Shown piece after piece: positions 1-64,000 of a stretch of 64,000 nucleotides of DNA. Position 1 is the first letter of the stretch; each line of letters opens with the position of its first letter. The DNA comes from Fragum whitleyi. Taxonomy: Eukaryota > Mollusca > Bivalvia > Cardiida > Cardiidae. The DNA lies in the NCBI GenBank assembly GCA_948146395.1, contig OX411551.1, positions 62,303,346-62,367,345 on the forward strand, given 5' to 3'. The notes under the pieces were generated by a model. That model made no database searches and was not told where the DNA came from. It saw nothing but the letters and a program-made list of their open reading frames with translations. Position numbers and translations under genes: made by a program.

Positions 1-325
1 TTTACCGAGTTGATCCTTCAGTTGTGGTGTACAATTATCCCTAATACCGTCCGCGTGTACGATAATTTGGCAGATAAAAGGAAATTTCATCATTTGTAGT
101 GCTCTTCTAATTATTACAGAACGCATCATGTTGATTCTACCCCAAGTTCTCGCTAACGATTTCATATGGTTTTCCAAATTACCGTCTTCAGAAATAGATA
201 CACCTATATGTTTGTAGTTTTGTACAGTCAGAGTTAAAGTATTGGACATGAAAATGTTTGGATGAATGGACTTCTTTTGATTTCTTGTGATAATCATAGA
301 TTCGGATTCGGAGTTGTTTGCTTAA
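1..325 (-). pseudogene. LINE reverse transcriptase fragment, 3' part, cut by the window edge
   Basis: Read on the minus strand, this stretch encodes the region after the catalytic palm of a non-LTR retrotransposon reverse transcriptase. Visible landmarks in order are SMIITRN, then QNYKHIGVSISEDGN, then a WGRIN-MRS motif, then a degenerate I..ADGIRDNCT segment that corresponds to the usual EYADVVWDNCT motif. The frame is open from about position 318 down to the window edge, so the C-terminus lies outside. Upstream (above about 318) a stop codon interrupts the frame, and no catalytic YADD box was found. It is a decayed 5'-truncated element, closely related to the copy at 6,890-7,560. I assign it to the jockey/CR1-like kind of LINE on motif resemblance only. 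Confidence 0.75.
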
Positions 326-329
326 AAGA

Positions 330-1225
330 ATTATTTCAACACTAACGTCCCATTTACATGACACATCATCAAGTTAAAAGAACTAATAGATATGAGAGAA
401 GCTCGCCCAAGTAGCATTTTCGCCAAAACCTATTCATATTCAATGATACATTTTGAAAAAAATATTTTTTTACACCATATACGACCAGTTTTGATTAGTC
501 CGACGGCCCTTAGCACCAATGTCAGTAGTTTCAGCGAATTAATAAATATTTATCTATATTTCACCATGTTGGACGGTTGGTGGCAGACTCCAAGTCCTAT
601 AGCATCCAAATTTAAGCCCCGAACAGGATTTTATAAAAGGAACTACGCGAACACGCCCCCTTTGACAAATCGTTTTTGGTTCGGTTGAATTCAGACGACT
701 AGTTTCAGAGAAGTAGCTTTTTTATTTCCTACTATCATTGGCCCATGTTTGGCGACCAGACAGTCAATAAGAAGTACAGTTTTCACTTGTGAATATTAAA
801 AGATAAGATTTGAGAGAGTGTGTCCCAAGGATCATTTCCATGCAATTTGGTTACATTCTACACAGTTCCTTCACGAAAAAAAGGGATATTTTAAGACAAA
901 ATACGGACAAATGGACTGATTGAAACATGAAGGACATCAGGCAACGACAGTAATAGCACTGGCCGCCACTGGAAATTTGCTGAGCTCCGAAATAAAGTTT
1001 TGTCTTTATTTCTTAGCTCTTCTTTCTTCGCCGAGTCCATTTGATTTATGTTCAACTGAAACAATTCGAATGCAAATTTACCAAGTATCGTAACTCTATA
1101 TAGAATCTTATATATTAAACAGACCATACCTTGCTTCGAATATAAATATAAGCGTAGCTAATAAACAAGGAAGTGTCTTTATACATGTACATAATTGGGT
1201 TTATTTTAATTAAAAAAAAATACAT
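330..1225. repeat. Direct duplicate linked to the LINE fragment, copy 1
   Basis: This block matches 7,575-8,960 in the same orientation, for example around 380-410 versus 7,610-7,640 and around 700-1,170 versus 8,410-8,920. No protein could be recognised in it. It continues directly from the reverse-transcriptase fragment, so it may be an older part of the same retrotransposon or a co-duplicated host segment. ORFs within it (392-688 plus, 891-1127 minus) show no family signature. Confidence 0.65.
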
Positions 1226-1289
1226 GCACAACTAGTAACACAGCGCACACAGCGCTCCAATCATCCATTCCAGTGCGTGCATTAATATC

Positions 1290-1745
1290 AATGTCACCAG
1301 TGTTTGTTAGTGAGTTAAGAAGTTTGATTTTGATATCAACATAATTTGAACATTCAAGAAGTAAATACTTGCTCGTCTCAATCCGTCTACAAGTAAAAGA
1401 GAAGATGCCACAATGTTTTTACTGAACAGATGGTGATTGAGAGAGCTTCAATTATTTCTGATTCTAGTATTTTTAACAGGAAGCATCCTTTCTCCTACAT
1501 TTAAAAAAATCGTAAAATGACACTCATTCCAATCAAAATCATCTCGATCAAAAACGCTCCAAAATCGTTAGAAAACATTTCGAAATTGTTAAAGGCGATC
1601 AACATTTAATTCGAATCTATCAATTATTTCTATGTTTTTAATGGTTGGTGTAGATTTTCAAGTGTATGATTGGTCCACGAAGACACACAAACAATAAAAG
1701 TGCGTATATTTTATTAAAGGAAGGTAATTAATATCTCTAAATTTG
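1290..1745 (-). repeat. Duplicate block with 5'-truncated MITE, copy 1
   Basis: Matches 6,290-6,745 in the same orientation, starting at CCAGTGTTTGTTA. The second half (from about 1,512) is a MITE remnant: the CACTCATTCCAATC and AACGCTCCAAAATCGTTAG phrases are family hallmarks. The match stops near the AAGGAAGGTAATTAATATC motif at 1,719-1,737. The MITE's right end is absent in this copy. A short MITE scrap (CAGCGCTCCAATCATCCATTCC-like) also lies at about 1,228-1,275. Confidence 0.6.
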
Positions 1746-1949
1746 TTCTCCGCTTATATTACGGGTAGACAATATTACTTTTTTTGTTGACTTATATGTC
1801 TTTACGTCGTCTACTACAGACAATCGTCTTATCGTATATTTAGGCAACTCAAATTCTACTGAGTTAAGGCATACTTCCGCCGATCTAAATGCCGTTGCGG
1901 GGGCTGTGAGGGATATTAATTCGCACGACGCGTGGTCTACGTTTCGCAT

Positions 1950-2770
1950 CTTTTTGTTATTTACATTTCGGTTTGTTTTCTTCTTTCTTTTATTGCATAG
2001 GTAACGGAAAACGATCCCATTCGCAAAAAAGTCTCCTGCCCTGGATATTGAAGAGCAATACCTTCCGAGATGGTAAACGCAAAAGGGAAATAGTCAGTGC
2101 CTTTCTTGGGAGGTTTTGCGCTTTACCGGGCTCGGAGACCAAACGACGTCAAATACCGTACGTGATGTACAGAGTTACGACATAGATTCTCCCGACAACT
2201 TCAAACACTAAAGAGCCATTTTTGGACATGCATACATTGTCTACATCTAGAATTTCGATGTATTTTCCATAGCATTAGACCTGCCTATAGCGGTCCCGCA
2301 GATAGCGGATTTCTAAACAATCGTTCAACCCAATTTTAAAATATTTAGGTCACGAGCGCTTTGCCTATTACCCCTATATTTTTTGACAATCTCTAGGTCT
2401 TTCATTTATTTTTTCACTCCCAAATGCTGACCAGAAATATTCGTTTTCCCATTAATGATTTGTGGTGTTTTTAAACAAGCTTCGTGAAGAAAAAACACAA
2501 GCAAAACAGTGTCTTGCAATTCATATTTTATCGAATACACTACATTTAGATAAAGAATTGTAGGCCTACGTTTTGAGACATAGAGTTTCAATGATATCAT
2601 TAACCTTGAAGCCGCAGCTGTATTTGCGAGATTTCATTTGTTCCTTATCAAAATAGTTGTTTGGTGCTATTTGTGGATATGTACATTTAAGTTACTAATC
2701 TTTCTCGAATTCTCATTAGCACATTCTTAAACAGCTCATGCGGATTAAAGAGGGTTGGATGCCCCTGATT
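1950..2770. other. Unexplained intergenic stretch
   Basis: Short overlapping ORFs on both strands only (1,973-2,185 plus; 2,406-2,600 minus), none with recognisable motifs. Confidence 0.45.
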
Positions 2771-2774
2771 ATTA

Positions 2775-2922
2775 TGTTGACCCGCCTTCAAAAAGGAACG
2801 AGCTGGGTATTGCGTAAAATACTTTTGAAAATGCGACCTCTGGTTGACCGGTACTGGACTCGATCTGTTTTTTTTTTTTCAAATTCTTTTTCAGTGCTCC
2901 TTTTTTGCGTGACGGGTCGCAC
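2775..2922. mobile_element. GTGACCCGTCACGCG element, internally deleted
   Basis: A degenerate left end (TGTTGACCCGCCTTCAAAAA), CTGGGTATTGCGTAAAA, then ATGCGACCTCTGGTTGACCG and the right end TTTTTTGCGTGACGGGTCGC. The inner GCGCAG hairpin is missing. Confidence 0.65.
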
Positions 2923-3146
2923 ATATCTCATAAACAAAATAAACCTAAGGTGTTAATGTCATTTTTCCATTCGTATTTTGAACCATAAACATAGGCTTAA
3001 CAAAAAGAAGCAAAAAAAAAAACATAGTAATTCCTATAAAGTTTGCGTTAAAATTGAAACTTGCCGATCTTGGGTCGAAACTTTTTTACATTTATCACAT
3101 GTTAACATGGATAATTTCTTTTCGTTACGTTTTATATTCACCACAA

Positions 3147-3190
3147 TGCCACCAGAAACGTCAACCTCCAGTGCTTTCAGCGCCTTGATT
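3147..3190 (+). repeat. ATGCCA-CAGTACTTTCAGTGC end motif
   Basis: Variant copy: ATGCCACCAGAAACGTCAAC, then CCAGTGCTTTCAGCGCCTTG. Flanks differ from those of the other copies. Confidence 0.5.
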
Positions 3191-3920
3191 TAAGAAATGG
3201 AGATTTTTCTCTCGAGATGTATAGTGGAAGCATATTGACCTAAACCTGGCCTTTGTGATTTAAACAAATTAAATACCGGTCGTTTTTCTTCGACAAAACA
3301 CGGCTTACCCGCGGATTTCAATCGTAAAATCGCGTAGCACGTGCTACTAGCTCTGTTTACCCGTTATCGCACATGCTTTTCATTGTAACGGCGATATTTG
3401 GTCACCCTTATGATCTAATGAATCAATACATAAATCCAGTCTCCTATTTAATTATCTATAGATGTGGGTAAGAAAAATACAAATTTTCAAATTTCTTCAA
3501 ATGCAATTTATGTTTTTTGAATTGAATAAAATGAAATCCTATCTTTCAGTCTCACACAATTAAGAACGGTTGTTTTTGAAATCGAATCGTCTGCTCCATC
3601 ACAAGGCGCCCTGTATATAGGTAAACTACTACAGTTGTACAATTTATAGTGAGGCGTCAAAGATCAATTTTACATTGAAAATGATAGGCAATAACGGTTT
3701 CTCGATACTCACATAAACTTGCGGAACTATAAGTCCACGCATACCAATAATTTGTACAGTACAGTAATTTGTACAGTAAAACGGAATGTCCATGCTTGAT
3801 CGTCACATGCCGAAGTAACATCGGAATTGTATTCATGGGCCAAATTATTTATTCTGCACACAGGCACTTTGATTCAGGATCTTATAACAACTTAAAGTAT
3901 ATCACTATAATAAATAATCC

Positions 3921-4072
3921 ACAAGGTAGTGCAGCCGCCATGTTTAAGAGAACGGGTGTTTTTACAAGCACCTTTGGCTTCCGTCACAGAACTACTACTC
4001 GTGAGAATCGAGAACCAAATTGCTTGTTAAAAACATCCGTTCCCTTAGAAAATGGCGACTGCACTACCTTGT
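3921..4072. mobile_element. 152-bp hairpin element, AAGGTAGTG family
   Basis: Opens ACAAGGTAGTGCAGCCGCCA and closes TGGCGACTGCACTACCTTGT. The stem continues through AGAACGGGTGTTTTTACAAG and its partner to a loop near CTACTACTCGTGAGAA. A 113-codon ORF (3,769-4,110) crosses it and is explained by the hairpin. Confidence 0.85.
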
Positions 4073-4235
4073 GTATTAATTATCATAGTGATAATTTTAA
4101 GTTTTTATAAAATCCTGAATGAAAGGGCCTGTGATTCTGCATAAAGGTCAGGTTCAAGTTAATATGCCCTCGCTATAGAGAACGAAAATACTGACAAATC
4201 TATATGAAAAAAAGAAACATGCTTAAGACAGTCCT

Positions 4236-4622
4236 ACAGTTAACAACGTCGTGAAATTGACAAGATGAATGATATTGGAATGAGTTTTGAATGAATTTGA
4301 ATGAGTATGATGAGTGAGTTTTGAGTGAAATTAAAGGGAGATTAACCAATATGTTTATTTCCTCCCTTTAATAAAATATGCATAACGTTCTATAAATTTC
4401 TTCAAGAACCAATAAGACACTTATAATCATGTTAGTGAAGTCGAGTTTTTTTGTAACTTAATCTATTTTGGATTTAGTTGTTGATCTTATCTTTTTAAGT
4501 AATTTTGGACTGTTTTTGAATGGTTAAGGTTAGTGTTTGACATGAATGAATGAAGCGTTGAGTGAGAGTTTAATAATGTTTTTGATTGAGATGAACGTCA
4601 TTTTCACGATGTGACTAGCTGT
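4236..4622 (+). mobile_element. Full-length MITE (CAGTTA family), copy 1
   Basis: Bounded by TA on both sides. The left end reads CAGTTAACAACGTCGTGAAA and the right end is its near inverted complement (TTTTCACGATGTGACTAGCTG). Internal hallmarks are a GGGAGATTAACC/CCTCCCTTTAAT central pair and GAATGAATGAAGCG near the right end. TA flanks and short TIRs point to a Tc1/mariner-type non-autonomous element. It has no ORF and lies 41 bp from the next copy. Confidence 0.85.
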
Positions 4623-4663
4623 ATTTTTTCGTATTCTGACTGGGGATGACGCTTCTATGGATT

Positions 4664-5082
4664 ACAGTTAACAACATCGTGAAATTGACAAGGTTAATGA
4701 TTTCGGAATGATATAGGAATGAAATTGAATGAGTGTGTGGAGCGAGTTTTAAGTGAATTTAATGGGAGGTAATCTTATATCGACAAAATTGGCGATATTG
4801 ACTACCTCCCTTTGATAAAAAATGCATACAAGTTTTAAACATAGCTTCCTATTATTTCAAGAACCTATCAGACGCTTACAATTTGAATTATGTCAGTGAA
4901 ATCGCGATTTTTCTCTATCAAAATTTATTTTGAATGACGTTGTTGATTATATATATTTCAATGTGTTTGAGCGTTTTGAATGGTTTGAGTGAGTGTTTAG
5001 AATGAATGATGGGAGCGCTGAGTGAGCGATTTAGAATGGTTTTGATCGAGGTGAATGTCAATTTCACGATGTAACTAACTGT
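4664..5082 (+). mobile_element. Full-length MITE (CAGTTA family), copy 2
   Basis: TA-bounded. Ends are CAGTTAACAACATCGTGAAA and TTTCACGATGTAACTAACTG. The centre reads GGGAGGTAATCTTATATC, then ATTACCTCCCTTTGATAA. It includes the ATGGGAGCGCTGAGTGAGCG segment near the right end. Same orientation as the neighbouring copy at 4,236. Confidence 0.9.
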
Positions 5083-5301
5083 ACATGTACAACTACCAAA
5101 ACGGTTCCTATTCGATATGACAGGTTGCATATCTTAGTATAAAATATAAATGAGCAATCTTTTTTCTCTTTGTAATACAATTTTATCCGAATCATATAAG
5201 TTCATGTTGTATTTACACGCCCTGAGAAAATTTGACTGTGTTTTATGCAAATTACCACCGAATGGGAACCGAATACTGCGGATACAGTTTAAAATAGTTT
5301 A

Positions 5302-5540
5302 AAATGAGCCTATGCGTGACATTTCCAACATTTTCACATGTGCGCGAGGTACAAAAGTTGAGAACCATAGACAACGACACAACACGATAAGAATGTATGC
5401 TGATTGCCTGAATAGCGATTAATAAGACCCCCACATATCTTTATAGCGCATAGTTAAGTCTTTGGTCAGACTGTGCGACTGCACAGGCTGGCCAGAAGCT
5501 TTGCTTTGCGAAGACGTAATAAGGTTAATGTATGATATCG
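5302..5540 (-). mobile_element. GAGCCTATGCGTGAC element, right end lost
   Basis: Matches 30,120-30,368: left end AAATGAGCCTATGCGTGACA and the inner hairpin TCAGACTGTGCGACTGCACAGGCTGG. The right TIR is not recognisable here. Confidence 0.65.
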
Positions 5541-5544
5541 CAAA

Positions 5545-6285
5545 CCAAGAAAGGCCACTGCCGACATGAAAGCATAACATAAGCTGCCACAATATGCACG
5601 TTGTCTGAATAATAGAATCATTCAATGAAAGTCCCTAGAAAATCCCCCCCCCCCCCAAATGCATAAGTCATATTGCTCAAAATTTTTACACAAAAACCCA
5701 TTTTCTATGACGCAGAATGATATCTCTAAACGCCTGTAATATGCACACGGTCACATATAGTGAATAAAAATTAGCATTTTGAAGGCTTCATTCACGTTCA
5801 ATGAAATCTCTTCGTAAATTGAAAAATAGGTTTAAAACATTTTATTTTCTCGAATTTCAACATGATTATACACATTTTTTTTAACACAAATAAACGCAAA
5901 TCAAGCAAAAATGATGAGAACGAAAGCATAAGCTTATAGTGTTTTCCCTATTTGTGTTTCAAGAGCTGAACAAACTGACATTTCATATAGGCTATGTGGA
6001 TTTTGTTGATATACTAGTTTGATTAATTTTTCTAGAAAATGTTTGTAGTACGATATTTAATTACTGAACAAAAGGGGAATAAATTGTGCTCTTTGGATGT
6101 CTTTATGAGCGACAAATATGTTATACGTTAAATTACTAATTTCGTTGTCATACTTTATATTACTTTTTACTAGGAAATACGTATCAAAACCGCTTGCTGT
6201 TGTCTTTAATACATCGCTAAACTACTAACATTAAAATTTCGTTGTCTTTATATGACATACTTTCTTTCCCATATAATAAAGTACG
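5545..6285. other. Unexplained intergenic stretch
   Basis: AT-rich, with a C-tract at 5,644-5,657 and no repeat family or coding signal that I could see. Confidence 0.5.
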
Positions 6286-6289
6286 TATT

Positions 6290-6882
6290 GTACCAGTGTT
6301 TGTTAATGAGTTAAAAAAAATATTTTTAACATTATAATAATTTCAATATTCGAGAAGTAAATACTCTCTCGTCTCAATCCTTCTACAAGTACAAAGAGAA
6401 AAGGCCACTATGTTTTTACTGAACACATGGTAATTGAGAGAGCTACACTTATTTCTGATTCTAGTATGTTTAAGAGGAAGCATCCTTTCTCCTAGATTTA
6501 AAAAAATCGTAAAATTAACACTCATTCCAATTAAAAATCAAATCGATCAAAAACGCTCCAAAATCGTTAGAAAACATTTCTAAATAGTTAAAGGCGATCA
6601 ACATTTAATTCAAATCTATCAATTATTTCTATGTTTTTATTAGTTGGTGTAGATTTTTAAGTGTCTGATTGGTACACGAAGACACACAAACAATAAAAGT
6701 ACGTATATCTTATTAAAGGGAGGCAATAAATATCTCGAATTTCGTTCATCTTAAACAAAATTAGCGATATAGGATTACCTCATTTTAATTTCACTCAAAC
6801 CTCGCTCCCCAAACTCATTCAAGTCCATTCCAAAATCATTCCAAAATCAATCATCTTGTCAATTTCACAATGTTGTTAACTG
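6290..6882 (-). mobile_element. MITE with replaced left end, plus flanking duplicate, copy 2
   Basis: 6,290-6,745 duplicates 1,290-1,745. From about 6,515 the sequence is a MITE on the minus orientation, with the AACGCTCCAAAATCG segment, the AAAGGGAGGCAATAAATATC centre, and an intact right end TCAATTTCACAATGTTGTTAACTGTA. The left terminal repeat is degenerate (near CGTAAAATTAACACTC). The LINE fragment begins immediately after this MITE. Confidence 0.65.
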
Positions 6883-6889
6883 TACAAAG

Positions 6890-7560
6890 TACAACCTGCA
6901 TGGAACGGGTTTGTTCGTAAACAGGATATTGAGTTTCATTTCAATTGGTAATTTATTCCACTCATCATTGACTGAAGAAAGAAAAGATCTTTTGTAGAGC
7001 TTATTTCTACTGTTTGGTACTCGCGTAATCTGTATGCGAATGTGCTTTCTATACTTTGAGGCATCAATGAGTTTAGGGTAGTTGGACAGAGACCTTTCAC
7101 CATTTTGAAATATAGAATTAATATGTGTATACGGCTTCTTTCTTGAAGTGATTCCCAACCCGACTCTGCAGATAGATTGTCAAGCGATACAAATTTTGAG
7201 CAACCCGTTGCGATTCTTGCAGCTTCGTATTTGATCTTACCGAGTTGATCCTTAAGTTGTAGTGTACAGTTATCCCAAATAACGACCGCGTATTCGATAA
7301 TTTGGCAGATAAAGGAAAAATGCATTGTTGGTATGAGAGAACGCATTATGTTGATTCTACCCCAAGTTCGCACTAATGATTTTTTATATGATTTTCCCTA
7401 TTACCATCTTCAGAAATAAATATTGCGAAATGTGTGTGTGTTTGTACAGTGGGTATTATTTATTGTATTGGTCATGAACATTTTTGGACGAGTGGACTTC
7501 TTTTGTTTTCTTGTGATAATCATAGACTCGGACTCGAAGTTGTTTGCTTAAAAGACGTTT
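6890..7560 (-). pseudogene. LINE reverse transcriptase C-terminal fragment, frameshifted
   Basis: The minus strand from 7,373 to 6,936 is open for 145 codons and reads as the C-terminal part of a LINE reverse transcriptase. It has TWGRINIMRSL, then IIEYAVVIWDNCT, then KIKYEAARIATG, then LSAESGWESLQERS and LILYFKMVKGL. A second frame (7,158-6,865) carries the continuation SSVNDEWNKLPIEM, a typical tail of these proteins, so at least one frameshift separates the two parts. Above 7,373 the upstream part (ESMIIT, NHIKN) is recognisable to about 7,560 but broken by stops. There is no YADD box or endonuclease domain. It lies next to the right end of a MITE at 6,500-6,882. It is a dead fragment, more complete at the C-terminus than the copy at 1-325. 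Confidence 0.8.
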
Positions 7561-7574
7561 TTCTACACATAGGT

Positions 7575-8960
7575 CCCCTTCCACGACACAGCGTCAGATT
7601 AAAAGAACTAATAGATATTAGAGAAGCTCGCCCAAGTAAAATTTACGTCAAATCCTACCCCTATCCAATGATGTTATTTTTTGAAATATTTTGTACACTT
7701 TATAAGACCATTTTCGATTAGTTCTACGGCCCTTAGCACCAATGTCAGTAGTTTCAGCGAAAATAAATAATTATTTATCTATATTTCAAAGTCCCTTTTT
7801 AAGCCCCGAACAGGATTTAATTAAAGGAGCCACGTGAACACGCCCCTTTCATGAACCGCACTGGCATTCGGAACATTATTCGGACTTTTCCGTAAACTGG
7901 AATATACCTCGGACGTAAGTGTTGCAATTTTGGATTATTTTTAAGGTAATTCAGCTTCTGGTCGTACTTCGGTTTTAATACGCTTGAACAAAATCTCATT
8001 TTGTCAATTCTTTCCGATCGTTTGTGGAGATAGTTTGGACATATTATAATTTGATAACAAAACGCAGAAAAACACTGCTTTTTGTTATCAAATAATAATA
8101 TGCGCACTATATTTCATTTCGTGAACAACAAAAGCTTTATTTCCACTCGCGGCTCCACCACTCGTAAAAAAATAGCTTTTGTTGTTTACCCAATGAATAT
8201 ATCGATCTTACACTGAAACAAACGATTATCCTCTATTTATTCTTTCGTTGATTTTGTTTTATGCAAGGTCATCCTTAGCGGAATCGTTGAGGTTTGTGAC
8301 GTTATATAAACCCATGTGCGAAATGACGCGCTTTCATTGCCGCGCCCGTATTAATCCCGAGGTCTTTTCCGTAGAATCGACGAGGGTTCGCGATTGCCAT
8401 ACTAGGTTTGGTTAAATTCTGACGACTAGTTTCAGAGAAATAGCTATTTAATTTCCCAATTTAATTGGACCTTGTTTGGTGACCCGACGGTCAATAAGAC
8501 GTATACTTTATTTTACCTTTCACCAAAGAAATATTAAACCAAGACATTTGAGAGAGTATGTCCCAATGACCATTGCTCTGCAAATTTGGTTAAATTCTAC
8601 ACAGATCCTTAGTGAAAAAAATATTTTAAGAAAAAAAGAATACGGACAAATGTACTGAGTGAAACATGATGGTTGTCAGTCGACGACAGTTATAGTAATG
8701 GTCACCATTTGAAATTTGCTGAGTTCCAAAATAGAATTTTGTCTTTTTTTGTCAGTTCTTATTTCTTCGCCGAGGCCATTTAATTTATATTCAACTGAAA
8801 CAATTTGAATGCAAATTTACCAAGTATTGTAACTTAATATGGAATCTAATATATTAAACAGGCCATACCTTGCTTCAATATAAATATAAGCGTAGTTTAT
8901 AAAGTAGGAAGTGTCTTTATACATGTACATTATTGGGTTTATTTAAATTAAAAAAAAAAA
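7575..8960. repeat. Direct duplicate linked to the LINE fragment, copy 2, with an insertion
   Basis: This is the second copy of 330-1,225. It is longer because about 550 bp (roughly 7,850-8,405) interrupts the match between the phrase GAACACGCCCC and the phrase GACGACTAGTTTCAGAGAA. Otherwise the two copies are collinear with scattered substitutions and small indels. Confidence 0.65.
7850..8405. mobile_element. ~550-bp hairpin-bearing insertion in the LINE-linked duplicate
   Basis: Absent from the paralogous block at about 680-690. Its outer parts carry inverted phrases (CGGACTTTTCCGTA near 7,880; GGTCTTTTCCGTAGAATC near 8,361). It contains two hairpins: 8,045-8,096, with arms built on TTGATAACAAAA and its complement, and 8,111-8,195, with arms AACAACAAAAGCT and AGCTTTTGTTGTT around a loop of about 35 bases. 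A half copy of the second hairpin (CATTTCGTGAATAACAAAAG) occurs at about 41,089. No coding capacity. Confidence 0.55.
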
Positions 8961-8970
8961 AAATACATGT

Positions 8971-9883
8971 ATAGTCCGTTTGACTTCTATATGGACCAAC
9001 ATTTCGCCGAAAATCTCAGAAATTAATTGATGAAACGCACATTTTTCTTGACATATCATATTTTCCAGCTAATACCATGACGAATTTTGTTTTTCAGAAT
9101 TTTTGAATGTAAAATAATGATTTTGTCCGTCCGTCTACATGATAACTTCCAGCCTTTCATACCTACTTGTGACTGTATTAAACGGAACAACGAATTGTAT
9201 AACCAAAAAATAGTACTGATTTGCATAGGGGCCGAGTCAAAAGTGTCAGATTTTAAGAGAATTGTTTTAGTATAAAATCGAGTATTTCAATATAATTAAG
9301 TTTGTCGAAGATTTTTGCTACCGTTGGATATCAAATCTGAGCATATTCCTTTTTTCTTCAGAAACCGTTTGACCAGATAATTAATTATTGTTTTTATTTA
9401 TTCTGAAATGAACCCTATATTTACATGTGAAGACCAATCAAAAAGCATTATTAAACGAAGTAGTTGGGAATTTCACGAGGACAACATGATGAGAAGGCGA
9501 GTAATAACGGTAAAAATCACGTGCTATTTAAGTTTAAGATGACATGACCGTCGATGTGCTAATTAGCATGTCCAAATAAGGAATAATGGACATTTCATCT
9601 GTCAAATGTTTAGTATAAAACCACGTGTTTTTACTATAAATGTTTGCAATTTCTTACTACTAAACAGCCTCCATCACCTCTCGTGTTTAAGAGCGGAAAA
9701 TGCGAAAACATTAACATTAACTAGATAGATAAAATCATTATTTTGAAATCATTTTATTTTCAAACATTTTTTGGAATGGTATAAAGCTGAAATTAAGATT
9801 TTACTACTGAAAAATCCTTCATTCAAACGCAATTTCATGTAATTGATGAAAAGGTTCGTCCATATAGAAGTCAAACGGACTAT
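8971..9883. mobile_element. 0.91-kb TIR element inserted at a TA beside a MITE
   Basis: The left terminus near 8,971 reads TAGTCCGTTTGACTTCTATA and the right terminus at 9,860-9,883 is its exact inverted complement over about 25 bp. TA stands at both borders. Joining the flanks across it restores TACATGTACAATTAGTTAC, which is the left border of a MITE. That gives an empty-site argument for a TA-targeting transposon. The interior has no recognisable transposase; ORF 9,087-9,275 is unremarkable. Confidence 0.8.
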
Positions 9884-9884
9884 A

Positions 9885-10167
9885 CAATTAGTTACATGGT
9901 GAAATTAACTTTCATTCTAATCAAAATCATTCTAAATAGCTCACACGGCGCTCCAGTCATCCGTTCCAAATACTCACTCAAACCATTCAAAATGCTCCAA
10001 AATCAATCAAAATGATGAGATCAACACTTTTTTTATGATGAATAAAATTAGCGAAATTGGAATACCCCCCTTTAATTTCACTCAAAACTCACACATCATT
10101 CAATTTCAATCCAAAATCATTCCAAAATTATCCGTCTGGTCAATTTCACAATGTTTTTAACTGTAAA
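9885..10167 (-). mobile_element. Shortened MITE (CAGTTA family)
   Basis: Begins ACAATTAGTTACATGGTGAA and ends TTTCACAATGTTTTTAACTGTA. The central third is deleted, since the CAAAATGATGAGATC region passes quickly to AAAATTAGCGAAATTGG. A separate 0.91-kb TIR element is inserted exactly at the TA of its left border. Confidence 0.8.
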
Positions 10168-10285
10168 AAGGGGCCGAAGAAAGACAAGGATGGGCTTCTC
10201 CGAAGTATCGTTTATGGAACACTTCGGAAATCTTTACGCGGACCCGTTTGATTAAAATACGGTTTTACTCCAGTGTTTGTACAGT

Positions 10286-10330
10286 AAATTACATAACATA
10301 ACATAACATAACATAACAAAACATAACATA
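10286..10330. repeat. ACATA-type microsatellite
   Basis: At least eight tandem ATAAC/ACATA pentamers with one interruption (ACAAAACATA). The sequence following it (CTTTATTTTGACATTAAG) could be the 3' end of a minus-strand retroelement with this repeat as tail, but no protein supports that. Confidence 0.8.
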
Positions 10331-10475
10331 TCTTTATTTTGACATTAAGCTCATAGGCTCATAGTCACAACATGAAATAATACAAATGTAGCATGTTAAG
10401 GAAATCACAATCAATGTGTAAAAGTTTATACATATAACAGTTTAGATTTGTTAACACATATAAATGTAAAACCTT

Positions 10476-10645
10476 AACGTGAGAGTGAAATTCATCTCAA
10501 TCAAAACTATTCCAAATTACTCGCTTAGCGCTCAATGCATTCATTTTATTAATTCCTCCCAAACGTTCATTAAAGACAAAAAAATCGTTCAAACACGCGC
10601 CGAAATCGTTCAGAAATATCGGCATTTCATTCATAATAATCAAAT
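10476..10645 (-). mobile_element. MITE fragment
   Basis: Carries the left part of the MITE only: GTGAAATTCATCTCAATCAA, GCTTAGCGCTCAATGC, CGTTCAAACACGCGCC. Neither a central palindrome nor a right end follows. Confidence 0.6.
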
Positions 10646-10803
10646 CTTTCCATTATATTATTGCCTTGTGTTGTTTAAAGCATCTGACCGGTCCTTGAAG
10701 TCATACAAGGACAAACGGACGCAGATTTAGATAAAGGGGTTTAAGCAGATATCGCTTATTTCGTCCAATCGATCATTCGCTGATTTGACTTGTGGTTTGT
10801 CGT

Positions 10804-11246
10804 ACAGTTAACAACATCGTGAAATTGACAAGGTGAATGGTTTTGGAATGATTTTGAAATGAAATTGAATGAGTGTGTGAAGCAAGTTTTGGTTGAATTT
10901 AATGGGGGGGGGTTGTAATACTTTATCGCAAATTTTGTTCAGGAGAACAAAATTAGCGATATTGATTACCTCCCTTTAATAAAAAACATGTACAAACTCT
11001 ATACATAGCTTCCTATTTCTTTAAGAACCCATGAGGCGCTAACAATTTGAATTATGTCAATGAAACCGTGTTTTTCTCTATCAAAATTCATTTTGAATGG
11101 CGTTATTGATTCTATATTTTTCATTTGGTTTGAGCGTTTTTGAGTGGTTTGAGTGAGTGTTTGGAATGAATAAATGGAGCGCTGAGAGAGCGATTTAGAA
11201 TGGTTTTGATTGAGGTGAATATCAATTTCACGATGATTTAAACTGT
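10804..11246 (+). mobile_element. Full-length MITE (CAGTTA family)
   Basis: TA-bounded at both ends. The centre is a long palindrome in which GCAAATTTTGTTCAGG is followed by GAACAAAATTAGCGATATTG and then ATTACCTCCCTTTAATAA. A G-tract (GGGGGGGG at about 10,906) replaces the GGGAGG motif of the left half. Good reference copy of the family, 443 bp. Confidence 0.9.
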
Positions 11247-12694
11247 AAGTTCTCGATAACGTATTCGGATTATTTTATTTCTTGTGATATCATGTTTAGT
11301 TAGTAGTTAATCACCAGAGACAAACGCTTGTCATTTCGTTTTGGACAAGCACCAGCATATCAATGGTAATATCAATTGCAAGAACTTTTAAGCTAAATTG
11401 GATCTAACATGAGATTTTATTTAAGACAAGTTGATCTAAACTGAGTCTCCAATTGAAATGTTATTTAACGAGCCTTTGCATAATGATCATGATAATTATG
11501 ATCTTAAAACCCCAAAACATTGGAATGAATTTACAATTATTTAAATTATACTCATATTTTACATACGTTCAAGTTAAAGTCCAAAATATGTAATGATTAT
11601 TGTAAACCAATAAATAGGCCAATAATACACGGGGGGTGATGTCCATAATCAGAGCCACTGACTCCGCTTTCAAAATCATGTGTGGAACTTCCGCTCCACG
11701 TGCGTCTCCGATTATGTAGATGTAAACATTTCATTTTGGACTGAAAAAATCGAATAGGTGTCGGAACTTGCTCATTTATATCGGATTTTGTTCATTAATC
11801 ATTAAAAAGTCGAATGCTATTCGACCAGTTATACATTTTGCCACGTTAACGTACTCAAGAACTGTAAAAACGCTCGTTGGTTTCTGTTAAAAACGATTTC
11901 TTCTCAGAGCAATCTTGGGCCAGGAATTTCAAAATACGTGGTTTTACCTCCAAAATGCAATATTCTGGACAAGATTAATAACGTATACTATTGTTTTTAG
12001 TATGCACGAGTTTAACAAAACAAGCACAATGCTCTACCCCAATATACTTGCCTACAATATGAGATAAATCAAAGAAAATAGTTTGGTTCCGATGATGTGG
12101 ATTGGCTCTGATTATGTATCCTGGCTCTGAAGTTGTGGAGACTCTTATTCTTCTTCCCTAACCTCCTTCGATATGCAGTTTCTGCTGGTTTCATGGTGCG
12201 ACTTTTGTCGTTATTCCACGACGCGTGTTGTCTATGTTACTTCTCACCTCATCGTGTTTACTTTTATTATAAAATTCCGGTGACTAGACAGTCAGCTACA
12301 TTTATTTTACTTAAAACCGTAGGCGTACAAGAGAATTGTATGACTATTATTTAGAAAAGAATTTGAAAAGAGATAAAAAAAAATCTACGGAACCTGCCAA
12401 TAGTTTGCCATGATTATCATAATTCGCACGTTTAGCGTTCCTGTTATATCAACGGCACTACTGTCGCTCTTTCAACGTCGATAATTCCATGAAATTTAAT
12501 CAGGTTATATAGCGAGTGGTATCAAACAAATTGTCACAAAGTTCGCGCTCGGATTCAAAGTTTTAAGAAATCCGATTTATATATCTTACAAAAAAGTACG
12601 CAATGATCCTTAAAACGTCCGATTTTTATGTCTCTCGTACCATTTAGTTCGGAATTTTCGGAAAGTTTTAAGCATATGTTTAAATTCCGATTAT

Positions 12695-12806
12695 TGCATA
12701 AAATGTACGCTTTCGGATCATCATTGGCATACGTTAACCGACAAAACCAGGGCGTTAAAGGGAGAAAACGTGTATTAATAAGTAAATTCACGTGCCGTTA
12801 ACGCCC

Positions 12807-12841
<35 letters not shown>

Positions 12842-13419
12842 ATCCTCGGTCTAGGCCTATACACTGTTGCATTGTGTTTTACGCCGCTTTCAATATTTTT
12901 TCAGTTATATCGCGGCGACTGGAGTACCTAACAATGGATTCCTGGTATTTTTCTCACCAGTACAAGCATCACATCCTTTCCTTGCCTACAGCTGCTATCT
13001 CACATAGGTCTACAATTATTAACCCATTCGTGAGAGACAAATAATCGGAAAGAATGAGTACCGTCGTCGGTAATCGAACCCGGGAGCATATACACTGTAT
13101 CAGTTCCTTTGTTCACATTAATATATAGCATAAATAAAAACGTCGATTCTATTCCCGCGTTAAAACGGCGCATTGCATAAAGCAATTTTTTCGACACATT
13201 ATCGGTTTTGGTGATAGTTTTACAGCTAGTTCCTACGAATGAATTTACAATTTCTGTTAAAATAGATACTTTAGTCTTTCTTTTTATGCAATAATATCGT
13301 CAATTTACGGGTTTTTTTAGGCGATAACGTTTGCAGAGACCATCAAAATGCTTTAGCGACCTCGTGCTTCGCACTCGGGCGTTAAACCATTTTTCGGGTC
13401 TCTGCAAATGTTAACGACC
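12695..13419 (-). mobile_element. Two-hairpin element, interrupted by a SINE
   Basis: Collinear in inverted orientation with 41,114-41,640. One end is a hairpin at 12,747-12,809 (GGGCGTTAAAG ... CGTTAACGCCC); the other is a hairpin at 13,324-13,419 whose arms are GCAGAGACC and GGTCTCTGC, with the stem-tip phrase CTCGTGCTTCGCACTCGGGC. The run of about 27 T at 12,811-12,837 lies where the other copy has only six, so it is a local slippage expansion. The element sits inside the 4.07-kb foldback. The boundary at 12,695 is approximate. Confidence 0.65.
12868..13089 (-). mobile_element. tRNA-derived SINE, 5'-truncated, 10-bp target duplication
   Basis: On the minus strand it starts at the B-box region (GGGTTCGATTACC). 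It continues with the family body (ATACCAGGAATCCATTGTTA, then AGGTACTCCAGTCG) and ends at AAAGCGGCGTAAAACAC. The direct repeat TATACACTGT stands at 12,858-12,867 and 13,090-13,099. The A-box half of the tRNA head is missing. The uninterrupted host sequence is seen in the related element at 41 kb. Confidence 0.85.
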
Positions 13420-14192
13420 TCAAAAACGTTAATTAACCCTATATTAATGTCAGAATTAACTACTTCATCTTAGGATTTGATATTTGTTAACTTTTCAATC
13501 GGAAAGAAATTTATCTAAATTCATTGAAATTTAAAATTATTTAAGACAATGAAATAAAGTACTTAGAAATGTCCCGGTCGATTTTGCGGTAAAGGGGTGC
13601 GTTTTATAAATGCGGGGTTAAGATTGAAACAGAATTACATATGTATATAAATTTGACATTTAGCATAACGGATCATATACAAGGGCGAAAATACGTATCA
13701 TAATAGATCAAAATACAAGTATGTGACCATTATGATTTAATAAATATACGATCCATTACCTTCATGATGTCCGGGACGTCATTTTATAGAAAATTTTGAA
13801 ACAGACAAAGAAAATGCTTGTTCTTACATAGAGCAAAATGTGTTGTTTTAAAAACTCAAAATTGTCAGGTAATACAAGGTATTTTTTTAATCAAATATGA
13901 AATTAAAACATTTTTCGTAGATCGTTAAGAAATATGCTAAAAGTCCACCCTAAAAAATAATCGCGTTTGAAAACTTTTTCGTTTCGAAAAAAAATGAACG
14001 AATTTGAATAAATATGTAGGATTTTTAAGCAAAATGTATAAAACATTAAAGTAAAATTCTTTAGACAATCAAAATGCAAAAATAAATTGTATAGTGCGAC
14101 ATTTTATTGGCGGTATCGTTTGTCTCCATAAATATTGTACACGGAAAGTGTGTGATTTTTCTGTGAAACGGTTTATTTCTGTTGAGATGACT

Positions 14193-14460
14193 TAAAATAT
14201 TGATGAATGGATTCTATGCGGTTTTTGTACATAAAGTTGAAATAAAAAATAGTTTCTAACATTGTGTTAAGAATTAGTTTATGTGTAAGTAAAAGATATA
14301 TCTGAATTAGGGTTTTCAGATGTTTCCTATACAAATTAAAACCGTGCGTTTTTGCAACGTCAGGTTGATATATGAACACTTATCTACGCTCTCTTCATTT
14401 CAACTTTATGTACAAAACCATATATTTAAAGAATCCATAATAAAATATATATCAATATTA
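14193..14460. repeat. Imperfect inverted pair in the foldback interior
   Basis: Sequence around 14,199-14,250 (ATGGATTCTATGCGG, GTACATAAAGTTGAAAT) returns in reverse complement at about 14,396-14,455. The gap is about 140 bp. It may be a small hairpin MITE; no target duplication is seen. Confidence 0.55.
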
Positions 14461-14515
14461 CTTCTACTAAAGGAAAAAATCATCGCAATGTTGGTCTTAA
14501 AATCGTCCCACTGAC

Positions 14516-14518
<3 letters not shown>

Positions 14519-14547
<29 letters not shown>
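14519..14547. repeat. Poly-T tract
   Basis: About 28 consecutive T. It is not attached to a recognisable retroposon. Confidence 0.85.
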
Positions 14548-15699
14548 GAACGTCATGTCATTTTGTAAGTATTTCTTAAATATTTCACAATCAGGGAACC
14601 GTACAATACAGTTTCCCTTCGGTTAGGATTTTGCATTCAGTGGTTTCCGTCTCACTGCTCTCGCGAGTATAGTATATTGAATGTGATATAAATCATATTT
14701 CTGTAATATGTTAACATTTTTTACTTTTAATAACTTGCTTAATATTGTATATTTTACAAATGACTGACGGAATATAAACTATTTTCGTTGCTTTTCCTCG
14801 AATTTTAATTGAAAACCATCCATTATACGTTATTTATAAAAGGACGTCATTTGTCACAGTCGTGACCGCCAACTTTTGCCGTTACGGCTTAACGTGCGAA
14901 GTATAATAGGCAGGCCAAAACCACTGGCAGGCTCTGTAGAAATCTTTATCTCTTTTCAAATTCAATACTAAATGATAGCCATATAATTATCCTGTACGTA
15001 CATCTTCTAAGGAATATAAATGTAGCTGACTGTCTAGTCACCGGAATTTTATAATAAAAGTAAACACGATAAGGTGAGACGTAACATAGACAACATGCGT
15101 CGTGGAATGACGAGAAAAGTCGCACCATGAAACCAGCAGAAACTGCATATCGAAGGAGGTTAGGGAAGAAGAATAAGACACTCCACAACTTCAGAGCCAG
15201 GATACATAATCAGAGCCAATCCACATAATCGGAACCAAACTATTTTCTTTGATTTATCTCATATTGTAGGCAAGTATATTGAGGTAGAGTATTGTGGTTG
15301 TTTTGTTAAACTCGTGCATACTGAAAAGAATAGTATACGTTATTAATCTTGTTCAAAATATTGCATTTTGCAGGTAAAACCACGTATTTTGATCTTCCTG
15401 GCTCAAGATTGCTCTGAGAAGAAATCGTTTTGAACAAAAACCAACGAGCGTTTTTACAGTTCTTGAGTACGTTAACGTGGCAAAATGTATAACTGGTCGA
15501 ATAGCATTCGACTTTTTAGTGATTAATGAATAAAATCCGATATAAATGAGGAAGTTTCGACACATATCCCATTTTTTCAGTCCAAAAATGAAATGTTTAC
15601 ATCTACATAATCGGAGACGCACGTGGAGCGGAAGGTCCACACATGATTTTGAAAGCGGAGCCAGTGGCTCCGATTATGGACATCACCCCCGTGAATACT

Positions 15700-16765
15700 A
15701 CAGACATTTCTTGAGATATTATTAAGGTATATCCCCATCCTCTGAAAATAGACTAGACACACAATGTAATTAGTCTCGAAATATAAAATTAAATACCCAC
15801 ACAACAAATGGGGATATTTCGTAAACTTATACATTAAGTTGCGGAAGTGCAAAGAACTGTTTTTACTTAGTCCATTATTTGCGCGACGTCTTAATAAGTT
15901 TAATAGACAGTGCATAGATAATAACAGTTTGCATTATCATTATACAAGGAGCTATCAAAAGGTTTTGAGACTTTAATCATATTTTCTTCGGTAGCTGTAA
16001 GACGACTAAGAAAATTGTATCAGTTGAATTGTATGTCTTCGTACTCCAAATTTAACAACTTTCAGCAGGATAACATGAATAATGTACACTCAATTCCATG
16101 CCAATTAATTTGAGATGGATGCGGCGTCTCGAGGCAAAATAGTGACGTCATGAACGTCAGACTCACTCTTCATTGAAATTGTCAGCAATGCTCACAAATT
16201 CGATTAATACTTTCGTACAAATAGTAATTCTTAGAGCTATCAATAAATTCAAATTCCAAATGGGTTCTTCAAAATGAGGGGTAACAAGTTGTAGAGGAAT
16301 CCGTTTCTAGAGCCAGTTGGCGAAGGTAGTGACATTTCGTGTTCATAGACACTTATCAGCTTATCATTTGACAAAATTTGGGCGAGTTTATCTAGGATCG
16401 TGTTGGTAGATGTAGTTTACGAAATCTGCTGAAATTTGACGAATGCCTTTCTAGGTCTCCCTTCGAAAAGAATAACATTATTTTTAGCTTATGTGAATTG
16501 TTTTTTCTATACTTAATAATCAAAATTTTTATTTAAACACTTTTTCATTGTCCCTTTTCGCGTAAATCTAACAAAAATCGAGTGATACGTGATTTTTGTC
16601 CAAAATTGTGGCAAGTCATCGGTAAGACAAAAGTACGTCTTAAATGTTTTGCTGAAACTGGCTCTAAGTAGCCCGATGTATTAATAGATCTAGGGGCAGT
16701 AACCCAGTCAAAGTTCTCTGCAAGGGGAATTGGGTTGTATTTTAAACTATTTAGTAATGAACAGA
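15700..16765. other. Unexplained intergenic stretch
   Basis: Follows the right arm of the foldback. No repeat partner elsewhere in the window and no coding signal. Confidence 0.45.
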
Positions 16766-16769
16766 AAAG

Positions 16770-16850
16770 ACTACGAACAGCCCCGTTGGTCCAGTGGTAA
16801 ACTTGCTTCTCACTCTGGGGCACCGGGTTTAAATGCCAGGATGTCTACTA
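16770..16850 (+). mobile_element. tRNA-like fragment, possible SINE head
   Basis: Contains an A-box-like TTGGTCCAGTGG and a B-box-like GGGTTTAAATGCC about 40 bases apart. The acceptor stem does not pair well and the B box departs from GGTTCGANTCC, so it is not a functional tRNA. No SINE body was recognised downstream; a MITE fragment follows. Confidence 0.4.
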
Positions 16851-16884
16851 TTTTTTGTCTTGTTGAAACGTAGGGACTGTTTAA

Positions 16885-17036
16885 AGTCTTGGACGGTTTC
16901 GAAATGTTTTCAAATGATTTTGGAGCCTTTTTGGTCGATTTGAGTGAGTGTTTGGAATGAATGAATGGAGCGCTGAGTGATCGATTTATTATGATTTTGA
17001 TCGAGGTGAGAGTCAATTTTAAGATGTTACGGACTG
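16885..17036 (+). mobile_element. MITE fragment, right half
   Basis: Holds the TTGAGTGAGTGTTTGGAATG segment, ATGGAGCGCTGAGTGATCG, and a right end decayed to TCAATTTTAAGATGTTACGG with a final ACTGT. The left half and centre are missing. Confidence 0.7.
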
Positions 17037-17384
17037 TTCCATGTCCTCACTATGTTCCTAAACTTTCTCGATGGGAAGGCAACGGGGTTTCATTCGAAAA
17101 AAATATCAAAATGCAACTTATCTAACCACATTATGTCAACATATATCTGCCAAGAAGGTAAGATGTGATTCATAGACAATGTTACATTTTGATTAAAAAA
17201 AAGGCACATGCATCCATAATACGTAATTTAATTGAGTCATCGTCTGTTTAAGCCCTCATGCTGTGCTGTTAAATCTCAAACATTGCACACAATCACGTAG
17301 TCAACAGAATAGATATCTGTCATGAAAACAGCTTTATTAGCATAAAAAGACCCTTTTAAGTAAGTATTCAGTTTCGATTTGTAG

Positions 17385-17725
17385 CATGTAATTTTGTTTT
17401 ATATGTAGCATGCAATGTAATTATTTTCAAGACTGTCTTTGCAGCCTCACAAGAAATAGGCATCTTATATAAGGACAGCTGTTTAAAATGTTCACCGGTC
17501 TTGTATCCGCCAATTATCTTATGCAAAGTTTCGTGTGTGAAATGCATAGTCAATAGCATAATATAATTTTGCTTTATGTAATATGTAATATAATTCCTCT
17601 CCAGACCAACGTTGCAGCCTCCAAAGAATTCAGCATCTTCCATAAAGACAGCTGTTTTAATGTTCACCGGTCTTGAATCCGCCAAGTTATGCAAAGTTTC
17701 GTGTGTGAAATGCAAAGTTGAGACA
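17385..17725. repeat. Tandem duplication, two ~170-185-bp units
   Basis: The first unit (about 17,385-17,553) and the second (about 17,570-17,725) share TTGCAGCCTC, GACAGCTGTTT, ATGTTCACCGGTCTTG and GCAAAGTTTCGTGTGTGAAA. ORFs on both strands here are by-products of the duplication. Confidence 0.8.
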
Positions 17726-18094
17726 CTGTTTAGCCAGATAGTAGAAGTAAGGATTGTGAAAGATTGTTTTTTCGTAAAAATCACACTTGTGATAACTTTA
17801 ATCTTTAATAACTTCGATCTTGAACCAACTATCAGGAATATATATCTTTTATTTTCGACGGCTTTGCTAAATTGCCCTTTTCCCTAAATGCCTATAAAAT
17901 CAGATATTGAGAACGTTCGGATGTCTCGCTCAAGATTTTGCGTTATCGTTTTTCAAGCTGTTTGAAAGATGGTAGAATCAGAAACGTTTTATGGATATGT
18001 AGAGTCAAGATATGTTTCGATACTTCCGTGCCATATAGATACCATCATAACCGAAAGTAGCTCGTCCGGTGACCGTCATACAGACGTAACCTAC

Positions 18095-18179
18095 ATATCG
18101 TAAGTGGAGGGGGCAAAACCTCGTAACTTCAGCTTGAATATGCTGAAGTTACGAGGTTTTGATCGCCCATCGACGATAT
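18095..18179. repeat. Hairpin with GTAACTTCAGC stem
   Basis: The arms pair from ATATCGT near 18,095 to ACGATAT at 18,179. The nearly perfect inner stem is AAACCTCGTAACTTCAGC over 18 bases, closed by a loop of about 8 bases. The inner stem recurs at 19,530, 36,890, 37,235 and 42,515 in different surroundings. Confidence 0.8.
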
Positions 18180-18310
18180 ACCATTTTGGGTTATCATTTG
18201 TCTTACATTAAAGTATATCTGTTTTGTTCGGAAACTATCATAAGAGAAAGGAAATATAGGAAAACAAAAGTAATTTCAGGTTTTGCACTTTTGTCTTTCT
18301 TTTGTTTATG

Positions 18311-18463
18311 TACCACTAAAGAAACGACACATTTCGGAATATACGATCTTTCACAATGTGGACTGGGGCTTCCTAATGGAATTATTAGGAAACCTCGAAT
18401 AACACTATCTAAATTCCTTCCATCCGAAATATTGTGAAACTATTACGGTTCCATTACCTTAAA
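18311..18463. mobile_element. Hairpin element, AAGGTA family, left arm decayed
   Basis: Aligns with 29,384-29,548 through ATCTTTCACAATGT, the CCTAATGGAATTATTAGG stem tip, and the right terminus ACGGTTCCATTACCTTAAA. The outer left arm no longer pairs with the right end. Confidence 0.6.
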
Positions 18464-18830
18464 GCCTGTAGAAAATATTGAAAACAATAGGACATCTGAC
18501 ACTCGTGGTGACAATAATTTCGGCTGGTCTCAAAGTTTGAGAGACAATACCTTTAGGTCAAAATTTTGCCTGGCTGTTTGAATGGGTTGTGCATAACGGT
18601 GGATGCGGTTCATAAGATGGGGTGAATTTTGGCGAAGAATTAATACAAAAATTAAACTTTCCTTTTTTCCTGCGCTAGTTTTGGTTTTAAGTATGCACTG
18701 AAACGAACAAGCTACAAATTTTAAAGTTATACTGTTATTTTACGGAGTTTTGTGTTTTAAGATTTAAAATATTTTCACGATTTTAGAATCATTTCTGGCT
18801 CGTCTCGTCACATAATCACGATTTTATATA

Positions 18831-18850
18831 TGTGACCCGTCACCCCAAAT
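18831..18850 (+). repeat. Isolated TIR of the GTGACCCGTCAC family
   Basis: Only TGTGACCCGTCACCCCAAAT is recognisable; the AAAGGGAC part and the opposite terminus are absent. Confidence 0.35.
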
Positions 18851-19031
18851 TAACTTTCCTGAGTTCTCGCTATAATTAATAATAGAAAAAACTAAATTGG
18901 ATCTTACATAGGTCAATCAGAGTGCGCATTTCGAAAATAATTGTATCGTAAAGTATAATGATCATTGTAGATTCAGGATATGTAATGAAGTGAAAAGTAC
19001 ACACTCTTCGGTTTTCCAGGGTGATCCTTTT

Positions 19032-19430
19032 TAGCCCCACTGGGCGAAGTCCGGTGGGTTCTTGTCATTGCCTTTCATCTGGCGTGCGTCTGTCCGTGGC
19101 GTAATCCTTTCATCTTTTCATTTAAATATCTTCTTCTCAGGAACAACTGGTCAGAATTTAACCAAATTACGCAGGAATGGTTTTGTTTGTTTTTTTTGTA
19201 ATGTGATCTCTCAGATTTCTGCGTTAAATTCTAATCGGGCTGATAAAATGGGTGCTTCGGACTGCTGTGTCATCAAAAAATAGTCCATTATAGTAAATAA
19301 AAAATAATAAATTTGTATTTACTACAATTTAACCAAGTTTCACAGAAATGAGTGTTTTGGTATGCTCCTTCAGATTTATCGGTTAATTCTGATCGGGCTG
19401 ATAACAAAAGCGCTTTTTCGTTTTTTTTTT
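19032..19430 (+). repeat. Minisatellite-type bivalve repeat, degenerate
   Basis: Begins with the small hairpin CCACTGGGCGAAGTCCGGTGGG, then GTCATTGCC and a CGTCTGTCCGTGG phrase. Two diverged internal units follow (around 19,140-19,270 and 19,325-19,420) sharing AATTTAACCAA and ATTCTAATCGGGCTGATAA. It resembles the element at 25,838-26,760. Confidence 0.6.
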
Positions 19431-19446
19431 TTGGCGGTATGATGTT

Positions 19447-20880
19447 CCAAGAACGTAACTGCCATTACGCAAATGCGTAGAAGAATTAAATCCTCTCTCG
19501 AAAAATGTCGTTAAAAATGATTATAACATCGAAACTCAAGCTGAAGTTACGATGTTTGATTTTTCACCAACGCTCAAATCAAAGAAAAGGGGGAAGGGCG
19601 GAAGGCATTCATCTTTTGTCACAGTTCACATATCACCTCTCTTATATATTATACTGAGCGCAAAAAGTTTAGTCGTTTTCTCTTCGATTGGATATATTTC
19701 AGGATGTGATTCATCTTTCACAAAATGAATGACATTAATTATAATTCTGTCCGATTTCCTCCCAGAATCCAATAATTTTGTTATGTTAGACGAAAATGGC
19801 CAACCGCAATGATATGATTTTGAACAGACCGGTTGAATGGAAAAGTCACACAGTTTAATTAAGGGACGTTACTTCCAATTTGTATCACAAAAAATGTTTC
19901 TTGCGACCAACATCATCTTCGGGTATCTTGTTTCTATAAAAAAGGGGTTGGTTAGAGTATGGGATCTTTCTGGTGACTCTTCATCATCATCTTTACACCG
20001 AACTCACAAAAATGCAACAATTGCCTTATCAGAGATAATTTTACAAAATATTGATAATCAGGGAGAGAAAAAAGGTTCTTCTGTTTCTTTTTAAGCTCAG
20101 AAATTGAGTAATTGAGCTTTTCTGGTTAAGCGATCTCTAACGTTCGATTGACGGCACGGTGACGTTAATTTAACTTGTTTACAGGTAGGTTCTTTTCAAT
20201 AGGTTTCCATTGATAGAGAATAAGATTTGAATAATCCTAAGTGATGTTTTTACCAATTGCAATCAGTTGGGATAATGAAAGCATTCCATTTTTAACGTAA
20301 CGGCATGTCGTTCGGGTGCCTTCCTATTGTCGTTTAACAAGATCTGTAAAACGAAATTTGGTCGTATTATGTCAATATTTATTTGCAATGAACCGTATGA
20401 TAGTAAAAACGTTATTCGCAGAAGCTAAATGCAGTTTTCATCATCTCCCAGATATGCCTACCGTATTAGATATGTCCATGCGCTATCCATTTGATTTACG
20501 TCATGTCATAACTTAGCTCTTTTTTGAAGGATGCAATGCATTTTAGTGTTTAATGCATACGCGGAATAAGACTAATCCAATAAAACAAAAAAAGAAATTA
20601 TTTCATTTTGTTACACGCAGCTATCAACTTAGTACGTAAAATCTACATTTACGTAATGTCAGACGTACGTCTGAGAGTGAAATTAAAAAAGTTATGTCAA
20701 AAAGAAAGCAAATAGGATGGCAAATATATTTCAAATAGAAACTTTCGTTTCGTTACATTGGTTGACTTTTTTGTGACGTTAAAAAAGTGCGACTAAACTT
20801 TTTGCGTTCAGTATATATCTTGGCCGCCTTCTGAGCGCGTATAAATTTTGAAATTCTAGTACCGCCTATGTGATGTGTCA
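19447..20880 (+). mobile_element. 0.27-kb hairpin element, split by a 1.16-kb insertion
   Basis: The outer parts 19,447-19,653 and 20,812-20,880 together match 36,802-37,068. Shared features are GTAACTGCCATTACGCAAATG, the core hairpin at 19,525-19,560, CATTCATCTTTTGTCACAG, and the right end TCTAGTACCGCCTATG. The TA at the split is duplicated around the inserted element. Confidence 0.75.
19654..20811. mobile_element. 1.16-kb TIR element, TA target
   Basis: The ends are CTGAGCGCAAAAAGTTTAGT and the inverted complement of CTGAACGCAAAAAGTTTAGT, flanked by TA on both sides. Removing it restores the hairpin element around it. ORFs of 85 and 66 codons (19,837-20,094; 20,316-20,516) show no transposase motif. 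Tc1/mariner-type by target site only. Confidence 0.8.
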
Positions 20881-21061
20881 TAGAAAAAAGGCTTTTGTGG
20901 TGCAACATTTCTTCTAATTACATTCTGTACATTTGTTGACAGATCTTCATGAAACTTTCACAAAATGATGATAATCATGTGGCTATGCACCTATTTAAGC
21001 TTCTTTGAAATATCACCCTGCGTCATGCCAAAAGGCCGTCACGTAAAACTTTTGTTTATAT

Positions 21062-21181
21062 ACAGTTAGTTACATCTTGGAATTGAGATTCATCCCAGTA
21101 AAAAGCATTCTTAATCGCTCACTAAACGCACCATTCATTTATTCCAAACACTTACTCAGACCATTCAAAAACGCTCCAAAA

Positions 21182-21216
<35 letters not shown>

Positions 21217-21405
21217 ACGACAAGATCAAAAAATACATTGACATATGAATATAGCTAGAAAAAACGGCGTTTTCAATGACATAATAGAAATTACTAGCGT
21301 CAGAATGGTTCTTGAAAAAGAAGGAAGCTATTTATAGAAACCTTTTGAAAAAATATTAAAGAGAAGAAATAAATATCGCTAATTTTGTTCATTCTGATAA
21401 GGTAG
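21062..21405 (-). mobile_element. MITE, right end lost, with poly-A expansion
   Basis: The left end CAGTTAGTTACATCTTGG is preceded by TA. The family body continues to AAATATCGCTAATTTTGTTC and stops at the central palindrome. A run of about 30 A (21,186-21,215) expands a normally short A-tract. Confidence 0.8.
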
Positions 21406-21806
21406 CTCTTTCGGCAATGCTAGGATGTGTCATCATGTATGTAATTATTTTTAGAACTACTTTATTTTTTTTATTCTTTTTATTTATCTTTTTTTTATTT
21501 TTCAGCTACTTTGAAATTTTCTGTCCAGAACATTCACATATTTTTTTCAAATTGTGTTAAAGTCAAATAATGAGTGCTGTGTCGAAGGAAAAATGGTACT
21601 TAATATTATGAATTTTCCTGTTATGCGTTAAACCCTATATTAGCCTTTGATGAGTGTTTGCTTCAAAAAGATTTATTCTGTTAATTCAATTTTATTTTGA
21701 ATCTCCATAAATCTGCTACGGAATTAAGTGTTGGAGCCATACTGGTCTTCTTGGACCTCTTGTTTGAGTGGCTTGTCACATTTTTATCATTTTAAAAATG
21801 ATACTT

Positions 21807-22238
21807 ACAGTTAACGACATTGTGAAATAGACATTCATCTCAATCAAAACATTCTGAATCGCTCACTTAGAACTCCATCCATTCATCTCATATAGTCACT
21901 CAACCCATTCAAAAACGCTCCAAAACATAAAATAAGCATCTTCATTTAAAATAATTATAGTTAGAAAAAAAGTCGCGATTTAACTGACAAAAAAATAAAA
22001 CCTTTTTAGTGCCTGATTGGTTCTTGAAAAAAAATAATTTATTGAGAAAACTTGTACGATAATTTTATCAAAGGGATATAATGAATGTCACTAACTGTGT
22101 TCATCTTCAACAAAATTGGCAATATTGGATTACTCCCTGAAATTTCACGCAAAACTCTTTCCACATAAACACATTCAATATTATTGCAAAATCATTCAAA
22201 ATAATTCAACTTGTCAATTTCGCGATGTTATTAACTGT
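21807..22238 (-). mobile_element. Full-length MITE (CAGTTA family)
   Basis: TA-bounded; ends CAGTTAACGACATTGTGAAA and TTTCGCGATGTTATTAACTG. The centre is degenerate (AACTGTGTTCATC, CAAAATTGGCAATATTGG), so the palindrome is weaker than in other copies. Confidence 0.85.
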
Positions 22239-22374
22239 ATGTTTGTATGTTGAAGAAGCGAAATTTGTCCGTGTGGCAAAATCTTGTAGAATATGCGCTT
22301 CAAAGTATTGAGCATATTTAAAGAAAAAAATCCTTCTCTTGCTAGATATTTTTAAGCTACTTTCGATCGTTTGT

Positions 22375-22527
22375 CCTTCATTGGCAAACACTTCATAAAA
22401 AGGGGACGAATGAAGGACGTGATCTTTTGTCACAGTCCGCATATCGCCTTTATTATCCTTTATACTCTCAGTCTTTGGAGTTCGCTTTCTGAATAGGGAC
22501 AAATTTAGAATTTCTAGTCATGCCTAG
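22375..22527 (+). mobile_element. Fragment of the 0.27-kb hairpin element
   Basis: Right half only: GTGATCTTTTGTCACAGTCC, ATATCGCCTTTATTATCC and the terminal TTTCTAGTCATGCCTAG. The hairpin core is missing. Confidence 0.65.
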
Positions 22528-22542
22528 AATTGGTGTGCACTT

Positions 22543-22742
22543 ATCGTTGTTATACTATAATAACTTAATAGTAAAAGTGTCTAAAAAAAGAGATGGATGC
22601 AGAGACCGATCAAAAGTTGGTATCGGTTATCTCTGGTGTTCACATTTCGTTGTAATACTATATAATAACTAGATCTAAATAGTAAATGTGTGTAAGAAAG
22701 AGAAACATGCAGTGACCGATTATTTGTTGGTATCGGTTATCT
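22543..22742. repeat. Two-unit tandem duplication, ~105 bp per unit
   Basis: Both units run from a GTTATACTATAATAACT-like start through GTCTAAAAAAAGAGATGGATG-like sequence to GGTATCGGTTATCT. Confidence 0.75.
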
Positions 22743-22930
22743 ACCATCCAGCTATGGGGCTTATTTTGAGCCCGAAATCTTTGAACAACATCTCCCCCTG
22801 AACCACCAGGCCGATTTCAATGAAACTTTACCAGAATGTTCCTTGGGTGACTCTCTGCAAAAATTGTTTGCTTAATTTTGATTGGCCCATAAACATGAGC
22901 ATTGCAGGGCGGAGTTTATTTTGATTTTTG
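22743..22930 (+). repeat. Fragment related to the minisatellite-type repeats
   Basis: Contains GATTTCAATGAAACTTTACC, AGAATGTTCCTTGGGTGA and ATTTTGATTGGCCCATAAAC, phrases close to the units at 23.3 and 26 kb. No terminal hairpin is seen. Confidence 0.45.
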
Positions 22931-23220
22931 CTAGCAGAGACAAGTAACTCCAACATTTGTTCAGTGGTTTCAACATCTAAAGCATTTCCAGTTTTGTTTT
23001 AATAGCAAAAAGTGAGTTTAGTACTTTAAAAATAATTCTTACTGGAAACTTAGTGTTGACAAGCCTGGGTTCAATGCCCTGAATAGAGGATCCTTTTTGA
23101 TTATCAGCTACAATGTACCTGTTTAAGATATTTAAATGAATATTCTGTATGACAGTTGCTTCAAGGATTTTTATGTTCATCTTAAAAAGTGATATATTAG
23201 TGTATATGAATGGTTTTTAA

Positions 23221-24317
23221 CTCACCTTAGCACATTGTGCTCAAGGTGAGCTTTTGTGATCATTGAATGTCCGTTGTCTGTCGTGCGTCGTTCGTCGTCC
23301 GACGTCAACAATTTAAGTGTTTACACTCTAGAGGCCACAAATATGATCCAATCTTCATGAAACTTGGTCAGAATGTTGGTCAGGTCATAGGGATGAACCC
23401 TATTGAAAATGGGAAGGATCCATGCAAAATCAAGGGAAAAGGAGCCTTATTGACAATTTTCTTGTTTACACTGTAGAGGCCACAAATATGACCCAATCTT
23501 CATGAAACTTTGTCAGAATGTAGGCCAGGTCACAAGGATGAACCCTATTGGATGGGAGGAATCCATGCCATATCACGGGAAAAGGGCCCTGTTGACAATT
23601 TTCTTGTTAACACTCTAGATGCCTCAAATATGGTCCAATCGTAATGAAACTTGGTCAGAATGTAGGCCAGGTCACAAGAATAAATCCTATTGAAAATGGG
23701 AAGGATTCATGCCATATCACAGGAGAAGCGGCCCTATTGACAATTTTCTTGTTAACACTCAAGAGGCCACAAATAAGGTCCAATCATCATGAAACTTGGT
23801 CAGAATTTAGGCCAGGTCACAAGGATAAATCCGATTGAAAATGGAGAGGATCTATACAAAATCAAGGGTAAAGGGGCCTTTTTGACAAATTTCTTGTTCA
23901 CACTCTAGAGGCCACAATTATGGCCCGATCTTCATGAAACTTGGTCAGAATGTTAACACAGTCACAAGGATGAACCCTATTAAAAATTGGAAGGATCCAT
24001 GCCATATCACGGGAAAAGGGGCCTTAATGATAATCTCTTGTTTACGCTCTAGAGGCCACAAATATGGCCTAATCTTCATGAAACTTGGTCAGAATGTTGG
24101 TCATGTCAAAAGGATGAACCCCATTATACACGGGAAAAGGGTTCTTAATGATTATTCTCATGTTAGGTGTTAGAGGCCACCCTTTTTTTTGGTCCAAACT
24201 TCATGAAACTTAGTTTTATATTAAATTGTTTATGACATCTGCCTATTTAATTGATGTGACGTCTCAGGGGTCAAAAAGACTCAGGTGAGCGATCTAGGAC
24301 CATCATGGGCCTCTTGT
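23221..24317 (+). repeat. Minisatellite-bearing element, seven ~145-bp units
   Basis: Starts with the hairpin CTCACCTTAGCAC...GTGCTCAAGGTGAG and ends GACTCAGGTGAGCGATCTAG, then CATCATGGGCCTCTTGT. Between them are about seven tandem units; GAGGCCAC recurs at about 23,331, 23,476, 23,619, 23,763, 23,909, 24,052 and 24,172. Each unit carries TTCATGAAACTTGGTCAGAA and ATGAACCCTATT. The terminal GGTGAG phrases are inverted, like short TIRs. To my knowledge this is a widespread molluscan repeat type. ORFs in it are repeat artefacts. Confidence 0.85.
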
Positions 24318-24922
24318 ATTGGAATAGTTCAGAAAAATGTTTCAAATTTTGGTCTTTTGATTTGTTTGCCATTTTTGCGAGCAAAATGCTTAGCAATTCA
24401 TTAAATAATTTTACAAAAATGAAAAAGAATTGCTGGTTCAAATTAAGAATATTTGAATTCGAAATGAAAGCTTCGGGAGGAAGATTGAATTACTTCTGCA
24501 AATTGAAGAAAGAACACAATTTAGAATTCAATTCATTTGTCTTACAGGGTGGTTAGCAGTTGGAATACATTTAAAACAACAACAACAATAATAATTTGTA
24601 GACTGCGATCGTTTTGAGGCTTTGCCTTTGTCATATTATTTACTACGTCGCGGTAGTGAAATAACCCCGTCGAATATTTTTGATATTACACGGGTGTTAT
24701 TACACTAGTGGAATAACTATGCAAATGAGCTCATAGCGATTGCCAACGCTATTTTGTGACAGCAAAAATGATGTCATAATCTATATATTGTGACGTCAGT
24801 TTTAAACGGCGTTATAAGTTTCGCAGAAAATTCAAATGTGGAATTTCAAGAATTTTGACGATTTTTTTTTTGCAAAAATTTGGGTCATATTATAAATAGA
24901 ATATAAAATTTGTGCTCATAAA

Positions 24923-25020
24923 ATACCGAATTTATTAAACTCGTCATCTAAAACTGATAAAAACTCGGCGTAGCCTCGTTTTTATCTGTTTATAGATGAC
25001 TCGTTTAATAAATTCGGTAT
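24923..25020. repeat. 98-bp hairpin
   Basis: The arms start ATACCGAATTTATTAAACTC and pair with the closing phrase TTTAATAAATTCGGTAT. The stem continues through GATGACT/CGTCATC and TAAAAAC to a short loop at GCGTAGCC. Long AT-rich flanks; no target duplication found. Confidence 0.8.
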
Positions 25021-25062
25021 TCAATGACCACTCATTCAATATCCTCTATTTACTTAATTTCT

Positions 25063-25085
25063 AAAAAAAAAAAAAAAAAAAAAAA
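25063..25085. repeat. Poly-A tract
   Basis: About 23 A, followed about 40 bp later by T-rich low-complexity sequence (25,130-25,160). It may be a retroposon tail but no body is recognised. Confidence 0.7.
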
Positions 25086-25837
25086 TGCCATCTGCAACTT
25101 CTTAAGGACTTGACAAGACTAAGATTTTTACATTTTTTTTTTATTTTTATTTTTTATTTTATCAACGTGGAATTGAAGCTCCGGGTTCAATTACCGAGGA
25201 TTCCACCATTATTTTTGGTGGACGTTTACGTTCACCAGAGTTAATACCACGTTTGAACAATCCTGTCAGATGTTAATAGGTTTTCAAAACAGTAGTACTC
25301 ATTAAGATTCAATTAACTCTTTTTGAAGAATTGTAACCGTCTGACAACTATGCATTTTAAAAATGGAGTGAAACAAGGAGTCTGCGTAACTTGTTGAAAC
25401 CTCAAAGAGATATTTTAAGTGTGAAATCATATTCAATTCTGAGATCGGGTGAATTTTTTCCTTGCGTAGAACTACTTTTCTGACAGAGTGAGTAATTTGC
25501 CCATTATTTCCCAATGGTCAATGGGAGGTCACTCATGAAATGAAATTACTGGAATGACAACCTCCCCTGACACTATATAAAACAAAGGCAAATTAATGGA
25601 AATATCGGTATACACATGAATACGGATACAGTCTGAGCAGGTAAAGTAACGCATTCAGGCCATGCGATAAAGGTTTATGCAAAGCGGTTTTACTTTACAT
25701 TTCAACACACGAAAGCCAAACTCGAGACGAGTGTCTGCATTTTTTTACGCGTTTATATGAACACTTAACCTTTCTTTTCTTTGAGAATGAAAATCGCGGA
25801 ACAATCAATTAATATTCTTTTATAGAATTTTTATCTC

Positions 25838-26760
25838 CACTGGCCGAAGGCCACTGGGGCTATTGTCATGTCGTTGTGTCCGTCGTCCGTTCGTGCGTCC
25901 GTTCGTAAACTTTTTCTTTAAAAATCTTCTCCTCAGAAACTACTAGATGAATTTCAATCAAACTTCACAGGAATGATCCTAGGGTGATCCTCTTTCAAAG
26001 TTGTTCAAGAAATTTAGACCCAATGACAAACATGGATATAATGGGCGTGGCTTATTTCCAAATATGGTTAAAAGTGGGTTTTCTCAGATTCTAATTGATG
26101 GATTCCAATTAAATTTTACATGGATGATCCTTGAGTGGCCTTTTATCAGTCACTAAATAATTATTGTGATCGGTTGAAAAATATGTATTTTATGGGCGGA
26201 GGTCATTTACCTATATGTTATTTAGTCGAAACTTTGAAAATCATTTTCTCAAAATGCAACTGATGGTTTTCAACCAAATTTCACTCTAATAGTGCTTTAG
26301 TGATCCTCTATCAGGCTACCAGAAATTATTGTGATCGGATGAAAAATAATTATTTTAATGGGCGGAGGTCATTTCTGTATATGTTATTTAGTGGAAACTT
26401 TGAAAATCATTTTTTGAGAATGAAACTGATGGTTTTCAACCAAATTTCACCGGAATGATCTTTTTGAGTAACCTTTATGAGTCTACCAAAAATTACTGTG
26501 ATCGGATGAAAAATATGTATTTTATGGGCAGAGGTAATTTCTCAAGATGTTATTTTGTGTAATCTTTGAAAATCATTTTCTCAGAATGTTATGGGTGGAT
26601 ATCAATCGAACTTCATTGGTATGATCCTTGGGCGACCCCTGTAGCATGTAGCCAAAATTATTGTCATTGGATGAAATATATGTTTTTTTTATTAGCGGAG
26701 GTCTTTTCTCTATATGTTATATAGTGGAAACTCTGAAATCATTTTCAACATCAGAAGAAT
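25838..26760 (+). repeat. Minisatellite-bearing element, about four ~165-bp units
   Basis: Opens with CCACTGGCCGAAGGCCACTGG, then GTCATGTCGTTGTGTCCG. Units recur around 26,080, 26,240, 26,405 and 26,575 with TTTCAACCAAATTTCAC, GATCGGATGAAAAATA, ATGGGCGGAGGTCATTTC and AGTGGAAACTTTGAAAATCA. It is unlike 23.2 kb in unit sequence but alike in plan: leading hairpin, CCGTTCGT-rich stretch, tandem units. Confidence 0.8.
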
Positions 26761-26869
26761 CCAAAATATCTAAAAATCTATTCAAAACTTTTATTTTCTT
26801 TTACAAGAATTTCAAGCCTGTGGAGGGACCCAAGTCATTCATAGCTTCCTAGTTTAAGCAGATAACACC

Positions 26870-28215
26870 ATAATTTTTAATAATGAGATTACGGAGAACT
26901 GATTAGCATTACAAAATAAGAATAATAACCTAGATCATCTAATTGTCATTTCTTTACTTTTATAACAAATGGATCGGAGAATCACTGTTTAAACTACACC
27001 AGGAATAATTCCGAAAGTTATCGAAACCTTGTAATGACAGGACTTTGTTGACGATCGACGATATATGTTGAGAAACGTATATCTGAAGCAAGATGCGGTC
27101 AGGTCATTTTCCTTTTATCGTAATTTTACATGTAAAATTTCTCTTTTCTCCACAAATGGAGGAATCACTCTAGTATGCCAACAGAAACGTCCACCATCAG
27201 TACTTTCAGTGCTTTGATTGTTAGAACGTTAGGACTGTTCAAAGTTAGTTTATCTGAATTCTTTCTTCTTTAATCAATATAAATATATTTAGTTTAGTAA
27301 TTCAAACAAACAAATTAGTCTCATATTACTCAGTTCGATCCAATGAAAAAACAATACTTTAATGGTAATGATAATTCTTCTATATACGAAATAATTTTCA
27401 TGCCGTTAACTCCTATCCTACATTTTTCAAACTAAGCCAACGCCTATGATAAGTATAACATACTTTTTCTTGTTAGATTTCAAATTAACGTACAAAAGTC
27501 GTTTTTTACGGATTTATCTTATCCTACCATACTTTTGAAAAGAAGCAAATTTCTAAGAAAAATAATCATATTCCGTATTTCTCCCTTGAACATTTAGGGG
27601 AACGGAAATGGTACATATCCATACTGCAAGATCGAGCAAAATATAAAAACTTTGGAAAATAGCATTATTTCAAAAAACGTTAACTGATATTTATTATACT
27701 ATTATTTGAAAACTTAGAGTAGCACAATTAACAAGCAATTGTGGAATTAGACATTATAACCACCTGGTTTATTTTTCTTTAGTACGTTTAAAGACGTGTT
27801 AAAATTTGATAAAACAAATAAATTAATTTCCCTGTGTTAAAGTAAATGTGACTTTTTAGGCATTTCTCTGAAATGCCGCCTCCATTTAAGAAGGTAATTA
27901 AAATACAGGTGCGTAAAGTTACCCCCCATAGAAAAAAAATCTGCATCACTTTCAGATCACCCATCCACCCTTAAATGAAACTCAAATGGCTAAACTAATT
28001 CAGTGCACCTTCAGAATTTTTTGACCAGTTTGTTTAATGAAACTATCTAGAGCATTGCAATCGATTTATTATAGTTGTGGTAACGATATTTGGAATTGCA
28101 CTTTATCTGTGCTCGATTCTGGCTGTTGAAAGGTTTCCAAATATTTTAAATCAGTTCAAGGATGAAATACCAATTATATAAATATCTATATGTTAAGTTC
28201 TGCCTTGTATGTTAG
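26870..28215. other. Intergenic stretch with one dispersed motif
   Basis: Only the end motif at 27,164-27,219 is recognised; the rest is AT-rich without visible structure. Confidence 0.45.
27164..27219 (+). repeat. ATGCCA-CAGTACTTTCAGTGC end motif
   Basis: The phrase ATGCCAACAGAAACGTCCAC followed by CAGTACTTTCAGTGCTTTGA recurs at 3,147-3,190 and 63,912-63,957 in the same orientation. It may be the terminus of a dispersed element. Confidence 0.55.
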
Positions 28216-28223
28216 TTGTATAA

Positions 28224-28627
28224 ACAATTAACTACATAGTAAAATTGACACTCATCTCGTCCAAACCCATTCAAAATCACTTGCTCAACGCTCCAATAAT
28301 TCAATCCAAACACTCACTCAAACCATTCAAAACGCTATAAAATCACTCAAAACGCTCAACAAAAACATTCAAATCCTTCGAAAAATTCCACAAATTCATT
28401 ATTTTTCTTCAATTTGTAACGTCTGATTTATTCGTGAAAACAAGGAAGTATACTTGTAGACATTTACGTAATTTTTTTGTAAAGGTAGGTAAAAAATATC
28501 AATAGTCCGTCCAATTTGGACGAATTTAGGGTAATTCATTCAAAACTCGCTCTACAAGCTTATTCAATCACATTCCAAAAACGTTCCAAAATCATTTATA
28601 TTGTAAATTTTTCGAAATTATTACTGT
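28224..28627 (-). mobile_element. Full-length but worn MITE (CAGTTA family)
   Basis: Starts ACAATTAACTACATAGTAAA and ends GAAATTATTACTGT. The central palindrome is reduced to AATAGTCCGTCCAATTTGGACG. The CTCACTCAAACCATTCAAAA and ACGCTCAACAAAAACATTC segments are kept. Confidence 0.8.
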
Positions 28628-29383
28628 ACTTGGTGACAATTCTATATATGGATTTTTCACAAATGAGGAAATTTGAATTGAAACTTCAAATAACATAAAT
28701 AAAACGGAACTTTTTCGATTTTAATGATCAACCCACCTGTTGTTGTTGCTTTGATTGTTCTTGTTTCGGGGGCAAAATGTCGTATATTGGTATGTCAAAG
28801 TTTAGTACATTTATTCTACATATTTAATTTGAAATAAAAAAGCCACAGATTGTATACATGTACGCAAAAAGTTATTAAGAACAAAAAATAGACCTACCCG
28901 TTTTGAAATAATCCAAACTATGGCTATTACGAAAAATATAAAAATATTTTTTCATATGTTTACACCATGTCACTCTTTTTATATCCATAGACCTTTTAAT
29001 CAAATAAACGTCTCAAATAAAGTCACTTTGACGAAATTCGCGTGCGTTTCCAAGCGCGGATAAATTAAGAATGAACTGACATTTCGTCTTAAACTGCTTT
29101 TCGTATCCAAGGACGCGATTGCGTTGCTACATTCTTGGATTGCTACAACACGTTATTTGAAATTTGAAAAAAGGTCATAAAGATAAGTCACTTCCTTAAT
29201 GAAAATTAAAAGCATGATATTCTTAAAAGGACCTTAACAGATCCGGAATCACATATCGATCCTGTTTATTCTACTCGCCATAGCAAATGTTTGTCAGTGG
29301 CGGATTCAGAGGGGCGAGGGAGTTCAAACGCCCCCCCCCCCCCTCCAAAGGCCCAATTATTTCATTTCCATGTAGAATAACAA

Positions 29384-29548
29384 TTAAGGTAGTGGAACCG
29401 TGATAGTTCTAAAACATTTCCAAACTAATGATCTTTCACAATGTTGACCGAGGTTTCATAATGAAAATCATTAGGAAACCTCGGTTAACACTGTTAAAAA
29501 TCATTCCTTCTGAAACGTTGCGGAACTATTACGGTTCCACTACCTTAA
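29384..29548. mobile_element. 165-bp hairpin element, AAGGTAGTG family
   Basis: Opens TTAAGGTAGTGGAACCGT and closes with its exact complement ACGGTTCCACTACCTTAA. The inner arms pair through AATGATCTTTCACAATGTT and AACCGAGG, with AACCTCGGTTAACACTG opposite. The whole element folds back. Related copies are at 3,921-4,072 (same outer AAGGTAGTG) and 18,311-18,463. Confidence 0.85.
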
Positions 29549-29927
29549 ACCTCCGACTGTTCACAACATATTCCTATTGTTAACATGATTTTTGACAGAC
29601 AGTATTGACTTTGATCAGCCTGCACAGTTGAGCAGTCTGATCTTGGCAAACGTTGCCTGCCCTCTTCGTAATTTTTGTAAAAAAAAAGTCTTGAGACTGA
29701 CACGTTGTTATGTCCAAAAGATTGGAAATTAGCTTTTCTGTAAGAGGCTTAGCGTAAGACTGTCGTTTGTATGTCTTCGCGTAACGCCGCCGTGCATAAC
29801 CGTTTCGGGCGTACTTACAGATCACTTCAAGCTTTAGAAACGATGTTTTGGTCGCCCATCGACAAAATACATGCTCTGGAGCAAAACTGTCAAAAGTGCC
29901 ATAAGTTGCTGAGAGCATCACAACTGT

Positions 29928-30060
29928 ACAGTTAACTGCATCGTGAAGCATTTTTGAATGATTTGAGTGAGTGTTTCGAATGAATGATAAGAGCGCTGCG
30001 TGAGCGATTTAGAATGGTTTTGATTGAGATGAATGTCAATTTCACGATGTAACTAACTGT
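29928..30060 (+). mobile_element. Internally deleted MITE, 133 bp
   Basis: Ends CAGTTAACTGCATCGTGAAG and TTTCACGATGTAACTAACTG, TA-bounded. The left end jumps directly to TTTTGAATGATTTGAGTGAG, so the whole centre is deleted. Confidence 0.85.
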
Positions 30061-30119
30061 ACCAATCCTGGAGTTGTAAGATAAAATCTCGGTTTGGTCA
30101 TTTTTCATCCGACATTTGA

Positions 30120-30368
30120 CAAATGAGCTTATGCGTGACATTTCCAACAATTTTAAAATTTCCGTAACGCGCAACCATTGAGAGGCGTAGACAGCCACAA
30201 ACTGTAAATATAATGTTACCTTATGTTTCACAGATACTTTAAGACCTTTTTGATCTACTAAGCGCACAGTGAAGACTCTGGTCAGACTGTGCGGATGCAC
30301 AGGCTGGTCAGAGTCTTTGCTTTGCGCATATTTGATATTAATGGAAATCTGACGCACAGGCTCAAATG
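30120..30368 (-). mobile_element. 249-bp TIR element with inner GCGCAGTCTG-type hairpin
   Basis: The left end CAAATGAGCTTATGCGTGAC is matched by the right end TGACGCACAGGCTCAAATG in inverted orientation. The inner hairpin around 30,284-30,318 reads TCAGACTGTGCGGATGCACA, then GGCTGGTCAGA. The minus-strand 210-codon ORF 29,932-30,564 runs through this element and the MITE beside it. Confidence 0.75.
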
Positions 30369-30569
30369 TTAATGTGACCCGGGTCATCCGTCTTCCATAA
30401 ATTGACGTATGATAAGTAGCCAGCCTATGTTTGGATGAGCAGCATGAACTTGTCTGAGGAACGACATGAAACCATTGGTAAGTGCGCCCGTCGCCTAGAT
30501 ATACAACAGTAATATTAAAAGTGTGTGAAACTCCGTACAAACAAACGAGTAAAAGGCTTAGCACAAATT

Positions 30570-31030
30570 CAAATTCCTTTATTGATTTTAAAAAATCCAG
30601 TTATAGGATTGTCACCAAGAACATACATACAATAAACATACAAGACAGAACTTATCAAAAGGTATATAACAGATGGGTATATAATCTATGAACCGATATA
30701 AAATATCAGCATACATATCAAGAGCCACAGTCAAATCATGATTGTGTAATTCAAAATCACTGCAACCAGACCTTGAAGAAAGCAGTTATTGCTATGCTTT
30801 AGAATCACACTCATAATACTTGCCCAAAGTCAATCATTTTTTTATATAGAATTAACTTTATGGCATCTTTTACCAATTATAAAGGTAACGACGACCCTAA
30901 AAACATGCATATCTTAAAATATGTTTGTATTCAATGATTAGTTTAACAACAAAACTAAAATTAAAAACCTTAAACAGAATCTAAGACTAATAAAGTATAT
31001 GCAACATCGGCGTATGTGGAAACAAAGTAC
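30570..31030. other. Intergenic block, possible retroelement 3' end
   Basis: AT-rich sequence beginning TTCCTTTATTGATTTTAAA, which on the minus strand would offer AATAAA-like signals. No protein or tRNA promoter is visible; identity unknown. Confidence 0.3.
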
Positions 31031-31041
31031 AACTCGTACAT

Positions 31042-31472
31042 ACAATTAATTACATCGTGAAATTGACATTCACCTGGATCAAAACTATTCTAGATCGCTC
31101 ACTCAGCGCTCTCATCATTCATTCCAAACACGTACTCAAACCATTCAAAAACGCTCAAACCAATGGAAAATATATAATCAACAACGTCATTCAAAATATA
31201 TTTTGATAGAGAAAAATCGCGATTTCACTGACATAATTCAAAATGTAAGCGCCTCATAGGTTCTTTAAATAAATAGGAAGCTATGTATAAAACTTGTATG
31301 CATTTTTTATTAAAGGGAGGTAATCAATATCGCCCATTTTGTTCATCCTGAACAAAATTTGCGATAATGGATTACCTCCAATTAAATTCATTCAACACTC
31401 GCTCCACACACTCATTCAATTTCATTCCTACATCAGTCCAAAATCATTCACATTGTCAATGTTGTTAACTGT
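31042..31472 (-). mobile_element. Full-length MITE (CAGTTA family)
   Basis: Left end ACAATTAATTACATCGTGAA; right end shortened (TTGTCAATGTTGTTAACTGT, lacking the TTTCACGA part). The centre is a clear palindrome: AGGTAATCAATATCGCCC, then AACAAAATTTGCGATAATGG, then ATTACCTCC. Confidence 0.85.
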
Positions 31473-31606
31473 ACCCATAAAAGGCAAAGTTGTGGGAATA
31501 CTTTTGTAGTGCTTAGTGCAACACTGCCACCAGTGCCCAGCAAAACAGCGTCGTAAGTGGCGTAAGTACCTAAAACATGCTGCATGCAACACTTCCGTAA
31601 GGACCT

Positions 31607-32045
31607 ACAGTTAATTACATCGTGAAATTGACATTTAACTCAATCAAAACCATTCTAAATCACTCACTCAGCGCTCCATTCATTCATTCCAGCAACTCAA
31701 TCAAACCATTCAAAAACGCTCCAAACTCACTGAAAAAACATATAACAACAACTTCGTTCAAAATAAAAATAGCTGGTATAAAATCGGGGTTCCACTTATT
31801 TAATTGGAATTGTAAGCGTCTGATAGGTTCTTGAAGAAATAGGGAGCTATCTTTAGAACTGTACGCATATTTTATTAAAGGGGGGTAATCAATATTGCTA
31901 ATTTTGTTCATCCTGAACAAAATTTGTAATACAGGATTACCTCCCATTAAATTCACTCAAAAGTCGCTCCACATATTCATTCAATTTCATTCCTAAATCA
32001 TTCCATAATCATTCACCTTGTCAATTTCACGATGTTGTTAACTTT
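31607..32045 (-). mobile_element. Full-length MITE inside the minisatellite array
   Basis: Ends CAGTTAATTACATCGTGAAA and TTTCACGATGTTGTTAACTT; the last bases are mutated from CTGTA. Strong central palindrome (TTGCTAATTTTGTTCATCC, then TGAACAAAATTTGTAATAC). Confidence 0.85.
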
Positions 32046-32564
32046 ATAACAGGCTAACGGCAACACTGTCGTAAGGGCCTAAATTGAGCTAAGCAAAATA
32101 CTGTTGGCCTAAGTGTAATACAGTCTAGAGAGCTTATTAAGGGGCTGAGCACAAGCTTGTAAGTTGTTAACACAGTTGTTATTACATATATATGGACTAG
32201 AACGCCACTGGCATAAATGCCTATTTAATGCTCGAGCAACAATGGCATTAGTGCCTATATTGTATCTAGACAAAAAAGTTATAAGTACCTATAAAGGGAC
32301 TAGCACAACACTGGTATAAGTGCATATATAGTACCCAGGCAATAAAGTTGTTTGAACCTATTAGGGGACTAACAAGACACTGGCATTATTGCCTATATAG
32401 TACCTACGCAACAAAGTTGTTAGAACCTATAAAGGAACTGGTATTAGTGCCTAAACAGTGCCTAAAGCAACACAGTTGAAAGAATTTATAAAGGGACTAG
32501 CACGACACTGGCATTAAGCCTTTATTGGGCCTTGAGCAACACGGGTATTAGTACAAACTTAGGG

Positions 32565-32828
32565 GCCGCCGTCATAGCGTAGCTGGTACCGCATGTCATT
32601 CTAGAGGTTCCGGGTTCGATTCCTGACGGCGGTTTCTCATCCGTTCTAACTAATTGTCTACCACCAATTGGTTGATAACCGTAAACCTATGTTGGATAGC
32701 AGCTGCAGGCTAGAAAAGGATGTGATGGTAGTACTGGTGTAAGAAATACCAGGAATTCATCGTTAGGTGCTCCAGTCGCGATGTGACTGAAATAATATTA
32801 AAATCGGCGTAAAATCCCATTCAAACAA
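32565..32828 (+). mobile_element. tRNA-derived SINE in the minisatellite array
   Basis: The head pairs as an acceptor-like stem (GCCGCCGTC with GACGGCGG). It has A-box-like TAGCGTAGCTGG and B-box GGGTTCGATTCC. The body has AAATACCAGGAATTCATCG, AGGTGCTCCAGTCGCGATG, and the end CGGCGTAAAATCCCATTCAA. No clear target duplication because the array is repetitive. Confidence 0.85.
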
Positions 32829-32914
32829 CCAAAGCCTATTTAGGGACCTGCACGACACGGGCGTTTGTTCATTTTTAGAGCTTAGAGTAAAATAGTTGTG
32901 AATAACTGTATAGG

Positions 32915-33426
32915 GACTAGTATGTCACTGACATTAGTGTCTTTAATTATAGGGCGTAGAGCTAAACAGTTGTTAGAACCTATATAAGGATTAACAGGAT
33001 ACTGGCATAATTGCCTATTTAGGACCTAGATTAATACAATTTTAAGCACCTATTAAGAGACTGGCGCAATTTTGGCATAATTGCCTATATAGTCCCTAGA
33101 GTAACACATCATACAGAGAGTGCATACAGAATGTTTATTAATCATGCAATGAGGCCCGTATTGACCTGATATCACCTGTCTGATAACATTTCATGATATC
33201 AGGCAGTCTATTTTTAGAATCAATTTGCATACACTTTCACCTGAATTTCTTTGATTTTTACGGGTGTATCATACTTAAGCACTGAAAATGGTTGCATGAA
33301 AAATAGAATGACATGTTAGTGTCTTAAAATATTAATGTTATCAGGTCTCGGCTGTGAGAATTTATCATGACTCGGAAAAGCCTCGTCATGATAAATTCTC
33401 CCAACCTCGACCAGATAACATTGTAA

Positions 33427-33504
<78 letters not shown>

Positions 33505-34100
33505 GTCTAGTGCATATTGAGCAATTAATCTGAATAAACTTGTAAAAAAACAAACTAGTACGTCACTGACATTAGTGCCTATAATTATAGGGCCTAGAGC
33601 TACACAGTTGTTAGAACCTATATAAGGATTAGCAGGATACTGGCATAACTGCCTATTTAGGACCTAGAGAATAAATAGCAGTAGAGCAATTGAGCATAAG
33701 AGTAATACAATTTTAAGCACCTATATAGAGCCTAGCGCAATACTGGCATAATTGCCTGTATAGTCCATAGAGTAACACATCATATAGAGAGTGTATACAG
33801 AATGTGTTTTATTATGCAATGAAGCCCGTATTGACCTGATAACATAACATGATATCAGGTAGTCTATTTTTAGAAACAATTTGCATACACTTTCACCTGA
33901 ATTTCATTGATTTTTACGGGTGTATTATACTTAAGCACTGAAAAATGGTTGCATGATAAATAGAATAACATGTAAGTGTCTTAAAATATCAATGTTATCA
34001 GGTCTCGGCAAAGCCTCGTCATGATAAATTCTCCCAACCTCGACCAGATAACATTGTTGTTTTAGACACTAACATGTTATTCTCTATTTATCCACCTACT
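32915..34100. repeat. ~640-bp direct duplication containing a hairpin and a TA microsatellite
   Basis: 32,915-33,425 and 33,552-34,055 are collinear: array units, then ACAGAGAGTGCATACAGAATG, CCCGTATTGACCTGAT, TTGCATACACTTTCACCTGA and a terminal hairpin on CTCGTCATGATAAATTCTCC. In the second copy the hairpin arms extend out to ATAAATAGAATAACATGT and ACATGTTATTCTCTATTTAT (33,950-34,095). In the first copy the outer right arm is replaced by (TA)n at 33,431-33,500. Confidence 0.75.
33431..33500. repeat. TA dinucleotide microsatellite
   Basis: About 70 bp of uninterrupted AT/TA repeat, exactly where the duplicate copy has the right arm of a hairpin. Confidence 0.95.
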
Positions 34101-34195
34101 GAAACTTGAGCCAGTGACTATATCGTCGTTTGGTGAACACAACTTCAACAATAACTTCTAAGATATGGCTTGAGAAACGCCTTATTTGCGTGGTT

Positions 34196-34400
34196 TTAGC
34201 GAACGATTTAGAGTGGTTTTGATCGAGGTAAATGTCAATTTCACATTGTTACTAACTGTACACTCAACTTTTAAGAGTTTAAAACGTTTTGAATGCTACC
34301 AAAGGAAAGAAGATCAATATTAGTAATTTCGTTCAAATTGAACGAATTGAAAAATATTATTTTACTTCCCTTTGATGAAATAGACGTACTATTCTAAAAA
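34196..34400 (+). mobile_element. MITE fragments, disordered
   Basis: A right-end piece (AGCGATTTAGAGTGG to TTTCACATTGTTACTAACTGTA, ending about 34,260) is followed by a separate central palindrome (TTAGTAATTTCGTTC, then GAACGAATTG) at about 34,318-34,372. Confidence 0.6.
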
Positions 34401-35158
34401 TAGATTTGTTGGTTTCTTCATAGACAAATCGCATGTTTCTAAATTTACAACATCCAGAGAAATAAGGGAAATGTTTCAAGTGCTTTATTTGATTTCGAAG
34501 CGCTTGGAAAGATTTGTGAAATTGGTAAAAAGTCTATGAATGAAAGGAATTGAGATACCGATTTGTTCTTACTGACATGATAAAGCCCATGTGTGAGGAT
34601 CAAATTTGGACTGAGTTTTTTAGAGACACAAAAGTGTGTTGTCAGTTGAGAAGTTAAGACCTTGTTTGATGCCTTGGCGCATCGAAAAAAAAAATATTAT
34701 TGTTGTATACCTTTTGTCGTGAAACTCGGTGCTATAGAAATAGGTAAACAAGAATTTACTTCCGTATAAAGATTGTAAACAGATTGTGATCTAAAAATAG
34801 ATGTCTACGAGAACTTCTGTATACGGTATAGTTCCATTGATAAAAAGAATTGATAAAAAGCTCTTATCTGGCCAATCGGTGATTATCTTTTAAAATCTAA
34901 AAAACGATGTAATTGGTCAGTATATTGACCAATGATCTGATGAGCTGACACATTTGATTATCACTTCAGTAATTCCTGTTAAAATTCACCTATATTTGGA
35001 ATATTGTTGGAAGAGCGTTTTGATACTATATTATAAAGAATACTATAGATGAAGACTATAGATTAAACTATTGAACTGATATACCGTTTGCACATTTTCG
35101 CTAGACAAGGTTTCTATCTCAATCTTGTCCGTTGGCCTTTACCAAACTGAGTGGAAAA

Positions 35159-35574
35159 ACATTAAGTAACATCGTGAAAATGACATTAATCCCTATCAAA
35201 ACCATTCCAAATAGTTCCAAAAGCGCTCCAATTTTAGTATTCAAATCACCCAATCCAATCGATTAAAAACGCTTCGAATTCGTTAAAATTTCCAACATTT
35301 CATATAAATCCGTAATTATATTACATAATTTAATTTGCTCCCATGGATCAAAAACGTCTGTTTTTTTTTTTTTTCGTGAAGACACCCATACAGAAATGTA
35401 GGTAGATTTTATTAAAGGGAGGTAAATGTTTCACTAATGTCGTTCAATTGAATGAAATTAGCGGTATCACATTACCTTAATTCATTCAAAATTAGCCCCT
35501 CCGACTCATAAGATTTCATTCCAAAACCATTTCAAAATGATTGACCTTGTCAATTTCACAATGTTTTTCACTGT
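35159..35574 (-). mobile_element. Full-length MITE, diverged subfamily
   Basis: Left end ACATTAAGTAACATCGTGAA, right end TTTCACAATGTTTTTCACTGTA. The centre reads GGGAGGTAAATGTTTCAC, then CGTTCAATTGAATGAAATTAG. With 1,497 and 6,515 it belongs to a subfamily with the CGTGAAGACACCCATAC phrase. Confidence 0.8.
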
Positions 35575-36062
35575 AGAAAAAATGGCTTGTATGCGACAAA
35601 GGGGAATAATTTGAATTTCAACGATATCGTTTGAATCATAAAATTCGGTTTCTTAAGACAGTGAAATTTTAAACATTATATGTTGGAAACATTTTTAAGT
35701 AGATACTAAGAAAAAAAAACCCGATATCTTTACCAAGGGTAGAGACACAATTTAGATACAAATCGGGTGTCTTCCCTGAGTTCAGAATGAAAGAAACGTC
35801 TACAAGCGTTTAGTACACTTGCAAAGTGGGGTACCATTTCTTAAACGATTTGCGATAGATTAAATCTTGAACGCTCCTGCTATTTTTGGGGAAGGATTTA
35901 ACAGTATTTGGTTTATATCCCGGCGTCTGCTATATATAAATTCAACCATCTGTCCGAGTCACTGCCCACCCACTCACTCCCTGACAGAAGACCTTGTGCA
36001 TCAGAGAAAGTTCTGGCTCTATTCGAACGAACTGTCAGAAGCTTCATTTACACAAGTTACTT

Positions 36063-36498
36063 ACAGTTAGTAATATCGTGAAACTGACATTCACCTCAAT
36101 AAAAACCATACTAAATCGCTCAATCTATGTTCCATTCATTCATTTCAAACGCTCATACAAACCGTTCAGAAACGCTCAAAATGACCGAATAAGATAACAT
36201 CAACAGCTTTTTTCAAAATAAATATAGCTGGAAAAAAAGGGGATTTCACTGACATAATTGGAATTATTTGCGTCTGATTGGTTCCAGAAGAAAAATGAGG
36301 CTATTTATAGAGATTGTACGCATATCATATTAAAGGAAGGTAATAAATATGGCTAATTCTGTTCATCCTGAACAAAATTAGCCATATTTTTTTTACCTAC
36401 TATTAATTTCACTCAAAATTCACTCATCGTACTAATTCTATTTCATTTAATTATCATTCCAGAATCATTCACCTTGTCAATTTCACCATGTTAACTGT
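36063..36498 (-). mobile_element. Full-length MITE (CAGTTA family)
   Basis: Ends CAGTTAGTAATATCGTGAAA and TTTCACCATGTTAACTG. The palindromic centre ATGGCTAATTCTGTTCATCC is followed by TGAACAAAATTAGCCATAT. Confidence 0.85.
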
Positions 36499-36801
36499 AC
36501 TATGTGTCAATACCACTAAAGATACAAAAGTTTGAGTGAATCATCAAAGGTCAATTTTGTCAATACAGATAATGACAAAATTAGTCTTTCAACACTCACC
36601 TTAACTTGTACATCTTTAGGCTTACATGAAAGATGAATGCATGTCCATTGCCTCAACAGCAAAGGGTGTCTAGACGATTCAAATCGACTATAGATAAAAA
36701 ATAAAAAAATGATTGGTCAAAGATCAATTTTAAAATTGAAAATGCTAGAAGATGAAAGTTTCTCGAGACTCATTCTTACTTGTGGATCTATACTTACAAA
36801 T

Positions 36802-37068
36802 GGCGTAACTACTATTGCGCACATTACGCAGGTGCGTAATAGAAATAAATCCTCTTTCGAAAAATCTCGTTGATGAGTGTTCATAACATCACAACTACAG
36901 CTTATTTAAGCTGTAGTTACGATGTTTTGATTATTCAACAACGCTCAAAACAAGGAAAAGGAAGGAGGACATTCATCTTTTGTCACAATCCACATATCGC
37001 CTTTATTCTATACATTCTATATTGGTCGCCTGCTGAGAGCGTATAAATTTCAAAATCCTAGTTACGCC
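36802..37068 (+). mobile_element. 0.27-kb hairpin element, copy A
   Basis: Ends GGCGTAACTA and TAGTTACGCC are perfect 10-bp inverted repeats. The internal hairpin at about 36,889-36,923 reads ACAACTACAGCTTATTTAAG, then CTGTAGTTACGATGT. It shares CATTCATCTTTTGTCACAA and TATCGCCTTTATTCTA with the other copies. Only 80 bp separates it from copy B. Confidence 0.85.
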
Positions 37069-37148
37069 TATGCTTATTACTAATACGCAACCACCTGCTT
37101 GTCAACATTACCCTGCAGTTGCCTCTGATTTTCGGCGACCTTTGCAAA

Positions 37149-37421
37149 GGCGTAGCTCCTATTACGCTCATTACGCAATTGCGTAATACAAATAAATCCT
37201 CTTTCAAAAAATCTGTTTGAGGAATGATCATAATATCGAAACTACAGCTTATTCAAGCTGTATTTATGATGTTTGATTATTCACCAACGCTCAAATCATA
37301 TAAAAGGGGAGTGGATGGAGGGCATTAGTCTTTAGTCACAATTTACATATCGCCTTTATAATATTTATTCTTAAGTGTTCGCCTTCGAAATGCGTAAAAA
37401 ATTCAAAAACCTAGCTTCGCC
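37149..37421 (+). mobile_element. 0.27-kb hairpin element, copy B
   Basis: Ends GCAAAGGCGTAGCTCC and CTAGCTTCGCCTATGC are imperfect inverted repeats. The core hairpin is present with two mismatches (GTATTTATGATG on the right arm). Same orientation as copy A. Confidence 0.85.
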
Positions 37422-37477
37422 TATGCTTTGGGTAATCAAGTTATTGCCACTTGTACAAATGTATATACTACAAAAGC

Positions 37478-37566
37478 ATATCGAAGGCTCAGTGCGAAAC
37501 GGTAACGTAGTAACTCCCTATAAACATATAGGGAGTTACAACTGTTTCGCGCTGAGCCATCGATAT
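37478..37566. repeat. 89-bp hairpin
   Basis: ATATCGAAGGCTCAGTGCGA pairs with CGCGCTGAGCCATCGATAT, followed inward by AAACGGT/ACTGTTT and TAACTCCCTAT/ATAGGGAGTTA with a tiny loop. ORF 37,375-37,650 spans it and is not credible. Confidence 0.8.
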
Positions 37567-38075
37567 TTGAAATGCGGCCCACACACGATCAATATTCTTG
37601 AAAATATTTTTGTTAAACTTCTAGATTCGAGTATTCATACCGTAGGCTAAGGTTTTAAATTTTACATATCTCCATGAAATCAAAAATAACCTCCTCATTT
37701 CTTATTAATTATATTGAATATCATGAGCAACGTTCTAAAGATTTATCAAAAATGAAACAGCTATCTTAAAGTACCGATTTACACGGAAGCTTACAAAATA
37801 GCTGCGTACTCAAAATTGATTTCAGATGCACAAATCTTTATGGACCTAACTAGAATTTATCTATTAGGCATTTAAAGTTAAAAAATGAAATATTGTCTAT
37901 GGCATGTTCCAGTAAATTCCTAGAAAATGTAGTAACAGTCCCGATAATTCCGGGAAATAAACAGTGTGTCATTGGTGATCAAACGGTTCGTTTTTATCCA
38001 ATCAAATACCGTCTTACCTGATGTTTTAAAAGAGGAAGTTCTGCGATAGTAACTTATATTGTATCACTAAACATT

Positions 38076-38336
38076 TGTGACCCGTCACGCGAAAAGGGAC
38101 AATCTTGGAGTGCGTAAAGTGTCGACCCTCGTCAGACTGCGCGGAATGCGCAGACTGATCAGGGTCGAAACGTTTCGCATTTTGTTTTTTTTTTCTGAGT
38201 CTAGAATGATCAATCTACCTTCCAGTGAAATATCTTTTGAAATTCGACCTCTGATTAGCCTGTTCTAGCCAATCTCTTTTTCAAATATTTATTTTACAAA
38301 GTTGCCAAAATGTCCCTTTTTGAGTGACGGGTCGTA
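38076..38336. mobile_element. GTGACCCGTCACGCG TIR element
   Basis: The left end TGTGACCCGTCACGCGAAAA, then GGGAC, is matched by GTCCCTTTTTGAGTGACGGG at the right end. The inner hairpin phrase CAGACTGCGCGGAATGCGCA lies near 38,132. Similar copies at 54,844-55,102 and 2,775-2,922. Confidence 0.85.
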
Positions 38337-38650
38337 TTTGTAAAAGTCACGAGAAAATAAAATACCAAGATCTTTCTGTATATTTAATAAAGTTCCCAGA
38401 TGGTTCCTTTTCGTGTGACGGGTCACATCTGTAAAAGTCACGAGAAAATGGAATTCCAAGATCTTTATGTAAATCAATTTACAAGTTCCCAGATGGCCCC
38501 TTTTCGCGTGACGGGTCACATCTGTAAAAGTCACGAGAAAATGAAATTCCATTATCTTTGAATATATATATCTTACAAAGTTCCCAGATGGTCCCTTTTC
38601 GCGTGACGGGTCACATCTGTAAAAGTCGCGAGAAAATGAAATTCATAGGT
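38306..38650. repeat. Tandem array of an element terminus, four ~95-bp units
   Basis: The right TIR of the 38,076 element plus about 70 bp of adjoining sequence (TGTAAAAGTCACGAGAAAAT, CAAGATCTTT, AAAGTTCCCAGATGG) repeats with ACGGGTC at about 38,324, 38,419, 38,515 and 38,607. Each unit therefore carries a complete TIR. ORFs 38,289-38,552 and 38,573-38,779 are artefacts of this array. Confidence 0.85.
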
Positions 38651-38821
38651 CGTTTTGTATCGAATGAGGTGTGGGGCATTCACGATCAACATGTGCCGAT
38701 CCGGGAATAACATTTTTAGGTTAACCCTTATCCGACTGAAATTAAAAATTAATACAGAGAAATTGCAATTTTTTGGCACATTTGAACCAGTCTGATTGAA
38801 GTTTTACCTACAAGTATTACT

Positions 38822-39420
38822 AGACAAGATCGTATAATTGACAAAGCGAATGATTTTTGAATAATTTGGGAATGAAATTGAATGAATGCGGCGAGTTTCG
38901 AGTGAATTTCAACGGAGAGAATCCAATATCGTTACTTTTGTTCTGGATGATATTTATAACCTCCCTTTAATAAAACATTCACACAAAACCAGCCCGATTA
39001 GCTCAGTTGGTAGAGCACCGGACTTCAAAACCATTGGAGTTCGGCGGCGTGGGTTCGATTCCCGGGCTGGTACACTAATAAAAACTAATTGTCTTTCGGA
39101 TGAGACGTTAAACCGAGGGTTCGTGAGACGGTGCTTTACACCGAGCACGTTAAAGAACCATGGCGGATCTCAGCAGTAGTTTCGTCATGTATCCTTGCAC
39201 TATCCCCCGTAACAACTAACCGTCTTCTGGGAGCGTCGCTCATATGGGCATGTGCTACGGTAGCGACGATAAATAAACGAAAATACATACATACGTACAT
39301 TCACACAAGTTCTATTGATATCGTTCTATGTCGTCACGGACCAATCAGACGCGTACAAAACAAATGAAATCATTTAAATCGCAGTTGTTTTTTTTTCAAA
39401 TGACTTTCATTTTGAATATA
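38822..39420 (+). mobile_element. MITE split by a SINE, both ends worn
   Basis: Left part 38,822-38,986 (AATTGACAAAGCGAATG, GAATGAATGCGGCGAG, CCTCCCTTTAATAAAACATTC). Right part from 39,309 (GTTCTATTGATATCG, GACCAATCAGACGCGTAC, TTCATTTTGAATATAATTC). The SINE lies exactly between them; the left terminus is decayed and the right terminus is not found. Confidence 0.7.
38987..39296 (+). mobile_element. tRNA-derived SINE with perfect 12-bp target duplication
   Basis: ACATTCACACAA stands at 38,975-38,986 and again at 39,297-39,308. The head has A-box TTAGCTCAGTTGG and B-box GGGTTCGATTCC. The body contains CGGATGAGACGTTAAACCG and CACGTTAAAGAACCATGG, phrases like the conserved central domains of some metazoan SINE superfamilies (which one I cannot tell). 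It ends in an ACATAC-type tail. This is a different SINE family from the one at 60,750. Confidence 0.9.
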
Positions 39421-39429
39421 ATTCTGTTA

Positions 39430-41110
39430 TTTACCGTGATAAATGTATGCATTTATAAGGGTAATATTAGAGATTATCCACTTACGTGGACTTCGGACAT
39501 CGGATGTCTGACTTCGGACTTGGAGGGGTCGTCTCAAAAGGAAGGAAAAAATATTCGTTGATATATCTTGATTATATAAAAGGATGACTCCTATGATCAT
39601 ATTTTTAAGTGCGATTCGTAAGTATGAATGTACAAGAAGCTGTAAAAATTTCGAACATGCATGTTGTTTTATCATTTCAAATATGAGCGCATCTATTTAA
39701 CCAAGCTAAGTAATTTCTATACTGCAACGTAGACATACCAGTTTGTCTCTCCATGTATCAGTCTACTAATGAACCTGCTAACTCATTTTTCTATAGTAAT
39801 TCAATGCCTTTGGTATGCAGCTGGCTTGTTTCAAGAGACAAGTGAAAGTGGTCATTGCATTCAAGAGCAATGTCAAAACTTTTACCTATATCTCAAAAAC
39901 AAAACTTGTGTGGTCTAGTTACCTGATATTTTTGACTGCGCTTGCGGTGCATTCCACATAGGTTGCTCGCTATAAAAATGTTCGAAGCCGTGTACGCGAG
40001 CGCATTTGTTGACCCGAACGCGGCTCGTTGAACTAAACCGAGCGAGCACCCTCTGAAAACATTTTATTTTTACAACGTAAAAAAGAATAATTATTGTCTT
40101 TTATCAATCCCATCTCTTTATAAAAAGAAAAATTTTCAAAATAATCAAGATTATGCAGTTTGTAAGCCTACCGTATTAAATCGCATCTGGAGATCATTTT
40201 ACAAGATTTTAATAACCTGCATTCGACAAGACTGTCCTGTCTATATTAGGTTATAATGCACTAGTTTATGACCTTTCCACTATCTTCAGTCTACTGAAGC
40301 GATCGTATTTGTTTGACGAAAATCCAGTCATCGTTAAAATCATGTCGCGGTATCATCGTCATGGCTAGCTAATTCAATCCGTCACTTGTAAAGATGTTTT
40401 TGGCATTTAATGTTAGCTTAACTCAGAAGGCAAAAGTTTAAACTTCGAAAAAATATTGACTATCTAAGGAACAGTTCTTAATTTTAACTTAACTTACTTT
40501 TGTAACAAATGTTTACCTTTTCTTGGTCTGAGATTTTTTTAGCAATCAAATGTAAAAAAAAAAGATAGAAAAAAAAAGGAATTAATTCAGTTTTGATTGT
40601 GAAAAAAGCATCAAATAATCATGACGGAAGCATTTTCAGATTGCATAAATATCAAAACACAAAACATGAAGTCGGTGTACATAATCAAAGCTTTTAGAGA
40701 AACTTGTGTTGAAAAAAGCTTAGAACATATGAGAATCAAGTGTAAACCCAATGCAGCATTGTGCGAGTATAACATATTTCTTTTTTGCTTTCAGTGGTTT
40801 ATCTAGAAAAACGGTAGAAAATTAAATGAAAATCCCACCCCAAACCAGTAAAAATGATAAAAAAAAAAAAATATATCATCTATGCTTTCGTAAATTTAAC
40901 TCTATTTGAAGTTATTTGATCACAGCCCAATAAACAAATCTTAATGCCTTCGTCATGACGTTGCCTAGAAATCACATGCAAATGGCTAGCTTAAAGAAAA
41001 TTTGTCATGCATTTTTCACATTTAAAACATTCTATTTTTTAAGAAAAGAATAGTCGTTTGTTTTTTCGGATAAGATAGATTACTATTTCATTTCGTGAAT
41101 AACAAAAGTT
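39430..41110. other. Unexplained intergenic stretch
   Basis: Contains a CG-richer spot with GAGCGAGCA/CGCGAGCGCATTTG phrases (about 39,985-40,050) and A-rich runs. No gene or repeat partner was seen; ORF 40,621-40,806 is not recognised. Confidence 0.45.
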
Positions 41111-41113
41111 ATA

Positions 41114-41640
41114 GAGACCCGAAAAATGGTTAAACCTCGTGCTTCGCACTCGGGCGTTAAAGCATTTTTAGGGTCTCTGCAAAATTTTACGCTCGAAAAA
41201 AGGTGTGTTGACGCTATTATTGCATAAAATAAAGACTATAGTATTTATGAATTTATTCAATCGTTGGTGGCCAAATAATTTATTGGAACGCTTTAAAACT
41301 AGCTCCAAATCATCTAATGTGCCAGAAAATTGCGTTTGGCATTGCATCGTCACTTTTGTTAATACTGACTTTGCTTTGTAAATTTTTGACGTCACAAAAT
41401 TTAACGCGGGAATAGGATCAAGGTCTTTATTTATGCTCTTTATAAATGCAACACAAAGAATCCGATAAAGTGTATAGGCCCTGACTTAGGATATTTAAGT
41501 GAAAAAAGCCGGGCGTAAACTGCACATGAATTTACTTATAAATCCACGTGATCTCTCGTTAACGCCCGAGTTTTGTCCATTAACGTATGCCTATAACGAC
41601 CAGAAAACTCACAATTTATGCAATAATACGACAAAATATG
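41114..41640 (+). mobile_element. Two-hairpin element, uninterrupted copy
   Basis: The left hairpin at 41,114-41,177 has arms GAGACCCGAAAAATGGTTAA and its partner ending TTTTTAGGGTCTC, with the tip CTCGTGCTTCGCACTCGGGC. The right hairpin at 41,508-41,572 is GGGCGTAAACTGCAC ... CTCGTTAACGCCC. Matches 12,695-13,419 in inverted orientation without the SINE. The right boundary is uncertain. ORF 41,168-41,395 (minus) is not recognised. Confidence 0.7.
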
Positions 41641-42474
41641 GGATCTAGAAATAATCTTGCTCTTATGTCGTAAATCCATTTGAAAAGGCATCTCTTAAGC
41701 TGTATTTTGCTTGATCCGATGTCTTGTTCAAGCATTTGTTTCAGATGCAAAGACTTTACCGAACGTTTTGAAATTGTTACCCGCTTTGTGCATGAGTGTA
41801 TGTGCTTAAAGGAATAACATTTCTCAAACGTTTCAAGATCGTTTACATCTAGTATTATTACGCTTCCTTAACTTCGTAAAATTATATTACTTTCTTGTGG
41901 TAAAAGCGGCGAAAAAAATCCATGCATGTATCCATATAGACGTACGCGTACTTATGTTAGTAAAGGGTTACAGGTATAAATTGTTTGTTTATTTTGATAC
42001 ATCCCCCGCTATTTTAGTAAGTCAGATGTCCTATCTCGGAGTTCACCTAAGTGGATAATGTCTATTACTAACAACTACTTAATGTTATCTTTTATGCTCG
42101 TACATTTATTCAAATTCTAAGTTTGGGGATATTCTCAGTTGAGAATGAGAACAGTTTTATAACCTAGGGCCCAGATCTCCTGAAAAAAATCTTTAACCTT
42201 AAGCGATCACTCTACCTTACCCACCTAGTCACCCCCATGCTAACTCGACACGATTAATTGTCATTAGATAAATTTTCCTCGTATTTATGTCGAAAAGACT
42301 TTAGAAAAAAAAAATTATTCTGTGTAATTAATGAACTGGCAGGGCGGGGCTTAGCCGTGACGTAATTTGGCGAGCTTACTTTTCAATAGTTTTGGTTGTT
42401 TCGAATTTTAGTCGGTAATCATCGGTAACTCGTGCAAATAACTTTATCCTAAAACCTAAAGGATTCACGTGCTC

Positions 42475-42603
42475 TGAGAGAGTGAACACATTTCATCGTT
42501 TGGTTACCAAGGCCGCGTAACTTCAGCTTGATTAAGCTGAAGTTACGAGGATTTGGTAACCAATCTACGATTTAAGGTCTCGAGTTATTTATGTCGACTC
42601 TCT
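42475..42603. repeat. 129-bp hairpin with the shared GTAACTTCAGC stem
   Basis: The core GCGTAACTTCAGCTTGATTA, then AGCTGAAGTTACGAGG, is extended outward by TTGGTTACCAA/TTGGTAACCAA, CATCGT/ACGATT and GAGAGAGT/ACTCTCT. The palindromic motif TTAACCTTAAG stands on both sides (about 42,193 and 42,641), which may mark a larger ~450-bp element. Confidence 0.75.
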
Positions 42604-42609
42604 TTAGAA

Positions 42610-43815
42610 GTAGGTTATTTTAGATAAAAGCTGATTTCCCTTAACCTTAAGTGCAACGACCCGCTACTTAGGCCCCCCTTACCAGGGCATTAATCCTGGA
42701 TAATGATATATAGGATAAATAAAAAAGATGATAGGTGACTTGTGACGTCTGAATCGGATAGGTTCACATCGAACTCTTGAAACACAAATTCTGTAGTATA
42801 TTAGACGATGAATAGATAATTGGATTAAAAAAATGATGAATAATTATTACATAAATGATTTTCTGAAAAGTGAATGATTGTTAAACAACGAAGTTAAGTT
42901 TAAATGATATCCGATTATCTCACGATGGTTTACGAAAGATTGGCGACGTTTTGGATGTTTTAGGAGTGACCTCACTGGAATTTACTGGTAAAAGTAGAAA
43001 AAATAGTGCGGCTTGAAAATGCCATTTTGAAGTGGAGAACAGTGATCCACGAGCATATTTATTTGATTTTTTTGCTAGCTTTGCACCTCTTCTTTAATAT
43101 AATGCTTGGCTCGATCTTTTTTGTGCACTATTTCCTTTCCGGGAGGACGGATGAGCGACGACGGGCGTGCCCGAATTAACTGTCCTCTTCATAGGTGGGA
43201 AAAAGACGGTTCCTTTTTTCTGGCTTGAAAAGCCAAAAAATTAAACCTATAAACCCAGTTTTTTTTAGTCTCAAAAGATAGAACAATGAATGTAGATGAA
43301 GCATTAATGATGTAATATATTAACGTATTGTTGTGGAGTGCGCTGCAGCACCTGAAAGTTGATCAATTTTATATAGAACAAAGAAGGCCAAAAATTGGGT
43401 GGGGTCTGACCTTCAACGCGGATTTCTAACCGTTACTCATTGTCGACTCCTAAAAGCGCATTATCATTATCAAACCCTAATTTGCAGAAGGAGTATGACA
43501 AAATTACCTAAGTACTTCAGTTGTGGCCCATAGGCAATAAATTTTCAGACTAATGGGCTTTATCATTAGGGCGCAACTAGGCAGTGAAATTTGCTTTGTT
43601 CACCCAGGAAGAAACCCGATCTTTTCGCACTTACATTTTGTATTGACTAACCAATGACGTAACAGGTCCTCATATACATTCGAGTAGTAAATCCTAATGT
43701 CATTATCTTTTAAACACCAACGGACCAATCCGATACCGTACAAGCTACAAATTTTGATAACAAAATCGCAGGGAAATGAGAATGCATAGATCATATGTTT
43801 AGAGTCGGTTAGATG
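42610..43815. other. Unexplained intergenic stretch
   Basis: A GC-richer patch (43,135-43,190, GGGAGGACGGATGAGCGACG) stands out from AT-rich flanks. No coding signal is supported. Confidence 0.4.
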
Positions 43816-44910
43816 TATTACAGTTAACATATCGAGAAACTGATTCTCATTCCGATTTAAAAAAAACATTCTAAATCGCTCCATCAGCGCTCCATCACTT
43901 CATTCGAAACCCTTACTCCCATCATTCAAAAATGCCCCAAATTGACGAAATAGTGCGGTTCCTTATGTACAAAAAAGGCTTCCGTAGGATTTTCGTGCTG
44001 AAATTGATTTTTTGGCTTTAATTGATTGTTTAGGGGTCAAGTAATCGCAAATTATGCGGGTCCAAATTTTCCGGGCCCATTCCCCGATTTTATGGGCTAT
44101 CAAAGGAGCCCATATGAGCAAAATATGTATTTTCCTAAAAGAGGGCTCATGAGATGTGTATTTTTCTCCTAAAATGATTTCTTTGGTTTGGCTGTGTAAT
44201 TACCGTGGATTGGAGTTTAAATAAAATACAAAAATCCATGTTTAAAAGCTTATTTCACCCTTTTATGGGCTCTCACAGAGCCCAAAAAAGCAATTTTGGT
44301 GTTTTTATATTAGTAGGTTAAGGGGAAAAACCTCGTTTGTTTCGCAATGATTTCTTTAGCCATAGCATGGATTGGATTTTAAAAAAAAATACAAAAATCC
44401 ATATTTTTAAAGCTTATTTCACCCTTTTATGGGCTCTCACAGAACCCAAAATAGCAATTTTGGTGTTTTTATATTGGAAGGTAAAGGTAAAAAAACTTTG
44501 TTTCGAGATGAATTCTTAAGCCCTATTTGGTATTCAGTGTAGGTTGGGTTGAAATACTTGCATGCCCATTTTCTCTAGGGTCATTTTAGAATTTGTTTGG
44601 GCTCTCATAATAGCCCTTATGAGCCGATCGGGGTGTTTTCCTTAAATAGGGTACACACAAAAAATGATATTCCTTTGACTTTTCTTTTCAAATTCAGTTC
44701 AATACCTAGCATTGGTTAGTGTTGATGTATATAATTTTTTCAATTTTTAACATCTGATATTTTAATTGATTGGCTTTAAAATGAGCCCATATGGACAGAT
44801 TTAGAAGTTTTCCAAACTCGCGATTCTTGCCAAAAAAATAGCCCTCTTTATGATGCCAACTTTTATTACATATGGTACCAAAGTATATGAATCAAATTTT
44901 CAAAACCCAT

Positions 44911-45146
44911 ACAGCAAAAACATAATGAAATTGACATAGTGAATGATTGTAAGTTTAAATCGAAGTGAAATTGAATGAGTGGGGGGAGCGTGTTTTGATT
45001 GACTTGTAATGGAGGTAACGTAAAATGGCTAATCGCGTTCAAAATATCCAGTATATCCCTTTAAATGTTTTGAGATTGAATGAATGGAGCGCCGAGTGAA
45101 TGATTTTGTTAGTAATATCTTTCAATTTCACGATGTTCTTAATTGT
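44911..45146 (+). mobile_element. Shortened MITE inside TE1
   Basis: Begins ACAGCAAAAACATAATGAAA and ends TTTCACGATGTTCTTAATTG. Keeps AATGGAGGTAACG and ATGAATGGAGCGCCGAG. Occupies the same place in TE1 as 51,743-51,987 does in TE2. Confidence 0.8.
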
Positions 45147-46021
45147 ACCCGGTGCTTTGGTGCTAAATGAAGCCCATAAGAGAAGGGGGGGTGAGTGTGT
45201 TAGGGGGGTGTTTGCCTAATGCAAATATACGACAGATTAAAATAGTAAACGACATATTTCTTAAATTACCTCACTTTTAATCGATTATATTGATCCTTAA
45301 TAAACCCATATGAGTCAACGTGGTTACTTTGCCAACAATTTGGTTCAAGAAAAGATTTCTGGAGAAAGGCATTTCTGAAGCCTTATAAGTTAACGGGTGC
45401 GGGTCTCTGTAAAACATATGTAAATCAAATTTTCATAGCCCATACCTACATTTGTATTTCATTGGCGCTTAATGAAGCCCATAAGAGAATTTTTCGGCAT
45501 TCTGTAAATATACGACAGATAAATATGTTTATGTTCAATGTTGTTTTTTGCTTTAACATTTACCTAATGCAAACGTAAGCCCTTAAAAATGTCCCTATTC
45601 AATGGGTGCGGGAAGGTATTGAGGGTTTGTTATGGCTAGAGTAAGGAATTTCTTGCTGGCCATATGTATATATAATAAAAAGGCGATGCTTACCAAGTTA
45701 ATGATTACTAGTATTTACTTTAATACCACGGAGAAAATATCGGACTTAGGCAAAGCGCGGCTGCTCTAGTATTGCTTGATTCAAGTAGTTGGAGAAAATA
45801 CTTGGAAAGTTTTTCTATGGTAGATATGTCTTCAAATAAATAAAAATATACTTTAAGTTTTCTTCAGTGTATAGGTTGAAAATTAATATGGATCAAACAT
45901 TAGATTAGATATGAACAGACATTTTTATTACCGCTTCAATCGCAAAACTCCTGCAGTTGACTGTTCCGGTTACGGCTCTGCCCGTCCAAATCTAAAGAAA
46001 CGGACTTTGACCTACTAGTTT

Positions 46022-46297
46022 TCATTGGTCATACAAGCGAAGAGGTAAATCACCAACGATAAGTATGTTGTTTGGTTTGGAAGATGTGTGAAACATGCAC
46101 AGTGACAAGGAAAATTTCTTTAAGCCTTCTTCAAGACAGAATACAAATAATTGGGATTTTTTATCAGTCACTTTCAAATAAGACCCACAAGTACAGCTCC
46201 ATAATATCGAAAACTTTAAACCACGATTTATTAATGAAACTTTTAAGTCATAGAAGAGGCTTGTGTGATCAACGAAAAATATTATCATTCCTTGCAC
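46022..46297 (-). CDS. Unidentified 91-codon ORF in TE1, paired with one in TE2
   Basis: It begins MQGMIIFFVDHTS and contains LKFSILWSCTCGSYLKVTDK. The partner at 49,852-50,097 begins MQGLIIFFDDHRS and contains LKFSMLSSCSCGSYFEMTEK. The shared start and similar reading are notable, but after about 50 residues the copies shift relative to each other. No family is recognised. It may be a remnant exon or chance conservation of homologous DNA; no promoter or splice signals were established. Confidence 0.2.
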   Translation of the reverse strand: MQGMIIFFVDHTSLFYDLKVSLINRGLKFSILWSCTCGSYLKVTDKKSQLFVFCLEEGLKKFSLSLCMFHTSSKPNNILIVGDLPLRLYDQ

Positions 46298-49200
46298 TGA
46301 GTCTCTTGACTATTACAGTACGAAACAATTAAGACAGTAACTGTGGCAACTGAAAAGAAGATAAAGTAAAGTAATCGTGAAGGTCAGAACACTCATGATC
46401 ACCACATTACAGATCAAGTAATTGTCTCCATCAGTAAAGTTGTCAAGAAATTGTGAATCTCATTCGACAAAAATAGTTTAATTCTCCTTCTTGACTTTAC
46501 ACCTCACCACAATCTTGTATCTTACAGTAAAGTAAAATCTATCAGTAAAAAGGGTGTGGTGACCATGGCTGTGTCAAGTTTGATACAGTCGACCGGGGTT
46601 AAATTTTTAGGTATTTTCGACTACAAAGATTTTAGTCTTGTATTAGAAAGCTTCAAACTATATAGTAGTTCCTACATATATTTGGAGGACATTCAAACCA
46701 GCACATATGGGCTTCACCAAGCGCCAATAATCATGTGTAGGCTTTGTAATTAGATTCATTTTTTTTCTAATTCTACCCTCATCATAATCCAACTTAATTT
46801 AATGAGGCTCGAGAAATGTTTGGGACAAGAAATTGATTTTCCCCCATCCATTATTAGGCAAAGTAATCGTGTTGGTTCATATGGGCTCATTAAGATCCAG
46901 TTCAATTTATTAAACATCTCGTTGTTGTTTAAGAGAATTTCGATCGATACTTTGTTTCAACCAATAAAGAACCATTTACAGAAATTTTGGTACCCATGAA
47001 AACCATAAGAAGCGCGGTTTTTCTTAAAACCCAACTTCGGAAACTCATTTTACGGCTCCTATGGGATGCTTTGCAAGCCAACCAAAAGGAATATTAGACT
47101 TTAAATATGGGCTTATTGTTTATTACACCAAAGCTTTCTCAAATACAATAACGTGCTGAAAGTAATTGTTCAACGGTTCAACCGCAATGAAAATTACCTT
47201 TTTCGTAACCCTTATTCAAAAAAGCAAACAATCAGTTCACATGGGCTATTATGCCGGAGAACCCATAAAATCCCGAAATGATTATAGAGAACATAGACCT
47301 GCAAGTATTTCGATGCCAACCAACACTTTATACCAAACAGAGCTTAAGAAATCATCTGTAAACAAAAAATGTTTTTCCTAAACCAATTAATAGGAAACAG
47401 CCAAAATTGCTATTTTGGGCTCTGTGAGAGCCCAAAAATAGTGGTAAAGCTCTTGAAATATGGGTTACTGTATTTTATAAAATGTTCTAACACTGAATAC
47501 ATTGTTAAACTAAAGAAAACATTTAAGAAGAAAAACAAAACGCCTTTTCTGAACCTAGTATTAGGAAAATACGCATTTTGCCCATTTGGGCTCCTTTGAT
47601 AGCCCATAAAATCGGGGAACCGATCCGAAAAATTTGGACCCGCATAGTTTCTGATTGCTTGACCCCTAAACAATCAATTAAACCCAAAAAATCAATTTCA
47701 GCACGAAAATCCTACGGGATTATATAAGGCACCACACTAAAATAGATACAAGCAACATCTAGTTTAAAATTGAAATTGCCACAGAAAAAAAAAAGAAAAA
47801 GACAAAGAAAAATCTCTTTCTTGAATTTTGTAAACGTCTTTTTGGTTCGCAAAGACAAAAAAATCTGTTAGTGCAGTGCCTTATGTAATCCCGTAGGATT
47901 TTCGTGCTGAAATTGATGTTTTGGCTTTAATTGATTGTTTATGGGTCAAGCAATCGGAAACAATGCGGGTCCAAATTTTTCGGGTCGGTTCCCTGATTTT
48001 TTGGGCTCTCAAAGGAGCCCATATGGGCAAAATGGGTATTTTCCTATTACTAGGTTCAGGAAAGGCGTTTTTTTAATTCCTCTTAAATGTTTTCTTTAGG
48101 CGAACATTGTATTTAGTGTAAGAACATTTTAGAAAACACAGTAACCCATTTTCAAAAGCTCTTCCACTATTTTTGGGCTCTCACAGAGCCCAAAATAGCA
48201 ATTTTGGCCTTTTCCTATTAATGGGTTCAGGAAAAACATTATTTTGTTTAGGGATGATTTTTAAGCTCTGTTTGGTATAAAGTGTTGGTTGGCATTGAAA
48301 TACTTGCAGTTCCATGATCTCTATAACCATTTCAGGATTTTACGGGCTCTACGGCATAATAGCCCATGCGAATTGATCTGGATGCTTTTTTCAATAAGGA
48401 TCACAAAAAAAGGTTATTTTCATTGCGGTTGAACCGTTCTCCAATTACTTTCAGCCGTTATTGTTTTAAAGATAGCTTTGGTATAATAAACAATAAGCCC
48501 CTACTTAAAGTCTAATAGTCCTTTGATTGGCTTGCAAAGAATCCCATAGGAGCCGGACAATGAGTTTCCGAAGTTTGGTTTACAGAACATCGGCACTTCT
48601 TATGTTGTTCACCGGTACCAAAATTGCTGCAAATGATTCTTTAATGGTTGAAACAAAATGTCGATCGAAATTCTCTTAACCAAAAACGAGATGTTTAATC
48701 AATTTAACTGGACTTTAATGAGCCCATATGAACCAACATGGACACTTTGCCTAATGATAGGATCGAGAAAATCAATTTCTTGTCTTAAACCTTTCTCGAG
48801 CCGCATTAAATTAAGTAGGGTTATATGATGAGGGTAGAATTAAAAAAAATCAAATATTCAAAGCCTACACATGATTATTGGCGCTTGTTGAAGCCCATAT
48901 GTGAAGGTTTGAATATCCTCCAAATAAAAGGAGGAAGTTGTCTATAGTTTGAAGCTTTCCTACACAAGTCTAAAATCATTGTAGTCGAAAAACCCCGGTC
49001 GACTGTATCAAACTTGCTATATTAATTAAAGCTGATCTTTAACAGATTGGGAAATACGATTTTTGAAAAAAATAATAGATTAATTGGAAATTATGACTTT
49101 ATCGTGTAAAAAAACTCTACAATAAAACGATTCAATCTTGTAAGGAAAAAAAGACAGATATTCCTGAATTCAGCGTATTTCATTCTGAAAAAATAAAGCA

Positions 49201-49851
49201 ACTACTAGCGCCTAAGATATTATTCTTAAATTTTGAGTCAGCTATTTACGCATGCAATTTCTTCTGTTTATCCCATTCTTTCAAAGGTCAATGTCGAAGT
49301 GTTTGTCAATTGGGGAACTTCATATCGAAACATGCAAAAAATATAACATTATACATGAAAATTAACAATTTCGAAATTTATAGACTGGATATAACAAGAT
49401 TAGTTCCTCACTGACATTGCCGATTCGAACATTCAAGCTACATTTTTTTAATGAGTTGTTGTTAGTGCCATACCCATGTGCGATTTTTAAACATCGAAAA
49501 ATGCACATTTCCGAATTTAAGAACCAGATTTGTAATTGTTCTAGATGAAGAACTGTGAAAGAGTAGCTTTAAGCACACAGCCATGGTCACCACACCCGTT
49601 TTACTGATAGATTTGACTTTACTGTAAGATACAGGGTTGTGGAGAGGTGTAAGGTCAAGAAGGAGAATTAATCTATTTTTGTCGAATGAGAAACACAATT
49701 TCTAGACAATTTTACTGATGGAGACAATCGCTTGATCTGTAATGTGGTGATCATGAGTGTTCTGATCTTCACGATCACTTTCCTTTTTCTTCTTTTCAGT
49801 TGCCACAGTTACTGTCTTTATTGTTTCGTACTGAAATAGTCAAGAGACTCA

Positions 49852-50097
49852 GTGCAAGGACTGATAATATTTTTCGATGATCACAGAAGCTGTTTCCATG
49901 ACTTAAAAATTTCATTAATAAATCAAAGTTTAAAGTTTTCGATGTTATCGAGCTGTTCTTGTGGGTCTTATTTTGAAATGACTGAAAAAAAAATCATTAT
50001 TATTCTGTCTTGGCTTATAGAAATTTTCCTTGTCACTGTGCATGTTTCACACGTCTTCCAAACCAAAAACAACATGCTTATCGTTGGTGATTTCTAA
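49852..50097 (+). CDS. Unidentified 81-codon ORF in TE2, paired with one in TE1
   Basis: Homologous at the DNA level with the minus-strand ORF 46,022-46,297. The first ~50 codons align without a gap; then a different indel pattern leads to a stop after MLIVGDF. No catalytic or binding motif is recognised. Confidence 0.2.
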   Translation: MQGLIIFFDDHRSCFHDLKISLINQSLKFSMLSSCSCGSYFEMTEKKIIIILSWLIEIFLVTVHVSHVFQTKNNMLIVGDF

Positions 50098-51742
50098 AAA
50101 GCATTTACCTCTTCGCTTGAATGACCAATGAAAATTAGTTGGTCAAAATCTGTTTCTTTAGATTTGAACGGGCATAGCTATTACCGGAACAGTGAACTGC
50201 AGGAGTTTTGCGCTTGAAGCGGTTATAACAATGTCCGTTCATATCTAATCTAATTGTTGTTCCATATTAATTTCAACCTATACACTTAAGAAAGCTTGAA
50301 GTATATATTTATTTCTTTGAAGACATATCAACCATAGAAATTTCCTTCAACTTTGTAAATCAATCAATACTAGAGCAGACTAGCTTAGCCGTAGTCTGAT
50401 ATTTTCTCCGTGGTATTAAAGTAAATATCGGTAATCATTATCTTGATATGCATCGCCTTTTTAGTACATGTACATACATATGGTCAGCAAGAACGAACCC
50501 TCAGTACCTACATGCATCCATTGAATATAGACATTTTTCAAGGGTTTTCGTTTGCACTGGGTTGGTTGCAAAATTAAAATAAGAATCAGATGACCATGCC
50601 TAATGATTTTCTTTACCAAACATGCATTTCCCGAGGCAGAAAGATATAATTCAAAACTGCAAGATTACATGTACACAGATTGCTGTTAAGTCGATGCAAT
50701 TTAACAGACATCAGATATTGTGCATTTCATTAAAATTACGGGTTCCTATGCTTTGATCTAGTCCATGATCTTTCTTTTGTAGACATAAATGCACCTGTTT
50801 AGATATTATAAAATGTCAAAACGAGTTGAAATGATTAAGTTGTTGTACATGCCTTGAATTTTTGGTAACTGATTTCTATGAAAAATTAAACAAAATAATA
50901 AAAAGATAATATAACTATTTATGTTACAAGAGTTTGTCATAAGCGTTACGTAAGGACTCGATAATCTGTAAGTGTAAACCTTGTATCAACAGAAATTGTG
51001 TGTCTTTGATAGAAACACACATCTGTCACTCTTACTTTTAATTGATGAACTTGTTGTTTGATACAGTTCTAAATTTATACGCATAAGTAAACTATGAATT
51101 ATATACATGTATACTTTAATCGAGACAATAAAGGGCAGTAACAACAATTTGAAACAGAGTAAAGCGGACAAATAAGCAAAAATAAGACGACGTGATTTTT
51201 ATTCGTTGGCACATATAAATGTCAAAACAAAAATACAACATTGAATTAAAACATATTTGTCCATCGTATATTTACAGAATGCGGAAAAATGCTCTTATGG
51301 GTTTCATTAAGCGCCAAAAGAAATAGGAATGGGCTTTGAAAAATTGATTCACATATGTTTTACCGAGACCCGCACCCATTAACTCATAGGGCTTCAGAAA
51401 TACCATTCTTCAGAAATCTTTTCTTGAACCAAATTGTTGGCAAAGTAACCATGTTGACTCGTATGGGCTTATCGGGGGTCCATATAATCGATAAAAGTAG
51501 GGCAATTGGTTAGGAAATTTAAACAGAATATTTCCGACCCAAATAGATCATTGATACCATTTGTGGTTCGAGCGAGCAACATTGAAAACAAACATATTTT
51601 ACGAAATATGTAGTTTGTTATTTTAAACTGTCTTATATTTGCATTATGCAAAACACATACATTCACACACGCGCACACACACAGGCACACACCCACACAC
51701 ATTCTTCTCTTATGGGCTTCAATTAGCTCCAAAGCAACGGGC

Positions 51743-51987
51743 ACAATTAAGAACATCGTGAAATTGACGGATATTCCTAACAAAATCATTCTAAATCATT
51801 CATTCGACGCTGCATTCATTCATTCTCAAAACATTTAAAGGGAGGTAATGGATATTTTGAACGCAATTAGCGATTCCATATTACCTCCCTTTAAAGTCAT
51901 TAAAAAACGCTCCTCTCACTCATTCAATTTCATTTAGATATAATTCCACAATCATTCACTATGTCAAATTCACTATGATTTAACTGG
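51743..51987 (-). mobile_element. Shortened MITE inside TE2
   Basis: Begins ACAATTAAGAACATCGTGAA and ends AAATTCACTATGATTTAACTG. The centre AAAGGGAGGTAATGG and ATTACCTCCCTTTAAAG is better kept than in the TE1 partner. Confidence 0.85.
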
Positions 51988-53061
51988 GTGGGTTTTGAAA
52001 ATTTGATTCATATCCTTTTGTATCATTTGTGGTACAAGTAGACATCATGAAGAGGGCCATCGCGAGTTTGGAAAACTCCTAAATGTGTTCATATGGGCTC
52101 AATTTAAAGCCAATCAAAAAGCATATCAGAAGTTAAAAAAATAAAAATGTTGTTCATCAACACTAACCAACGCTAAGTTTTGAACGTAATTTGAAAAGAA
52201 TGGTCAAATGAATGTCAGTTTTTTGTGAATCTTATTTAAGGAAAACACCCCAATCAGCTCATATGGGTTATAATGAGAGCCAACACAGTTTGCAACATGA
52301 CCCTAAAAATATGGACATGCAAGTATTCCACGCCAACCCATACTGAATACATGTACCGAACAGGGCTTAAGAAATCATCTCGAAACAAAAAAGGTTTTTT
52401 TTCCTTAACCCAACAATATAGAAACACCAAAATGGCTATTTCGGGCTCTGTGAGAGCCCATAAAATGGTGAAATAGGCTTTTAAAACATGGATTTTTGTA
52501 ATTTTTTTCAACAATACACACTAAATACACAGCCAAACCAAAGAAATCACTTTAGGAAAAAAAGTCCCATCTCATGAGACCTCTTTTAGGAAAATACCTA
52601 TTTTGCTCATATGGGCTCCTTTGAGAGCCCATAAAATCGGGAAATGGGCTCGGAAAATTTCGACCCGCATAGTTTGCGATTACTTGACCCCTAAACAATC
52701 AAGTAAAACCAAAAAATCAATTTCAGCACGAAAATCCTACGGGAGCCCTTTTTCGTACATAAGGAACCGCACTATGTAGGCATATTTAATAAAGAAAGGT
52801 AACAAATATCGGTCATTTTGTCAATTTTGAACAAATTAGCGATGTTGGACTTCCTCCCATTGATTTCATCCAAATCGCACTCCACACTTTCATTCAGTTT
52901 CATTCCAAAATCATTCCAATATCATTTAACTTGCCATTTCCCGATGTTACTAATTGTAAGAATAGAAAGTGTAGTCTTTCGCGCGTGAACAAGAATTATT
53001 TATGGAGAGACGGACGGGTACCAAGCCATCGCTATTACTCTTCTGACCTTCGGTCGCTGGA

Positions 53062-54060
53062 GCTAAATCAAAGCGCTAAAAGCGCTGAAGGTCTGGTTTA
53101 TAAAGAGGCAAGGTGACATTCGCAGGCATGCAATTCAATATTTGAATCATTTTAGCAAGGCTTTTTTGGGCGAGCGAAACCAAGGGCTCCATTTACCTAT
53201 AGAGTATCGTAAGCCTCTTCAAAGGAAAAATATCGAAACAATATAAAACAAATGCTTCCCAAGGTAAAGATTACTACGCCCGATACCGCTTTGCAGACAG
53301 GCGCAACTGGCGTTTGTATAATTTTAGTTGAGTTGATTGGTTTGCAACTAGTCAGCCAATTTATCCATTCGATCATTCCGTCTTACACTCGTAGGAATGC
53401 TGTTTTTCTAGGAGAACAAGCTCGTCGGCTCTTTCTTTTACACTGAATTGAATTCCATAAAGAAGCTGTATTTTACTGTGGGGGCACAAGAAATTGGTAG
53501 GGTCAATTTCTCCCTTTCCCACAATATTGTCCACCTTATACTCATATTCCGTTATTTTTATTTAATTTTTTTACCATAGACTTGATTTATTGTCTGCAAC
53601 CTATTCCAAGTTGGCCCAGTCTAAAATTTTGTCTTCTGTTTAAGGGTTAAAGGATTGAACAATGCTTTTATTTTTTTCTAATTTAGATTAATCCATTTCA
53701 AGACAACACATGTTGAGACAGGTCCAAATTGTAAAGGGTTGCAGATTTAATACAATAAGTGGGCAAATTAGTAAAATTTGTAGCAGAAAGGGTAGATAAT
53801 ATTAGGGAGAAAGGAGAAAGTATTAGTTAGCAGCATTTTCTTCTTTTCCCTATTAGCAAGGTCATCCGTCAAGATTAAATAAAAAAAAACATTTTATCTT
53901 TAACACAGCAGTGATTTTGGCAGTGATAAGTAAGAAAATATCTGGTATACATGATAAGGACAAGGTTAATAATAAAGTTTATATTCCAGAAAATTGACCT
54001 CGTGTGTTGTTTCTTCTATTTAGTTCCCTCGCCTTCAGTACTATCAGTACTTTGATTTTA
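53062..54060. mobile_element. Possible ~1-kb TIR element with CAGTACTTT-type ends
   Basis: The left border reads TAAATCAAAGCGCTAAAAGC, then GCTGAAGG; the right border is CCTTCAGTACTATCAGTAC, then TTTGATTTTA, an imperfect inverted match over about 27 bases. The interior has no transposase. ORF 53,252-53,446 is unremarkable. It is a candidate only, because the internal sequence has not been seen elsewhere in the window. Confidence 0.5.
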
Positions 54061-54549
54061 GCACAGCGTAGTGACATGCAAGCACTGCGTTTAACACAAA
54101 AAGCACTTCGTGTCGAACAAAAGTTGATGAGTTAAAATATACCTATTTTTAAGCGCGCGTGTGCACAAAAAGCTACGTAGTACACACGTTGTTCGGTTTT
54201 TGATTCGATTATCTTTTTCCAAAGCAATTTCCAGGATACAGGGTTGTTTCCTATTGCCTACTAAACCAGACCAAAAATACTATCATCACCTCGTAAATGA
54301 AACAATCATAATTACTTTTTAATTATAAATTTCAGGACGTAGGCTTGGTTTTCTTTTTTTGTTTTAATTGTGTTGAACGTAAACATTCTCAAATAATATT
54401 CAATTTGGATTGTTCACAAATGAACAATTGCTTGTTTTCCATTAGATCAGTAATTAAGGGCAATCATAAGGTATGCGGAAGATTTGGATTCCATTACATA
54501 TTAGGTAATTTGAATAAACGACCAAAAGCTCACCATGGTTGGCAAATGG

Positions 54550-54700
54550 GGTTAACCCTACCCTGCGTTCCAGATGACAAAACAGTGCAAACAGTTCGCC
54601 AATTATACCCCGCTTTGCACGCAAGTGTACGTGCAAAGCGGGGTATAATTGGCAAACTGTTTGTATCGTTTTGTCATCCTGGACGCAGGGCGTGTTAACC
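54550..54700. mobile_element. 151-bp hairpin element, CCCCGCTTTGCAC family, copy 1
   Basis: GTTAACCCTACCCTGCGTTC pairs with ACGCAGGGCGTGTTAACC at the base. The stem runs through GATGACAAAAC/GTTTTGTCATC and the perfect tip CCAATTATACCCCGCTTTGC, then GTGCAAAGCGGGG. Loop AAGTGTAC. The 117- and 60-codon ORFs across it are hairpin mirror images. Confidence 0.9.
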
Positions 54701-54843
54701 TTAGCCTCCTGAGTTCAAGATAAAAACGTTTTTCAAATTGTAGGTGAAATTAACTTCTCAAAGTGATGTATAAGCCAACGTTTTTGCTTCCTTCAGGCAG
54801 GGCTTTTAATACCTTCCCGTATAATTAGATACACAAATGTATT

Positions 54844-55102
54844 TGTGACCCGTAACGCGCAAAGGGACCATCTGGGTACTGCGTTAAGCGTCGTCGACAG
54901 ACTGCGCGGACTGCGCAGACTGACTAGGGTCGAAACTTTTTGCACCGGGCTTATTTTCTGAATCTTGAATGGTCAATCTACCTTCAAATGAAAGATTTTT
55001 TTTAAATGCGACTTCCGGTTGACCTATGGTGGATCATTTTTTTTTTCAATTATTCGTTTTACAAAATTATCGGATAGTCCCTTTTTGCGTGACGGGTCAC
55101 AC
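54844..55102. mobile_element. GTGACCCGTCACGCG TIR element, single copy of the end
   Basis: Ends TGTGACCCGTAACGCGCAAA and CTTTTTGCGTGACGGGTCAC. The interior matches 38,100-38,290 (AGACTGCGCGGACTGCGCAG, GGTCGAAACTTTTTGCA, TGGTCAATCTACCTTC). 259 bp, without the tandem extension. Confidence 0.85.
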
Positions 55103-55109
55103 ATGTTTT

Positions 55110-55985
55110 TGTTTAGTTTAAACATATTTTTATTGAAAGAATAATCACAACATGTCACATAATATAATTTACAAATCAATAAGGATTAGAATGAAAGCTA
55201 TGCTTATAAAATTCTTTTCTTTGTTAGCAACGGGAATCTGAGCAGTGATGACATAAGAAAATATAGTTCAGGCTAATTGTTGGATTACATTAAGTCATTA
55301 TTATGGAAGAATAGCAATAAAAAGAAAAAAAAATAAAGTCATTCAATATTGAAGATGGGAAACTGTTTTCTGTGGACATTAATTCGGTTTTCGGAATAAA
55401 GCACACGATACAATATCGATCTAGAAATAACTTGTTATCAAGTAAAGAAAATATTATTAATTGACAAACCTTCTGCTAGATTGAATATATGAATGCACCT
55501 CTACGAAAATATATCTATGTTTTTGTTTCTCGTACAACATCAGGGGATACGAATAAACCTTATTTAAAGGCGATTTATTATATTTCCACAATGTTTTACA
55601 ACTTAGAGAGCATATAATGTTTCTTCATTACACATTTATGAAGTGTCTTATGTAGGTCTTTACTCTTTCCTTCAGTGAAAGGTTAACTCATATCAGTATT
55701 ATCATAAATCAAAACTCTAAAAGATTATATATGGTAAAGAAATGAATAATTTATCAAGTGAATGAAAAATAAATAAAAAATGTTCATTTCAAAATGTGCA
55801 TTTCAAAAATAATGATAATTGATATTATCATTATCATAGCTTTTGTTTTCATCTTTATCTAAGTTGCTTTCCAATATTTTCCCTGGAACTTCCTTACGTC
55901 TGCTTATATTATCATTTTTATGTCGTATGTATAGACATAGATTTATAATGACCTGGCATTTATTAACTTCCGTCTGAGCTCGATT
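55110..55985. other. Unexplained intergenic stretch, possible retroelement 3' end
   Basis: AT-rich; starts TTTAAACATATTTTTATTGA, which on the minus strand contains AATAAA-like sequence. No protein remnants. Confidence 0.35.
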
Positions 55986-55988
55986 TTT

Positions 55989-56374
55989 ACGGTAAACAGC
56001 ATCGTAAAATTGACAAGATGATAGATTTCGGAATGATTTTTGAATTAAATTGAATGAGTGCGATGGATGAGTTTTGAGTGAATTTAGAGGGAGGTAATCC
56101 AATATCGCTAATTTTAGAGTATTACCTTAATTTGATAAAATAAATATACACGTTCTTTAAAAAGCTCCCCTTTTCTTAAAAAATGAAATGGCGATTTTGT
56201 CTAGCTATATTTATTTTGAATGCAGTTGTTGATATTGTACTTTTTTTTTATCAATTTTGGAGCGTATTAGAATTATTTGAGTGGGTAGTTTGAATGAATG
56301 ATTTGAGCGCAAAGTGAGCGATTTGGATAGATTTTGATTGAGATGAATGCCAATTTTATCATGTGACTAACTGT
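55989..56374 (+). mobile_element. Full-length MITE (CAGTTA family), worn left end
   Basis: Left end ACGGTAAACAGCATCGTAAA, right end TTTATCATGTGACTAACTGTA. Centre GAGGGAGGTAATCCAATATC, then GTATTACCTTAATTTG. Contains ATGATTTGAGCGCAAAGTGA near the right end. Confidence 0.8.
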
Positions 56375-56375
56375 A

Positions 56376-57700
56376 TTAACTTCCGTCGGAGCTTGATTAT
56401 TACCGCAGTGTTCTTCAAATTCGGCTAGCTGGTTTCCGTTCATAATGGTCAGTGTTAAATAAAATAGATTTTGTATTATTCAACACTGTCAAAAAAATTC
56501 TGGGTGATACTTTGGTTAAAGACGCCTTACAAAAAGAGCGATAAGTTCAACACCCGACATCAAAACTTTTTTTTGTTCTTAGTATAATAGCTTTTTTCAG
56601 TTTATTTTTAGTTTTTAGTTTTTATTGATATTCCTTTCTTATCATTTTTTAGTCGAAATTAATAATTCTTTATTCTTAATTATTTAACTTAAGTTGTGTC
56701 CACCAATATTTTTGTACTCTGACTGGGTGAAAAAATCGTTATATGCCCAATGAAATTGATATATAGAATGCATGTATTTAGTTAACTTGCGCACGAAGGA
56801 TTTCTAGTAGAAATCTCATAACATGGAGAAATGTTGACATTTTGTTTTGCTTCGTAATTATTAACTATAGGATATCAAGATGGCTGAAAACATTAAAATC
56901 CTAATCACATTTAATGTGAATTCACTTTCCGTATTCATAAGGTTAATAGGTTTGTAGTTTCATGCCACAACGAACTAAAAAAATCTCTTCATCTTCTTAA
57001 GACTGAGACATTTCAGAATTCTAATTATTCAGTTTCGCATGCAAAGTCTTTTGAACCACAAAAATAAGGTGCACATATAATCGCGTTTTCAGTACGGTTT
57101 CATTAAGACATTCGTATGTCACGTTTTTCCTTTCACAATGTACAATTTTATTTTTAATTAATAGTGGTGTGTAGAAAACTTTTTGCCATGAATAAAATTA
57201 CAGGTCAAGCTAAAGCTTAAGGGAAAAATTGAAATGCAGAATAACAATGGCATAGTACAACATTGTTGTATCAAATTAGGTACGTATATGTAAAATATTT
57301 TATCCTAAATATCGAATATAAATATTTGGTAATGACCCGGCTGGAACGCGCGGTCAGGAGACCTAATCCTTATCACCACCGCTGTATCTCCTTGTGCATG
57401 ATGAACTGTGATACATTTTATTGGATCTAAATTCCGGAAGTTTAGGTCTATACTAAGACTAAATTTTCAAACTTCAAAGGGGGGTGTCAAATGAATATTC
57501 AATTAGTGCCAGATCATTGTAGAAATTACTAAGAATTATTCCATACGAGATATTGTTTAAAATTTAGTGAGCGAAAATAATAGAGGTTGACAATCTCACA
57601 GGCATGAATTAGTTTATTGATTGGTAAATCGATTTTTATGATTGATACAATCGAGCTTTTTATTGATTGATCAGCACGAAACAATTGCGAGTCCCTGTTA
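56376..57700. other. Unexplained intergenic stretch
   Basis: No repeat family from this window and no recognisable exon on either strand. Confidence 0.45.
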
Positions 57701-57702
57701 GC

Positions 57703-58084
57703 ACAATTAAGAATATCGTGAAATTAAGAATGTGAATGATTTTTAAATGGTTTAGTGGTGAAATTGAATGAGCGTGTAGAGCGAGTTTTGAATGAAATTG
57801 AAAGAGAGTGTTATAGTATCGTTAATTGGACAAAGTTATTGATATCTTATTACCCCCTTAAAAGATCTACCTATTTTTTCTAGAAAAATATTCCTTCGCG
57901 GAAGGTTCGAAAATTAACGCCAGTTTATAAAACAAAACAGAAAATCTTCTATGGTGCGTTTATTAATTATATAAGAGCGTTTCTGAATAGGTTGGATGCG
58001 TATTTGAAATGGATGAATGGAGCATTCACTGAGCGATTTAGAATTGTTTGGAATGAGAGTCGATTTCACAATGCTGCTAACTGT
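57703..58084 (+). mobile_element. Full-length MITE (CAGTTA family)
   Basis: Ends CAATTAAGAATATCGTGAAA and TTTCACAATGCTGCTAACTG. The centre is partly lost. A hairpin starts right at its right border. Confidence 0.8.
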
Positions 58085-58172
58085 ATATCGAGGGGGTTCA
58101 GTGCAAGACTGTTCTAAGAGTATATACAATGTATATACATTTAGAACAGTCTTGCACTGAAACCTCGATATG
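58085..58172. repeat. 88-bp palindrome abutting a MITE
   Basis: ATATCGAGGGGGTTCAGTGC pairs with GCACTGAAACCTCGATAT. The stem continues AAGACTGTTCTAA/TTTAGAACAGTCTT and TATATACA/TGTATATA to almost no loop. Confidence 0.85.
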
Positions 58173-58460
58173 GGAACTAACAACGAACCCGCGATCAAAC
58201 CATTTCGAGGAAAAATAAACATAATACAAAAAAACGAAGCGGGTCATTATCCAATAGATGACAGGGAAATTTCCTGCTTGATTCTTGGAATCTCTGCGGT
58301 TGTTGTTATCTGTGAACATGTTGTCATGGTTACACTTAAACAATAAATCAGTAACAAGGATACACCTTGATCTTTCCTTACTGTCAACGAAAACAAACAT
58401 AGGCAAACTATATCCTTTTTTAACAGTTGGGGTGGCTATGTCCTCTTATCTACAGCTGCA

Positions 58461-58800
58461 TTCATTTCGATCGAAACCATTTCAAAACACTCACTCAAAC
58501 CATTCAAAAGCGCTCCGAACTCGCTTCGAAAGAAAGAACGTCATTCATAGTTGATAAAGCAAGATAAAAATCGCGATTTCACTGAAATTATTGAAATTAT
58601 AAGCGTCTGGTAAGTTTTGAATGAAATAGGAAGATATTTATAGAACTTGTATGCATATTTTATCAAAGGGGCTAGAGCGGTTGGTTATAATTATCGCTAT
58701 TTTTGTTCACCCTGAACAATATTAGCGATATTGGATTACCTCCCTTTAAAATCAAACAAAACTGACACATCGCACTCATTCGATTTCATTCCACATTAGC
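58461..58800 (-). mobile_element. MITE without terminal repeats
   Basis: Internal family sequence from TTTCGATCGAAACCATTTCA to CTCATTCGATTTCATTCC, with the central palindrome TCGCTATTTTTGTTCACCC, then TGAACAATATTAGCGATATT. Both TIRs are gone. Confidence 0.75.
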
Positions 58801-58837
58801 AGTGCTTTAATATAGTTGGTGCCCATTGTAGGCACTT

Positions 58838-59025
58838 ACAGTTCAGATCATTGTGAAATTGACTCTCATTCCGATCAAAACCATTCCAACTCGATCCCAC
58901 TGCGCTCCACTCATTCATACCAAACACTCACTCAAACCATACAAAAACGCTCCAAAATCACCATTACAGATAAAATCAACAACTATATTAAAATAAATAT
59001 AGCTAGAAACATTTGTGATTCAAAG
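58838..59025 (-). mobile_element. MITE left half
   Basis: Starts CAGTTCAGATCATTGTGAAA after TA and continues through ACTGCGCTCCACTCATTC and AAATAAATATAGCTAGAAAC, then stops before the centre. Confidence 0.75.
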
Positions 59026-59212
59026 GGAAAAGACATGATTCGAGAAACCACGATTTATGTCAATTTCGATACTTTTCATTGTGAGTGGAATACGTCACAA
59101 TCCAAGACTATGTATTTGTCTACACGCCTAAATGATATGTACTAAGTGCAAACAGTAGCTCGAATTGCCAAACTACTTGGCGTGACAAAATGCAAAGGGC
59201 TCGGCCAGTAAT

Positions 59213-59870
59213 GCTACGTTTCCACTATGTTCCCGGCAGCCATGGCGGTCCCGTTTTTTCAAAACGCCGTGGAACTTTGGTCGTTTATTTTTTTGTGAAC
59301 AAGTTCTACTACTGCTTGAGAACTCAAACTAGAATGAACCTGATCTCCTTATTTAATTTTTTTCTTTCTCAGCCCACATGCGCCGTGACGATCGTATCTT
59401 AACCTAACACACCTTAGCAAGACGTACAAAACACCGTCACACACCGTGGTACGCCGTAACCCAACGCTACAAAACGTGTCAAGTTAACCTAAGCTTGCCG
59501 TGAAGAACGGAATGAGACGTGAGACATCTCTGGCGAAACGCAACAAAACGTATTTAGCAATCGTGGCTTGCAGGGCTGCAAACAAGCTTCCTGTTGCGCT
59601 ACGGATCTCTCCCAAGTTTCGCTACCGTATTTTACGTGCTGTCACGGTTTGCTGCGTTCATTCCGTTTCTTTATGTTTCTCATTTCCGCCGGGATTGCCG
59701 TGGCAGATTTTTTTACAGTTTAAAAATTGCCCCGGCGGCAACGGAATTCCCGTTCTGTTACGTTTGCTTATCCCGTTGCCCTGCGTTGCCCCACGTTCGT
59801 CACGTTTTAGTAGCCACGGTTGTCTGAAACGGGGTCGCCGTGGTCGCCGGGAACATAGTGAAAACGCAGC
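59213..59870. mobile_element. GC-rich TIR element, ~0.66 kb
   Basis: The left end GCTACGTTTCCACTATGTTC, then CCGGCAGCCATGGCGG, is matched inverted by the right end (CCGCCGTGGTCGCCGGG-like, then GAACATAGTGAAAACGCAGC) for about 45 bp. The interior is much richer in G+C than its surroundings, with many CCGTGG/CGCCGT and ACGTTT phrases. No convincing target duplication. ORF 59,500-59,874 (124 codons, arginine-rich at its end) runs into the right TIR and shows no domain. Confidence 0.75.
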
Positions 59871-60249
59871 TTAGGCATAGACTGGTTCCCTTCTCACTAA
59901 TCTGACGTATTTTGAAATGAGCAATTCAACTAGAGCAAGTTAATGATAATTTCTCGTTCAGAATAACTGAGCGAAGTATGAAGACTGGAATTGTATTTAT
60001 GGGAGATAATCAATCGATCAACGCAAGTCAGTATAAAGAATTAAAAAAGGGCTGGTTAGTAGCACGTCAAGACGTCCCACGTTCTATTCCCAGGAGCGGC
60101 TGTCATTTTTGGTGATCTCATAGGCTAACAAAATCGAGCTCGTGAACTAAGGTATTAATATTAAGGGATTAATCCAAGTTTAAAGAACTTGTTTTTAATG
60201 ATATATAGTAAAAAGGTTTAATATAAAACATAACATTTCTTTCCCGATA

Positions 60250-60386
60250 CCTACCCTGCTTTCGGGACAGAAAAGTGCAGTAAACTGTTTGCAAATTATA
60301 CCCCGCTTTACACCAGCACTTGCGTGCAAAGCGGGGTATAATTCGCAAGCAATCAACACCGTTTTGTCACTATATGTACGCAGGCC
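60250..60386. mobile_element. 137-bp hairpin element, CCCCGCTTTGCAC family, copy 2
   Basis: Matches 54,550-54,700: CTACCCTGC at the base, AAACTGTTTGCAAATTATAC, tip CCCCGCTTTACACC with GTGCAAAGCGGGGTATAATT opposite, then CGTTTTGTCAC and TACGCAGGC. More mismatches in the lower stem than in copy 1. Confidence 0.85.
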
Positions 60387-60749
60387 TGGTTTAAGTGTTT
60401 GTTTTTCAAGTTAAGCGGTGTTTTTAAAGTAATGTCATCAGCATTATAAATTCCTTTATCAAAAACCTCCATCGTTTAAGGAAACACAGGGAAATGCTTG
60501 AGTGGATAGGATTTTACCACAGGCAATTGTTAAATAGGGTGAAATTTAAAAAAAAACTATACATGGCCCGTGTATATGGTAATATAATATAGACACGCCG
60601 TGTTTAATGTTTAAGTTTTGCTTTATAAAACATTTGCCTGTGGTTTTAACATCACTTTTGACTAAATTACTGTCATATTGCAGCAGTTCGAGTACACTAC
60701 AATACATAATCGGATATTTCTTCTTTACTCCATCTTTGATTATCTACCC

Positions 60750-61021
60750 TGTGGCGCCACCATAGCGCAGTTGGTTAGGCATAAGACTTCCAATATAGAA
60801 GTCGTGGGTTCGATCCCCGGTGGCGACAAATATCCTTTCCGACGTTTGTCTCTCACCAATGGGTAGATAATCGTAAAGCCGATAGCAGTCGGTGGCTAGG
60901 AAAGGGTGTAATGGTAGTACCGGTGAAAGAAATACCAGGAATCCATTGTTAGGTGCTTCGACCGCCGCGATGTAACTGCGAAATTGTTGAAAGCGGCGTA
61001 AAACCCATTCAAACAAACAAA
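60750..61021 (+). mobile_element. tRNA-derived SINE with perfect 14-bp target duplication
   Basis: TTGATTATCTACCC stands at 60,736-60,749 and 61,022-61,035. The head folds with a 7-bp acceptor-like stem (CGCCACC/GGTGGCG), A-box TAGCGCAGTTGG and B-box GGGTTCGATCCC. The anticodon loop reads CAATATA, which is not a usual tRNA. The body shares ATACCAGGAATCCATTGTTA and GGCGTAAAACCCATTCAAAC with the copies at 12,868, 32,565 and 61,156. The intact boxes and exact duplication suggest a young copy. Confidence 0.92.
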
Positions 61022-61155
61022 TTGATTATCTACCCATTGATAAATTTTGGACATGATATGCGCATCGACTTGGATCGTACTTGGGAAGCCATGATTTGTA
61101 ATTCATTCCTAGAAAGGACACGCGCAAACAAAATTGTTTGTCTGGCAGTCATCAA

Positions 61156-61348
61156 AGGAGCCGTCATAGCGCAGTGTTAGCGCGTCAGACTATCGTTCAA
61201 AATGACCAGGGCTTCCCGATTCTCGATTCCACTCATCCTTTCCGCCTATATGTCTTCCACCAATGGGATGAAAATCGAAGACCTATGTGGAAAAGTAGCC
61301 GGAGGCTAAGAAAGAAAGCGGCGTAAAACCCAATTTAAACTAATCAAA
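61156..61348 (+). mobile_element. tRNA-derived SINE, internally deleted
   Basis: Flanked by CTGGCAGTCATCAA (61,142-61,155) and CTGACAGTCACCAA (61,349-61,362), a 14-bp duplication with two mismatches. The head CCGTCATAGCGCAG is kept, but the B-box is decayed. The part from about the GGTAGTACCGGTG region to the AGGTGCT region is deleted, going directly to AAAGCGGCGTAAAACCCAAT. Confidence 0.85.
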
Positions 61349-61439
61349 CTGACAGTCACCAACCCCTTTTTTTTAAACAGAGTGCATGTGACCTACATTT
61401 TCGTTTCCCTTTTTGGTTAACGTCTCTTACACCAGTGTT

Positions 61440-61990
61440 ACTATGTAAGGAGCACCCTGTAGGTTCTTAACAGTTTCAATATTGGTTTCAACATATCTGT
61501 CTGTGTGTCCGTCCGTTCGTCCTTGACCTTTTCGTTTCCGGACTTTAACTTCAGAACCAAGTGATCTAGAATCATGAAACTTCATGCAAATGCACCTTTT
61601 GACCAAAGGAAGTGCCCATTTGCTTTTGGGCCACAAAGTTCAAAGGTCTAGGTCACAGTCAATTTTAGTTCAATGTTCGTTTCCGGACTCTAACTTGAGA
61701 ACCAAGTGACCTAGAATCATGAAACTTCATGCAAATGCTAACTTAGACCTAAGGAAGTGCCCATTGATTTTTGGTCACATATGTCAAGGTCAAGGTCACA
61801 GTCATTTTTGTTAAATTTTTGTTAGACCTTAATCGTTTCTAGACACCAACTGAAGAACCAATTGTTCTACAATCAATCACGGGTATATAACTTGAACTCA
61901 CAATATTTGTTACAAACAAATCCTGCTCTAATAGCAATTATGTATTGACGAAGCTGGTGGTGGTTTTCGTCCGCTTTGCGACGGTTCTAG
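61440..61990 (+). repeat. Minisatellite-type repeat, about three ~140-bp units
   Basis: A CTGTGTGTCCGTCCGTTCGT stretch precedes units containing TTTCCGGACTTTAACTTCAG, AACCAAGTGATCTAGAATCA, TGAAACTTCATGCAAATGC and AGGTCACAGTCA (around 61,545, 61,680 and a decayed third at 61,830). Ends at CCGCTTTGCGACGGTTCTAG. Same plan as 23.2 and 25.8 kb. Confidence 0.8.
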
Positions 61991-62185
61991 TTTCTCAAAA
62001 CTTCTCTTCTCAAAATATGTTCATTTCATTTATGGCGTGATACTAGAGTTCTTTAACTGTGGAGATAATGCAAAATTCCCCCTTAAAATATAAAATGAAG
62101 TTAATCTTTTATCTGGCGAATGGATGATCCGCGTAAGCTTATCGAGAGCTAAGGGCAAAAACAAATTTTGAGACTATACTGTATA

Positions 62186-62253
62186 GCTTAGATCGAAAAC
62201 ATAGTATGTGTCTATACACTGTATAGACACATACTATGTTCTCGATCTAAGCC
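62186..62253. repeat. 68-bp near-perfect palindrome
   Basis: GCTTAGATCGAAAACATAGT, then ATGTGTCTATACA, pairs with TGTATAGACACATACTATGT, then TCTCGATCTAAGC, with almost no loop. Confidence 0.85.
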
Positions 62254-62489
62254 CTCGCTTTTGGAACTTGTAGTACTTTGCCGGAAATATGTGTTTCTAG
62301 GTCGAGACCTCCTGGACTTGTTTATACCGTACATATCTATACACGTAGTTAGTATTAGAAACGGTAGACAGTCTAGTGACATCATTTTACATAACTTTTT
62401 GACATGCAACAGTCAGTCTCGAGACGGGTTTCAAGAATTATTCGATACATGTTTTAAATGTACAACCTTTCTCTTGCGTTTTGTTTGAA

Positions 62490-62720
62490 AATGGATGAAC
62501 GCCGCTACAAACAATTTCTCTGTAAAATCGCGGTAGCTGAAGCACTGGCGATTTTTATAATCCGACGAAATTCTGAATCAATCGCCTGTGGACTGAAGCA
62601 CCTAAATTTGGATTACTGGTATTTCTCGCACCAGATCCATAATTAGCCTACATCCTTACCTAACCTTCGCCTTCGCCCCTATTAGTTTTACGATTATCCA
62701 AAAATTTGTTTGAGCGACAG
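62490..62720 (-). mobile_element. Degenerate SINE
   Basis: On the minus strand GTGCGAGAAATACCAGTAAT, then AGGTGCTTCAGT and a GCGGCGTTCATCC end resemble the SINE body. The order is disturbed and no tRNA head was found. Confidence 0.45.
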
Positions 62721-62785
62721 AATTCAAACAACGACTTTATTTGGATAACCCATTAGCTGCACAAAATATCTACATAAATCTTATT

Positions 62786-62786
<1 letters not shown>

Positions 62787-62816
<30 letters not shown>
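62787..62816. repeat. Poly-T tract
   Basis: About 30 T. A minus-strand retroposon could follow, but none is recognised. Confidence 0.85.
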
Positions 62817-62824
62817 CTTTAATT

Positions 62825-63900
62825 CTTTTTTTATTCACTGGCATAAGATAATCATTCTTGCAAACAACTCTGTATATTACCGAAGAGGCAAAAACCCTGT
62901 AATTACTTTTTTTGGTTAGAGACGAAACAGCGGTCCTTTAATTCGGAGGATGGGGGACCCCATTTAGGTCGTTAAAGTTCCAGAGTCCTAACGGATTACG
63001 TTTCATAGTCAAAATGAAGAAAGACTGCTGTTTGATCTAGTAAAATATGGGTTCCGTACGTTGAAATTGAATTACTTTTCTGGCTGTTATTTCCGATTTG
63101 AGAAAAAAGGATGTTACGACATTATAGAAGCAAAACGCTGCAACTAGGAGCATATAATAATTGAAAAGACTCAAGTATTCAGCTAATATTATCGAATTCC
63201 ATTTGTATTATGAACCGAAATGTAGATTAAAACAACAACAGCTAAACCCAGACAAAATCACTCGCATTGCTTTTTTATAACTAAACATTTTGTATCCTAC
63301 TGTCCTAATGCCAGCTTAAACTTTTTATACTTCTTTTATCGTATAGAAATGACTGTGCGCCACATATGGTTATGGTTATTCCTCATTTCGAATTCTCCTT
63401 TTGTGTGTAAAGGTCTTATTTCGCGATCTACGCCTAATTATGGAATTTTTTATGCGCCAGCCGCTCTGTTAACGTCGACCTTTTCACGCCGTTTGAATTG
63501 CATTCGGACATAACGAAACCGTCATAGCTGCATGATGTCATCTTTATGAAAATACACATGCGCGAACCCCAAAGTTCACTACTTTCAGCAATGTTAGTTT
63601 TAAATAAATCTTTTGATAAATATTGTAATAAATAATGTTCAAACATTTACCACTTTAAATTCGTACGTTTCAAATTTGGAGAGCGCCGACCTCCCCTACC
63701 GAGCGTGTCTTCTATAGCTGTATTTCTGCAAATGAACATATTAAAACCATAAAAATTTTATCAACCTGTTGCATTTTACCTGTTTTGTTTACCCAAGAGA
63801 TTTACTTTAATCAAACGCTGGGTTTTTGAATAATCGAAAAGTTCATAAATTTCTGGGTCAACCCTCGTATATAATTTCTCCTATCTCAACGAATTCAAAT
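62825..63900. other. Unexplained intergenic stretch
   Basis: No repeat partner within the window; ORF 63,434-63,646 (minus) is not recognised. Confidence 0.4.
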
Positions 63901-63911
63901 TATCACACTAG

Positions 63912-63957
63912 AATGCCACAAGAAACGTTTACCATCAGTACTTTAAGTGCTTTGATT
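63912..63957 (+). repeat. ATGCCA-CAGTACTTTCAGTGC end motif
   Basis: Reads ATGCCACAAGAAACGTTTAC, then CAGTACTTTAAGTGCTTTGA. The upstream CACACTAGA also matches CACTCTAGT before the 27.2-kb copy. Confidence 0.55.
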
Positions 63958-64000
63958 TCTTTTTGTTTCATATCCGAGGATTATGCATGACCAATGTCAA

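What the first reader, a model, noticed from the sequence alone, without database searches (positions are those of the whole stretch)
43820..52957. Two long-TIR transposons inserted head to head into a single MITE, forming an 8.8-kb palindrome
The sequence directly shows MITE left part, TA, TE1, TA, MITE middle (about 130 bp), TA, TE2, TA, MITE right part. Removing both elements restores a normal-length MITE in normal order. The palindrome therefore arose from two insertions of one family in opposite orientation about 130 bp apart. This is either a target preference for this MITE or a linked double transposition. Such a structure could extrude or give long double-stranded RNA if transcribed, which is inference.
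Basis: seen in the sequence. Interest (0 to 1): 0.75.

Follow-up and report, generated by a model that had tools for sequence, protein, structure and literature searches.

The report
Two transposons nested in one MITE
Two old, apparently non-coding copies of one transposon family landed separately, in opposite directions, inside the same small transposon and so made an 8.8-kb inverted repeat; it is a striking but ordinary case of nested insertion, and no preference for that target was seen.

Summary
TE1 (43953-47737) and TE2 (47871-52772) are two copies of one apparently non-coding long-TIR element in opposite orientation. Each is flanked by TA, and both sit in one 447-bp MITE (43820-52957). 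A MITE profile built with the locus masked finds left part, spacer and right part in order; the rejoined MITE outscores all 1000 controls. Outer ends match outer ends, inner match inner (53 sites against 2 and 0).

The proposed causes do not hold. TE1 and TE2 fall in different subfamilies, each grouping at 100/100 with copies elsewhere; TE1+TE2 as sisters is rejected (AU p 1.4e-5). This excludes inverted duplication and argues against one donor hopping twice. None of 100 outer flanks tested (of 254 exact-end copies) is MITE at the junction; the MITE covers 2.1% of those flanks and 2.0% of a small random sample.

Two independent insertions are best supported. The coincidence is a priori uncommon (0.003-0.017 inverted pairs within 131 bp expected genome-wide) but was picked post hoc. 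The arms are about as alike (87.7%) as copies of the two subfamilies elsewhere, so no homogenisation is seen. dsRNA or extrusion is untested.

The parts
43820..43952 (+). Left part of the target MITE, including the TA
   Evidence: Profile hit 43819-43953 = model 4-136; begins TACAGTTAAC, much as other copies do
43953..47737 (+). TE1, 3785 bp, apparently non-coding long-TIR element, subfamily A
   Evidence: Ends GTGCGGTTCC...CCACAC between TAs; tree with L016, L023, L031 100/100
44206..44522 (+). Tandem duplication (unit about 164 bp), diagnostic of subfamily A
   Evidence: Tandem repeat; two copies in TE1, L016, L023, L031, at most one in the other 16 elements
44916..45148 (-). Shortened copy of the same MITE family inside TE1 (model 3-88 + 274-438)
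   Evidence: the same internal copy in 18 of 20 genomic loci
47740..47870 (+). Spacer = middle of the target MITE, including the TA before TE2
   Evidence: Model 127-248 at 47736-47868; rejoined score 210.4 against best control 202.5 of 1000
47871..52772 (-). TE2, 4902 bp, same family, opposite orientation, other subfamily
   Evidence: 87.4% to TE1 when reversed; tree with L015 100/100
49017..49574 (-). Segment A, not found in TE1 and subfamily A, present wholly or partly in the other 16 elements (TE2 included)
50563..51216 (-). Segment B, not found in TE1; parts of it in 17 of the 18 other complete copies
51743..51979 (+). Shortened copy of the same MITE family inside TE2 (model 5-88 + 274-435)
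52773..52957 (+). TA of TE2 and right part of the target MITE
   Evidence: Profile hit 52775-52951 = model 259-438

Best explanation
Two members of one family of about 5-kb non-autonomous TIR transposons, from two diverged subfamilies, inserted independently at two TA sites 131 bp apart and in opposite orientation in one MITE that was already there. Shown: family, ends, TA flanks, MITE order, separate subfamilies. Inferred: cut-and-paste movement by a transposase coded elsewhere, and that the closeness is chance. Which of the two came first is not resolved.
For: 254 exact outer ends in the genome, 0 for the reversed control, 241 of them with TA in front. All 18 complete copies among the 20 fetched have TA on both sides. 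TE1 groups with L016/L023/L031 and TE2 with L015, each 100/100; TE1+TE2 as sisters rejected, p-AU 1.4e-5, and 6.2e-6 on columns filled in at least 95% of rows (the test was run after the tree had been seen). Diagnostic duplication and segment A agree with the tree in 20 of 20 elements. TE1-TE2 identity, 87.7% over 3509 shared columns, equals that of TE1 to 13 copies of the other subfamily (88.1%) and of TE2 to the 3 subfamily-A copies (87.4%). MITE order and continuity. The 100 tested copies are spaced as expected at random (KS p 0.62, 94 gaps).
Against: Chance closeness is a priori uncommon: 0.003-0.017 inverted pairs within 131 bp and 0.012-0.056 within 440 bp expected for 254-560 copies placed at random. 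The two have similar end branches (0.053 and 0.048), which would also fit one burst in one region. In the middle of the arms TE1-TE2 identity is a little above the cross-subfamily values (0.908-0.912 against 0.870-0.910 in two of 14 steps).
Confidence: 0.87

Rival explanations
1. One insertion followed by inverted duplication of the element (template switch, fold-back repair), or a chimeric-read fold-back artefact.
For: Gives a palindrome directly.
Against: TE1 and TE2 are in different subfamilies and their sister grouping is rejected; each end is exact with its own TA; the MITE runs on in order across the locus; the arms differ by 12.6% and by segments A and B.
Confidence: 0.02
2. Linked double transposition: one donor moved twice, or one copy hopped locally.
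For: Closeness; similar end branches.
Against: Two different source lineages; no pair closer than 33 kb among the first 100 exact copies and no departure from exponential spacing. Two donors moving at the same time into one site is not excluded.
Confidence: 0.05
3. The family prefers this MITE, or DNA like it, as a target.
For: Both elements lie in one MITE; the element itself carries a shortened copy of the MITE; the window is MITE-dense (14%).
Against: 0 of 100 outer flanks elsewhere are MITE at the junction (95% upper bound about 3.6%, own arithmetic); MITE is 2.1% of flank bases against 2.0% of 16 kb from 20 arbitrary sites, a small control with MITE at only one site. Of 18 right flanks, 3 hold MITE within 400 bp and none at the junction.
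Confidence: 0.05

Closest known systems
Yeast 'fragile site 2' (two inverted Ty elements, 6 kb each, 280-bp spacer), as described in passages of PMC7999016
   Same: Two copies of one mobile element, inverted, with a short spacer between
   Different: Those arms are retrotransposons (recalled); here the arms are DNA elements 12.6% diverged with a spacer of about 130 bp, and fragility was not tested
Tetris / DAIBAM of Drosophila virilis, abstract of PMC4079207
   Same: Apparently non-autonomous element with TIRs holding repeats, and a MITE in the same genome
   Different: [quoted passage not shown] here the long-TIR element and the MITE have different ends (GTGCGGTTCC against CAGTTA), and the shared part is an internal MITE copy
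Mu killer of maize (recalled, not looked up)
   Same: Inverted duplication of transposon sequence that could give a hairpin RNA
   Different: No transcript evidence here; the arms arose by two insertions, not by duplication

Membership tests
Non-autonomous TIR DNA transposon (class II) | Terminal inverted repeats | tested here: met
   TE1 ends 43982-44360 / 47342-47717 79% inverted; TE2 ends about 74%
Non-autonomous TIR DNA transposon (class II) | Target-site duplication of fixed length | tested here: met
   TA both sides in 18 of 18 complete copies and in TE1 and TE2; 241 of 254 exact ends have TA in front
Non-autonomous TIR DNA transposon (class II) | No transposase of its own | tested here: inconclusive
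   No Pfam match reaching a curated cut-off in 6 ORFs from TE1/TE2, of 49 ORFs of 50 aa or more listed there (one match at E 0.052, 13.4 bits against cut-off 25); the longest stop-to-stop frame inside 20 genomic copies is 185 aa, and those frames were not searched against Pfam
Tc1/mariner superfamily | TA target-site duplication | tested here: met
Tc1/mariner superfamily | Related DDE/D transposase or known autonomous partner | not tested
   No coding partner was looked for in the genome
Foldback element | Long TIRs made of internal tandem repeats | tested here: not met
   TIR likeness reaches only about 0.4-0.6 kb of 3.8-4.9 kb; one tandem duplication in TE1, not an array; definition recalled
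The window's MITE family (target) | About 440 bp, inverted ends of the form TACAGTTA..ACATCGTGAAATTGACA, parts in order left-middle-right | tested here: met
   the middle part only weakly by itself

The most novel reading that the evidence does not exclude
Read-through transcription of this locus would make a long, imperfect hairpin RNA against both subfamilies at once, so that an accidental double insertion acts as a natural silencer of the family, in the manner of maize Mu killer (recalled). Nothing here excludes or supports it.
Probability: 0.03. Interest if true: 0.6.

Novelty: new member of a known kind. Interest (0 to 1): 0.2.

Why it matters
It shows how a long quasi-palindrome can arise without inverted duplication: two separate landings of one repeat family. 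The subfamily test separates the two origins and could be reused on other transposon palindromes. Beyond that it is ordinary nested insertion.

Tried and rejected
Inverted duplication and fold-back artefact: rejected by subfamily tree and AU test. A single large element with long arms: rejected, four separate ends with TA and outer/inner site pattern 53:2:0. Target preference: tested on 100 of 254 exact-end copies, not seen; this sample is the first 100 in contig order (C1 to part of C6), exact ends only, with flanks of 400 bp and a 20-bit cut-off, so short MITE stubs could be missed. Local clustering: not seen in the same 100. In the 100 listed of 154 ATA-preceded places, the window's own pair, 8805 bp apart, is the only one closer than 10 kb (C7-C10 computed, C1-C6 read by eye and); the remaining places could not be listed because the tool did not complete. 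Gene conversion between arms: identity runs from about 0.80 to 0.945 in full steps and is highest at the two ends of the element, including the ends next to the spacer (0.918); copies elsewhere show the same profile across subfamilies, so no homogenisation is inferred; two middle steps are slightly higher. Pfam: of 10 window ORFs none reached a family cut-off. Protein search of the frame 6936-7397 gave 20 unnamed relatives, host not identified. The 18-mer in viral contigs: none; in genome contigs: 3 single places in bacteria, taken as chance and not examined further. Paper searches: element and MITE end strings, 0 papers; topic searches (26, 39 and 66 returned no paper) showed no report of this arrangement in the titles and abstract starts listed; only the abstract of PMC4079207 and passages of PMC7999016 were read.

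Small slips in my own scripts: one search joined the pieces one base short at TE1, redone; one search took TE1 one base too long. Loci L024 and L027 (no complete far end within the fetched stretch) were left out of the 18 complete copies and the tree; L019 and L021 were left out of the 13 'other' copies.

Full report
What is there. The window holds two elements of one family head to head. TE1 is 43953-47737 and TE2 47871-52772, each between TA dinucleotides. Reversed, TE2 aligns with TE1 from end to end at 87.4% over 3529 aligned positions, with a 166-bp stretch only in TE1 and segments of 558 and 654 bp only in TE2.

Two elements, not one. The four 500-bp ends fall into two pairs: outer with outer (83.5%) and inner with inner (90.9%), while the four other comparisons are 74-75%. 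At informative sites, 53 group outer with outer and inner with inner; 2 and 0 support the other two groupings. Each element thus has a left and a right end that had diverged before the copies spread.

The target. A MITE profile was started from three window copies and iterated with 43700-53100 masked. Scanning the whole window it finds the left part, the spacer and the right part in order: model 4-136, 127-248 and 259-438. Rejoined they make 447 bp and score 210.4 bits; 500 shuffles of the spacer reach at most 201.1, 500 other pieces of window DNA at most 202.5, and the reversed spacer 178.7. The spacer by itself is weakly conserved, 35-58% identical to 17 other copies, so the case rests on the joint score, order and lengths.

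The family in the genome. The assembly is 1.22 Gb in 38 contigs and the window is C9:62303346-62367345. The 18-base outer end occurs 254 times exactly, its reversed control never; 241 have TA in front. With up to 3 mismatches there are 825 against 263 for the control, a count that must include inner ends, since an inner end matches within 3 mismatches. Of 20 copies fetched, 18 are complete and all 18 have TA on both sides. In 18 of the 20 fetched loci the element carries a shortened internal copy of the same MITE; L018 and L024 lack it. No coding capacity was recognised in what was examined, but most frames were not searched.

Two donors. In a tree of TE1, TE2 and the 18 complete copies, TE1 joins L016, L023 and L031 (100/100) and TE2 joins L015 (100/100). 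A tree with TE1 and TE2 as sisters is rejected, p-AU 1.4e-5, and 6.2e-6 using only columns filled in at least 95% of rows (run after the tree had been seen). The duplication occurs twice in TE1, L016, L023 and L031, in which segment A was not found; the other 16 elements carry segment A wholly or in part and have at most one copy of the duplicated unit. Inverted duplication of one insertion is therefore excluded, and two hops of one donor are unlikely.

No homogenisation. TE1 and TE2 are 87.7% identical over 3509 shared columns; TE1 is 88.1% identical to 13 copies of the other subfamily and TE2 87.4% to the three subfamily-A copies. Step by step the profile is much the same, with higher identity at both ends of the element; two middle steps (0.908 and 0.912) are slightly above the comparison values (0.870-0.910). 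Arm-to-arm gene conversion over much of the length is thus not seen.

No target preference seen. The first 100 listed exact-end copies were tested by their 400-bp outer flanks: MITE hits of at least 20 bits occur in 4 (L015, L046, L074, L105), none at the junction; 95 of 100 have TA directly in front. MITE makes up 2.1% of these flanks and 2.0% of 20 arbitrary 800-base pieces, where it occurs in one. The same profile detects both outer flanks of the window pair (63.8 and 108.2 bits). Right flanks of the 18 complete copies hold MITE in 3 (L021, L023, L029), none at the junction; in L029 a MITE begins 16 bp away. Gaps between the 100 copies fit an exponential (KS p 0.62, 94 gaps), the closest pair being 33 kb apart.

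How unusual. Random placement of 254 to 560 copies predicts 0.003-0.017 inverted pairs within 131 bp in the genome, and 0.012-0.056 within 440 bp. The pair is thus a rare outcome for this one family, but it was picked because it looks striking, and a genome holds many families. The window is also rich in this MITE: 7837 of 55177 bases outside the pair, or 7817 at the 20-bit cut-off used for the flanks, both 14%, against about 2% in the flank and control samples.

Consequences. A review describes two inverted 6-kb Ty elements with a 280-bp spacer in yeast as stable in wild type and prone to breaks when DNA polymerase alpha is reduced (passages of PMC7999016). The present pair, with arms 12.6% apart and a spacer of about 130 bp, is expected to be fairly stable; this is inference. 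Whether it is transcribed into a hairpin RNA is unknown.

Verdict. Observation confirmed; nested double insertion confirmed; the two special causes offered are not supported.

Noticed in passing
window 1-64000: The MITE family covers 14% of the window outside the pair but about 2% of the genome samples taken: a local MITE-dense region about 2.2 Mb from the end of contig C9.
   Followed up: partly
38987-39296: A tRNA-derived SINE-like element (Rfam tRNA hit 38992-39072; SINE is my reading) sits inside another MITE copy (38822-39429, minus strand).
   Followed up: partly
11632-12436 and 14887-15690: Another long inverted repeat, 92% identical over about 0.8 kb with about 2.4 kb between.
   Followed up: no
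32916-33430 and 33554-34063: Direct repeats of about 0.5 kb, 81% identical, 123 bp apart.
   Followed up: no
2-1748 and 6292-8958: Three repeated blocks (2-563/7237-7788, 678-1220/8405-8958, 1296-1748/6292-6747) in changed order.
   Followed up: no
44916-45148 and 51743-51979: The element itself carries a shortened copy of the MITE into which it inserted; the same is seen in 18 of 20 genomic loci.
   Followed up: partly
6936-7397: Open frame of 153 aa with 20 unnamed relatives at 38-52% identity; it reads like a reverse transcriptase tail (recall).
   Followed up: partly
genome-wide element flanks: 154 of 241 TA-preceded exact ends have A before the TA, a mild ATA bias at the target.
   Followed up: no
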